Of a stretch of DNA of 61,624 bases, positions 1 through 61,624 are shown piece by piece (position 1 is the first letter of the stretch; the number at the start of each line of letters is the position of its first letter). Source of the stretch: Glaciozyma antarctica PI12. Taxonomy: Eukaryota; Basidiomycota; Microbotryomycetes; Kriegeriales; Camptobasidiaceae. Location of the stretch: assembly GCA_002917775.1 (NCBI GenBank), contig KZ627152.1, positions 409,265-470,888 on the forward strand, read 5' to 3'. The notes under the pieces are model-generated. The model was not told the origin of the DNA and did no database searches. It saw only the letters and a program-made list of their open reading frames with translations. The translations under genes and the position numbers were made by a program.

Positions 1-1395
1 TCAATCCCAAGCGAATTGCCGCGAACCTCGGAGGAGTTTGCCGTCCCCGCAACATTTCCTCACCCGGCCCTTCTCTCCTCCCTTGACTCCAGAGGCTCAA
101 TCTCTCCTTCCCTGATCCTCTCGGTGCCTGCTTTACCAAGCTTGAAATTTATTTTGTGAGCCCGTGCCGGCCCAGCGACAGATGCCACATCAAGGACGGG
201 GTGTTGTACGGTCACATTTGGTCCTTGATATCGGCCATGTTGAGGCTGACACTTCATCACATGCAGAGGCTCTCGCGGCATCAACGCTCAAGATCAAGGG
301 TAACGACGTCCTCGCCACCTGGAAAGTCCCCGTTGCTCTCGCTGGAGCTCCGGCGCTCTGCAGCATCTACGCCGGGGGAGCTACCTACCTCGCGTTCCGG
401 TACGACCTCCGGGGGAATTACAATATCTATGCGCCCATCGCGACGTTGGCGGGACTTCCTCTTATCGGGTATTCAGCGCTCAAGTTAGGTGAAGTCGGCA
501 TGGTCGTTTACAAGTGCGTTGATTCTCGCAGGCGCTTCGCACGAGCTTCGCACGCGGTGAGCTGACGATTGACGCAGATCTCTTCGACCTCTCTTCCTCT
601 CCGTCGTTCCAGGCAACAAGAAACAACTCGACAAGCTCCGTACGATGCGCGCCTCGCTCCAGCACGGCATCTCGGTTGTTGTCAACGAGTTTGGGCCTCA
701 GCTGTTGGAGGACTTTAGGGAGACGCGCATCATTCCTCCGACGTCAGTGCCGCCGCCGGTCATGCTGAATTTGTCAAGGAGGAGGTCGACGTACGGTCAA
801 GGGAGGCAGGGGACGTTCTTCAACCATCCTTTGAGTGCGTTCGCTTTCTCGTTTTGTGTGGGTGGGGCTGACGCGCTCGGCAGGTTGGGTCGACGAGTAC
901 CTCTTCGGCTGGTCATCGCAGGCTAAAGCGAGTGCTCACGATTCGGACGGGCAAAGCGAAGGAGGCGCCACGCACTCAGGCTATGTCTCGGGTTACACCT
1001 CTGCCGACGAACCCGATTACGACGAGGTGCGTTCCTTCTCTCCCTCTCCAGTGCATCGCTGAGTCCCGACGCAGGTCATCCACATTCTCTCGCGCGAGCA
1101 AGGCGGCGGCGAGACTCCCGCCACCGCCGCTTCCGAAACAGGCTCTCGCTACCGCCGCTCCGGACGTTCGCGTTCTCGCTCCCAGCTCGATCTTAGTGCT
1201 CTCGACGCGGCCGAGGGGGAGCAGACGGCGAGCAAGGGGCTGAGAATGTTGATGAGTTTGGCGGTGGAGATCAAGTCGGTGTCAAAAAGGACGCTGGAAG
1301 ATCCACGAGCGGAGGGAGTGGAGTGCTGGCAGGGGAGAGAGTCGGAGCTGCTGGCAGTGCCACAGAACAGTGTGCAAGAGGACGGCAAGCTATGA
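1..1395 (+). CDS. Glycerol-3-phosphate O-acyltransferase (Gpt2/Sct1-like), 3' part only
   Basis: Acylates glycerol-3-phosphate (or dihydroxyacetone phosphate) in the ER, the first step of phospholipid and storage lipid synthesis. What is visible is the family's C-terminal half: a segment from about 267 (LAASTLKIKG then DVLATWK), two hydrophobic stretches, SLRPLFLSVVPGNKKQLD and VVNEFGPQLLEDF, followed by an acidic/serine-rich tail ending at TGA 1393-1395. Introns that restore the frame are 514-577, 835-883 and 1027-1074. The acyltransferase HX4D block is not in the window, so the gene should begin to the left. The first 266 bases do not give a clear homologous frame; ATGCAG at 261-266 looks like a 3' splice site, so much of this stretch may be intron. 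A 5'-truncated copy cannot be excluded. Certain of the family, unsure of the 5' structure. Confidence 0.75.
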
Positions 1396-1433
1396 GCTTC
1401 TCAGCCGCACAAGATTGCCCAGAGCAATCATAG

Positions 1434-3009
<1,576 letters not shown>

Positions 3010-3137
3010 TCGAAGGGAGTTGGGAGAAGAGCAAGCTGCAAGCCCGAGTCGTGGTGCTCTTTAACGCGTTCTCGCCGCCTTGCTCTCCTTTGCCTCCTCC
3101 AAACACCTCTTCCGCCCTCCAACTCGCCCAACCGCCC
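3010..3137. promoter_or_regulatory. Shared ABD1/CSM3 divergent promoter
   Basis: 128 bp separates the ATG codons of the two divergent genes. No TATA-like element is evident. The stretch is pyrimidine-rich on the + strand before CSM3. Confidence 0.4.
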
Positions 3138-4431
3138 ATGTCCTCCTCAGACGAAGACGTGGCAGCCGTTAACCGCAACCGCCAGCTCTTCCGAACCGCG
3201 TCCAGCTCTCCCCCTCCCCCTGCCACCGCCGCCGCGCGCAGGCCCGCTCCTCGCTTCCTAGGCGACGACGCCGGCGTGGTCTCCGATGACGACCTCTTTG
3301 GCGACTTGGACGACGTGGTGAACGCGCCTCTTCCCAAACGGCTTGACCCAAACGCGTTCGACAACATCGGGATGGACGTGGACGACGCGTTCAACGTGGA
3401 CAAGGTCAACGATGGAGTGGATGTGGATGGAGTGGCGCAGAAGAAGAAGCGCGTGATGGCCAAGATGGACGAGACGAGGTTGTTGGGACCGAGTGGATTC
3501 CCAAAGCTTCAGGGGGACATCAAGAGGTTCAAGGTCGGAGGGAAGGGATCAGAGGTGAGTTACGCGTCTCTCGAGGTCGCTGGACGTAGCTAATGCGTTG
3601 ATGGGATTGCAGACGAAGGATCTGAAGCGGCTGATGACGATGTACCAGCTGTGGGCGCATCAAATGTACCCCAAGACGAACCTCCGCGACACCCTCCAAA
3701 CGGTCGAAAAGCTCTGCCACAAGCGCTCCATACAGGTGCGACCGCTCTTTCCGCTCTCTATAAGCTAGCGCTGACTCCTCACTACTCCCCAGCGAGCCCT
3801 CAAGGAATACCGCGACGAGGCCAAGCAGGCCGCAGCGAAAGCAGCTCGTCTCGCTGCCGGCGACGACTCGGACAACGAAGCCAGATCCCCCGCCGCACGA
3901 CTCGAACGAACCCCTTCTCCTCAGCGTCACTTCCCACCGCCCGCCAAGGCCCCTCCACCTCAAGAAGACGACTTCGACGATTTCGACGATCTTTATGGCG
4001 ACGACGACGAGGCGATGATGGCGGAGCTCGAGGCAGCGGCGGCGAAGCAGAAGCTGCCAGTTGCAAAGGCTTCAACGCAGCACGGGGAGCAGACGAGGGA
4101 GCGGGAGGAGGAAAGGTTCGACGAGGACGAAGAGGCCGAGGCGATGCTGCGAGAGATGGAGGAGGAAGCGAGGCCACAAAAGAACGACATGCACGGTTTC
4201 GACAAGCCTCGTGGCGAGCTCGAGGACGACGCGGTGATGGCGGAGCTCGAGGCGGCACCGATGAAGGAGAAGGCGCCGGTTGCTAAGGTCCCAACGCAGC
4301 CCGAGGAGCAGGCGAGGGAGCAAGATGATCAGGGGCCCGACGGGGACGAGGAGGCGGAAGCGATGTTGCGCGAGATGGAGGAGGAGGAGGCGCATTTGCG
4401 AAGGATGGAGGAGATGGAGGCGATGTCTTGA
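3138..4431 (+). CDS. CSM3: Replication fork protection subunit Csm3/Swi3 (TIPIN)
   Basis: Partner of Tof1/Timeless at the replication fork; stabilises stalled forks and helps checkpoint signalling. Three exons (3138-3554, 3613-3735, 3793-4431) give 392 residues. The Swi3 domain spans about residues 105-200: KMDETRLLGPSGFPKLQ, then KDLKRLMTMYQLWAHQMYP and TNLRDTLQTVEKLCHKRSIQ across both introns. An acidic N-terminus (DDDLFGDLDD) precedes it. The C-terminal ~140 residues are unusual: a Glu-rich segment (AMMAELEA...EEAEAMLREMEEE) occurs twice with a 219-bp period (units starting at about 4012 and 4231), so the tail grew by an in-frame tandem duplication. The start at 3138 is preferred over an upstream frame at 3051 because conservation begins at MSSSDEDV. 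Stop is 50 bp from that of the convergent Coq11-like gene. Confidence 0.9.
4012..4431 (+). repeat. 219-bp in-frame tandem duplication inside CSM3
   Basis: Unit 1 starts at GCGATGATGGCGGAGCTCGA (4012) and unit 2 at GCGGTGATGGCGGAGCTCGA (4231). A second anchor, GAGGCGATG(C/T)TGCG, recurs with the same 219-bp offset. Similarity is strong at the borders and diverged in the middle, so this is an old coding duplication. Confidence 0.8.
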
Positions 4432-4481
4432 GGCGGACGGCGGATGAGAAGGAATCAATCTAGTTCCTTTCCACGAGCAAC

Positions 4482-5654
4482 TCAGTACTGCACTCCCGCT
4501 GCTTCTTTGTCCCACGCATCGTCGAATCCCGCCATCCGTCGCATCCTCCTCACATCCACCACTCCCTCAACCTCGTCGTCCGAAATGCTCGAACAGATCG
4601 CCTGGGCGATCGTGTCGACGTGTATTGGCGGCACGGTTAGGAGAGAGGCGAGGGAGGTGGATGCGGGGGGGAGAGGGAGGCGAGAGGCAGAGGAGGGGAA
4701 GATGTGGGATGCGCGGAGGGGATGAGGGATGCGAGGGATTGGATCCTTGATGAGACGTCCAGTACTGTTGCTGGTAAGGTCGACATCGGGTTGACGTGGG
4801 GGTGGTAGATGAGGCCTGTGGGAGCAAGTCAGACGGGCTTCGATCCTCGCGAGAGAGAGAGGCGCACTGGGTCGAACGAAGACGGGTCGGATACTTCGCT
4901 GGTGCGAGCTCGCGTCCTCTGAGCTGCTGGCTAGTCGATCCAGGATTGCCTGCTCGGCTTCTCGCTTCGTTTCGATGTACCGGGGAGAGATGAAAGGGCG
5001 AAAGATGTCCTCCGCTGAGAGGTAGACGAAAGGAGATGGGGTGTTCGAGGAAGTGGAAGGCGAAGACGCAGCGAAGGCGTCGAAGAGTGACAGAGCTGCA
5101 CTCAAGTCAGCCTACCGCCATCGTAGTCACACAGCTTGGACTCACCAGCGTCGCGATTCATCTGCTCGTAGGTACTTGGACGAGCCGATCGCAAGTGATT
5201 CCCTCGCCCTCCCATCGCCGTCTCTGCAATCCCGCGCAGGACTCCCAACGGATTCACCGATCCGTTACTCTTGTAATCGCCCTCCAAAAGGATTCCAAGA
5301 GTCGAAACGAGAGCAGTCGTGGTCGGGAGGAGTGCGGCGTACGTCAAAGGATCGAAAGAGGATCCAGCGCGCCATTCGACCTGTGAAGCTCGGATCAGCT
5401 GCCGATCCCAACGCAGAGCAGCGTAGGGCGTACGTCCTTGACCCAGGCGGGAGAGTGGCCTTTGGCGTTCGCGAACGGCTTGCCACTGCGGCTGAGGCTG
5501 ACGACCTCCCATCCGCGAGCAACAGCTGCACGGCAGACTGGAGGAGCACGAGCGGATCAGCTTCCTCCCACCGCACCTCACACGACGGAAGCTGCTCACC
5601 TGCCGATCCTACGAATCCGTTCCCTCCCACCACGAGCAACCTCTGAGCCGACAT
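4482..5654 (-). CDS. COQ11: NAD(P)-binding NDUFA9-like oxidoreductase (Coq11 family)
   Basis: Atypical short-chain dehydrogenase of mitochondria, linked in yeast to the coenzyme Q synthome. The N-terminus MSAQRLLVVGGNGFVGSAV carries the Rossmann GxxGxxG motif. Splicing from GGATCGGCAG joins it to CRAAVARGWEVVSLSRSGKP. Further family blocks are AVVSTLGILLEGDYK-type (here ALVSTLGILLEGDYKSNGS), FVYLSAEDIFRPFISPRYIE, TKREAEQAIL and the position-specific RPVFVRPS. There are about three introns. The C-terminal part (4482-4830) is Pro/Ser-rich and less conserved. Start ATG is at 5654; the divergent neighbour starts at 5860. Family is secure, the COQ11 name is by similarity only. Confidence 0.82.
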
Positions 5655-5859
5655 GGACCGGGGAAACGAGCTGAAGGAGAGTTCTGGCGATTGGGATGGA
5701 GGAGAGTGATTGGCGCAAAGCTGGGGCTTGGAGAGGTGCTGTTGGCTGTGCTGTCGAAGACCGAGAGTTGTGGTCGAGGAAGAGCATCGCAGCTCCGAGA
5801 CGAGGAGGCTGTCTTCCTCCCTCCCCCCCTCACAGCCTCTCTCCCAGCTGGACACCAGG

Positions 5860-6702
5860 ATGCCTCTGATACAAGGCTCTCGCACCCTCAACTTGAAGCG
5901 AGGCGGCGTGGCTGGCAGCAACCTGCCCGTGAGCTCCTTCTCACCAGCTCTCCTGACGCGAACCGATCCTGATCCCATCCTCCCACAGACTGGAACGAAC
6001 TACGACGCCCTCCCTGTAAGAAATAAAACCTCCACAGCTCCACCCGAGCCCTCCGCGTAGCTCCTGCTCGAACCTGTGAGGAGTGCAGCTCGGGACAGAG
6101 TCTCACCAGCTCTCGCACTGCTCCATCCACCGCCTCCCCCAGCTCTACTCCACCCCAGCTCTCCCTAAGCAAGCCGTTTCTGACCATCTCCCTTTGCAGC
6201 CCTCCTCGACCTACCGCGGCCCCACCATCGCCGGTTCAAAAGGTCCGCACCCCCCTCTCCGCACCAAGGAGTACCTCTAACCCCCCTCCCAGGCGGCTTC
6301 ATCGGTCTCGTCACAGGTCTCGGTATCCTCCTTCTCATCTCCCTAGTCGCCTTCTTCCTCTTCCGTCGCTGGCGAGCTCGAGGACTACGGAGCGAAGGAG
6401 CGGCGGGGAGGAACCAGCGGGGATGGGCGAGGACGCACGATTATGATGAGGGGGACGATAATGAGGCGTTCGAGATGCCGTCGACTTTTACGCCTTCGAC
6501 GACGGATTTGCAGGGAGGAGGAGGGGGGCAGAAGTGGTTGAATCCTTCGACTATGTCGCTGGATTATCACGAGGGACAGCAGGAATCGCGCGGACGGGAG
6601 GCTGCGGAGGAGCGGTATGAGGGGGATTATTCGCCAGAGGTTCAGCGGGGGAGCGGGTTTGAGAAGGAGAAGGAGGGAGAGGCATCGACGGGACGAGGTT
6701 GA
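5860..6702 (+). CDS. Small single-pass membrane protein, unknown function
   Basis: Four exons give 182 residues: 5860-5928, 5989-6015, 6200-6242 and 6293-6702. The two inner exons are only 27 and 43 nt. The joined reading is TGTNYDALPPSSTYRG, PTIAGSKGGFIGLV, then one transmembrane helix TGLGILLLISLVAFFLFRRW followed by a basic stop-transfer stretch. That predicts a short N-terminal and a ~115-residue C-terminal tail rich in Asp, Glu, Gly and Ser. No signal peptide precedes the helix. Phase agreement at all three junctions and the helix make the model credible. I do not recognise the family. Its stop is 56 bp from the stop of the convergent SRC1-like gene. Confidence 0.65.
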
Positions 6703-6758
6703 ACAGAGTTGCATTGTACATGGCTCCGCCGGTTACAGATTAAGAGCGTCTCCTCCTC

Positions 6759-9702
6759 CTACGGTAGCGTAGGGTATAGCCCTGTACCCGGCGACTGAGG
6801 CTTGTCCCAGCTCACATGGAGGTCTCGCTGACCCGCCCACTCCCAAACCCTCGTCTCCTCCCCATTCAGCTCGACCTGCTTCGCACGGACGTTCGAGTTG
6901 CCTTCGACGACCTTCTCGACCTGCTTCCACAAGAGTTGCCGGCGAGCCGGAGAGTGCTCTTCTTGAAGAACGAGGTCTCGGAGGTGCGAAGGGGCGACGT
7001 GGGCCATGGTGGAGAGGACGGGATCGATGTAGTGGAGTCGTTCCTGCGCAAGTCAGGACGTTTAGAAGCGTTCAGTGTACGGAGAAAAGATGAAGTTCAC
7101 CTGGTCGCGAAGATGCTGTAGCGTCGCTTGGACGAGCTGGCGCACTCGCTTGCCTTCGACTTGACGGTTCCGAAGCTTCGCGCGCAACCAGAGAATCCCG
7201 AGAACGGCAGAGACGAGGCCTGCTCGAATCGAATGAGTGGGTATCCTTGGAATTGAGCGAGGAAGGAAGACGCACCTGAGATCTCGGACTTGTGCTTCTC
7301 AGCATGGCGAATAGCGGCGCGACTAGCTCGGCACGAGAGAGGCATGTCGGCGGTCTTGGACGCGTACCAAAGCTCGTTGCTGCGATCGACGAGTTAGCAA
7401 GGCTTGAGACTGAAATGGAAAAGCACGCACTCCTCTTCGCTAATGACGACCTCGTCGTGCGCCTCGAGATCAGCGAGAGCGAGCCTGTTGATCTCCTCCT
7501 TCACATCCGCCTCGAACGCCGAATCCGACTCCTGCACTCGCACCATCAGCTTTCCCTCTTACACCCCCACAAAAGCGGAAAGCTCACCTCATACTCCTTC
7601 ATCAGCGCCTCGAGCAACTCCCCCCTGCCCAATCCATAAACCCACGCCTCGCCCTTCCCCTCCCCGCTCCTCCCCTTCTTCTCCTTCCCACACACGACCT
7701 CCCCTTTCCTCTTCCTTAACACTCCCGCAGCTTTACTTGCCTGCATCGCCACCGCCATAAGCTTCTCCGTATCGGGCCTGCAACTCGGTGCGAACGGCAG
7801 GAGTCCTCCCATCGAAAGCGGGTGCACGCGCGGGACGTACTCTGGGGCGCAGGTCAGGAAAGACCCGTCGCGGCAGATCGCGTGTGCGGGACAGGTGGTG
7901 CAGGATGGGCGGAGGTGCGAGGCGTCGAGGAGGGCGAGGAGCGGGGCGGGGGGAGGTGGGATCCAGGTGGGGAGGGTGAGGGAGCCGGTTCGGGAGGTGA
8001 CGAGGGCGTTGGCGGTTGAGCCGGTGTCGCAGAAGCCTGCGGCAATCTTCTCCTCGCGCCACCAGACGAGGAAGAGGAGGAATCCGAGGACGAAAGAGCC
8101 GAGGCTGATTCGCTGGACCACTTCGGACTTGATCTGCGTCGAGGGTTTCCTGACGACGATGCTTTGGGCGGGAATGGAGCGTCGAGGACCTCCAGGGACG
8201 ACCTTGTTGACCTTCTTCGGCGCTGGCGTCTTCCTGATCTCCTTCCGAGGTACTCCTTCTGGAGGTCCGTCCTTCGAGCGCGACTCCCTCGTGCGAGGCG
8301 AAGGACGAGGCGCCTCCTCGAAGAAGACCGGCTCGATAACGTCCTCGACGACATCCTCGACTTCATCCTCAACTCGATCCTCCTGCTCGAAGATCCCGAG
8401 CTTCCGCTGGAGCTTGGCGAGCTCGGAATCGGGAGGCGAGCGCTTGACCTGATCGAGAGGGACCATGTACTTGACACCGGGCGTCGCATGCGAGCTCCCG
8501 CTGGCGACTGGGCGGGTAGGGGTATCGATTCGTCGGGCAGGTGTATCGACGAATCGAGCTGGAACGGCGGGAACGGAGGGGATGTCGGCTTCGGGAGATT
8601 GCCAGGGACGTCCGGAGGCCGAGGGCGCGGGGAGGCTCTTGCGAGCGGAGGCGGAAGTTGATGGGCCTGCGAGCGAGCTTCGAGGACGTTGAGGACCCAT
8701 GGACGACTGGAAAATAACCTCATCAGCTCGAAGTCGAAGTAAGGTGAGGGAACAACGTACCTTGCGACGTCGCGGCTTCACCTCGGGGCTGTCTTCGCCG
8801 GACTGGAAAGGGTTGAAGTCGGAGAATCCACTCTCGGCGCCGGATTCGTACTTGAGCGATTGGCGACGGTCCTGCAGAGGGCGTCAGCTTCGACTGGTTA
8901 GCGAGAAAAGGACCTTGAGGAACCTTGTCCGCCGGAGAGCTGTCACTCTTGAGTCGCTTGTGCTCCTCGGGTCCAGCCTGTACACCCAAGTCAGTATATA
9001 AGGAGAGTCGGGAAGAGAGGTACGCACGCTTGCTTGACGACGCTTGCGCGACACCTCACCATGTGCTTCCTCAACAGCTGGTTCCTCGTCCGAGAGCAGC
9101 TCCATCGTAACTTCGGCCATCTGCGTCGACTTGCGCGCGCGAGGACGCTTGACAGGCTCCGGCTACCACACACAAACCATCAGCTTTCTCTCTCCCTGCC
9201 ACATCCAGCGCCTACTCACCTCCGCGTCATCCTCCTCAGCTCCCGCCGCCTTCGCCTTGCCCTTCCGCGCTCCAGCTGCGCTCTTCCTCGGCCGCGCCTT
9301 GACTTTCGGCTTGGGCTCTTCATCTTCGGAAGTGTTGAGCTCGGCGAGAGAGCCGTCCTGCGATTCGCCGTCGAGGATCCCGTCGGTGGAGGCTCGGACT
9401 TGGTGCGCTTGGGCGAGGAGAGTCTGGCAGCGAGTGGGGGTCAGCGTTGTCGTCACCTCTGGGAGTAAAAAGCTCACCTTTGCACGAGGCCTGATACTGG
9501 TCTCGAAAGCTTGCACGAGCTCTCCCTTCTTGGCCGTGCTCGAGTAGGGAACCTGATGAAGGTTGAAGTAAGCTCTCCGAGCCCGCCTACTCCTCAGGCG
9601 CGTACGGCGTACGCTGTACTGAAGCAGAATCCCTCGCAGCTCTGCTACCTTAATCTTGGATGGGTCAAAGTCGGGCAGGAGCCAGGCTGGTGGCGTCGAC
9701 AT
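6759..9702 (-). CDS. SRC1: Inner nuclear membrane LEM-type protein (Src1/Heh1/Man1 family)
   Basis: Integral protein of the inner nuclear membrane that tethers chromatin and takes part in nuclear pore quality control. The N-terminus MSTPPAWLLPDFDPSKIKVAELRGILLQ plus VPYSSTAKKGELVQAF forms the helix-extension-helix/LEM-like fold. A long charged, disordered, Lys/Ser-rich middle follows. The first membrane segment is ISLGSFVLGFLLFLVWW. A lumenal cysteine-bearing segment (SCTTCPAHAICRDGSFLTC) follows, then the second helix AGLVSAVLGILWLRAKLRNR. The Man1-Src1 C-terminal domain ends with LLWKQVEKVVEGNSNVRAKQ and VWEWAGQRDLHVSW. Many introns. ATG at 9702 is 230 bp from the divergent COA8-like ATG. 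Confidence 0.9.
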
Positions 9703-9932
9703 GGCGGCCGACGTCAGAAGGGTGTTGTTGTTGTTTGAGCGAGCCGAGAGAGGAAGGATCAAAGGAGAGCGCAGGCGTGTCCTGTGGTGCTCGATACGGT
9801 GGTAGTCGAGCGAGAGAGGTGGTCGAGTTGGTGGAGAGAGGACAAAAGGAGAACGCAGCGGACGCGAGAGGAAAGGCCTCGCCGGCCGAACTGACTCCGC
9901 CTGTCTTGCTCCTTCCACTCGACGACGCCGCA

Positions 9933-10592
9933 ATGAGTTTATCAAAAGGAGCACAGGCAGCTGCTGCAGGCCTCCCAGTAGCCCGCCGTATTCGTCTCCC
10001 AAAAGGACTCGACCAACTCCCGTCTCGCGATCTCATCGGTCCTCCCTGTCCCGTAAGCTCCCTTGCTCCCGCTCTCCGACCTCCGCTAACCCACCCTGTG
10101 CAGCTCTCCAACCTCCGGCCAATGTTCTACGCCCCACTCTTTCCCTCCCTCCCGCAATCCACGCCGTTCCCCCTCTCCGTCCACCCCTACTCCCTCTCCG
10201 AATTCCCCTCCTCCTCCATCGCCTCCAACCGCGCCCAACTCCGTCTCCAACAAACGAAGCAAAAGCTGCACGCCGCCGACCTGGAATGGCGCTTAACACG
10301 GTACCGCGTCGATGCGTTCAACCAGGACTTCTGGGCCAGGACCAACACGGCCTTCCTCCTCGCGCGCGATGCGTACCTCGTTCAGCACCCCGTCGTCGAA
10401 GGGACCGAGGTGGACCTTTCCCCTTTTTACGCGCACCACCTCGCGTCGACGAAGGAGCATTATGCGACGTATAATGGCCAGCTGTGGAGGTTGCAGGCGG
10501 CGCTCATGTGGCCGGCGCTCAAGGCGGCTACGAGGCCTTGGCAGTGGAGGTGGGAGGTGTGGAAGGCGGGGGGAGAGCAAGAGTCGGGTTGA
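9933..10592 (+). CDS. COA8: COA8/APOPT-family mitochondrial factor
   Basis: Cytochrome c oxidase assembly factor 8 family, a mitochondrial matrix protein. Two exons, 9933-10052 and 10104-10592, give 202 residues. The intron 10053-10103 (GTAAGC to TGTGCAG) has no stop and a length divisible by three, so it can be mistaken for coding sequence. Spliced, it reads IGPPCPLSNLRPMFY, matching the family's GPPDPxSNLRP block. DLEWRLTRYRVDAFNQDFWA then TNTAF corresponds to the conserved WNxxFWxxHNxxF region. The N-terminus is basic with Leu and Ala, consistent with mitochondrial import. Family call rests on these motifs. Confidence 0.72.
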   Translation: MSLSKGAQAAAAGLPVARRIRLPKGLDQLPSRDLIGPPCPVSSLAPALRPPLTHPVQLSNLRPMFYAPLFPSLPQSTPFPLSVHPYSLSEFPSSSIASNRAQLRLQQTKQKLHAADLEWRLTRYRVDAFNQDFWARTNTAFLLARDAYLVQHPVVEGTEVDLSPFYAHHLASTKEHYATYNGQLWRLQAALMWPALKAATRPWQWRWEVWKAGGEQESG

Positions 10593-10812
10593 GCTGGGAT
10601 GGGAGTTGTAGTCGGGGAGCAGCAATGCAGGTGTACCGATCCCGTCCTCTCTCCTCTCTCTCGCCTGCTCTCGAAGTTCGAATGAGTGTACAGCAGAACG
10701 CAGCCTCCCATTCCACGGTAAATCTTAACACAGCGAGACCGAAGGGGGGAGAAAAAGGGACAGGTAAAAGGGGGATAGTGCGGAGGAAGATGGATGGCGG
10801 TGGCGAGAGGGA

Positions 10813-15530
<4,718 letters not shown>

Positions 15531-15991
15531 GATGACGAGGCCGGCGCGGGAGGGAGAAAGGGCTGAGGGAGGGTGAACGAGCTACTCTGCTGCTGTTCGT
15601 GTAGTGCCTAGGTGGTTGGAGCGGCGGGAGAGTTGACGGCGCGAGTTGTCCGGGCTGAGAGGAGGGGTGGGAGAGGTTGGTCGGGTTGGCCTAAGATGGA
15701 CAGCTGCTGTGGGCTGAGGAGAAGGGAGTGGCGGCGCCGGTCCTGGAGGAGTAAAGGACGGGGAGCGCTGGGGATACGGGCGAGTGCGCGCGGAGGATAG
15801 GGGGGAGTGAGGGAGGACGAGCCGGCAGCGCGCAAGCCAGGGATCAAACAATTCGACTCAGGAAAATGGCTCGAATGCCTCGTTCTCCCGTTAGTCTATC
15901 GCGCAAGCAGACAGTGCAGTAGAAAGCTCAAGATGCACGAGAAAGAGTAACTCCCAGCGAGAACGAAAGGCTCCTTCAACAAAGACCGAAT
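15531..15991. other. Intergenic stretch between uL3m and UBP15
   Basis: It holds the UBP15 promoter (15531-15850) and the 3' flank of the uL3m gene. Short frames here lack supported starts or family resemblance. No RNA gene or repeat is visible. Confidence 0.5.
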
Positions 15992-17182
15992 CTATTTCGT
16001 TGCGACCTTCACCTTGGGCGCCGCCTCAATCTCGCGAGGCAGCGTCTTTGCCAACTCGACCGTCCCCACCGGCATCGGCAGGCCCGTAATCCCCTCGAGC
16101 ACCTCTCCCTCGGCGTTGAGTCCCTTCCTCGCGCGCGCTCCCGCCTTCCACGAAACCGCCTTCTTCGCATCCATGATCCGCACGAACCCGCCCGGAGGAC
16201 CAGGGACGGCACCGCGCACGTAAATCACGTTGTAGTGAGTGTCGATGCGGTGAACGAGCAGGTTCTGCGTCGTTACGAGGCGTCCACCCATTCGTCCTGC
16301 CATCTTCTTGCCGGGGAACACGCGTCCGGGGTCCTGAGGATCGCAGCGTCAGTGCTCGTCGAGGTTTGGGCTGGAGAAAGGAACGCACCTGGTGCTGACC
16401 AGTTGACCCGTGACTTCGGTGACTGATGGACGTTCCGTGAGTGGCACGAAGTCCCTTGAAATTGTGTCGCTTCATGACTCCCTGGAAGCCCTTGCCGATA
16501 CTGCAAATCCCACCCAGTCAGTTCTTCATTCTCCCTGTAGTTAGTCGCACGCAATGGCTCACGAAGGCGCCTGCACATCCACACATTGCCCCGGCACAAA
16601 GTGAGCAGCAGAGATGGACGTCCCTGTGGCCCGCACCGCGTCAGCTCTTCTCCTCCTCTCCTCTCTCTCAGATCCCACGCACCTGGTGCCACGATAGCAT
16701 CCTCCGTCACTGGGAACTCGACGATCCTCATCTTGGGCTCCGTACCCGCCTTGCGGAACTCTCCGAGCACAGCTGCCGATGCCGTCTTTGCTCGTCGGGG
16801 GGTGCAGCCGACGGTGACAGAGTGGCGAGGAGGGAGGGTGGAAGTGGAGGGGAACGAGTTGGAGGCAATAACTTGGACGTCGTCGAGCTGTGCGAGTCGA
16901 GGGAGAGGGTCAGCTGGGTTCTTCTGCGAGGACGAAGCTACGAACGTGAAGGACTGTGACGGGCACGCGAATGCCGTCAGACCAGAGGCAGGTCATGCCT
17001 TGTTTCCGTGCGAGGACGCCTGTTCGCTGAGTAGCGTGAGTCCATTGGAGATGGGTCAAGGCGGTGGAAGGAGCGGGGGTGGTGATGGCGCCCTCGAGCT
17101 GAGCGGCGGAGGTGGCGATGGCGCGGGCTTGGCTGCGAGATGCAAGGGAGAGCCTTTTGAACGCCAGAAGTGCCACGTCCAT
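15992..17182 (-). CDS. MRPL9: Mitochondrial large-subunit ribosomal protein uL3m
   Basis: Structural protein of the mitochondrial 54S subunit. The N-terminus [20 protein letters not shown] is an amphipathic, Arg-rich import sequence. Then [35 protein letters not shown], the L3 signature [31 protein letters not shown] and [20 protein letters not shown] follow in family order, ending KVKVATK. About five introns, with phase-consistent junctions. Length ~300 residues is normal for the family. ATG at 17182 lies 118 bp from the divergent RanGAP ATG. Confidence 0.92.
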
Positions 17183-17300
17183 CCTTTGAGCGAGTTCGAG
17201 TTGGTGGGGGAGAGGCGAGCAGGAGACTTGCGCTTTTTCTGATGTGGCCTGCTTTCGGCTCCCTCCACACCGGTCTCCGCAACACAGTCAGCGTATAACG

Positions 17301-19011
17301 ATGGCCGCTGTTCCTAAAGCTCACCCTGGTAAGCAGCTTTAGCCAGCGTGAACCCGTCGCGCGTCCAGCAGCTCATACGCCCTCACGCTACAGCTACCTC
17401 CGGCACCGTCTTCTCCCTCGAAGGCACAACGCTCAAGTTCGATACCCTTGCTTCGATCGTACCTTACCTCGACCAGCTTCATGCCGTCGCGGAACTCGAG
17501 GAGGTCCGCTTTGGAGGGAATACGCTAGGAATCGAGGCGTGCGCTGGTGTTGGAGACGCTCTCTCAACCAAGCAGACTCTCAAGGTGAGCTAGCAGTGCG
17601 GTCAAGTCTTGCGGGGAGGGGAGGAGGGCTATTTGGGGCAGATCCTGTGGTGGGAGAGCTTCCGTAAAAGCTGGAGGAACCTCCTGCGCCGGCACCCACT
17701 CCGAGTCACCTTAAGCTCCCATGCGCCACAGCTGCTAACAAGCTGCTGCTCCCTCCTCCAGATCGCCGACTTCTCCGATATCTTCACCGGCCGCCTCATC
17801 AGCGAGATCCCCCAATCTCTTCGCTCCCTTTGCACTTCGCTCCTCTACCTCCCTGCTCTCACCTCCCTCGACTTGAGCGACAACGCGTTCGGCGGTCGTT
17901 CAGTCGAGCCCATGTGCGTTAAATCTCGTCGTTGTAACAGGAACGAGCTGACGATTGGTGGAACGACAGGCTCGAGCTCCTCTCCTCCCACCCCGGCCTC
18001 CAGGTTCTCAAGCTCAACAACAACGGCATGGGACCTACAGGCGGAGCTACGATCGCCGGAGCCCTGCTCGCGAACGCACAGAAGGCCAAGGCAGAAGGTC
18101 GCAAGCCCGCTCTCCGCACCATCATCTGCGGTCCGTCCTCCATCCTTTGCAGCTTGAACGAAGCTGATGAGGGAATCTCGCAGGACGCAACCGCCTCGAG
18201 AACGGCAGTGCGCAGGCTTTTGCCGATGCATTTGCGGCTCTCGGTTCGCTGGAGGAAGTTCGCATGCCCCAGAATGGGATCCGCATGGAGGGTATCGAGG
18301 CGATCGTCAAGGGGCTACGGAAGAACCCGAACCTCAAAGTCCTCGACCTGCAGGACAACACTGCCACCGAGCGAGGTTCCCGCGCCATCTCCGCCGCTCT
18401 CCCCTAGTACGTTCCCTCTTCTCCCCTCTCATACCTCGCTAACCTCGCACAGCTGGCCCCTCCTCCACACGCTAAACCTAAGCGACTGCCTCCTCCGTCC
18501 CCGCGGTGGCGTCACCATCGCCAACGTCCTTTCGCGCGGATCCAACCCCCTCCTCTCCTCCCTCAAGCTCCAATCGAACGAGCTCGACTGCCGCGCCATC
18601 TCTATCCTCGCCTCCGCCATCGCGCAACATCTCCCCTCTCTCACCGACCTCGAACTGAATGGGAACCGAGGAGAAGCAGAGGATGAATGCTATGTTGCGA
18701 TTGGGGCGGCGCTGGAGAAGTGGGGGAATGCGGAGGCGCTGGATGAGCTGGATGAGATGGAGGAGGATGAGAGTGATGAGGAGGAGGAAGAGGAGATTGA
18801 GAGTGAGGAGGAGGAGGTGGAGGAGAAGGAGGAGAAGGTCGTTGTTACGGGTGAGGTGGAGACGGGAGGAGAGGACGTTAGGGCGAACGGGCCGGAGGTT
18901 GTTCAGATCGACAAGGTCGTCGAGAATGAGGCGGAACCGGTCGTGACGGCTGAGGATGTGGTGCAGGCGGACGAGTTGGCGGCGTTGATGAACAAGGTTC
19001 ACATCGCATGA
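17301..19011 (+). CDS. RNA1: Ran GTPase-activating protein (Rna1/RanGAP)
   Basis: Cytosolic activator of Ran GTP hydrolysis that maintains the nuclear transport gradient. First exon is 28 nt (17301-17328); intron 17329-17393 restores [20 protein letters not shown]. Leucine-rich repeats follow: [13 protein letters not shown]-type ([20 protein letters not shown]), [43 protein letters not shown] with the catalytic-loop Arg, [20 protein letters not shown] and [10 protein letters not shown]. The acidic tail ([18 protein letters not shown]) and C-terminal [11 protein letters not shown] match the fission yeast protein. About five introns. A GTG-started frame at 17348 is only an intron-derived artefact. 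Confidence 0.95.
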
Positions 19012-19345
19012 TGTCGACTAGATTCTTTAGACTTTGGGTAATTCGGAGCAGCTTTGCAGCATGTCAAGCCTGAGATGCGAGTGAGAGAAGACGCGAAGGA
19101 GCGGCGAAGGACAGGTCAAAGCAACGATCTCTCCGAGCTCGACACAACGCGACAACGAGCCAGGAGTGCTTGGGAAAGCGGATACTGCAATTACGAGAAG
19201 CTCTCGAGTCAAACGCCGAGCGTCGGGAAAGCAGAGCGCGAACGCCTGCTCGCCTCTCCTCCCATCGTCCGCCATCTCCAACCTGTCCGCAACGACCGCA
19301 CCCTCCGACCCGAGCTTTTCGAGAGACCTTCCGGGGAAGAACAGA
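19012..19345. other. Convergent intergenic stretch, RNA1 to P1
   Basis: 334 bp between two stop codons. It must hold both 3' UTRs. I see no gene or repeat in it. Confidence 0.4.
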
Positions 19346-19861
19346 TCAATCGACTGTAGAAGGAACGCAGGTCAGCTCCCGCTCCTCCCAAGTCCGTCGA
19401 AGAAAAAGTAGTCGTACAGAGTCCGAAGCCGAGGTCCTGCATCGCAAAGGAAAACCGTCAGCGTCCTGCCCTTTCCCAAGCGTCCCGACCCGCTCCAAAC
19501 TCACGTCGTCAGACTCCTCCTTCTCCTCCTCCTTCTCCACGGCCTTCTCAGGCTCAGCAGCGGCAGCGGCTCCTCCGGCAGCGGGGGCGGAGGCAGCGGG
19601 GGCTCCTCCTCCGGCTCCAACGTTGGTAAGGAGATCCTTGATGTCTTTGCCCTCGAGCGCCTTGGCGAGGAGGGTGGCCCAGATGGGCTCAACGTCGATC
19701 TTGGCGGCGGTGGTGAGGGTGTTGATCTTCTCAGCCTGCGAGTGGAGGTGTCAGCGCGCGGTTTGCGCAGAAAGTTCAGGAGGGTAACGCACGGTGATCT
19801 CAATGCCTTCGTCGGCAAGGATAAGCGCGGCGTAGGTAGCGGCGAGTTCGGAAGTGGCCAT
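19346..19861 (-). CDS. RPP1: 60S acidic ribosomal protein P1
   Basis: Stalk protein of the large ribosomal subunit that recruits GTPase translation factors. [20 protein letters not shown], then [40 protein letters not shown], an Ala/Gly hinge and [17 protein letters not shown]. The canonical last seven residues are split by an intron: CTC T joins TC GAT TGA, giving LFD-stop at 19346. Three introns in a ~110-residue protein. ATG at 19861. Highly expressed gene; a long upstream region (below) may carry its promoter. Confidence 0.93.
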
Positions 19862-20237
19862 TACTGCAAGGGGGAGAGGTCCTGGTCAGCTTGGTGCTCC
19901 CGTTCTCGCTGTTCTGCCTTCAACTCCTCCAGCTCTCTGCCCTCTATCCCCTTCCGTGCACCAAGCGCCGCCTGATCGCCCTCTGCTCCCTCCTCGTCGT
20001 CCCTTCCGACGTGGTGATGAGAAATTTGCTGCCCAACGATCGTCCTCCCGTCGAATCGCGCAGAGGTACCGGAGGCTGGTCGTGGGCGTGGCTAGGGAGG
20101 TAACTGGCTGCTCTTACTCACTGTCTGTTAAGCGATTTAAACCGTAGTAGCAAAGCAGTGGGAGGGAACCCAGTCAGGAAAGCGTTCCCAAGTCGAGCCG
20201 GACTGGCGGGATCAAACTCAGTCCTCTGAAAATGGTT

Positions 20238-20593
20238 GACCACCTCGATCGTTCGCAACTTCCCCCCTCCTCGTCTCTCTCTCTTTCTCCCTCTCTCTCT
20301 CTCTCTCTTTCTCTCCTCTCCAAGAGGAAGAGGGGAAGAACATCGATTTTACGCCCGGAGAGCGCCATGCTCCACTCGTTCCCTCGTCGTTTTCCGTCCA
20401 GGCGCAGCTCGTTCTCCCGCTCTGGAACTCAACTCAGCTCTCCCTTCGCAAGATCGCTCTTCCCACCCTCCGTCAAGGCGACCTAAACCCCGCTATCGAA
20501 CCCTACGCCAAATTTGAGGCAAGACTCAACGATATCATCGGTGGACCGTGGGAGGAGCTGGAGCTGCGGTACAGGGACCTTGAATTGCCTTAA
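20238..20593 (+). CDS. Unrecognised open frame, possibly a spliced small protein
   Basis: A frame without ATG runs to TAA 20591-20593. It reads protein-like from about 20323: EEEGKNIDFTPGERHAPLVP, AQLVLPLWNSTQLSLRKIAL, PTLRQGDLNPAIEPYAKFEA, RLNDIIGGPWEELELRYRDL. The pyrimidine tract ending TCCAAG at 20322 could be a 3' splice site. An upstream ATG near 20009 (MRNLLPNDRPPVESRR) would join it in phase through an intron of about 250 nt, long for this genome. The balanced composition argues for coding, but no family is recognised. Confidence 0.35.
20271..20320. repeat. CT microsatellite
   Basis: Near-pure (CT)n on the + strand with a few TT interruptions. It precedes the possible splice acceptor of the unassigned frame. 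Confidence 0.7.
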
Positions 20594-20854
20594 CGTACGT
20601 TGGTTCGCTCCTCGAGGCGTTCTGAGCACGATTTTGCTCACTCTGCCTCGACTCGCTGCTGAAAATCTCTTTCACGAAGCCGAGAATATGGAATCTCTTC
20701 TGAGGAGGGAGAGTGGCGACGGCGAGGGCAGAGAGGGCGACAAGGAGGTGGCCAGAGGGACGACCTAGGTGCTGCTGTGCGAAGGAGAGGGAGGGGAGAT
20801 TTGTAACTTGCATCCTTGCTGTGTAATCCTTCGCCATCTTTGCTCGCTACCAAT

Positions 20855-21155
20855 CGAACGAGCCTGCGAAGGTCTTTCGCGCGTCGACAGCTGCGACGTT
20901 CGCTCCGAGATCCTCCCCTGGCGAGGTGGGAACGAGCGAGTCTGTAGCTCGCTCTTGTCTCTTTCCTTCACTCACAATAACCGCTCATAATTTGGGCTGA
21001 AGCGAACGAGCCTGCGAGAATCTTTCGCGCGACGGCAGCTCCTGCGACGCTCGCTCCAGCAACTCCCGCGAGGTGCGAACGAGCGAGTCTGTAGCTCGCT
21101 CTCGTCTCCTGCTCTGCCCACGATCCTCGCTCACAATCTGGGCCTAAGCGCGCCC
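20855..21155. repeat. Two diverged ~148-bp direct repeats with a conserved hairpin
   Basis: Unit 1 starts at CGAACGAGCCTGCGA (20855) and unit 2 at the same string (21003). Both then carry TCTTTCGCGCG, GCGACG(T/C)TCGCTCC, a shared hairpin and CTCACAAT. The hairpin is GAGCGAG-loop-CTCGCTC at 20934-20954 and 21081-21101. The hairpin and its flanks are identical between units while surrounding bases differ, which suggests constraint. No coding frame spans both units. Confidence 0.7.
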
Positions 21156-21317
21156 ACGACGAGCCACACGCAATCCCCTCGCTGAACGACCCTCCCACGA
21201 CAACGCTCGACCCTCGCTCGCTGCCCTTCTCTCTCTCCCCTCTTGGCAGCTCGCAAAACGAGAATAAATGCCCGGTATTCCCCTCACACGCCCATTTGCT
21301 TTCTACGCCCCCCACGC

Positions 21318-23736
21318 CTACTCCTTGCTCTCGTAAGCACTCTCATGAATCGCCACCGCCCTCCCACTCGGGTCCGCCGCACATCCCCAATCCTGCGTTC
21401 CCTCAGCGCATCAGCCTTCCTCTCAACCCCAAATCTCGAAAAAGGAACTCACAGCCCTAGGGATCCACCTCACCGCCGTCTTAGCCGCCGCCTCCTCGGG
21501 GAAATGACTCTCAAAAGTCTGTCGAATAAAGTACGCCTCCTTCGTCTCGGGCGTATCGAGAGGGTATCGGCTCGCTGCGTCGGCGAGTTGAGCGTCCGAG
21601 ATCTCGGAAGCGGAGTGGGACTTGAGGCCGTCGATCCACGAGTAGCCGACGCCGTCGGAGAATTGCTCCTTTTGGCGCCAGAGGATCGAGTCGGGGAGGT
21701 AGGGCTGCGCATGGAAGGGGTTAGCGTGGAGAGAGGAGGGAGGAGGAGGGGTGGGAGGAGGGAGGAGGGAGCGAGGAACGGAGGGGTGGGGAGGGAGGAG
21801 GGAGGAACTCAAAGAGGAGGAGGGAGGAGAGAGGGACGTACGCGGCCCTCCGGAGCGATATCGAACGCCTTCCTCAGAATATACTTCTCCATCACCGGTC
21901 GTCCCTCCGCATCCTTTCGCTCCTCCGATCCCTTCCCGAACGTCTTGTCCTCAGGGCGGATGTTGAGCGACACCTCGAGGAACTCCTTGTCGAGGAACGG
22001 GACGCGAGCTTCGAGGCCCCATGCCATCGTTGACCTGCGAAGGGGGTTAGGAGAGGCGGGGGAGGAGGGGGGGGGGGGGGGAGGACGTACTTGTTCGCGC
22101 GGAGGCAGTCGGCCGTGTGGAGGTTCTTGACGCGCTTGATGCACTCCTGGTGGAAAGCGGCGGGGGAAGGCGCAGCGTGGAAGTAGAGGTAACCTAATCG
22201 CGCCCATCAGCTCTCCTCTCCCCGCACAAACGAAAACGGGAAACGCACCACCAAAGATCTCGTCGGACCCTTCGCCACTGAGAACCATCTTGACTCCCAT
22301 CGCCTTGATTTTGCGACTGAGGAGGTACATGGGCGTACTCGCACGAACGGTCGTAACGTCGTACGTCTCGAGGTGGTAGATGACATCGGGGACGGCGTCG
22401 AGTGAACGGTGAACGGTGAACGTGTACTCGTGGTGCACGGTACCGAGGTACTCGGCCGCGACGCGCGCCGCGAGGAGGTCGGGAGAGTTCTCGAGTCCGA
22501 TCGAGAACGAGTGAAGGCGGGGCCAGGCGGTGAGAGTCTCCTCGTCGTCGTCCTCGACATCGTCACTAACGCCAACGAGTCCATCCGTCTTCTGAACAAG
22601 GGATCCTCCGCGTCCGCGACTGTGGCTCTTGGACTGAGCGGCGGCGACCTTGTCGGTTTCGCGTCCTGCGATGGCGGCGATGAGGGAACTGTCGAGTCCA
22701 CCGCTGAGGAGGACTCCGTAGGGAACCTCGGACATGAGACGCTTCTTGACGGCCTTCTCGAGGGTCTCGCGAACGAGCTTGTAGTCGACAGGAGTGGTAG
22801 GGATCGACTTGAGGTCGTCCTCGTCTCCGTGCCACCACGTAGGCTGGAAGTAGCGCTCCGTCTTTCCCGTCGCCGAGTCGTAGACGTGCCCAGGAGGGAA
22901 CGAGATGATCTCGTCGCACTCGTCGTGGAGCGCCTTGAGCTCCGAGGCAAAGTAGGTGCAGCCGGGGCGCTTCGAGGACCAGCCCTGGTAGAGAGTGGTG
23001 ATTCCGACGGGGTCGCGGGCGGCGATCATGCGGGAGGGAGTGACGGAGGTGTCGAGGAGGACGAAAGAGAACATGCCGTCGAGCTGGCTGCAGAGGGCGG
23101 TACCGTTCTCCTTGTACTGTCGCGTCCAAACGCGGGGTTAGCTGGGGTTGCGCGTGTGTAGCTTGGGGAGAGGACGAACGAGGTGCATGATGACTTCGCA
23201 ATCAGAGTGGGTCTTGAAGACGGCAGGCTCCTTGAGGGTCTTGCGTAGGGCGCGGTGGTTGTAGATCTCTGCGTTGACGGCGAGGATGAGAGTGCCGTCC
23301 TCGTTGGTGAGGGGCTGAGCTCCAGTGTCTGCGCGCAAGGAGTCAGTCGCGCGTTCCTTGAGCGTATCGTTGCGTTTGCGCGGTCCTCGGGCGTCCAGCA
23401 AAAGAAAGATGCTCCATGCTGGCCTGCCGCCCTCCTCCCTCTCCCTCTCCCTCTCCCGCACCTGAAGCCACCGACCCAAAAGCACCAACATAGACTCACC
23501 AACTCCAACGATAGCCAACCTCTCGTGGCAGAGGATGCTGTCGTCGGTCATGAGGCATCCACTCCAGTCGGGCCCACGGTGACGGAGACGCTTGGAGAGG
23601 GCGAGAGCGCGGGCTCGGAAGGCTTGGAGGTCCGTCTTGCCGTAAGCGTGAACAGCAAAGATTCCGCACCTGGTTTCGGGGTGAGGAGGGTCAGGATCTG
23701 AGTCAAGGTCGTTGGAGATGGGGAGCGAGCTCACAT
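21318..23736 (-). CDS. ASN1: Asparagine synthetase (glutamine-hydrolysing)
   Basis: Makes asparagine from aspartate with ATP and glutamine. The mature N-terminal nucleophile is present: [12 protein letters not shown]. The start codon itself is split: AT at 23736-23735 and G after intron 23670-23734. The glutaminase domain has [10 protein letters not shown] and [10 protein letters not shown]. The synthetase domain has [18 protein letters not shown] (pyrophosphate loop), [31 protein letters not shown] and [17 protein letters not shown]. It ends [20 protein letters not shown] then [13 protein letters not shown], stop 21318. One intron carries a run of 15 G (22067-22081). About seven introns. Confidence 0.94.
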
Positions 23737-24090
23737 TTTGTCGGAGTGAACGCGGTTGAGTTTTGAGAAGAAGGGGGAAGGAGGGATCAAGCTGTGGCGA
23801 GCTGTTCCTTTTGCTGTAGATCAAGCTGAGCTCGGCGGGCGAGGGCAGGGGCGGGAGTGTGTGGAGAGGGGAGAAGGAGGGACTCGACCGGCAGAACTCT
23901 TGACTCAAACTTCAAAAGTAAGTAAAATCAATTCAAGACTACAAAAGTTGTCACAGCCAATTTGAGTTGTTTGTTGCTTCCGCTCTCTCTTTCTTTCTCC
24001 TTCAACTTCCTCCCGACTTGAACGACGTCAACGCTCGACGACGACGACGACCTCGCTCAGACAGCGCCAACGCCCGTTCAGTCAAGACGA
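23737..24090. promoter_or_regulatory. Divergent promoter region of ASN1 and CDC27
   Basis: 354 bp between the ASN1 start and the likely CDC27 start. It is locally more AT-rich (around 23915-23965). No specific regulator site is claimed. Confidence 0.4.
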
Positions 24091-26942
24091 ATGGCTCAGG
24101 TCGCAGCAGCACGACGAGGAGCATCACTTGCCACTCCAGCACGACAGCAACTACTCAGAACTACTCAGAAACCCTCGTCCTCTCTCCTACTCTCCCCAAA
24201 CAGCACTCTTCTTCTCAGAACGACTATACGCTCTCGACACCTCCATCGAACAATCAGTCTACCTCATAGCTCTCGTACTCGCAAAGAACAACAGGCACAA
24301 CGAGGCGCTATGGCTCTTGCGTCAACAAGTCACCTCTAGGAACTCGAATGGCAAGGTGAGCAACCGTTTATGAGAGCACGGGAGGATGGGAGAGGGACCA
24401 GACGCCGCAGGTTGGGACGACGTCGGGGTGACTAGCTACAACCAGCCGAGCGCACGCACGCACGGCGAACCCAGCGCTGACTCTCCTCCCCACGCCACAG
24501 ACGATCTCAAAGCCCGCCATCGAGTGCAGCGTCCGATGCGCTCGTCTCTACGCCTCCTATTGCCTCCCCTTGGGCCGCGAGAAGGAAGGCCGCGACGTCC
24601 TCGCCAAAGCCGCCTCCCTCCCACCCTCCCTCACCGACTCGGCCATCGACTTCGCAAGCTTCCCTCCCCACCTCACGGACGGCAACGAGGCATGGGTTCT
24701 TGAGCTGGAGATGGCGCGGCTGGCGCGAGCGGGAGGAGAGCATGAGCGTGCGATACAAGGGTTCAGGAAGGTGCTCGAGGGGAACGCTTGGTGCTGGGAA
24801 GCTATCGAGGGATTATGTGCCGAAGGCGCTCCTCCAGACGCGGACGTCCTCTTTCCTCCCCGTCCTCGACTCCCGCAAAGCGCTCCCATCTCCCCCCTCC
24901 CAGCCACCTCGAGACCTCTCGCAACCCATCCTCCGCCCCTCGGTCCGTCCCAGACATTCGCGGTCAATTCGGTGCAGCATTCGAATGGGAGAGTGTATGC
25001 GAATGGAGCGGGCGCGGGGAGAGGGATTGGGGTTCTTCACGCCTTCTGACCCGGCGACGGGGGTGGCACAGCTCGCGGGAGGGAAGGCCAAGGACGGCAA
25101 AGGGATGTTTGGATTCGGAGGAGGGATGAACCTTTGGAAGAAGGCTGCTGCTGGAAGGGGTAACGCCGGTAACGAAGTGGTCGAGATGAGCGTCGACGAA
25201 AGGTGCGTTCGTCCTCGGCGCCGCTCGCTCCGCGCCGCTCGCTAACTCAACGCACCCGCAGCTCCTCCTCCTTCGACGCCTCTTTCTACCCCTCTCACCC
25301 TCTCCCTCCACTCTCCTTCGGCCCCGCCCCTCCCAACGCGCACGCCTCCAGCTCCAACTCCCTCTTCACCCCACCAGCCCTCCCCGCTCCAGGCATCAAG
25401 CGTTCCCGCGGCCAACAACCCCCTCTCTCCACCCCCGCCGAAGACGACAAGCCGATCCGCCGCGTCGTCCGAGGCGTCCCCGACCCAACGCGTTCAGTCC
25501 CGACTCGTCGTTCCGCACGCATTTCGAAAGAACCCTCCGTCGCTCCTCCCTCCTCCTCCTCCATGTCCCAAACCCGCTCCCAGCAGACCCGCCCGCGCGA
25601 CAAGAAGCGTTCGAAAGCCGGTGCAGGTCCTTCAGTCCTCTCCGACGCTGGCTCCGAACCTCGTTCTCCCACCTCCTCCCCCGCCTCTTCCCCCGGCGCT
25701 CAGATTCACGTCGTCCTCGATCCGGCGGTACAAGAAGCCGAGGATTATGTGGCGGGGACGCTGAGGGCGTTTGGGAGGGCGGCGGCGTGTGCGGCGGGGT
25801 TTGAGAGTGCGAAGGCGATTGAGGCGCTCGTGGGATTGCCGGTGGAGCAACAGAGGAGTTGGAGATGCCTTGTCGGCGTTGGGAGGGCGTATATGGAGAT
25901 GCTCAATTACGACAAGGTGCGTTCTTCCTTCCCTCGCGCCGAGTTGGACTGATGAATGTTTCGTAGGCGGAGAAAGCGTTCGCCCAAGCGCGCGCTACGG
26001 CTCCTCACCTCCTCGAATCAATGGAGCTCTACTCGACTCTCCTTTGGCACCTCCGACTCCCGACCGCCCTCTCCTTCCTCGCCCAAGACCTCATGACCAT
26101 CGCCCCCCGCTCTCCCTCCTCCTGGATCGCCTCCGGGAACGTCTTCTCCCACCTCGAGGATCACGGCGCTGCGCTCAAGTGCTTCAAGAGGGCGGCGCAG
26201 TTGGATAAGAGCTGCGTTTATGCTTATACCCTGAGTGGGCATGAGTGTGTCGTGCTGGAGGAGTGGGAGAGGGCATTGGGATTCTTTAGGGAGGCGGTGA
26301 GGAGGGACCAGAGGCATTATAACGCTTGGTGAGTTCGTTTTGCTCTGGCTGAGTGACGAAGGGAGCTGATGGCGACCAGGTTCGGGTTGGGGAACGTGTA
26401 TATGCAGACGGGGAAGTATCGTTTGGCGGAGTATCACTTTCGCAAGGCGGTCGAGATCAATCCTACGAACGCGACCCTCGTCTGCTGCATCGGATCGGTA
26501 CGTTCCTTCTCGCGTTTCGTCGTTCGTTCACCGTGCTCACTACGATCGTAGGTCCTCGAAAAGCTCGGGCGTCGGAGGGAGGCGTTGGAGCTCTACGAGA
26601 AAGCCTGCCTCCTCGCGCCCGAGAGCCCTGCGGTCCGCTTCAAGCGCGTGCGAATCCTCATCTCTCTCAAGCAATACCAAGTGCGTCCTCCCTCCCCGCT
26701 CCTCTCCCTCTCTAACCCGTGTCGAACAGGTGGCCGAATCCGATCTCCTCAACCTCAAAGATCGCGCGCCAAACGAGTTCAACGTCCATTTCCTCCTCGG
26801 GAAATTGTACAAGGCTTCCGGGCGGGAGAGCGAGATGGCAAAGGCGTTTGCGATGGCACAGGATTTGGACCCGAGGGCGGCGGCGCTGATTAGGGAGCAT
26901 ATGAGTGGGGAGATGATGGAGGGGGATCAGTCGGTCGTGTGA
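24091..26942 (+). CDS. CDC27: Anaphase-promoting complex subunit 3 (Cdc27, TPR protein)
   Basis: TPR scaffold of the APC/C ubiquitin ligase, binding Cdc20/Cdh1 tails. The N-terminal TPR block reads QTALFFSERLYALDTSIEQS and NNRHNEALWLLRQQ. A Ser/Pro-rich linker (25,260-25,700) with a basic Arg/Lys stretch follows. The C-terminal TPR array includes FAQARATAPHLLESMELYST, WIASGNVFSHLEDHGAALKC, FGLGNVYMQTGKYRLAEYHF, RKAVEINPTNATLV and LGKLYKASGRESEMAKAFAM. About seven introns. One near 24,985-25,040 (donor GTGCAG) is needed to pass from one frame to the next. The start is uncertain: ATG 24091 is the plausible first ATG but is not in frame with the TPR block without an extra splice. Confidence 0.85.
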
Positions 26943-27175
26943 GATGGCTGGCTCCTTGTTTACTTTCTGCATCATCGCATCAGTCTGCATTCCCCTCCTT
27001 TTAGTGCTTTGGATTCCATCGTCGTCGTTCGTACACGATTTGAGAGCGAGAGCGGCCTGCCCACTCGACGATGAGCCAAGCTTGGGCGAGACGCTTTCGG
27101 TGATTGACTCTCTTCCTCCTCATCTCAAGATCGCCTTCCAACGCAACGCCACCTCTCGCGCCACCTCCGCATTAG

Positions 27176-28912
27176 AGCTCAACATTTGTGATCCAACCCT
27201 CGAGAGCCGCCTCCGGACCGCCGACGACTCGAAAGAGGAAGGTCGTGAGTCCCAAGCCTCTCCGAAGCCCCCTTGACTCGTCGAGGTGTTCGCCTCAGGA
27301 CCCTCGTTTCTCTCCACAAGCTCACTACCTCCTCTACTCCTTTGCTCTAGAACGGACTAGGCGTGCTCCCTCCTCGCCTGGTGAGTTTCCTCGATGAGCT
27401 TCCTCAGGGGAGAGCACCTCTCGGATAGCGCCTTCGGTCGACCTAACGACGTGCTGACTCGTTCCTCTCCCATCCAGCGTAGAACCCTCTATGAACCGCC
27501 CCTCCTCCTCCCTCCCCACCACACCCTCCAGCTCATCCCACCTCGAACCACACCAAGAGTCACGCCCCCTGGACGCCACCTTCCCACCCCGTCCTCACAC
27601 CCCTCCTTCCACCCCCACCACTGGCCCAACCTCGCACGACCTCTCCGACCCCCTGATGTTTGAGCTCACGCGGAGCAAGTTGGAGCGAGCGGCGCAGGGG
27701 CAGATGAATGGCCGAAGAGGGGCGCCGAGCCTTCGGCAATTGGTGTTGCTGTCGAATGTGTGGGGAGCGTCGCAGTGGCGGGAAGAGCAGGAGAGGGAGA
27801 GGGAATTGGATAGGAGGAGGAAGGAGGATGAGGAGAGGTGGTTGGATGGGGTGCTGCAGGAGATGCTGGTGGAGGACGGGGAGGACGACTACGACGAGTA
27901 CGTCGAGTTGTCGTTCAGGGGGGAACGCGATTTTGGGGATTCGGGGTTCTTGGAGGAGGATCGGGGGAGGAAAGACGGAGGGGCTGCGATGGGGAGGATC
28001 GACGAGGAGCTCGACTATCGGGAACCGAGTGGGTCGAGGGAGGACGACGACGACGACGACGACCACTTGTCCCTTCCCTCGGCCTTCGACGCTCCACTCT
28101 CCCCTCCTCTCCCTCCGCGATCCCCTCCCATCGACCTCCCGGAACCCTCCAGCCTATATTCCTCGCACGACTCGGGCGACTTTTCCTCTTCCTCCCCTCC
28201 TCTCTACCCTCCCGGTCTTACGCCAGACTTCTCTCCCCCAGGCCTGGGAGCCGCGTCCGACCTACTCGGGACGAGCGCCGACTCGATCCAGAGCTTCGAA
28301 GATCATCGGTTCGACTGGAGCGAGGAACGCCTGTCGAAGCGCCTTGGACTTCTCGCTCTCGACCTCCCTCCCACACCTTTGATTACGAAATATGCTCCGC
28401 CCTACGCTCCGACAACAAAGGCGTCCTCTCCTCTCGATATCGCCAGCCTCACCCACACATCCTCATTCGAATCCCTCTCCTTCGGCCCTTTAACCCCTCG
28501 TCGCCTCTCCCACCCTCCCCACTCTCCCTCCACCAGCTCTCTCGCTCTCGCCATCGTCCACCAAGCGCGCAACTGGAGTCCCCGCCCCCCACGCTCCCTC
28601 TCCGTCCCTCCCCCTCCCCGTCCTCGCATCCACCTCCCTCGCACCCACCCCTTCCCCTCCTTCTCCGGTGGCATCGTCAAATCCTTTTACGACTGCGTCG
28701 ATTTCGGCTCGTCGCCTTCGTCAGCACCGGCCGAGAAGGAGGAAGGCGTGCGAGGGAGGGACGATTCGCTCGCTCTCATACTCGCGCAACCCAAGTTCCC
28801 TGGGGTGCATGAGCTGGATTTCGAAGCGCCAATTTGGAGGCAAAGTCGTTCGCTTTCGCCGGAAGGAGGGAGGCGGCAGTGGGCGACGCTGAGTGATGTT
28901 GCCGAGGGGTAG
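27176..28912 (+). CDS. Disordered Ser/Pro-rich protein, unknown function
   Basis: The main exon contains ATG 27491 and runs 473 residues to the stop at 28912. An upstream frame (27176-27366; RKRKVVSPKPLRSP, DPRFSPQAHYLLYSFALER) joins it in phase if the intron ends at GCGTAG (27478-27482), giving SSPEPSMNRPSS. So the real start is probably further 5', beyond an unresolved exon. Features: a Glu/Arg-rich coiled-coil-like helix (REEQERERELDRRRKEDEER), an acidic stretch (DDDDDDD), long Pro/Ser tracts, and a more ordered C-terminus (SGGIVKSFYDCVDFG, KFPGVHELDFEAPIWRQ). No known domain recognised. A basidiomycete-restricted regulator or scaffold is possible but unproven. Confidence 0.6.
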
Positions 28913-29265
28913 CTTCCCTCCTCCCGAGAGTCCTTACTAGGACTACTTTCCTTTTCGTATTCTCTCCCTCCCGTGTTCTGATCCCCTAGCGCACCCCTTT
29001 GCATCGTCCTTTCTTCGCACATCCCCTTTTTACGATCCTCGTTTGCTACTCCCGGCTCATCTCGTCCCTCTGCAGCTTCCCTATCTCTTCTTCCTCTCCT
29101 AGCCTCTCATCCTGTAGATCACTTCTAGCCAGCCTTGTCGTTCAATTCATCCCCAGGCAGCACTTTGCGCCCAACATCACTTCGATGCCGCGTTCGACGA
29201 GGAGAGCGAGAGAGCAAGTCGGTCGGACTGCAGGATCTGAGCGGGAGTCTTTGCTGTTCACACCA

Positions 29266-29296
<31 letters not shown>

Positions 29297-29436
29297 CCGT
29301 CATCGTCGTTCGTCGTCCCTGAATCGAACTGAGAAAGTTGAGTGATTCGCGTCTTTTGGCTGCGGACGCGGCTGTCCACGGTCCCCTTCGTCCTGGTTCA
29401 GCCTTCCCCCCTTGTTCCTCCTCCCCAACCCTTCAA
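28913..29436. promoter_or_regulatory. RHO4 upstream region with GTC microsatellite
   Basis: 524 bp, CT-rich on the + strand, with a (GTC)n run at 29273-29297. It should hold the 3' UTR of the preceding gene and the RHO4 promoter and leader. Confidence 0.4.
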
Positions 29437-30369
29437 GATGCAGCAACGCCTCAGCGTCTACGCCCACCAATCCGACCACGGCCCAGCCTACTCCCCAACC
29501 CTCAACTCCAACACAACCGCCTCCACCTCGTCCTACCTCGTCCCAAAGTCCGTCGTCCCTCCCAACCTCCCTCTTTGCGGAGCTAACGGCCGCACGACAG
29601 CCTCGTGCGACGAAACCCAATGCCAAAGTCAAGCTCTGCTGCGTCGGAGACGGAGGAGTAGGCAAAACCTGCCTTCTCGTCTCGTACGCTGAAAACCGAT
29701 TCCCCGAGGTACGCCCCAGCTCTCCCCACCTCTCCTCCGCGCAAGTGCTCACCACAATGGGCGCAGGAATACGTCCCTACCGTTTTTGAGAATTAGTGAG
29801 TCCCCCGTAAGAGAGGGAAGGAGCGGGCAGCTGATGCCCGCATGCGTAGCGTCACCAATGTCCCTATCAATGACAAGGTGGTGGAATTCGCCCTCTGGGA
29901 CACGGCGGGACAAGAGGAGTACGACCGACTACGCCCGCTATCGTACCCCGAGACGGACGTCTTGCTCGTTTGCTTCGCGGTGGACTACCGGCCCAGTCTG
30001 AGTAACGTCGAGGACAAGGTGCGTTCTGCTTCTCATGAGGGAGGAAGGAGCTGATATGAAGAGCAGTGGTGGCCTGAAGTCGCGCATTTCTGCGAAGGAG
30101 TCCCCATCATCCTCGTCGCGACCAAAACCGACCTTCGCAAGGACCCCACGGCCCTAGGCCTCATTCGAGCGCAAGGGAACGCGCCTGTGAGCTATGCGGA
30201 GGGATCGGCGATGGCGCAGAGGATGGGAGCTAAGTATGCGGAAGTGAGCGCGTTGCGAGGGCATGGAGTGCAGGAGGTGTTTGATTTGGCGTTGAGGGAG
30301 GCGATGGCGGTGGGGAAGGAGAAGGTGTTGGGAGGGTTGAAGAGGAAGGTTAAGTGCACCATCTTGTAG
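29437..30369 (+). CDS. RHO4: Rho-family small GTPase, Rho4-like
   Basis: Membrane-bound polarity and septation switch. G1 is [11 protein letters not shown], the effector loop [11 protein letters not shown]3 [18 protein letters not shown]4 ATKTDLRKD and G5 EVSAL. The Rho4-like block VTN...[19 protein letters not shown] is present. It ends KRKVKCTIL, a polybasic stretch and a CAAX box with terminal Leu, predicting geranylgeranylation. A ~45-residue N-terminal extension ([15 protein letters not shown]) is typical for Rho4. Exon 1 joins exon 2 in phase only with an atypical GTC-type donor near 29546. Four introns. Good confidence for Rho, fair for Rho4. Confidence 0.85.
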
Positions 30370-30636
30370 GGGTGGTTGTGCGTGGGGGAGCGAGGAGGAC
30401 GTCGGGGGACACTGGTGCTCTTTGATTCAACTCTCCTCCTCTCCCCTCCCCTCCCTCCCTCCCTCCCTCCCTTCCCCATACGTTCTTTCCGACCGCAATC
30501 GCATTTCGATCCTTTCTTCCCTCACATTCGTCCATTGCATTCCTCGTTTTTACCCCCCTTGCCACTCCTTCCACCTTGTCCCCCCCACCCTCCTTGTCCT
30601 ACGCCGGCGTAACCATGGAATGGACCCATCAGCAGT

Positions 30637-31444
30637 CTACTCCTCCTTTCTCCTCTCTTTGTCCGACACGCTCAGAGCCTTGCGCGCCCTGTACGCCGCC
30701 CAGACGACCCAAATCATCCCGCACCAAATAGCGAGGAAGTTGATCGTTTCGGTGAGGGGGAGGTCGGAGAGGACGCCGGTCGGGATGCGTATCGAGAGAG
30801 GTGGGAGGGTGGAGTACAGAGGACAGGGAGAGGTGGTGCTGTTGAGGGGGTGGAGGAAATGGAGGGAGGAGGAGGAGAGTGCGGGGTAGGCTGCGAGATC
30901 GGTGGATGGGCAGTGCTGTGCCAGAGATCGAGGCGGAGGTTCTGCGCGACTTCATGAGGCCTGATAGGACGTCGCAAGTAATGGAGAGCTCACCTTGTCC
31001 CTCGTCGCAAGCCCAGAAGACCACCGGCCATCCCATCTCGACGTCCAGCACGTCCCGCCGCACCCCGTCGACCCAACGATCCTGCACCGGCACCTGATAT
31101 CGCACGTGCAGCGGCACTTCAACCTCCAGCGCGTTCTCCACCTCCCGCTCTTTCCCCTTGGCGCTCCCTCGTCGTAACCGCAACAAGATAGATGCGTTCC
31201 CCGCCCTAACAACCGGCGCCTCCAGGTCCCTCTCGCCTCGAATAACGAGCGTAGATCCACCGAATTCGTAAGCGCCTAATCGCCCTTCGGAGTGTAGTTG
31301 GCCGAGCTGGAACCGGTCGAGGATGAACGAGGGTGGGAGGGTGTGGTGCAAGTAGAGTGGGCAGCTGGAGGCGGTAGCGTTGACAGATACGCTGAGCTTG
31401 AGGTGGAATCCTGCTGGAATTAGCTGGGCGGAGTAGCTTGCCAT
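30637..31444 (-). CDS. PBN1: GPI mannosyltransferase I stabilising subunit (PIG-X/Pbn1)
   Basis: ER membrane partner of the first GPI mannosyltransferase. The N-terminal lumenal part has LPPSFILDRFQLGQL, ALEVEVPLHVRYQVPVQDRW and MGWPVVFWACDE, the typical PIG-X motif order. After two introns the C-terminal segment reads SIRIPTGVLSDLPLTETINF then LAIWCGMIWVVWAAYRARKA, a single anchor helix with a basic cytosolic tail (SVSDKERRKEE). No obvious cleaved signal peptide. ATG 31444 is only 67 bp from the divergent IAH1 ATG at 31512. The convergent space to RHO4 is pyrimidine-rich. Confidence 0.85.
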
Positions 31445-31511
31445 CGGAGCGAGGTGGAGACAAGGTCAAGAGAGGAGCTCCTCGCTCTCTCGCTCCTACT
31501 TCCACCTGCGT
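31445..31511. promoter_or_regulatory. 67-bp PBN1/IAH1 divergent spacer
   Basis: The entire distance between two divergent start codons is 67 bp. Promoter elements must overlap the coding regions of one or both genes, or transcripts must start within them. Confidence 0.5.
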
Positions 31512-32801
31512 ATGAACTACCTCTACATCGCCTTCGTCCCTTCAATCCTCGTAGCCCTCACCGCGTTCACCTACACGCGCACCACCTTCCCTTGGCCTCA
31601 CTTCCCCTCCCCTCAGCCCGAAATCATGTTCGACACCGTCGCGATGTTTGGCGGTACGTCCCTCCTCTCTTCACGCGCGCGCTGTGGCTGAACGCGCGAC
31701 AGATTCTATTACGCAGCAGGCGTGGGGACCTGGAGGAACTGGCGCGGCGTTGGCGAACGCGTATCAGCGTAAGCTGTGAGTCTTCTCCCCTCGAGCTCGT
31801 CTGGGAAGAGCTGAAGTGGTGGACGCAGGGACGTGATGAACCGGGGATTGTCAGGCTACAACAGTACGTTCTGCACGTGCACTGTCGCTCAAACTGGAGC
31901 TAACCTCCTGCCCCCAGCCGCCTGGGCCATCCCTATCGCGAAGCAGGTGCGTCGCTACCTCTCCCCTCCTCAGCACCACTGACCGCTCGCACAGTGGCTC
32001 CCCAAAGCCGGCGGAACGCAGCCCAAGATCGCCTTGATGTTAATCTGGTTCGGAGCCAACGACGCCGCCCTCCCTCCCTCTCCCCAATCCGTTCGTCCTC
32101 CCCCTCCATCCCAAGTACCTCGCTGATGGAAGCGCAGCTCACGATATCGGAATTCAAGTCCAACCTCCACACGATCCTCTCCCTCCTCCGCTCACCTTCC
32201 TCAGCCTACTACTCCCCCTCTACCAAATTCCTCCTCCTAACCCCTCCCCCCGTCGACGCTCCCGTCCGGAACCACGAGCTCGCAACGCGTGACTACCCCC
32301 GTCCCCCCGACAGGGATTCAGACCGCACGAGGTTGTTCGCAGAAGCGGTGCAGGAGGTAGGGAGGGAGAGTGGGGTGGTGTGCGTTGATACGTGGAGTGT
32401 GATCATGGAGGCTGCGAAGGAGGGGGGGTTGGAGAAATATTTGGCGGATGGTCTGCATTTGAATCAGGAGGGGTATGCGTTGGTTACGAGAGGTGAGTAA
32501 GCGTTGTGAGGAGGGGATGGGAGCTGATAGGGGAGTTTAGCGGTGGCGGAGACGATCAAGGAGCAGCTGCCCGAGTTGCATTGGGATAGCTTGGAGCAGG
32601 TCTTCCCGCACTGGGCTTCGATCCGTGAGTCGCTTTCGACCGAACAAGTGATGCAGCGCACTGATGGAGTCGCTGAACGAACGCAGCGAACGAAGGAGGT
32701 GCGTTTTGTGCATGGAATCGCTCCCGGGATTGCTCACTGACTTGATCTTTCGCGCAGCTCTTGGTTCTCAGTTCATGCTGCAGGCGGAGGCGAAGAACTA
32801 G
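31512..32801 (+). CDS. IAH1: GDSL esterase, isoamyl acetate-hydrolysing type (Iah1)
   Basis: Serine esterase of the SGNH fold. Block I is MFGDSITQQAWG (split by an intron after TTTGGCG), block II RGLSGYNT, block III LIWFGANDAALP and block V DGLHLNQEGY, giving the Ser, Gly, Asn and His of SGNH. An N-terminal hydrophobic helix (YLYIAFVPSILVALTAFTY) suggests membrane anchoring or secretion, which is not usual in budding yeast Iah1. The C-terminus SIPNEGALGSQFMLQAEAKN comes from two short last exons. About seven introns. A microexon-like piece near 32,690 (CGAACGAAGGAG) is required for the frame. Confidence 0.85.
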
Positions 32802-32987
32802 AGCGTTCGTCGAAGAGCATGGGGTCTTTCTGCCAATAGAGGTTGACGCGCTCTCTGCGCTCGCACGAAACCGAGGTCGCGAGAGAGAGCAGCACGCAAA
32901 AACGACGAGCAGTCCACTCCACTCTCCCAAATCCGAACCAACTGTCCTTGGAACTATCATCGCATTCTCGCCTCCTCCTTTCTCCAC

Positions 32988-33956
32988 TCACTTGCCCCCC
33001 TTGACCTTTTTCTTCGCGTTCCCCTTCTTATTCTTCTTCGCGCTCCCAATCACCGGCGTCCCCACCCCTCCCAGCGCAGGCGTCGACGCCCCGCTCTCAG
33101 ACTGCGACGGCGTCGTTGCTCCCGACGCCGATGCCACAGGAGCCTTGACGGGCGTCGCAGGTGCCGGTGTGGATTCGACGGCGGAAAGGAGAAGCGAGAG
33201 CGAGAGGGAAGCGAGACGGTGGCGATGGAGAGGACGGGAGAGGAGGGTGCGGTGGAGAGGGCGGGGACGGGGTTGGAGGAGGTGAGAGTGAGGGAGGAAG
33301 GGGTGAGGTGGGAGTACGGTGCTAGGACGAGGGAGGGGGCTCCGGCTGCTAGTCGGGCTTCTGCGAACGTACGGCGGTTAGTGGGAAAGGAGGAGGAGGG
33401 AAGGAGGGACGTACTCTCCGCCTCGCGCGCCGCTGGGATCTTGTCATACACCTCCTTCCACTTCTCATGCGTCGCCATCTCGCTCGCAATCCCAAAGATC
33501 TGCTGTCCATACCCCTGCGCAAACGTATTCGCCTCACCAACGACCTCGACAATCTCCGCTTCGAGCTCCTTCTCCGCCTTGAGGAACTTCTCCCACAGCT
33601 CGTCCCCGATCTGCCCACGCTGGAGGAGCGTCGTCAAGGCTGCTTTGGCGTCGCGGATGGACCAGATGAGTCGTACGTCATCTATTGCGCGCCGGAGGAG
33701 GGCGGCGATGAGGACGGGTTGGGGTGGGGGAGTGTTCAGAGAGAGGAGGGAGATGTACATGTCGCGGGACTTGTGCTGGGGGAACCAGGGCTCGGCGGCG
33801 GGTTGGTCTGCGGGCGGTGGGTCAGTCAGTGGGGAGTTGGCAGAGGGAGAGGGAGGACGCACTGAGCTGGCGTTTGCGGTAGATCTTGGAGAAGAGCGAC
33901 AGGGAGCCAGCGAGGAACGCGAGGTACGCGGCGGGGACCCAGATGGAGAGACCCAT
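32988..33956 (-). CDS. SEC66: Sec63-complex translocation subunit Sec66 (Sec71)
   Basis: Non-essential ER translocon component for post-translational import. MGLSIWVPAAYLAFLAGSLS is the single N-terminal membrane helix, followed by KIYRKRQL. The cytosolic domain has AEPWFPQHKSRDMYISLLSL, PVLIAALLRRAIDDV, ALTTLLQRGQIGDELWEKFL and HEKWKEVYDKIP, all Sec66 blocks. The Ala/Ser/Pro-rich tail ends SAKKNKKGNAKKKVKGGK. A frame change between SIATVSL and this tail is resolved if GTCTCG (about 33,220) is a donor and GTCAAG an acceptor; that intron is my inference. Stop 32988 is 186 bp from the convergent IAH1 stop. Confidence 0.85.
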
Positions 33957-34611
33957 GGTTGTTACAGCGGCTCGTGCTGTGCGCTAGTCGTGTGGAGAGG
34001 CTGAGGGGAGTCCGAGGGAGTCGGGGGAGGAGGTAAGGGGAGGGACTGGTGAGGGTGACGCCATGAGCTGGCGTGTCCTCGTGGAAGGAAGCGAGAGAGC
34101 TTACCTTTGGCGGAGGCGAGCGGCGCTGGGGGAGAAGTGCAGTCGCTGCTGTGGTCTGACTACGCTGAGCTGTCCACAGTCGGAGTCGCGAGTTGGGAGC
34201 GGAGAGAGAGGAACGCCGTCGACGCCCCCGCCGAGAGCGGAGGGCTATTAATTAATTAATTCAAGGTAGAGCGACCTGGTCAGGATATTCAATCCAAATC
34301 GTCTCTCCTCCTCACCACTGAGCAAAACAGAGGTAGTTCACTTGGTATACTGAAGTAGTTCTACGCGAGTGAGCTCCGGGTCGAGTGAGATGAAAAAACG
34401 GCGTAGTAGCGAAGTTCGCTGCCGAGGTTCCTCCTTTCCGATCTTGCAGTTGACCTTGGTGAGATTCACGGTGTACTCCTGCAGCGAGCAGAAGGCTGAC
34501 ATCTTCAGAATCCAATCTGCACGTCACATCTACGAAGCAGACGAAGCGAACGGCGGACATGGAGCCTGAATACACGCTCTATACAACAATCGTTCCACCT
34601 CTCACGCATCC
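33957..34611. other. 655-bp stretch between SEC66 start and ELMO gene stop
   Basis: Holds the SEC66 promoter and the ELMO gene 3' flank. An (ATTA)n tract lies at 34247-34261, locally AT-rich. Short frames inside have no recognisable similarity. A small RNA gene is possible but nothing supports one. Confidence 0.4.
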
Positions 34612-36047
34612 TTATCGTGCCTCATATCCCACCCCAGCCGCCCGTCCATCTAAAACCCCCCTCCGCATCCACGGTCTCACGCGTTCCTGAAACTCCTTCG
34701 AGACCTGCTCAAACTCTGCGCCCTCACGAAAATCAGCGTCGTACCGCCAAGAGAGGGAGAAGGAACGCACGCATGACGGTGTATTCATTCCGCATCCAGT
34801 TTGCATGGAAGAGGAGTAGTAGATCGGCGCAGATCCGGAGGAAGGGGGTCGTATCGACTTGGTCGGGATTCGATTCGAGAGGGTCTGGGCGGGTTTGGAG
34901 AGAGCGGAGGAGGGTTAGTTGCAGGTCACGCTGTGTTCTACTGTGAGCTGAGGAAGGAGCGAGGGGAGAGATGACGCACGGAGGTTCCCATGGAGAGTGC
35001 GAAGGAGGTCATGTGGATTGAGGCGAGGGCGAGGGGGTACCTGGTGATAAAATGAGCGAGAGGAGTGCTTGGCGCAGAAAGACGGACCATCGGGCGCCAC
35101 CGTTGACGGCTTCTTCGACTACTTGGACGGCGCGGTCGCCGTAGGAACGGGCGAAGAAGAGCAGCGCATCGAGCCTGTGCGGTTCCAGAGTCAGCGAGGT
35201 GCGAGGAGGGGAGAGGGATGGCGTACGCTAGCATTCCTAGACTTCGGAAGTCGGTTGAGGGGGAGGTACCTCTGTGGCGATGTCAGGATTTCGGCAGAGC
35301 GGAGAAGGAGAGGAACGACGCACTGGAATCCAAGCTGAGGACTCGATGTCAGCGTTCGGCTTCGACAGAGACTAGGAGAAGGAACGCACGTCTTGCCATT
35401 GCTTCGTAACCATCCCTGACAGCACCGCGTCGGGCTTCAGCAAACCGAACAGCTCCCGCAACACTGCGTCGTCGCTGCCGTCCGTCGCAAATGAGACCTG
35501 TGTCCGCTCCACCACCTCATCCACGATAGCGTACGACGTGAATACACGCTCTAGTGACTCTTGAAGAAGGTTGTAAGCCTGTCCTCTACGTGCATCAGTT
35601 GGTGCGGAGAGAGGACGCGGGGAGCAAGCTCACGGGATGAGCTCCACCGACACCGTGGTTCCCCCCTAAAGCCACCGCCAGCTCCTCAGGGTATATGGGC
35701 GTTCCCCTCTCCGCGTTCCCCTGGCCGTATAACCCCATCAGCTTCCTTCTACCTGCACACACCAACGAAAGCCGCACCTCTCTTGAATAGAGGCAGTGAT
35801 CCACCGTACGCAACGTCAAGGCGCTGATAGCTCCCACTTCCTCATCCTTCAGCAGTGGTCGATCCGTGATTTCCTGCTCTAGTGCTGCGCGGAGGAGTGA
35901 AGGCCGGCCTAGGAGGACGCGGGAAAGGAGGGAGAGGGAGGTGGTGAGTCGGAGGAGGGAGGGGCTGCGTTCGGATTCGACGAGGAGGGAGAGGGCGAGG
36001 GTTGGTGTTAGGTAGATTGCCCAGGGCGTTGACCAGGGAGAAGACAT
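34612..36047 (-). CDS. ELMO-domain protein
   Basis: ELMO proteins act on Arf/Rac-type GTPases; the fungal role is largely unknown. The N-terminal part is helical (MSSPWSTPWAIYLTPTLALS, LLSRVLLGRPSLLRAALEQE). The ELMO core is assembled across introns: DFRSLGMLALDALLFFARSY, GDRAVQVVEEAVNGGARW, YPLALASIHMTSFALSMGTS. This matches the pattern FRSMGMLGL...YPFAxxGINxT. It ends QFEQVSKEFQERVRPWMRRG, then GYEAR, stop 34612. About eight short introns. ATG 36047 is 103 bp from the divergent LACTB2-like ATG. Call rests on pattern matching of the core only. Confidence 0.7.
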
Positions 36048-36150
36048 CGGGCTGAGAGTTGTTGGGAGGAGGTCAAGAGCAGCTCGACTCCGCGCGTTCC
36101 TCCACTCCGCTCGCTCTCCAGTCACCCAGCTCTCATTCCCCTTTAGATTC

Positions 36151-37364
36151 ATGTCTGGAGAATACTCGTTGCCCGACCTGCCTTCCATCACCAAGGCGAG
36201 TCCAGCTTCGAACTGCCACCCCACACTCCGGCCGACTCCGCTAACGCCTTCCTCCAGCTCTCCCCAACGGTCGTGCGGATCCTCGGCGGGAATCCCTCTC
36301 AGTACACTCTGCAGGGAACGAACACGTACCTCGTCGGTGTACGCTCGTCCAGGCTCCTCCCCTCCCACCGGCCACACTAACCGGTTTCGCGTCCCCAGTC
36401 TGCGTCCTCCCTCGTCCTCCTCGACACAGCCCAAGGACTTCCCTCGTACACCTCCTTCCTGCGCACCGCACTCGAAGCTTTCGACAAACCCGTCGTGGCC
36501 GATATCGTTCTCTCACACTGGCACGAGGACCATGTCAACGGCCTGTCGCCCGTCTTGGAGCTGTTGAAGGAGATGGGAATGCCGGCGCCCAAGGTGTGGA
36601 AATTCCCTGAGCCGGAGAGGGATGGCCCGGTACTGGAGGCGCTGGGGAAGCTTTCGAAGGAACACTTTGTTCCTGCGACTGAGTCGGCGCTGCATCCTCT
36701 CACGGACTTGTCGTCGCTTTCAGACCTTACGTGCGTCCTTCCTCCCTATCTGCACTGATGAAGAAGCTGACTCGAGTGCGCACAGGATCTTCCATACACC
36801 AGGCCACACACGCGACTCCATCTCCCTCTACTCCCCCTCCCTCCGCTCCTTGTTCACCGCCGACACCGTCCTCGGGCACGGCACCGCCATCTTCGAAGAC
36901 CTAGGCGCCTATATCACCTCTCTCGAAACCTGCATCGCCCGACTAGAAGCCGACGGCGGAGGAGAAGTCAAGATCTACCCTGGGCACGGAGCGGTCGTGG
37001 AGGGTGGGGTGGAGAGGCTGAAGGAGTACGTGAGGCATCGGATGGAGAGAGAGGGACAGGTTATCGAGGGACTGAGGAAGGTGGAGGGGGAACTGACGGC
37101 TGGGAGGTACGTTGCTTGGCTGGAATTGGGAAGGAGCGAGCTGATTCGGTGGGAAGCAGTGTTGCGAAGGCGATTTATGGCGCGACGATTCCGGAGGGAT
37201 TGTTGCCTGCTGCTACGCGGGGAGTGCTGCTGCATTTGGAGAAGCTCGAGGGGGAGAAGAAGGCGGTTAGGAGCAAGAGCGTTGACACGGTGGGGGATTT
37301 GATGCCGGGGTGGAGCGATCGGTGGGAGCTCACGGAGGAGGGGAGATCGGGGTCGAAGATGTAG
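36151..37364 (+). CDS. Metallo-beta-lactamase-fold hydrolase, LACTB2 type
   Basis: LACTB2 relatives are zinc ribonucleases/hydrolases, often mitochondrial. [20 protein letters not shown], then [13 protein letters not shown], the metal motif [11 protein letters not shown] (HxHxDH), [35 protein letters not shown] and [13 protein letters not shown] follow in family order. The C-terminal helix [20 protein letters not shown] is the LACTB2 winged-helix-like end. The first intron (36196-36257) has a GC donor; the second requires GTACGC after CTCGTCGGT. Four exons or more. No obvious import sequence. Confidence 0.88.
36196..36257 (+). other. GC-AG intron
   Basis: ACCAAG|GCGAGT at 36195/36196 with branch GCTAAC and acceptor CTCCAG. 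Splicing gives [15 protein letters not shown], in family frame; reading through shifts the frame. Confidence 0.75.
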
Positions 37365-37634
37365 TGATTGGTGATTGTCGTGCAAGCAGTGACTACGGAA
37401 CAAGAAGACTGCGAGCGAGCGGAGCTCAGAGCGAAGGAGCGGGAGCGAATCGAAACCGAAGCGAGCAGTCCCGACTCCCCGGCAAGCAGCTCTGTCCACG
37501 GCTCCCGCAGATCCAGCGCACAGGAAAATGCACAGTGTACAGGCTAGAAACAACTGCGAAAGTAATACCAAACAAGCTCTCCTGCCACCCTCATGCATCC
37601 CTTCACCCTCATCACCCACTCACGCCACCCCCAC

Positions 37635-38755
37635 TCACGCCAACTTGCGCACCACCAGCGCCAAAATCGCCAACAGCACCACCAAAATCACCCGATCCAA
37701 AAGCAGTGGCGCCCCGCCTTCCATCCCCCTCCCCTCCCTCGCCCTCTCCACTCTCGCAGGCTCCGGCAACTGCTGCAACACCGGCATCTGAGGCGGTGCT
37801 CCCATCCCTCCTTCTCCGTCGGCGGGGAGGTTGATATCAGGTGGCTGAACGGCGCGGAGAGAGGGGGAGGGGAAGATGGGAGGAGAGACGGGGGTGGAGT
37901 CGAGGAGTGGAGGTTCTTCCTCGGCTGGCGGGGCTGGTGAGGGGAGGAGAGGGTCGGAGCCGGAGAAACCGCAGGTTGGGCAATTGAAAGCGTGTGATCT
38001 GGGTTGGGTTAGCGAGGAGCTAGGGAGAGGAGAGGGGGACGAACGACTTGGCTAGGCGGCGGCGTTCGGCGGGCGGAGCGTCGAGGGAGCCTACGGCGCC
38101 TTGTGGCTAAGAGAGATGTGGTCAGTAAGGTTTAAAGTGGAGGAAGGAGAGCGTACCTCGCTTGCGAAGAAGGCCATGAGAGCGACGATAGCCGTCCGAA
38201 CGCCCCAGGACGGCTGCCACGATTCACTGCGTCGGAGAAGCGGGTCAGCTAGGTCGTGGCGCTAATCAAGAGGACTCACGGATGGAAGGAAGAGATCGAC
38301 AAGCAGATAGGCTTGCCCGTCTCGAATCGGCCAGAGGCGGTGAGCATGTCTGTGTGGCGGGTCAGCGTCAGCTGGTCGTCCTGCCTACCCAAGCGATCGC
38401 ACGTACAGACTGCTGGAGGCTTGAAAGGGTATTCCGAGGGCAGCACGAGCTTCCCGTGGTAGACGCCGCCTGTGGAGAGCGCCGTCAGCTCCACGTCAAC
38501 CCTCCCCAGCCACTCGTTATCGCACCCTCAAAGTCGCCTCCCGGTCCTCGGATTGTAAAGTGCCAGGTAAAGAGGTCGTCCTGCGTTACAGCGGTGTCAG
38601 CTAGAGCGGGAGAGAGGAGAGGAGGACGGAGGGAGACGCACTTCGAGAGGAGCGGCGGTATAGTCAGGGCACGTATCGTCCGACAGCTCTGTCGCCTCTT
38701 GCAGAAGGCGGCGTACACCTGCACTGCGGGTGGAGAGCTGGCGAGCGGCGGCCAT
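37635..38755 (-). CDS. UBC6: Tail-anchored ubiquitin-conjugating enzyme (UBC6/UBE2J)
   Basis: ER-associated degradation E2. MAAARQLSTRSAGVRRLLQE, FTWHFTIRGPGGDFEGG, YHGKLVLPSEYPFKPPAV, then active-site region ETGKPICLSISSFHPESWQP (Cys in PICLS), SWGVRTAIVALMAFF. The C-terminal half is Pro-rich and ends in the tail anchor VILVVLLAILALVVRKLA, stop 37635. Six to seven introns with consistent phases. An SHAFNCPTCGFSG segment with a CxxC lies between the UBC fold and the tail, as in filamentous fungal UBC6 proteins. ATG 38755. Confidence 0.93.
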
Positions 38756-38886
38756 GCTGAAGCGAAAGGAGGGGTGTGGTAGGAGGAGAAGGGAGGTGGT
38801 CGCCGAGGAACTCGCTGCGAATCGACTTGCGCCCAGCAGTTGCTCTCTCTCTCGCTCTTCAATGATGTATCAACAAGTAATAGAAT

Positions 38887-38937
38887 TGCTCAGCAATCTG
38901 TAAAAAACGGCGCCACTAGGGCGCCGCCCACTGAGCA
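38887..38937. other. Nested inverted repeat upstream of UBC6
   Basis: Outer arms TGCTCAG (38887-38893) and CTGAGCA (38931-38937) enclose inner perfect arms CGGCGCC (38908-38914) and GGCGCCG (38920-38926) with a 5-nt loop. An A6 run precedes the inner stem. It lies between UBC6 start and the lyase stop. Confidence 0.5.
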
Positions 38938-39015
38938 TCAAGCTCGAGGCTATCGTCCACCGACCACCTCCATCGAGTCCAGCTCCTCCTCCGACCCGAA
39001 CAAGATCCAGCTCGT

Positions 39016-40868
39016 TCAAGCCCTAATCCTCAGTGCAAACTGATTGAACCACACGCGCGTCGTCAAAGGTGTCGCGTAATCGACCGATGATCCTCCAAAG
39101 AACGTATCTGCGCGCGCAATGTCAGCTCCACTTCGCACGACGTAGGAGGGAAGGACGTACCGATCATCATCCCCTTGAACCCAATCGGTAGCACAGTCGT
39201 CACCGCTCGCTTCGCCAGGACCGGTGTCGGCTCCTTCGAGCCCAAATCGACGACCTTGCGCGCCGCCCTAAAGATAGGCGTCGGCTCGGCCTCCTCGCTC
39301 CTCTTGCGCGCTCCAGCGTTCCCGTAGCTCATAATTCCTCGACGGGTGGTAGTAGGCGTAGGAGGGATGACGATCTTGGTGACGAGCGCGGTCGAGAATC
39401 CGCCGGTGGGGAGGGGGATGGTCGAGGTCACGACGACGGGAGGGTACTGCTGGAATCCACCGTTCGGGATCGTGACGGAGTTGGGAATCGCGTCGTAGTC
39501 GATGAGGTTGATAGGAGGAGGAGCGGTGCCGTTGGTGTTGCCTCCGCTGAGGACGGAGTTGCGGTAGTAGACCGAGGAAGAGGTGAGGACGAGCTTGTTG
39601 TTGATCCTGCAGAGTCGTTTGCTCGTTAGCTTCCTTCAGACTTCGACGTGGTAGCAAGAAGGACGCACCAGACGTTGAAGCCGCCATCGGCAACTCCAGG
39701 CGTGTTCATCCAAACGTCCTGGCGAATGTCGGTCCACTCGCCCGTCTTGAACGTCCAAGCCCCGCGACCAATGACGATCCCGTAGACGTTGTTGCAGTAC
39801 GAGACGGGAAGGATCGTGCAGAGCGCCTCGACCTGCTTTGCGCGAGGAGCGTAGAGGTACATCTGCGAATCGTTCATCAGCGAGATCATCGCAAAGAGAG
39901 GAGAAGTACGCACCTCGCCCTTGCCGGCCGTTCGCCACATCAAGCGCGAGGAGAAGCAGTTCTCGGCTGCTGAACCGCCAGAGCATCCCGTTTTGCCGCC
40001 GTAGAGTCCGGGAAGCTTGCCGCCCTTGACAAAGTTGAATCCGACGGGGAAGAAGATCGAGTAGGCCATGCTAACGTTCGTCGCCGTCGTGAGCGAGACT
40101 GCGAGACGAGAGTGAGCTGCTGAGAAGCGAATCTGAGAGAGGATGCGAGGGACTCACTTGGAGACGAGTAGAAGGCCATTCCTCCCTGCGGCGTGTTGCC
40201 AGGGTTGATGCTTCCTTTCGGGTACACGACCTCGAGTGCACTCCCATTGTTGTACTCCCTCACTCCCTCCGCCCATCCGCCCATGCGGGAACACCCTGCA
40301 CGACGTTCGAGTTGGGCAGCCCCCAAATCCACCTCGTGAAATCCATCGACTGCATGAACGAGGCGGTCGAGCCAAAGGTCGTCTTGAGGGACCAGTACGT
40401 GAGGCCGTTCGTGAGACCGGGAGTGGCGGGAGTGGGTTCTGAAACGGGAGAGCTGCCGGTGGGAGTCGAAGAGCACCCTGGCAGAGCGCCCGCAATCCCG
40501 CAGAGTAGCCCGCTGGCGTCGCTCAGCAGGCCGGGGATCAATCCTCCCGTGTCCGTGGCGGTGGCCCAGCTGGGGAGCGCCGACTGAGTGATCGTCACGA
40601 GCTCCGCGCTACGGCCCTTGCCCTTGCCGATCTGGAGGATAAAATTGCGCTTCTTGAGAGCGCGGGCGGAGAGGGTGGGAGCGGCGTCGGAGGAGGGGGA
40701 GGAGCCGGGGATGAAGTAGGCGGGGGCGAGTGGGGTCCAGGGGATGGCAGAGGAGGACGCGGTAGGAGTGGAGAGGGGGGAAGTGGTTGTTCGGGGGACG
40801 GTGGGGAGGGCCGACGAGGTGCTGGCGAGGACGAGGCAGGCGAGGGAGAGGAGGGAGGAAGAGATCAT
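39016..40868 (-). CDS. Secreted polysaccharide lyase, PL14-like
   Basis: Predicted extracellular lyase of uronic-acid polymers. MISSSLLSLACLVLASTSSA is a signal peptide. A low-complexity Ser/Thr/Pro segment with a KKR site follows. The domain has WSLKTTFGSTASFMQSMDF, YSIFFPVGFNFVKGGKLPGL, YGGKTGCSGGSAAENCFSSR, MYLYAPRAKQ, YGIVIGRGAWTFKTGEWTDI, RQDVWMNTPGVADGGFNVW and, after the last intron, IDTFFGGSSVDYATP, as in PL14 beta-sandwich proteins. Between the VYYRNS strand and the last block there is a Thr/Pro-rich insert. It ends WFNQFALRIRA. Five to six introns. Substrate is unknown; family call is by motif order. Confidence 0.7.
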
Positions 40869-41436
40869 GTCGGGCTGGAGGTGGCGGGAAAAGGGTTAAG
40901 AGGTTGAAAGTCGAAGGAGGGTGGGCCGGCCACAGGGTGATGAGATGCTCAGCAACTGGTGGGCGGAAGGCACAGCCTTGAGGTGGGAGAAGCGAAGCCG
41001 GTCGACGGGGCAGCAAAGAGGAACGAGGTAGGAGAGGAGATTCAGAGGGCTGAAAGAGTTCCGTCTGAGTGCTCGCATGACAAACGTTAAGGTAGCGAGC
41101 GACCGGAGAGCGGAGGGAAGGCTGGATCAAAAGGAGGCTGGCAGTAAGCTCGAGTTGGCCGAGTGCAAGCCCCCTCTGAAAGTTGGCTCTCCTTTGAGCG
41201 ACTCTGGGCCAGTGGTCGTCGCTGGGCCCATCCAGAGTGGTTCTGGTCAAGTAGGTCCGCCTGGAGTCGTAGGGGGGACGCTGGAGAGGAAGGAGGAGAG
41301 GAGGAGGAGGAGATGGGCGGAATCCGGAATCGGAATCAGGATCGGGGAGAGGTTGACCACCCCAAAGTTTGAAAGTGTTCGGCTTCCGCCTACTTCGGCA
41401 AGCAGCGCCTTCCCTCACCGCCGCGATTTCGAGAGG
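40869..41436. promoter_or_regulatory. Divergent promoter of the lyase and alpha/beta hydrolase genes
   Basis: 568 bp with imperfect dyads, such as CTCTGGGCCAG at about 41,203 facing CTGGGCCCATCCAGAG. No coding frame is supported. Confidence 0.4.
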
Positions 41437-42628
41437 ATGGAGACGACGACCAAGCACCGAATCCCTCACCCACCAGGGCAAGACCTCGTCGGAATCCTCC
41501 ACCGCGCCTCTCCCTCCTCTCAAACTCAGGACCAGCCCATCGCGCTCGTTCGTCCGCCTCTCTCCCGCTCCAGCTCAGCTAACTCCCCGCGCACAGATCA
41601 TCCACGGCGTCCTAGCTCACAAGGACCAATCGTACCACTCCCTCCTTGCGCGGCGGCTGGCGGACGAGCGCGGGATGGATTCGTTCCGGTATGACCTCAG
41701 AGGTCAGGGAGGGGAGAGTGAGGGGAAGTGGGAGATGACCAACTTTGATGATGATGTCGAGGATCTGGAGCGGGTTATTGAGTGGCTGGAGAAGGAGTAC
41801 GGGTACAGGATCCACCTCCGTGAGCTCTGTTCTATCCTGCTCGTGGTGCGGAGCTGATGCAGACTTCAGTCGTTGGGCATTCTCGAGGTTCGTATCGCAC
41901 GCTTTCTCGTCTCGCATACGAGGAGCTGACTTACGCAGGATCAATGCTTTGCACCTACTTCCTCTCCACGCGTCCTCATGCGTCCATCCCACTCTTCGTC
42001 AACGTTTCAGGGCGGTACAGCATGGCCCGAATCCTGGAGAACCGCAAGTACGATGCCGATTTCGCGTCGCAGGGATACCAGGACTGGAACGTCAAGATTG
42101 CGGGAAAGCAGGTATCGCGAAGGATGACGCCGGAGGGGGTGCGTTCGTTTTTGGTGGTCGAGAGAGGGAGCTGATGAGGAGTGCAGATTCGCAGCTTTGC
42201 GGAGTGGGACAATTCGTACCTTATAAGTAGCTTCCCCCAGGAGATGGAGGTGCTGTCGATGCACGGAGATGGAGATCTGGTGCGTCAACCTCCCTTTCGC
42301 AACGCCTTCGCGCGAACCTGACCCTTTTCTCGCAGATTGTTCCCGTAGAAGGTCCGCTCTCCGTCCCCTTTCCCTTCTTCCCAAGCTGACTTCTCGCAGA
42401 CGCATATTCGTACCACAAGATCCTCTCGCAACGAAGTCCAGGAACGCACACTCTCAAAGTGATCCCAGGCGAGTCATGCTCGCTCGCTTCGCACGAAAGC
42501 CCCACTAACTCGCTCGCTCGCTCGAAGGACCGGGACACAACTGGACTCGTCCGTTCGACGAACCAGTGAACGGCATCATGATGTGGCTCGCCGCCATAGA
42601 CTCTCGTAGATCCAAATCCAGACTATAG
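41437..42628 (+). CDS. Alpha/beta hydrolase (serine hydrolase)
   Basis: METTTKHRIPHPPGQDLVGI, ALIIHGVLAHKDQSYHSLLA (oxyanion HG), GMDSFRYDLRGQGGESEGKW, nucleophile elbow VVGHSRGS, and the C-terminal EMEVLSMHGDGDLIVPVEDAY-like (Asp) and PGHNWTRP (His) give a Ser-Asp-His triad. It resembles fungal serine aminopeptidase/acylglycerol lipase S33 proteins. Several tiny exons, including one encoding little more than IVPVE. About eight introns. No signal peptide or membrane segment. Substrate cannot be told from sequence. The stop is 57 bp from the PEX12 stop. Confidence 0.8.
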
Positions 42629-42685
42629 AGCGTTCCCTCTTGCTCTCAATCTCGCTCACTCGCTCTTTCACAATCATCCATTCCA

Positions 42686-44180
42686 TCACCCAACAATCTT
42701 CCTCAACTCCCCCAACTCCACTCTCCCCCCCGTCACCGGACAAGTCCCTTTCTCCTCGACCCACGCATGCACACACTTGTAGCACCCGACCCACCCACTC
42801 GGCAACGCAGTAGGGTTCACCATCGGTCCCTCATGCACCACACACACTCCCTTCTCCCTTCCCTTCTCCCCCCTCCCCCTGCCCTTCCCCTGTTCCCGAA
42901 TCCGGCGCCTCCGGTCGAGGCGGAGCTCTCAGCGCCTTCCCCCCTTCACCACCTTTCTTCCTCAACCTCCCACCCCCTCCCTCACCATACCACCACTCCA
43001 AGAACCTGAAAAAGAAGATCGAAGTGGGGAGGAGGAACTTGAGGGCTTCGAAAGAGGCGAGAGGGACGAGGGAGAGGGAGCGGAGGAGGATGGTGCGGTA
43101 GGAAGGGGGAGACCGCCGGAGTGCCGGCGGAGGGGGGAGGAGAGGAGGATGCGGGTGGTGAGTTGGGCTGCGCGCTGTGGGGGGTGTTAGGGAACATTCG
43201 ATCGAGATGGGGTGGGGAGAAGAGGAGGGAGGGGAGGAGGGACGTACATAGTCTGCTGCGCTCATGCGACGGACTTCGACGTTCATCCAGCTTAGCCAGG
43301 GTCGCCAGTACGGCGTCTTGTCGAAGAGGTATCGAACGTTGTACGAGAGGAGGTAGAGCTCGTAGCCGACGTTCGCGTAGGGGTACGCCGTCTTGAAACC
43401 CGTCTTGAGGGCTGTGAGGAGGCGGGTACGGAGTGGTGGCTGCGATGATGAGTTAGCGAGGTTGTTTAGGAGGGGGAGGACGTGCGAGCTCGTGTAGGTG
43501 ATGCGACGTTGAGGGCGTGTCGCGGAATAGGTCTGAATCGACGCCTCCGCCTAGCCGCTCGTAGAAATCCTGCGCCTTGGCCCTCACATACGGCACCAGG
43601 ATCTGAACGTCTCGTCAGCTTCCATCCCTCGCCATCCCCGCGACTCGACGCACCAGAAAGACGAGCGAAGCCCTGATCTCCCGCTTGCCCAACTTCTCGC
43701 TTCGTCCCGTCAACTCCACCGCCGCTTTCGTCCTATCTGACCCAGTCCCCAGTACTCGTCTCCTCTTCAATCCATAGAAGTTCTCCGCAAATGACGCGCC
43801 TGCGAGAACGATCAGCTCCGGGAGTTCAAGGGAAAGGAGAGGACGGACCCCAGGCGGTGAGGTAGTGCCGCTCGACGAAGAACATGACCAAAGCAAAGAA
43901 TTCGTCGTGCCGGTTGACGATACGGAGGAGGTAGCGAGGGTTGCGTTGGGCGAACACCTGCGAGTGGGGGCTGTTAGCTCGTACGCCGGCGAGGGAGAGG
44001 GGGAGCGCACGGAGAGGACGTAGCGGACTACGGGGGCGAGGAGGTCTCGAAGTTGTTCTGTGACGGGGCTGTTAGAGGGGATCGAACAGGGTGAGGGAAG
44101 GACGGACCTTGAGCTGCGAGCTCGAAGAAGGAGGGGCGATGCTTGTCCTCTCCTCCGCCGACGTCGGATAGGAACTCCAT
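42686..44180 (-). CDS. PEX12: Peroxin 12, peroxisomal RING complex subunit
   Basis: One of three RING peroxins (with Pex2 and Pex10) that ubiquitinate Pex5. MEFLSDVGGGEDKHRPSFFE is the start at 44180. Then QLRDLLAPVVRYVLSV, NPRYLLRIVNRHDEFFAL, VMFFVERHYLTAWGASFAEN, FYGLKRRR and PYANVGYELYLLSYNVRYLF with membrane helices. The C-terminal zinc-binding region is NPTALPSGWVGCYKCVHAWV, EEKGTCPVTGGRVELGELRK. As known for Pex12, the RING keeps only part of the metal ligands. A Pro/Gly/Lys-rich linker precedes it. About seven introns. Confidence 0.92.
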
Positions 44181-44379
44181 GGCGAGGAAGCAGGTACGAA
44201 GGCGGGGCTGCTGAAGTTGAGCTGGGGCGTGAAGGTGTTCGGACTGAGCCAAAGGCAGCAGCACTGTCCGAGGCGAAGTAGCCGGCTGAGAAACTCACTC
44301 GAGTTAAGAAATCGCCCACGCCTTGGGCTACTAGAGGAGGAGAGCAGCTCCCTCTTCCCCTTTAAACGACGACGGAAGG

Positions 44380-46016
44380 ATGTCACTCAGAGCTCTGGCA
44401 CAGCGGTACTTCTGCTCTCGCGAGGTACTCACCGCCTCGCGCTCCTTCAGCTCAACTCGGCGCGCCAACGGAGGCACCCTCTCACCCTCTCCGACCTCCC
44501 TGCCAAATCCGAGATGGAGGTAGCTCCGATGGGCAGGTTCTCCAACCTAGTACCGCCGAGACGGGGGCGGGAAATTGTACAGAGGCAGGGGAGCACTTAT
44601 GGGTGAGCTGCGAGTGTGCGCGTGAAGGAGGAAGGGAGCTGATGCGGACGGCAGGGGAACGCATTCGCTCAAATGGGTCTCTGCTCCTGGAACGATGCTC
44701 TTGATCACGAAGAAGAACGACGCGAGAGCGCTGGCGGCGGCCAAGCGGATCGTCAAGTGAGTTGGGGTTCGCGCTGGTTGGAGGATGAGGAGCGCTTGAG
44801 CTGACGCAGTTTGAACAGCTACATCCACGAAGCAAGGCCAGAGCTTACGATGGTGGTGGAGGAAGACGTCTACGAAGAGCTGCGAATAGCATCAGACCTC
44901 ATCATTCCTCTCCGACCAGGTTCGCTCGCACCCTCTTCTGCTCTCCGAGATTACCAGCTCACTCGCTCCTTCGCAGAGGAAGCGTCGCTCCTACCAAGCT
45001 GCGTAGACTTCGTGATCGCCCTCGGTGGGGACGGGACTCTTCTCCGCGTCGCTTCCCTGTTTGATGAGGGTGCGGTCCCTCCCGTCCTCGGTGTCAGCAT
45101 GGGAAGTGTTGGGTTCCTCATGCCTGTCCGTGAGTTCTCCCGCCCGTTTCCAGTCGCGCCGCACCTCTCTAAGTCGATCCTATGACCAGATATCGAAGGC
45201 TTCCCGCAAGCGCTAGACGAGCTCATGGAATCTCGCTCCGCGATGCTCCTTCGCATGAGGCTTCAATGCGTAGTCATGGAGGACGGGAAACCCGTTCCTC
45301 CCCAAGGACACGAATCAAGCAGTACGTTTCCTTCCCTCCTCCCATGTGCGCACCTAACGCAACTCACCTAGCCGTCCACGCCTTGAACGAAGTCGCTCTT
45401 CACCGCGGCGCCTCTCCCCACCTGATCCGAATCGACGCCTCAGTCGACTCCCAACCTCTCACAGAAGTCGTCGTACGAACCTCCCTCTCCCGCTCCTACA
45501 CTGCTAACTCCCTATAGGCCGACGGATTAATCCTCAGCACTCCGACAGGCTCAACAGCCTACTCCCTCTCCGCCGGCGGGCCCCTCGTTCATCCCTCCGT
45601 CCAATCCCTCCTCCTCACCGCCATCTCTCCTCGCTCTCTCAGTTTTCGTACACTCCTCCTCCCAAGCGACGTCAGCGTCCACCTCGCCGTACGTCCCCTC
45701 CTCCCTCCCTCCTTCCCTCCCCTGCTCCTTCCCTACCCCTAAAAAGTGACTCACCCCCTCGCAGCTCTCAAACCGCTCAAGAGGCCACGCCTCCCTCTCC
45801 TTAGATGGTCACGAAGTCCGTACCCTCCTCCCCTCCCAATCACTCCACATCTCCATGTCCTCCTATCCAGTCCCCTGTATCTCCCAACCCCTCTCTCGTC
45901 TCCCAAGGACGGACGGGGAGAAGCATGAGAAGGAGCAGGATCATTGGTTGGGAGATATCTCGAGGATGCTTAGGTTTAATGCCCCGTTCGCGGAGGGGAG
46001 GACGGAAAAAGCGTGA
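44380..46016 (+). CDS. NAD(H) kinase, possibly mitochondrial
   Basis: Phosphorylates NAD(H) to NADP(H). Catalytic motif [15 protein letters not shown], then [38 protein letters not shown] and [20 protein letters not shown], the family's conserved order. The C-terminus has [17 protein letters not shown] and ends EGRTEKA, stop 46014-46016. N-terminus is open to choice: ATG 44380 gives [20 protein letters not shown], an import-like sequence, but needs an intron before [18 protein letters not shown] 44515 starts at that peptide. About seven introns. Divergent from PEX12; convergent with the CtIP gene, 54 bp between stops. Confidence 0.9.
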
Positions 46017-46070
46017 TTGACAAGCGACAGCAGGGGTTGCACAATGTAAATCTGAACGAGGTTGAGAGGC

Positions 46071-49000
46071 CTAGTTGCCCCGCCAGCGGTACCGACCATC
46101 TTGCCTGCCGGAGAGCGAGAGTTCAGTTCCGATTCGATTGAGAGGCGGGAGAACGAAGACTTGCATCGCTTCGGCTTCTTGGTACTTGCGAGTATCCTCG
46201 CGCTGAGCGACCGCACGACGATTGATCTCCTCGACCTTCTGCGTGTGAGGGAAGCCTGGGTACAAACCATCAGCTCGGAAGTGAGAGCGTGCGTCAGAGC
46301 GAGGTCTTACCCATCTGCCAGTAGTCCGGGGGATCAGGCTCGGCTGCAAGAACGACGAGAGGAGTCAGCGATAGCTTATCGTCCCGAGGGGGGATGGGAC
46401 GCACCTCGGTGCTGACGCCTATGTCGCGAAGTCTTCTGCAGACGCGCGTTCAGCTGCTTCTGCCGATCGTCGAGGAAGTGGTTTTCGTGCTTCTTGGCGT
46501 TCGGGTTCTCAGGTCCCATCGCTCGCTTGTAGTACTGCGAACGAGCTCATCAGCGAACGTCAGCGAATGAACGAATGAAGGAGGGAACGTACCTCGGCGC
46601 ATTCGTCGCAGCAATCGGCGTGCATGTGCTGTCGAGCGGCCTTGTTGCGAACGACGTCGTGGAAGTGGTCCGTTCGGCCGTCGTTGCGCTCGGGGTTGAT
46701 CTCGACCTCGCGCCGATCAGGCGTGTTCCTGCACCGCATCACCCATCAGCCAATGATCCGCAGAAAAACGTAAGCTGCGAAAGACGCACAGTGCCGCCTT
46801 CTCCGCCTGCTTTCGCTCGACCTCGAGGCGCCTCTTGGCGTGGATCTTGCGCATGAACGCCAGTCCATCCGGGTCATCCTCCTCAGGTCCCTTGGCGATA
46901 GCAGCCTCCAACGCCTCCTCGTCGAGCTCCTCCTTAGGCGCCTTCTCCTTCTCCTTCCCCTTCCCCTTCCCCTTCCCCTTCTTACTACTCCTCCTCTCCT
47001 CCTCCTCCTCCTCCTCCTCGACCACCTTCCTCTTCCTCTTCTTCTTCTTCGGCCTCTCCTCCTTGCTCTCCTTCTCCCTCCGCTTCCCCTCCTTCACACT
47101 CTTCGTCCCCTTCGTCCCCCCCTCCCTCTTCTCCTTCATCCTCTCCTCCCTCTTCCTCACCCTCTCCCAATCCGTCTTCGGCGACGGCGGCGTCCCCAAC
47201 AGCGCATAGAGCCTCAGCTCACTCCGCACCGATTCGGGCGACGACGGGAGACTTTCCTCCTCCTCCTCCTTGACGACCGAGGGAGAATCCTTGCGATTAC
47301 TGCTGCGCGCGGTTGAAGATTCGCGGAGAGGGTGGCGGGTAGCGGGGGCGAGGGGACGAGGGCGGGAGGGTCCGGCGTGCGCGTTTGGAGTGGAGCGAGG
47401 TCGTTTAGAGGGGCGAGGAAGGGGGAGCTCTTTGGGAGGTGATGAGCGGATCGAGGGAGGGGAGGAAGGCTGGTGGATTGAGGGAGGGGAGGAAAGGCGT
47501 GGCGAGGCGAGCTTTGATGCGGGCGAGGGTTGGGGATAGGAATCCCCTTGAGTGGCCTCGGCTTCGGCGATGAGACGTGCGTGAGCGTTGGAGGATAGCT
47601 GGTAGCTTGGAGGAGCGGGGGCGAAGATGTCCTCCATTCGCGACGGGAACGCCAGCGCTCCTCCCGCTCCTAGCGACGCTCGACGACCTTGGCTCTTCTC
47701 CGGCGACCTCGAGCGCGAGCGCGATCCACCGCGACCGAGGAGCATCTTTCGAGGCGAGTGCTGGCCGCTCGAATAGCGAAGAGGAGGAACGACGATGTCG
47801 ACCTCCATCTCCTCATCGTCCTCCGTGACGGGCTCCTCCGGCGACGAATCGGGCGCCAAGCGAGTCGTGGGCGTCGGTTCGACCTTGCGCGCCTCGTTCT
47901 CGACTCGCTCCGCTGGTCTTGCAGTCGACAGCACGGCGCCGAAGATGTCGCTCTTGCGTCCCTTCTTCTTCGGCGTCGCAGGGACGAAGTCAGGCGGGAC
48001 GAAATCGTTCTGATCCATGTCGACGTCGCTAAAGGGATTCTTCGCTGGCGACGATCGCTTGGAGGGAGAAATCGACTTCTTCGGCGACGACGGGCGACGC
48101 GCCTTCTTCGGCGAGAGCGTCCCCTTTGCCAACGCGGCCTTGCGCGGCGACGACGCCTTGCCCTCTCCTCCTCGATCCCGTCGAACCATCGGCGTGCCCG
48201 CCAAACTGCCCCCCGTACGCGCCTGCTGCGTCGTCGCCTTCGCCGTCGACGAAAGACTCTTGTACCGCGACTTGACGAGGTCCCTCCAATCGCGCGCGAC
48301 CTCGAGCACCGCCCGTAGCTCTCTGTGCTTCTCGAAAAGAGCCGCGTAGGTCGTCGCTAAGGTCTCGGAGGGGAGGGTGGAAGGGTCGCAGGCTGGGAAG
48401 TCGGGGAAGGCGGAGAGGTCGATGGGGATCGGCGCGGCAGGCAAGGGCTCTCCCATCGGTGCGGTTGACGATGCTCGAGCTTGTGCGTCCCTGCGCTTGA
48501 TGAACGGAACTCCCTTCGTCGCGATCCAATCTTGGTACTGGATGAGGCGATCTCGGACGCCCTCGGTGCTCTCGCGAAGGATGTTGTAGTAGCGCAGCTG
48601 AACCTTCCGGGAGTGAGCTGCTTTGGCGGCGGTGAGGGCTGGACGAGGGGCGGAAGGAGGGGCGGAGGATTGAGCTGCGACGGTCGTGCTGATGCCGGAG
48701 GACTGAGCCGCAGCGATCCCGCTATTGGCGGAAGAGGGAAGGAGTTGGATAGGTGGGGATAGGCTTTTGTCGACCGAGGGTGAGGATGGGGCTGGAACGG
48801 TGGTCGTTGAGATTGGGAGAGCGGTCGCAGGAGCGTTGGACGGGACGGGCTGGTGGGCGACGGCCGAGGCGGCGGCGTTTGCCAGCGCAGGGTGCGGGGC
48901 ACTTGGTCGGAGAGGCGAAGGTCGGGGGGAGGGAGCGGAAGATCCTTGAAGAGCCACGACAGCGCGAGGAGTGGCTGGTCGCGTCCTGCGAGAGTCCCAA

Positions 49001-49823
49001 GTCAGCACCTCCACTCCGAGAAGCGTCCTCCCCGCACCACTCACCTTGACGATGATCCCGACTGCTTCACCTGGCGAGCCTCTCCCTCCTTCCCTACTTC
49101 AATCCTCAGCAGAGTGACCTCCGTCTGCAGCATCCATGCGCGCGACTCCGCCTCCCTCCTCGCCAGTTCCTCCTCGTCGCGACTCTTCCAGAGCTCCTCC
49201 ACGGTCGTCTGCAACTCCAGTACCTCCGCATCGAGCCTATCGAGCTCATCAAAGCACGCCCCGGCCTGCTTGTCCGTGAAGCTTCCCTCCTCCCCGCGCG
49301 CGTCGAGCTGCTCCTTAAGCTCCTCCTTCTCCCTCGTGAGCCTCTCGACGTCCCTAATCGCGTCCTGCGCAAGCTCCTTCTCCCTCTGTTGCTGTCCCTT
49401 CGTGTACTCGAGCTCAAGCCTCTTTCGAGCGAGCTCATCACGCGCGTTGGCGAGGTCGTCCTTGCGCTTCTGGTACCGCTGGTCGCGCTTTCGAGGAGAG
49501 ATAAGGAGTTGGGTCTGCGTCTCGTCGGTCGGGAGGGCGGAGCGAGCGATGGGGACGACCTTGCCGGCTCCGTGAAGGTAGACGAACTCGTCGAGCTCGT
49601 CGGGGGTGCCGAAGCCGATGCTGTTGAGAAGGCCGGTGAGGCGCTCTTCGCGCTCTGTGTGGTGATTCCTAAGTCAGGTACTGTAGCTGAAAGCCTGGAG
49701 AGGGGGAGACGTACCCTGTACCTCTTTGGTGAGCTCGTCTCGGAGGGAGACTTGAGCGGTGGCTAGAAGGCGTGACAGCTCCTCGTCCTCTCGCACGCCT
49801 GAGGTCGTTGCGCGAGGCTCCAT
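46071..49823 (-). CDS. DNA end resection factor CtIP/Sae2/Ctp1 family
   Basis: Cofactor of Mre11-Rad50 in processing double-strand breaks. MEPRATTSGVREDEELSRLL begins at 49823. A long coiled coil follows (KGQQQREKELAQDAIRDVER, LTREKEELKEQLDARG), suited to oligomerisation. The middle is long and disordered, with a cluster of SP(K/R)K motifs (AALAKGTLSPKKARRPSSPK) and a basic-acidic KKKKRKRK/EEEE tract. The C-terminal domain carries HFHDVVRNKAARQHMHADCC, DECAEYYKRAMGPENPNAKK, KTSRHRRQHR and PDPPDYWQMGFPHTQKVEEI: the CxxC, RHR and PxxYWxxxFPxTQ signature. It ends DGRYRWRGN. At roughly 1,100 residues it is longer than yeast Sae2 and nearer to CtIP. Confidence 0.88.
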
Positions 49824-50129
49824 CCTGTACGGAGAAAGGGAAGAGCCTTGTGTAAGCGAGAGTCGAGTTGAGGCGAGGTGGCGGAAGGAGGTGAAACAAC
49901 AGTGTCGCCGATTTGTGACTTGGGCGATTCGTCGACAGCTCAACACAGGGCTCAGTCGTCCCGGCCTGTGATCTTGGGCGATGCAGCTCTCTCAAGGACA
50001 GCAACAACGAGCAGCCTGAGCCTCCGATCCTCTGGGAGGAGCTCCCTAACTTCTCTCTCGCTGCAAGCGCGAGTCACCAATCGCGTCCAGCGCGTCCCAG
50101 TCGCGTCTATAGAACTATTAGGATTCCAC
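49824..50129. other. Short stretch between CtIP start and TRP2 stop
   Basis: 306 bp, holding the promoter of the CtIP gene and 3' flank of TRP2. No separate gene or repeat is visible. Confidence 0.4.
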
Positions 50130-52232
50130 TCAAGCCTCGTCGTCGTACAGATCCGAGTAGTACGCTGTCAAAGCAACAACGTCAGCCCCGTTTGCAGTCC
50201 GCAAGAAGATCGAAAGAGCGACGCACCTTCCGCCTCCTCCAAGCACTTGACGTTCGCTCCAAGCTTGTTGATCGTCTCGACATACTCGTCCTCCTCCACG
50301 CTATCAAACACGATCCCTCCTCCCGCCTGGAGGTACGCAACGCCATCCTTGAACGTCATCGTCCGAATCGCGATGCACGTGTCCATCGAATCGGCCGCAA
50401 AGTTGAACCGACCGACTGCGCCAGCATACGCTCCTCGACGCTGCTTCTCGAGGTCGGCGACGAGCTCGATCGCGCGGATCTTGGGGGCGCCAGAGACGGT
50501 TCCGGCGGGGAAGATAGAGCGGAAGGCGTCGAACCTGCGCGCGAGCGGGCGTCAGTTGGTGTTGAGATGGAGGGCGCAAGGTGACGCTGAGAGATGGAAC
50601 GTACCGAGTAAGACCCTTGCGAAGGACGCCAGAGACTTGGGAAGTGAGGTGCATGACGTGGCTGAACTTCTCGACCTGCATCAAGCTGTCGACCTTGACC
50701 GTCTCAGGCTGGCACACGCGGTTGACATCGTTACGGGCGAGGTCGACGAGCATGACGTGCTCTGCTCGGTCCTTGAGAGACGCGAGGAGAGTGGCAGCGA
50801 GTTGCTCGTCCTCTGTGGAGCTTCGTCAGTTCAAGGTCGGGCGAGCGAGAGGGAAGGACGAACCCTCGGCACTCTTGCCTCGTCGCACGGTTCCAGCGAT
50901 GGCGTGGTTCATCACGACGTTCTTCTCGACCTTGCAAAGGCATTCGGGGCTGGCTCCAACAAGACGAATGTCGTTTCCGCAGTCGACGTAGAACATGTAC
51001 GGCGAGGGGTTGAGTTGGCGAAGGTGCCTGCGTATTAAAAAATCAGCGCGTACTCCAAAGAAGTACCGACGCGTATCCCAGACTCACCGGTACGCGTTGA
51101 AGGGGTGGAGAGCCGTCTCGCGACGTAACCGCTGGCTAGGAACCGCCTGGATGATGTCCCCCTTAACGATGTTCTCCTTCAAGCTCGTCACAAACTGCTT
51201 GTACCCAACGTTGCTCACGGTCGGCGGCCTAACTTCGGCGGCCTAACGATCTTAGGCTGTTCCGGCAGCGGCAGCGGGTCGTTACTCGTGAGGAGCTCGA
51301 CGATCTCTGCGATCTTGCGCACTCCCTCGGCGTAGGACTCCTCGATAGTTGCTTGTGCTGATTCGGGAGAGGTAGAGGAAGGGAGGAAGACGTGCGAGAC
51401 GATGCGGACGGTCTGGAAGAGGTGGTCGAACGCGACGAGCGTGTCGCAGAGGAGGAAGACGGATTCGGGCATCCCAATAGGGTCGGCGAGAGGGCGGGCC
51501 GTCTTGGGTTCGAAGAACTGGACGCAGTCGTAGGAGACGTACCCAATCGCTCCACCTGCGTTCGCCATGTCAGCTCCTTCGCTCCATCTCACCAGCTCGA
51601 ACCGAACGCACCAGTAAACGGAGGAGACCCCTGCACCTCAATAAACTTGTACGCCTCGAGCTCCTGCTCAATATGGACCAGCGGATCCCCCTGCAGCGGC
51701 TGTCCCTCTCCCGTCCTCAGCACCTTCTGCGGCTCTGTCCCCACCATCAGCTCGTCCCCTCTCCCCAATCTCACAAAAACTCACTAGCACCAACAAAGCT
51801 CCACCTCCCAGCCGTCTCCCCCCTCACAACACTCTCGAGCAAGAAACTCTCCCCCGATCGACCGCCGTTCGTGAGGCGGAGGTAGGCGATGACAGGCGTG
51901 AGGATGTCGGCGGGGAGAGAGGCGGAGATGGGGAGGCAGTTTCCTGCGGGGGTGTGGGACGGGGAGGGGAGGAGGAAGGCGAGCGCCTCGGGGAGGGAGG
52001 GGGAGATGGTCGTCTGGGAGGAGGGAGTCAGCGAGGTTCGTCTGGCGTGGGCTGGAGGCTAGGGAGAGCTCTGAAGCTGCACTCTGCTGTTAGGTTGAGA
52101 GAGAGCAGTGGCGCCTCCTTGCGCGCTGTGGATACCCCACCAGCTCCCCCGTCGACGCTCGGGCATCCAAGATGGTGCGCCAGCGACGAACTGAAGACGG
52201 CCGGCCAGCTCACCTTTGCGTGTCCTTTAGCC
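50130..52232 (-). CDS. TRP2: Anthranilate synthase component I, apparently frameshifted
   Basis: First step of tryptophan synthesis from chorismate. A 7-codon first exon (MAKGHAK) and a ~185-nt intron precede [147 protein letters not shown] and [19 protein letters not shown]; it ends [11 protein letters not shown]. At 51221-51248 a 14-bp unit (TCGGCGGCCTAACT/G) occurs twice. With one unit the frame reads [17 protein letters not shown], the expected join; with both it shifts and stops at 51215. Either a real lesion or an assembly error; no normal intron can remove 14 nt. Confidence 0.9.
51221..51248. repeat. 14-bp tandem duplication in TRP2
   Basis: TCGGCGGCCTAAC at 51221-51233 and again at 51235-51247, period 14. 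Length is not a multiple of three and falls inside an exon. Confidence 0.9.
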
Positions 52233-52586
52233 ATGCTGTGCTAATCCAGTCAGAGAGAAGAAGCTTCTGAAGAGGTGAAGAGGTGAAAGGAGAGAGCGGA
52301 AGCGCGACTGAGTCAATCTCGACAGGAGCCGTGCAGTCGCCAGCTTCTCCGCCAGTCTCCGCCCAAGTTCCTCTCTCGCTCGTTCGTACTCCTGATCCGT
52401 GCGACTTGTATTCCCAACGCACGGTAGCAAAATTGGTAGGCGAAACGAAGAACTATAATAAAAGGGAGAGAGGGGGGATCACAAAAAAGGTTGCGAGGTG
52501 GTGTCGAAAGGAAGAGGAGGGGACTATGAACAGGGCTGAAAGAACCAGGAGAGGATAACAACGAGAACCGAGAATCCTCCACCCGC
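52233..52586. promoter_or_regulatory. TRP2 promoter and RTS1 3' flank
   Basis: 354 bp. AT-rich around 52448-52490. No separate gene. Direct repeat AGAGGTGAA occurs twice near 52,271-52,288. Confidence 0.4.
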
Positions 52587-55500
52587 CTATGGACGTCCAG
52601 GACCCCCTGCGCCCGGTCTCGGTCCCGTTAGCGGGGCGTCGTCGAGTCTGCGAAGCCTCATCAGCTCCTTGCGCACGCCGTAAAGAAGTAGGAGGAAGGA
52701 CGAACGATTTGTGCGAAGCCAGTTCTCGGAGAATCGATGCGTCCAGCGGGATGACCGACTTCCTCCTCACATGCGGCTGAGAACCCGCCCCCGGTCCAGG
52801 AACCTGTCGCCTTGCCGTCTCAGGGAACTGATCCGGCTTTACCCCATCCCATCAGCCCCACCCCACGAGAAGAGAGGAAGAGAGGACACACCAAATCCCC
52901 ATGCCCATCATCGCTCTCCATCATTTGCCCCTGCTCCTCCTCCTCCCCTCCGACGAGCCTCACAGCCGGCTGATCCTCCTCCATATCGTTGTACGACATA
53001 TCCTCGACTGCCTCATCGTCCCGGTGAGGGTTGTACGTCCCTTGAGGCGCGACCGAGTCGAGGAGGGAAGCGGGGAGAGGAGTGCTAGAGTCCTTGTTCC
53101 GGATCGCGGCGTCGCGAAGGCGTTGCCATTTCTCTTCTCGAGCCTTTTGCTTCGCTTTCTCGCTGCGTGCAGAGTGTCAGCGACTGAGGGGAGGAGAGCG
53201 AGGGGAGGACGAACCCTAGTCGACTCTTCTTGAAGTCCGCTGAGCACTGCTCGAACACTTCGGCGTTGATCTCCATGAGCAGCTTGAGGGCGTTGTAAGC
53301 AAGGTTGTGAATTTGACTGCGCGAGCTCGTCAGTCCTTGTTCCCGCGCAAAGTGGAGAAAAGGACGAACCGGTTCCAATGACCGTTCGAGTTGATGAAGA
53401 GCGACGGGAAGACGAGAGGAAGGACGGTCTGAATGTTCTCGCCGATGAGGTTGACGATGTACTCGTTGTTCCAATAGTAAAGCGCGCGCTCGGCGACCTG
53501 CACCTCCATCAGCTCCCCCGCTCACGAAACACGGAGAGGAGAACGCACCTGGAAATGCTGACTGCTCACGCATCGCGACAACTGCTGGAAGAGCCTCTCC
53601 ATGACCTTTTGGAACTCGGCCGGCTCGATAACGTCCAAAATCTCCTCGACCTCATTGAGGAACATGACCTCCTTAGGCGAGTTGACCTTGGGCCAGTACT
53701 TGAGCAACCCATCGACGACCTCCTGCGTCAAGCTGGCGTCCTTCTCCAGGAACTGGACGACGCAGTACGCCAACTGAGGGTGGTACAGCGCTAATCCCTT
53801 GACCTTGTGCAGCGGGATGAGGACGCGCGTGAGGAACGTCTTGTGCTCCTCCTTGAGCGGGAGCGCGAAGCCGTTGATGATCGAACCGAGGATCTCGAGG
53901 AGCTCGGCGATCCCGTTGTGGCGCTCCGTTTCGTAGATGAATTGGAAGAAGACGTTGTTGATCGAACGACGGATGAAGGCGCGGAGGTTGAGGAATTTGC
54001 CGTAGATTCGGTGGAGAGTGGTCTTGAGGAAGTCGCGCTCGCGAGGATCTTCGCTGTCGAAGAGTTCGAGGAGCTGCGTCGGTCGTCGTTGAGGTTAGCT
54101 TTCGCTCTTTCCTCCCCGCACTCGAACGCACCTGGAGAACAAACTGCTGGTCGATGAAGCGCTTGGCGACGTTGGTGTTGAAGTCGGGGCTCTCGACGAA
54201 GCGAAGGAAGAACTCGTAGACGATCTGGAGGTGAGGCCACGCGAGTTCGAGCACGGGTTCGTCCTCCTCGGGGTCGTACGCGTCGCCAGTGGGGTTGACG
54301 GGGGGAGGGATGGATCGGAAGAGGTTGGAGGCGAACTGCGCGCGTCGAGACGTTAGCTGGGTCCATGTCGAGGAGGGGAGAGGGAACGCACCATGGCGAC
54401 GACTTCGGGGTAGACGTTCTCGGTGATGACGCTTCGCTGAGTCGTGATCCACTCTAGGAGCTCGGTGAGCGTAGCGGCCTTGATCTGCTTCCCTCCGATA
54501 TCGGTCGAGGCGTCGTTAAAGTCGAACACGACCGCGCATTGGTTCAGCTTCTGAAGGAAGAGCTCGTGGCGTTCGTGAGCCGGAACCTCTGCGCATCGCC
54601 ACGAAACATCAGCTCCTTGTGTTCCCACTGCCGGCGAGACCGAACGCACCCATGAAGCCAGGTAACCGCTCCAACTCGACCCTCTCCGTCACATGGAACC
54701 TTGAGCTCCGCTGCTTCCTCGGCGTCTTGGCCATCGGGATCGTATCCTTGGGACCACCCGCTTGACGCAGCTTGTTGATAGGTCCGGCCTTGGGCGGCGT
54801 GTTGCCCGTCGAGGTGAGGCCTTGGATCGGAGGAGGCGAGCTGGAGCCGGTGGGGAAGTGTACAGGGGAGGAACGGGGAGAGATGGCGTGGTGAGGGTTC
54901 GAAGAGGGGTGGGGGAGAGGATCTTGAGGCATGATGGCCTGCAAGGGGGGAGGAGTGTCAGTGGGGCGTCGTCGAGGTCGTTGCCTTAGTCGCGGTCGGT
55001 CGAATCCTCGCCCGTGGTCCCCGCAGAGCAAGCAAGCTTCTTCCTGCTCTGCTCTCCTGACAGTGCGCGGCGCAAGGCACTGGCAAGCTGGCTCTGATGA
55101 GTGCAAGCGCGGCGGCTAACTGGGACCGCTCGAGAGACTGGACGCGCGGGACGCCAGCCTGACAAGGATCGATCGCCTACACGCGAGCCAAACAACACCG
55201 ATCAGTCGAAGAGGAAGACGCCTCGCGTGAGCCTGCGCCGCCTTGCTTGAACGACGCCTGGCAAGGCGAAACGCTCCACAGGCTGCCCGCTGTCCCTTGC
55301 CTGCTACGCCAGTCGCCCCTCCACGCACACCACTCACACACCAACGTACGCCAGATCCTCTCCTTTGAGCCGGAACGAGGACTCACGTTATCCGCACTGA
55401 CGACGATGGCAGGAGCCTGAGCCGCTCCCTTGGCCTGCTGTCCCGTCGTCACAAAGCCGCTGCCTGGCCTCCCTCCCTGAGGATTCACTGCCGGAGTGGA

Positions 55501-55798
55501 CGTGGTGGAAGAGGACGAAGTGGCGGAGGCGGGAGTGGGAGGAGCGGGGTTGGACTGGGAGGTCGACGGGTTCGTGGACTTGTCCTTCTTGCCGTTGGCG
55601 GAGGGTTGAGCGGGGTTGGAAGAGGTTGAAGCGGGGTCTTTGGTGCGGTTAAGAGATCGGTCCTGGAGTGAGTGAGGAGAGTTAGTGCTCTGACCCTGGG
55701 ACACGCGTGGAGGCGAGGTGGGAGTCTCGTGCTCGCCGTCACCGTCGCCGCCCGTTCTGAAGAGGACGACTCACGATAGTCTTCTTGAGCGACTTCAT
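52587..55798 (-). CDS. RTS1: PP2A regulatory subunit B56 (Rts1/Par1)
   Basis: Targets protein phosphatase 2A, for example to centromeres and the bud neck. First exon MKSLKKTI (24 nt) joins [16 protein letters not shown]. The N-terminal ~140 residues are Ser/Pro-rich. After a ~440-nt intron comes [20 protein letters not shown], then the B56 core: KIRYCxVxF-like coiled HEAT repeats ([120 protein letters not shown]). The C-terminus has [20 protein letters not shown] and ends [18 protein letters not shown]. About ten introns. An upstream frame could extend the N-terminus (see findings). Confidence 0.93.
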
Positions 55799-56289
55799 GA
55801 ATCCGAGTCTGAACGAGTCGTGGCGCGACCTGGTTCACTTGCGAGATGGAGTGAGGATGACGGACGGGCTGGGTGGGGTCGAGTTGAACGAGTCGTTTTG
55901 AGCTCGAACGCGCTGGAGGAAAGGGGAGGCGGTCGCTGTGTCCTTGAGCTTGCTCTCGTCTGAGCTGGCGGGGGAGAGAGGGCTGCGGGAATCGTTGCTG
56001 GGGGACAACGAGCGACCCACGAATAAATGAAATATATTTATTTTGACTAAATTGTTAGCGTCTATCCCCACCTAACCCCTGGGTGAGTGGGTTCAAACTG
56101 CACAGCTGCTCTCTCCTCCCTCCTCCGCGCCGTTGGACTCGATCTCTGCTCTTTAGAAGTCACAGAGCTTCCTCAGGAACAGCGCGCCAGAGCCTCACCC
56201 CGTACCGGACCTGCTCTATTCCTCTCTCCGCGCGAACTTGCCGAACGCTTTCGCCGCGCGCCTCTCGCTGTGGAAGATCTCGAAGGCGC
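55799..56289. promoter_or_regulatory. RTS1/transcription factor divergent region
   Basis: 491 bp. A perfect AT palindrome AATAAAT-7 nt-ATTTATT lies at 56022-56042, in a locally AT-rich island. A minus-strand open frame (55842-56040) may be a further RTS1 exon. Confidence 0.45.
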
Positions 56290-58577
56290 ATGTCGGCGGA
56301 AGCTAGCACATTTGCTGTACAGAAGACAGCTACGGGCAGTGCGCCTCGCGTCAGTCAGCGACCGTCGAACCGGTAAGCCCTTATCTCTCCGTTATCGCTG
56401 TGCGAAGTAGCTTACTCTCGAGGCTGGCAGATGTACCGACTGTGCGAGCAAGCGCATCAAGTGCACGAAGGAGATCCCGTGTGGTCCCTGCATCAAGCGA
56501 GACTGTGCAGCGACCTGTCGGCGCGAGTAAGCTCTCCTCGCTCGTTGCGGAACGTATTCTGACGACCCTCAAACAGGACCGTAATCGTTCACGGTCGCCT
56601 GGTTCAAGGAAACGCCGGAGAATCACTTGTGAAGGATCAGCAAGGCTCGACTAGCACACCTTCGGAAAGCGACCCCCCTCTGGTCAGTCCGGACGACGCT
56701 GCTCTCTACGATGCCGATCTTTCCGCCGTGGGGCTCAACGTCCCTGCACAGGTCGGTTCTCCTCCACAAAAACGAGTACCTTTCACCTCTTCTCTTTGCT
56801 GAACACCTTGACTTACACATTCCGCAGATCCGTCTCGCTGAACCCTCCGCCCCTTCTCCCGCCGCCCACTTCATCGACCTCATCCCCTTCCATCGCAGCG
56901 TTCGACTCGTTTCTACCTCTCTCGAGCTTCTAAACATGCTCCATGGCGTCGTCCACGCACCAAGCTACATTCACGAGCACCCCGCCTGGCTAGCTTCTCT
57001 CACGGAAGGCGTCGACAAGGTTCAGTACGAGTCGCTCACGCTGTATTTTGCCATCATCGCTGTGCGTGCTTTTCCGTACCCCCTTTCTTTCGTCCCTCTG
57101 CTGATCCTCCCATTCCGCCAGACTGGCCTGTTCATCATGGACAGTGAAGCAGCGGCCTTCGTAGGCTTCACGGCGGCCGAGATGGACACCCTCCCGTCCG
57201 TCTGGTTCGACGCCGCTCTCAAAGCCCTCGACGCGAGCGACTGGATGTCAAACCACACCTTCGAAGCCGTTCAGTGCGTCTCGATTCTCACGCTAGCCTC
57301 TCACGCATTCGGGTGCGCATTCCTGGTCGTCCTCGTCCTCGCCGGGGATCTCACTGACCTCCGCACGCAGTACCTCTACGCGAATCTTTACGCTTCATGC
57401 GACAGCCATCTTCATCGCTCAAAGCTTGCGACTTCACCTCCTCGGTCCTGAGCCCCCCGACGTAGCGCACCCAGGACTCATTCAGCGCGAGATCGGACGC
57501 CGTCTCTGGATGTTCCTCATCAACCAACAACGGTGCGCCTTTTCTTCGTTCGGCCGCAAAACGTCGAGTTCTCACCTCGCTCTCCAGTCTTTCTCCTTCG
57601 GCGCAGCAGCGCGGAGCCATCTTCACTGGACGCGGTCGAGCGGCTCCTCCAGCGAACGTGGACGACGAAGACCTCATCGAGGGCCTCCCGCTCGTCTCCA
57701 AGCCCTTCACCACCGGGACTCTCGTGACCAAGTCCGTCGCCTCTCGCTCGCTCCTTCCTCTCTCCTCTAACCCATCGCAGCATTCTCGCGAAAGGCCGCA
57801 TCGCAGACATCATGCACGACTTTTTCATTCAATTCGACAACGCCTCCTCCTCTCGACGACAGCAAACCGTAGCCTGGGAGACGGACAAAAAGCTCCTCCA
57901 CCTCCTCGACGAATTCCCCACTCTTCAGCCGACGTCAGCTCCGTACCCCGCGTTCGACCTACGCTGCGGAACGACGTTCGTCCGAGCGACTTGGGAGGGA
58001 CACCTTTGGGCTATCATCATTCCTCATCGGAGGCTGCTCGTTCATCGAGCGTTCCTGTCGAGGTCGTTTGAAGACGCGCAATATCTTCCTTCGAGACTCG
58101 TATGTTCTTCCTTCCTTGCCTATCCTTCGACACTGACGAGGAAAGCAGATCTGCATCGAATGCGCGCGTGCGATCCTCGCAGAGCGTCAAAAACCCATCC
58201 CAGCCCTCTTCGACAAACTCTGGTCCGTCCCCCCTCCCCCTCCCCTCATTTCCTACTCACCTCTCAACTCGTACAGGCACGTCTCAGCGGACCTCATCTC
58301 CGCCGGCGTCATCCTCGCCACCGTCCTCCAGCACACCCTCCCCTCCCCCGAACGCTCTCGCCTCCGCCAGGACGTCCTAGACTGCATCACTTTCCTCCCA
58401 CGCCGGGGTGTCGAGAACGGTATCATCTCGCGCGGTCTCGTCCTGCTACAGCGGATGTTGGACCAGGCGGAGGAGCCGGTGGTTGAGTTTGATCCGTTTT
58501 TGTTTGGCGGAATGACGGGGGATGAAGGGACGTATTCGTATGGGTTTTGGGGGGGAGGGAGGGCAGGAGGGGTATGA
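56290..58577 (+). CDS. Zn2Cys6 fungal transcription factor
   Basis: Binuclear zinc cluster DNA-binding regulator. Start ATG 56290 gives MSAEASTFAVQKTATGSAPR, and after the first intron the cluster CTDCASKRIKCTKEIPCGPC then IKRDCAATC. The rest is a fungal-specific regulatory domain of helices: AAHFIDLIPFHRSVRLVSTS, TGLFIMDSEAAAFVGFTAAE, FEAVQCVSILTLASHAFG, REIGRRLWMFLINQQ, RIADIMHDFFIQFDN, FEDAQYLPSRLICIECARAI. About nine introns. Near the end a run of seven G (about 58,544-58,550) makes the last residues doubtful: one frame stops at 58577, another gives EGYDPLDPGLFSW to 58608. Convergent with the biuret/allophanate gene. Confidence 0.88.
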
Positions 58578-58838
58578 CCCGCTGGATCCGGGGTTGTTCT
58601 CGTGGTGAGGGGAGAATGTGATTTGTTGTTGGCTCGTTCGATATCGCGAGCAGCGCTCTCTAGTCGTTCGAGTACAAGCTTTCGCTTTCGTTCTACCTGT
58701 GGCAACGCCACCCACGCCGAACACTCCCTCAAGGACTTTTTCGCCTTCGCAAGCCGCTCGCTGTTCCACCTTCGCAAGCTGCCTCTCTCTCTCTGTAACA
58801 AAGTCGTCTATCGCCAATGCAAATGCAAGCCAGCATTA

Positions 58839-61531
58839 TCAACCCATCTCCTTTCTCGCTCCAGGCGCCTGGTCCAAATCCCTCTCAAAGCGCTCCGCAA
58901 TCTCCAACACCAGTCCATCCGTAAAGCTCTGTCCGAGGATCGTGATCGCGAACGGCATGCCATTCTTCGTGAAGCCGGCGGGAATGCTGACGCCGGTCAT
59001 GTCGAGGATATTGGCGTAGTGGGTGAACTGGAAGTCGAGAGAGGAATCAGCGAGGGGAGCGAGCGAGCTGCCGAGGGACGCACTTTGCCGAGCTTGTGGT
59101 TGAGCTTGATAGGATCTGCGAGGTATTCCTTCTTCGTAGGATGGAATGGAACCGTCGGAACGACAAGAACCTGCGAGAGTCATCAGCGACGTCCTCGCGG
59201 ACCGAACGAGCTAAACACGCACCTGGAATCCCCTCGCAAACTCCTTTGTCGCCAACCGCTGACTGGCCATCTGCATCCTCAAGTCCTCCCAAGCGTCCGC
59301 AGCCGTGAAAGATGTTGCTGCTGCGTCGTAAATACTCCGGATCTCAGACAGCAGCGCGTCCTCCTCGCCTTTCGCAGCCGCAGGATGCTGATCGTACCAC
59401 CCCTTGACGCCCGAGACGCGTTCGGCGACGAATGAGCCCTCATATAGAAGTCGACCCGCTTCTTCGAAGACGGTGTAGTCCGTGCCGGAGAAGAGCTTGC
59501 CGCCGAGCTTCTGGAGTCGAGCAACGGCGGAGTCGAAAAGGGTGTTGAACTCGTCGCTGACAAGCTTGCGAGACTCGGTGTCGGGTCCTACGAAGGTCAA
59601 AAAGATCGTCAGCAGCTTCCAAAACGATACAACACGAACACGCACCAGGAACGGCGAACGTAAAGTCCTCCGCAGGCTGAAGGATCGCACGAGGTGCAAG
59701 AGCCCACGGCGGCCTCGCAACCTTCGCGAACGGCTCACTCTCGTCGATCCCGTACAGTGCGTTCCAAATGCGCCTACTATCGGAGATGTTGAGCGTCTCG
59801 ATCGCGATGCAGTCGAGGCTGAGGCAGCAGGGAATGACCCCGGCGGTGGGGATCGTTCCACGCGTGGGCTTGAAGCCGATGATGGAGTTGAATGCGGCAG
59901 GTACGCGGCCAGAGCCCTATGAGGGAGATTAGCGGAGCAGATCGGGGGAGGAGGAGGACGTACGGCGGTGTCGGTGGCGAGAGAGAAGGAGACTTGGTGC
60001 GAGGCGACTGAGACGCAGGAGCCGGAAGAGGAGCCGCCTGAGACGTGTTCCTTCGAGAAAACTGAGGCAGGTTGGCCATAAGGAGAGCGCATTCCGACGA
60101 GGCCGGTGGCGAGTTGATCTGCAGGGAGATGAAGTGAGCTTCGCACGAAATAGCGAAAAAGCGAAACGCCGCACCGAGGTTGACTTTGCCGATCACCAGC
60201 GCACCGTTATCCACTAACCTTGCGACCGAGACGGCGTCGACCTCGGGTACGAAAGAAAAAGCAGGGCAAGCCCCCGTCGTCGGCACGTTCTTGCAGTCGA
60301 TCGAGTCCTTGACGGAGAAGGGGACTCCGAAGAGGGCAGGTCGCTTCGTTGGGTCGGGAAACTTGGCCAGGAGCTGGCGAGCTGCTTCGAGGACTTCCGC
60401 CTTAGGAAAGAGGTGGAGCCAGACGGCGGGATCGGAGATGGGAAGGGCGATCCGTTGATAGACTTCTTCGATGACTGCGAGGGAGTCAGTAAGCAGTTCC
60501 GAAATGTCGCGCGAGGTGCTAACCTGCTTCAGGAGTCAGAACTCCAGCCGAATAGCACGTCGCGAGAGTCTCAATATCGAGGCTGCCATCCCAGGAAGCG
60601 AAGGAGCGGCGAGTGGCGGTGATGGCGGAGAGGGAGGGGAGAAGAGCCGCAGAATTCGAGACAAAGCCAAATAGCCCGCTGGCGTAGCAAGCCATTTCGA
60701 TGCTCGCTGCGACGAGGGACGACGCATACCCTGCCGTCATATCGGAGACGAGGCAGCAGTCGAAGCCGCGATCGTTCGCTTCGCGCAACGTGGTTGAGAC
60801 GCAGCATTCCGTGGTGACTCCAGCGATGAAGAGGGACGAGATCTGACGATTAACGAGGAGCTGGTGAAGCTCGGTGTTGTAGAAAGCGCCTGTGATGGAA
60901 TGCTCAGCAGAAGTCCGGCTCATCCAGAGAGCGACCTCACCCTTGCCTGGCTTGTCGATCACGATTTCGCCTTCGGCAGGCTGCATCTCAGGGACGATAT
61001 CGTGCAGGCTGTGGAAAATGTCCGAGTCAGAGGGCCTTGCCAGTGACTGAGAGGTTCCAAAAAGGACCTTACGCTTCGCCCTGCACCAACAAGCGGTCTC
61101 CACCAGGTCCAGTATCGCCAATCGTTCGAGACGGACCGTTGGGAGCCTTCCCTTGACGAAGCAGCTTGGGCGTAGGGCAGTCGGAGAGCGAAGGCGGGTG
61201 GCCTTCGCGCGTGTGGATGACCTGAAGACCGGCGGCACGCGCTGCAGAAAGGACTGCGACGACTCGACGTCAGTGTGGTCGGGAGCTTCTCCCAGTCGAA
61301 ATGAGCGCACGTTGCTTCGATACGGGCAGGATGCGGCGGAGCTCTGCCAGATTGCCGCCTTGCACTTCGCCGAAGCTGGGAACGGGAGGGATCAGTCCGA
61401 ATCTCCCACCTCGTTGGATGCCCCAAGGCCACGCACCCTCCGTCCATCATAAAGTCCCCCTGGAAGTCGATCAGCGCAGCTTTCGCTGGGTCGAAGCTGA
61501 AGGCGTACGGCTTGGCTGGAATGCTCTGCAT
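58839..61531 (-). CDS. Fused isochorismatase-type (biuret) hydrolase and allophanate hydrolase
   Basis: One gene, two enzymes, about 690 residues. The N-terminal ~240 residues are an isochorismatase-like cysteine hydrolase: [20 protein letters not shown] (Asp22), [54 protein letters not shown] (Lys) and [20 protein letters not shown] (nucleophile Cys). This closely follows biuret hydrolase. Then [32 protein letters not shown] and an amidase: [20 protein letters not shown] (Lys), [20 protein letters not shown] (Ser-Ser), [40 protein letters not shown], the allophanate hydrolase pattern. No carboxylase or AtzF C-terminal domain follows. About ten introns; every junction is in phase. ATG 61531; the upstream frame begins with non-ATG TTG. 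Biuret as substrate is an inference from similarity. Confidence 0.85.
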
Positions 61532-61624
61532 ACTGGGTGAAAATTCACGGAAAGAAGGGGCGGCTTTTTCCAAGTTAAATGGGGGGTAAGCCTGGGGAGA
61601 AAAAAGAAGAAGAGAAGAGGCATA
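61532..61624 (-). promoter_or_regulatory. Upstream flank of the fusion gene
   Basis: Only 93 bp remain before the window ends. Purine-rich on the + strand (AAAAAAGAAGAAGAG). No GATA site is seen in this short piece. Confidence 0.3.

Follow-up and report, generated by a model that had tools for sequence, protein, structure and literature searches.

An isochorismatase-like hydrolase and an allophanate hydrolase appear to be encoded as one protein by a single gene of Glaciozyma antarctica

The window analysed here is the whole 61,624-nt stretch of contig KZ627152.1 from the basidiomycete Glaciozyma antarctica PI12. Its minus strand carries a gene that starts with an ATG at 61531 and ends with the final stop-codon base at 58839. 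The gene model, inferred from sequence and homology, comprises 11 exons and 10 introns (47–64 nt each, GT...AG in all 10) and yields, once spliced, a protein of 716 residues with zero internal stops. An isochorismatase-like hydrolase (IHL) domain forms the N-terminal part of this protein and an amidase domain of the allophanate hydrolase (AH) type forms the C-terminal part. The features are:

58839..61531, minus strand: whole gene, ATG to stop, 11 exons, 716 residues, IHL and AH-type amidase (splice model, Pfam)
61437..61531, minus strand: exon 1, start codon and IHL strand with Asp22, Gln24 and Phe27 (splice model, alignments)
61311..61375, minus strand: exon 2, IHL, Phe33 and Gly39 (splice model, alignment)
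61073..61262, minus strand: exon 3, IHL, HTREGH with Glu73 (splice model, alignment)
60941..61008, minus strand: exon 4, IHL, Lys136 and Lys139 of DKPGKG (splice model, alignment)
60524..60889, minus strand: exon 5, Cys169, Ala209 in the place of the binding Gln, linker, AH residues 243–261 (splice model, alignment)
60475..60523, minus strand: intron 5, domain junction, 49 nt, GTTAGC...TACTGAC...CTCGCAG, phase 1 (splice model)
60175..60474, minus strand: exon 6, AH, Lys317 of the Ser-cisSer-Lys triad (splice model, alignment)
59964..60118, minus strand: exon 7, AH, ten-residue string with cis-Ser391 (splice model, alignment)
59646..59916, minus strand: exon 8, AH, nucleophile Ser415 of AGSGR, and LSLDC (splice model, alignment)
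59223..59587, minus strand: exon 9, AH, Tyr552 and Arg560 of YEGSFVAER (splice model, alignment)
59084..59170, minus strand: exon 10, AH (splice model)
58839..59027, minus strand: exon 11, end of the amidase domain and stop, with no AH_C after it (splice model, Pfam)
56432..56518, plus strand: Zn2Cys6 motif (CxxCx6Cx5CxxCx8C) of a neighbouring gene (motif scan)

The Pfam Isochorismatase family matches residues 20–206 (2.3e-30) and the Amidase family residues 262–695 (4.9e-68), both far past chance. A first-pass annotation of this DNA had placed the two domains in phase in one gene with a junction at about 60,520, and the spliced model agrees: exon 5 holds parts of both domains, and intron 5 occupies 60523–60475. 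The strings that it quoted were all recovered, namely an 11-residue string in each of exons 3 and 5, SGGSSSGS in exon 7 and LSLDCIAI in exon 8, which are read directly, and DKPGKGAF, which is assembled across intron 4. As the domain junction spans an inferred intron, a pair of genes or an error in the gene model would be conceivable. However, exon 5 (60889–60524) is a single open frame that includes Cys169, the IHL nucleophile, and continues into the first 19 residues of the AH (243–261), which align to AH models and sequences, and no stop codon lies between the two domains within this exon. Read-through of intron 5 (60475–60523) runs into a stop. No methionine is found between residues 205 and 371 of the 716-residue protein, so translation of the AH could not begin at an ATG of its own near the AH N terminus. 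Because Cys169 and AH residues share exon 5 and residues 206–370 contain no methionine, the fusion is independent of the inferred junction intron, and the two-gene explanation is very improbable. An IHL and an allophanate hydrolase appear to be encoded as one protein by one fungal gene.

For the second domain, the activity that had been proposed, that of an allophanate hydrolase, is very probable. Lys317, Ser391, Ser415, Tyr552 and Arg560 are identical in all 30 AHs aligned; we take Lys317 and Ser391 to fill the Lys and cis-Ser roles of the catalytic triad and Tyr552 and Arg560 to match the pocket pair Tyr320/Arg328 of AtzF. The AtzF nucleophile is Ser189 (PMC6219798). Similar to AtzF/TrzF and the AH part of Dur1,2 (PDB 4CP8, 4GYR, 4ISS, 5I8I), with which the whole amidase domain aligns, the fungal protein retains the triad and the Tyr/Arg pair, and 4gyr, 4cp8 and 4iss are its top solved structures. 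The NCBIfam AH models NF006043 and TIGR02713 score 458 and 432 bits, followed by GatA at 175 and the best AtzE model at 145. These scores lie below the AH cut-offs of 487 and 511 bits; the models span 600 and 563 positions, of which 453 and 416 are matched, and the C-terminal part is absent here. A Pfam search of the 716-residue protein for the AH_C domain (PF21986) found none, and elsewhere in the window tblastn gave weak, chance-level matches to AH_C (best E 0.019). Pfam also finds no urea carboxylase of the Dur1,2 type in this gene, just the IHL and the amidase. Unlike AtzF/TrzF and Dur1,2, the fungal protein thus has neither AH_C nor urea carboxylase and carries an IHL partner instead. When assayed on 50 mM biuret, AtzF truncated before its C-terminal domain matches the full-length protein in activity, and the amidase domain of AtzF can itself free ammonia from biuret at that concentration (PMC3944691). 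The earlier view that most fungi have AH joined to urea carboxylase was too broad, as this fusion occurs in just the Sordariomycetes and Saccharomycetes among 64 fungal species surveyed (PMC3073912).

The first domain, judged by its sequence, is probably a cysteine amidohydrolase of the TrtA/BiuH group and not a typical biuret hydrolase. Its residues were compared with those of 103 relatives, the genome collections covered being prokaryotic, phage, plasmid or viral; the relatives were sorted by the presence of Asp at position 167 into 23 BiuH-type and 80 TrtA-type rows. Asp22, Gln24, Phe27, Glu73, Lys136, Lys139, Phe142, Thr145, Gly163, Thr165 and Cys169 are the same in all 103 relatives and Thr173 in 100 of them; Asp22, Lys136 and Cys169 correspond to the catalytic Asp36-Lys142-Cys175 of BiuH. 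BiuH binds biuret, and TrtA binds triuret, through a Gln that is conserved in 103/103 relatives and is replaced by Ala209 in the fungal domain, where Tyr208 may occupy the space left by it. Gly39, Cys168, Tyr208 and Leu212 likewise differ from all 103. Ala209, Gly39 and Leu212 stand where 80/80 TrtA-type rows have Gln, Asn and Ile, the assignment of Gly39 to Asn41 of TrtA being less sure because of a small insertion nearby in the alignment. Phe33, Glu167, Tyr194 and Ala141 match the TrtA consensus residues Phe35, Glu160, Tyr187 and Ala134. In all 23 BiuH-type rows, the positions of Phe33, Tyr194 and Glu167 are occupied by Tyr, Thr and Asp, respectively, the last contrast being circular because the rows had been sorted by Asp at 167. 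Where BiuH and TrtA differ, the fungal domain has TrtA-type residues or its own, never BiuH-only residues.

The first domain had been annotated as biuret-hydrolase-like, with other carbamoyl compounds, such as ureidoacrylate-like substrates, considered possible; specificity for biuret is not borne out by these comparisons. The nearest solved structure in the sequence search is TrtA (Herbaspirillum sp. BH-1, PDB 6XIX; 198 bits), compared with 168 bits for BiuH (Rhizobium leguminosarum 3841, PDB 6AZO), which shares the family and the triad. The NCBIfam BiuH model NF050097 is the best curated family, as a biuret hydrolase would require, but its 204 bits fall below the 370-bit cut-off. A true biuret hydrolase with changed binding residues, which with its partner would convert biuret to 3 NH3 and 2 CO2, would have the appeal of making in one step the allophanate that the fused AH consumes; in addition, an archaeal gene pair arranged in the order of the fusion starts with a BiuH-type gene. 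In both best trees, the first domain falls outside the BiuH clade, and in the 49-row tree, for which 40 of the 103 locus rows were used, two starred branches part it from BiuH. The branches of the two fungal domains are long (2.06 and 1.65), which makes tree placement unsure, and in an AU test with 107 rows a clade uniting BiuH and the fungal domain is not rejected (p 0.239, indicative only, as all AU tests were named after the trees had been seen). The TrtA-type Phe33, Tyr194 and, with the circularity noted, Glu167 argue against this reading, as does the lack of the Gln215, Tyr47, Tyr53, Asp173 and Val218 types of BiuH. The Q215A substitution, the equivalent of Ala209, costs BiuH over 90% of its activity (PMC7948467). 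A true biuret hydrolase is unlikely.

A triuret hydrolase, or a generalist acting on triuret and biuret, would convert triuret through carboxybiuret to biuret, which would be hydrolysed again to supply the AH. This reading accords with TrtA as the best structural match, with the four TrtA-type residues and with the position of the domain in the 49-row tree, within the TrtA-side group (99/97), albeit on a long branch. TrtA has been reported from some fungi (PMC7948467). Of 11 genomes in which trtA adjoins an AH_C-less AH gene and the fetched stretch lacks BiuH, eight have no BiuH above the cut-off anywhere (genome completeness not given). The difficulty lies in the residues that differ from TrtA: its Gln202, Asn41 and Ile205 are Ala, Gly (less surely) and Leu in the fungal protein, and Q202E and N41Y leave TrtA under 10% of its triuret activity. 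Furthermore, TrtA has almost no activity on biuret, so only a generalist enzyme could complete the route to allophanate. A triuret hydrolase or such a generalist is possible, though less likely than not.

The combination of 12 catalytic or core positions that are kept and five others, at the distal end or close to it, that differ from all 103 relatives suggests that the distal pocket may have changed, and that the preferred triuret- or biuret-like ureide may be neither triuret nor biuret. The first domain could act on another ureide, such as guanylurea, a formyl- or acylurea or a ureido acid, with an AH of different or relaxed substrate. Guanylurea hydrolases are IHL relatives with very low biuret activity (PMC9800807). 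A rhizobial IHL near an AH also lacks the binding Gln, having Phe there, and, like the fungal protein, has Cys immediately ahead of its nucleophile; grouping the Gln-less rows, fungal and rhizobial, in a single clade was, however, rejected (p 0.0295, again indicative only). Near the substrate, the TrtA-type Phe33, Glu167 and Tyr194 are unchanged, and the checked pocket residues of the AH partner are all conserved, which argues that allophanate is formed. Activity on another ureide is a real, if tentative, possibility. More narrowly, and with slightly greater reserve, it can be proposed that a hydrolase of TrtA lineage with an altered distal end, joined to an AH without AH_C, mineralises within one polypeptide a ureide other than biuret or triuret. 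Given the five departing positions, the first domain might also yield a product that the AH cannot use, or have poor activity.

Adjacent IHL and AH genes place the same two predicted activities side by side in prokaryotes. Of 80 IHL loci, some of which are cut by contig ends, 24 include an AH inside the flank that was fetched; the two genes are separate frames in 24/24, with no fusion among them. Pfam scans of all 24 found the AH without AH_C in 14 and with AH_C in 10. The AH is upstream of the IHL in 15 of 17 actinobacterial loci, the rhizobial arrangement is trtA-cupin-atzF, and on a haloarchaeal plasmid the IHL is followed directly by an AH without AH_C. In Natronorubrum, biuH and atzF have the order of the fusion and the same frame, with a single stop codon between them and no AH_C. 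These pairs differ from the fungal gene in being unfused, and the binding Gln is kept in the TrtA- and BiuH-type copies compared. The 716-residue protein was also used as a query in 119, 299 and 201 genomes from the phyla to which an actinobacterium, a member of the Rhodospirillaceae and a Chloroflexi bacterium belong, respectively (at most 9, 3 and 5 candidates scored per genome; E cut-offs 1e-40, 1e-55 and 1e-55), and every match was confined to one domain. No fusion was seen among the plasmid matches listed (25 of 449 matching records), and one scan of viral contigs gave no relative of the IHL domain. The plasmid match H122, which resembles a fusion as a single piece, is really two abutting genes with a stop between them. 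For the AH domain, descent from the actinobacterial AH clade adjoining trtA (15 rows, 13 without AH_C and two, L014 and L034, with it by Pfam) and kinship with haloarchaeal AH were both rejected (p 0.0304 and 0.0355, again indicative only), and kinship with Kluyveromyces lactis AH was not rejected (p 0.297, or 0.322 with L032) and is not favoured by the tree. The best reading is that the pairing of IHL and AH is already known as adjacent genes, the covalent fusion being a variant of a known pathway. Among the papers listed in literature searches, no title or abstract opening describes an isochorismatase-allophanate hydrolase fusion, although UniProt or fungal annotation may already include such fusions, and the main text of the TrtA paper contains neither "fused" nor "fusion".

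On balance, the protein is probably a bifunctional nitrogen-scavenging enzyme that joins a ureide hydrolase to an allophanate hydrolase, with a two-step conversion of ureide to ammonia that we infer from its sequence. In the first step, Cys169, activated by Asp22 and Lys136, would attack the terminal carbamoyl carbon of the ureide, releasing NH3 and leaving an N-carboxylated product, which would be allophanate from biuret or carboxybiuret from triuret. The AH domain, with Lys317, cis-Ser391 and the nucleophile Ser415, and with Tyr552 and Arg560 in the pocket, would then deaminate allophanate. Since this polypeptide has no AH_C, the resulting dicarboxy-imide would decarboxylate unaided or through a separate protein. 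Channelling of allophanate between the domains had also been suggested, and data on the urea amidolyase of K. lactis, in which allophanate passes through solvent, argue against it (PMC5770610). Channelling is not assumed here, and the fusion may serve just co-expression and a 1:1 ratio.

If this assignment is correct, the gene would provide a single-gene fungal route from ureides to ammonia that bypasses urea carboxylase, the candidate ureides being contaminants of fertiliser (biuret and triuret, for example) or products of purine oxidation. It would represent a second kind of allophanate hydrolase fusion besides urea amidolyase and would allow a clean test of labile-intermediate channelling versus fixed co-expression in such fusions. 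With its Gln missing, the protein also offers a direct way to test how enzymes of the TrtA/BiuH group select their substrates.

The neighbouring gene with the Zn2Cys6 motif gave no Pfam call when the isolated 38-residue piece was searched. By eye, this gene extends over approximately 56290–58600; it is convergent with the fusion gene and probably encodes a transcription factor.

The minus-strand gene at 61531-58839 is predicted, from a spliced model based on sequence and homology, to encode a single 716-residue protein from eleven exons, whose ten introns (47-64 nt each) all follow the GT...AG rule. Two domains are assigned to this protein by Pfam, Isochorismatase at residues 20-206 (106 bits) and Amidase at residues 262-695 (231 bits), with no domain beyond these two. 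The strings quoted in the first-pass annotation are all present in the gene, with DKPGKGAF arising across intron 4. One exon shows the joining of the isochorismatase-like hydrolase (IHL) domain to the allophanate hydrolase (AH) domain:

60889-60524, minus strand: exon 5, stop-free from upstream of Cys169 (the IHL nucleophile) through residue 261

Fungal residues 243 onward align to the AH N terminus. Because exon 5 alone spans both Cys169 and AH N-terminal residues, the fusion is evident independent of the junction intron. Reading through that intron, intron 5, meets a stop codon, and no Met is found between residues 205 and 371 of the fusion protein. The frame of exon 5 and the Pfam result on the predicted gene model thus bear out the earlier proposal of one gene encoding two domains. 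Published accounts place IHL and AH genes side by side in bacteria and in nitrifiers (PMC7948467; PMC12625717), the triuret hydrolase gene trtA is stated to be present in some fungi and phytoplankton (PMC7948467), and the known fungal AH fusion is urea amidolyase, reported among 64 surveyed fungi in Sordariomycetes and Saccharomycetes only (PMC3073912). Among the matches listed in literature searches limited to open-licence papers, none describes an IHL-AH fusion.

The second domain scores best with the NCBIfam allophanate hydrolase models PRK08186 (458 bits) and TIGR02713 (432 bits), followed by GatA (175 bits) and the best AtzE model (145 bits), and each of its five best solved-structure matches is an allophanate hydrolase or urea amidolyase. 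The domain scores below the curated cut-offs of these two AH models, 487 and 511 bits. The two models, of 600 and 563 positions, are matched only as far as positions 453 and 416, since the fungal protein does not continue past the amidase domain. When 30 other AHs (27 from the tree set and three from plasmids) are aligned with it, the triad Lys317, Ser391, and Ser415 is identical in 30 of 30, as are Tyr552 and Arg560, an important pocket pair. These residues, and AH scores far above those of GatA and AtzE, argue for the AH identity given in the first-pass annotation. The usual C-terminal AH domain, AH_C (PF21986), is not detected by Pfam in the fusion protein, nor is a credible copy present elsewhere within the window. 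For the urea amidolyase of K. lactis, the AH part is described as carrying out sequential steps with its N and its C domain (PMC5770610).

By sequence, the first domain is a member of the IHL group that contains biuret hydrolase (BiuH) and triuret hydrolase (TrtA). Its best solved structure is triuret hydrolase (6XIX, 198 bits), followed by BiuH (6AZO) and RhdBiuH (6XJM) at 168 bits each, and its score with the NCBIfam BiuH model is 204 bits, below the cut-off of 370. For comparison, all 103 IHL copies in the best 80 loci of at least 587 confirmed relatives in genome_contigs, one locus being archaeal, were sorted by Asp at position 167 into 80 TrtA-type and 23 BiuH-type sequences. Residues D22, Q24, F27, E73, K136, K139, F142, T145, G163, T165, and C169 match in all 103 of these copies, and T173 in 100 of 103. 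At F33 the fungal domain agrees with 79/80 TrtA-type rows, whereas 23/23 BiuH-type rows have Tyr; at Y194 it agrees with 74/80, whereas 23/23 BiuH-type rows have Thr. E167 is common to 74/80 TrtA-type rows, although this position is circular as a type marker because Asp there was the sorting rule. A141 is the TrtA majority residue (68/80) yet is present in 7/23 BiuH-type rows.

Five fungal positions are unlike all 103 relatives from the 80 best loci: G39 (Asn or Tyr in the relatives, and less sure owing to a small insertion nearby in the alignment), C168 (Val or Ile), Y208, which adjoins the Gln position (Ala, Gln, Glu, or Met), A209 (Gln in 103/103), and L212 (Ile or Val). In BiuH, this Gln, Q215, comes from the neighbouring subunit and grips the uncut end of biuret (PMC5806882). 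The choice between triuret and biuret is proposed to depend in TrtA on where the equivalent Gln (Q202), flanked by N41 and I205, is placed; BiuH Q215A is reported to lose >90% of activity, and TrtA Q202E and N41Y to keep <10% (PMC7948467). With the catalytic residues kept and the Gln replaced by Ala, the carbamoyl-cutting machinery therefore appears retained and the site that recognizes the other end of the substrate appears different. Neither of the two ureides, biuret or triuret, can be assumed to be the substrate of this domain; this is the chief revision of the first reading, which described a biuret-hydrolase-like domain. The residues shared with TrtA, F33, E167, and Y194, count against a wholly new pocket.

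As judged from the conserved residues, Cys169 would attack a ureide at its terminal carbamoyl group with departure of NH3, and the N-carboxylated product would then be released from the first domain. Should this product be allophanate, or turn into it, the second domain would deaminate it through Ser415, and the leftover imide dicarboxylate would decarboxylate unaided or via a separate protein. By analogy with K. lactis urea amidolyase, channelling between the domains would not be needed; in that enzyme, allophanate is reported to travel through solvent, and the benefit of fusion is given as higher AH activity (PMC5770610).

Among the 80 best loci with IHL relatives (L-numbers; L081 and L082 are plasmid records), at least 24 have an AH within the examined flank, a lower bound because contig ends cut some loci, and in 24/24 the AH is a separate reading frame. 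Pfam scans of all 24 find AH_C absent in 14:

AH without AH_C (14): L008, L015, L016, L026, L033, L036, L038, L041, L044, L047, L049, L050, L054, L063
AH with AH_C (10): L014, L017, L020, L024, L025, L032, L034, L048, L058, L071
Actinobacterial pairs of trtA and AH without AH_C: L008, L016, L033, L036, L038, L044, L047, L049, L050, L054, L063

In L026 and L041, the stretch with the AH that lacks AH_C also holds a BiuH-type gene. A whole-genome BiuH search covered the 11 loci with the actinobacterial trtA pair; BiuH exceeds the family cut-off in 3/11 of these genomes, and no recognised BiuH is seen in 8/11, as far as the assemblies go. A truncated C terminus is also reported for archaeal AtzF, an AH protein (PMC12625717). 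On a Natronorubrum daqingense plasmid (L081 5791-8034), a BiuH-type gene abuts an AH gene lacking AH_C that comes next in the same frame, with one stop codon between them, and a cytosine permease gene adjoins. The gene order is the same as the fungal domain order, but the genes are separate, so that this archaeon comes close to a fusion. Three genes stand consecutively on an Agrobacterium plasmid: one of trtA type, a cupin gene that is perhaps trtB, and atzF. Across three phyla, searches of 119, 299, and 201 genomes revealed no prokaryotic fusion, with few candidates scored per genome.

Two overlapping IHL genes precede the AH gene on a Rhizobium sp. ACO-34A plasmid (L082 5265-5978 and 5971-6612), with a similar arrangement in L083; downstream of the AH in L082 are a cytosine-deaminase-annotated gene and a gamma-glutamyltransferase gene. 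The first IHL of such pairs has Phe at the binding-Gln position of BiuH and TrtA. The second, possibly a pseudo-enzyme partner, has Met (Leu in L083) at the Cys position and does not have the Lys. Six TrtA-type proteins from Bacillota, Mycoplasmatota, and Spirochaetota (L039, L053, L061, L066, L068, and L076) have His at TrtA Glu160 and form their own group in trees.

In a 107-row IHL tree, the fungal row falls outside the BiuH clade and has a long branch (2.06); a grouping with BiuH is not rejected (p 0.239; this and the following are AU tests chosen after the trees were seen and are indicative only). A 49-row tree, built from 40 locus rows out of the 103, three PDB rows, five plasmid rows, and the fungal row, places the fungal row in a TrtA-side group (99/97), with two starred branches between it and BiuH. 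AH trees also give the fungal row a long branch (1.65 to 1.75), and its position close to bacterial AHs with AH_C is weakly supported (70/72, 70/81). When it is grouped with a 15-row actinobacterial clade (13 without AH_C, two with), p is 0.0304; the trees do not favour kinship with the AH of K. lactis urea amidolyase, and the test does not reject it (p 0.297). Neither domain can therefore be traced to a source. The Burkholderiaceae AH beside trtA in L032 (6654-8435) forms a group with the AH of K. lactis urea amidolyase (97/97), which agrees with the proteobacterial origin published for the fungal enzyme.

The nearest neighbour of the fusion gene is convergent, and the other genes were located from 30 window pieces scanned with Pfam:

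about 56290-58600, plus strand: probable Zn2Cys6 regulator (motif 56432-56518)
53.5-54.5 kb: PP2A B56
21.8-23.9 kb: asparagine synthase
11.4-13.6 kb: USP7-type ubiquitin hydrolase

Speculatively, the Zn2Cys6 neighbour possibly regulates the fusion gene. Its motif, together with the short introns and the remaining genes of the window, points to a fungal source. No other urea or ureide gene was seen in the 30 scanned pieces. Further Pfam-detected genes of the window, among them one at 39629-40153 (minus strand), are polysaccharide lyase 14, Sec66, COA8, Man1/Src1, PIG-X, and anthranilate synthase.
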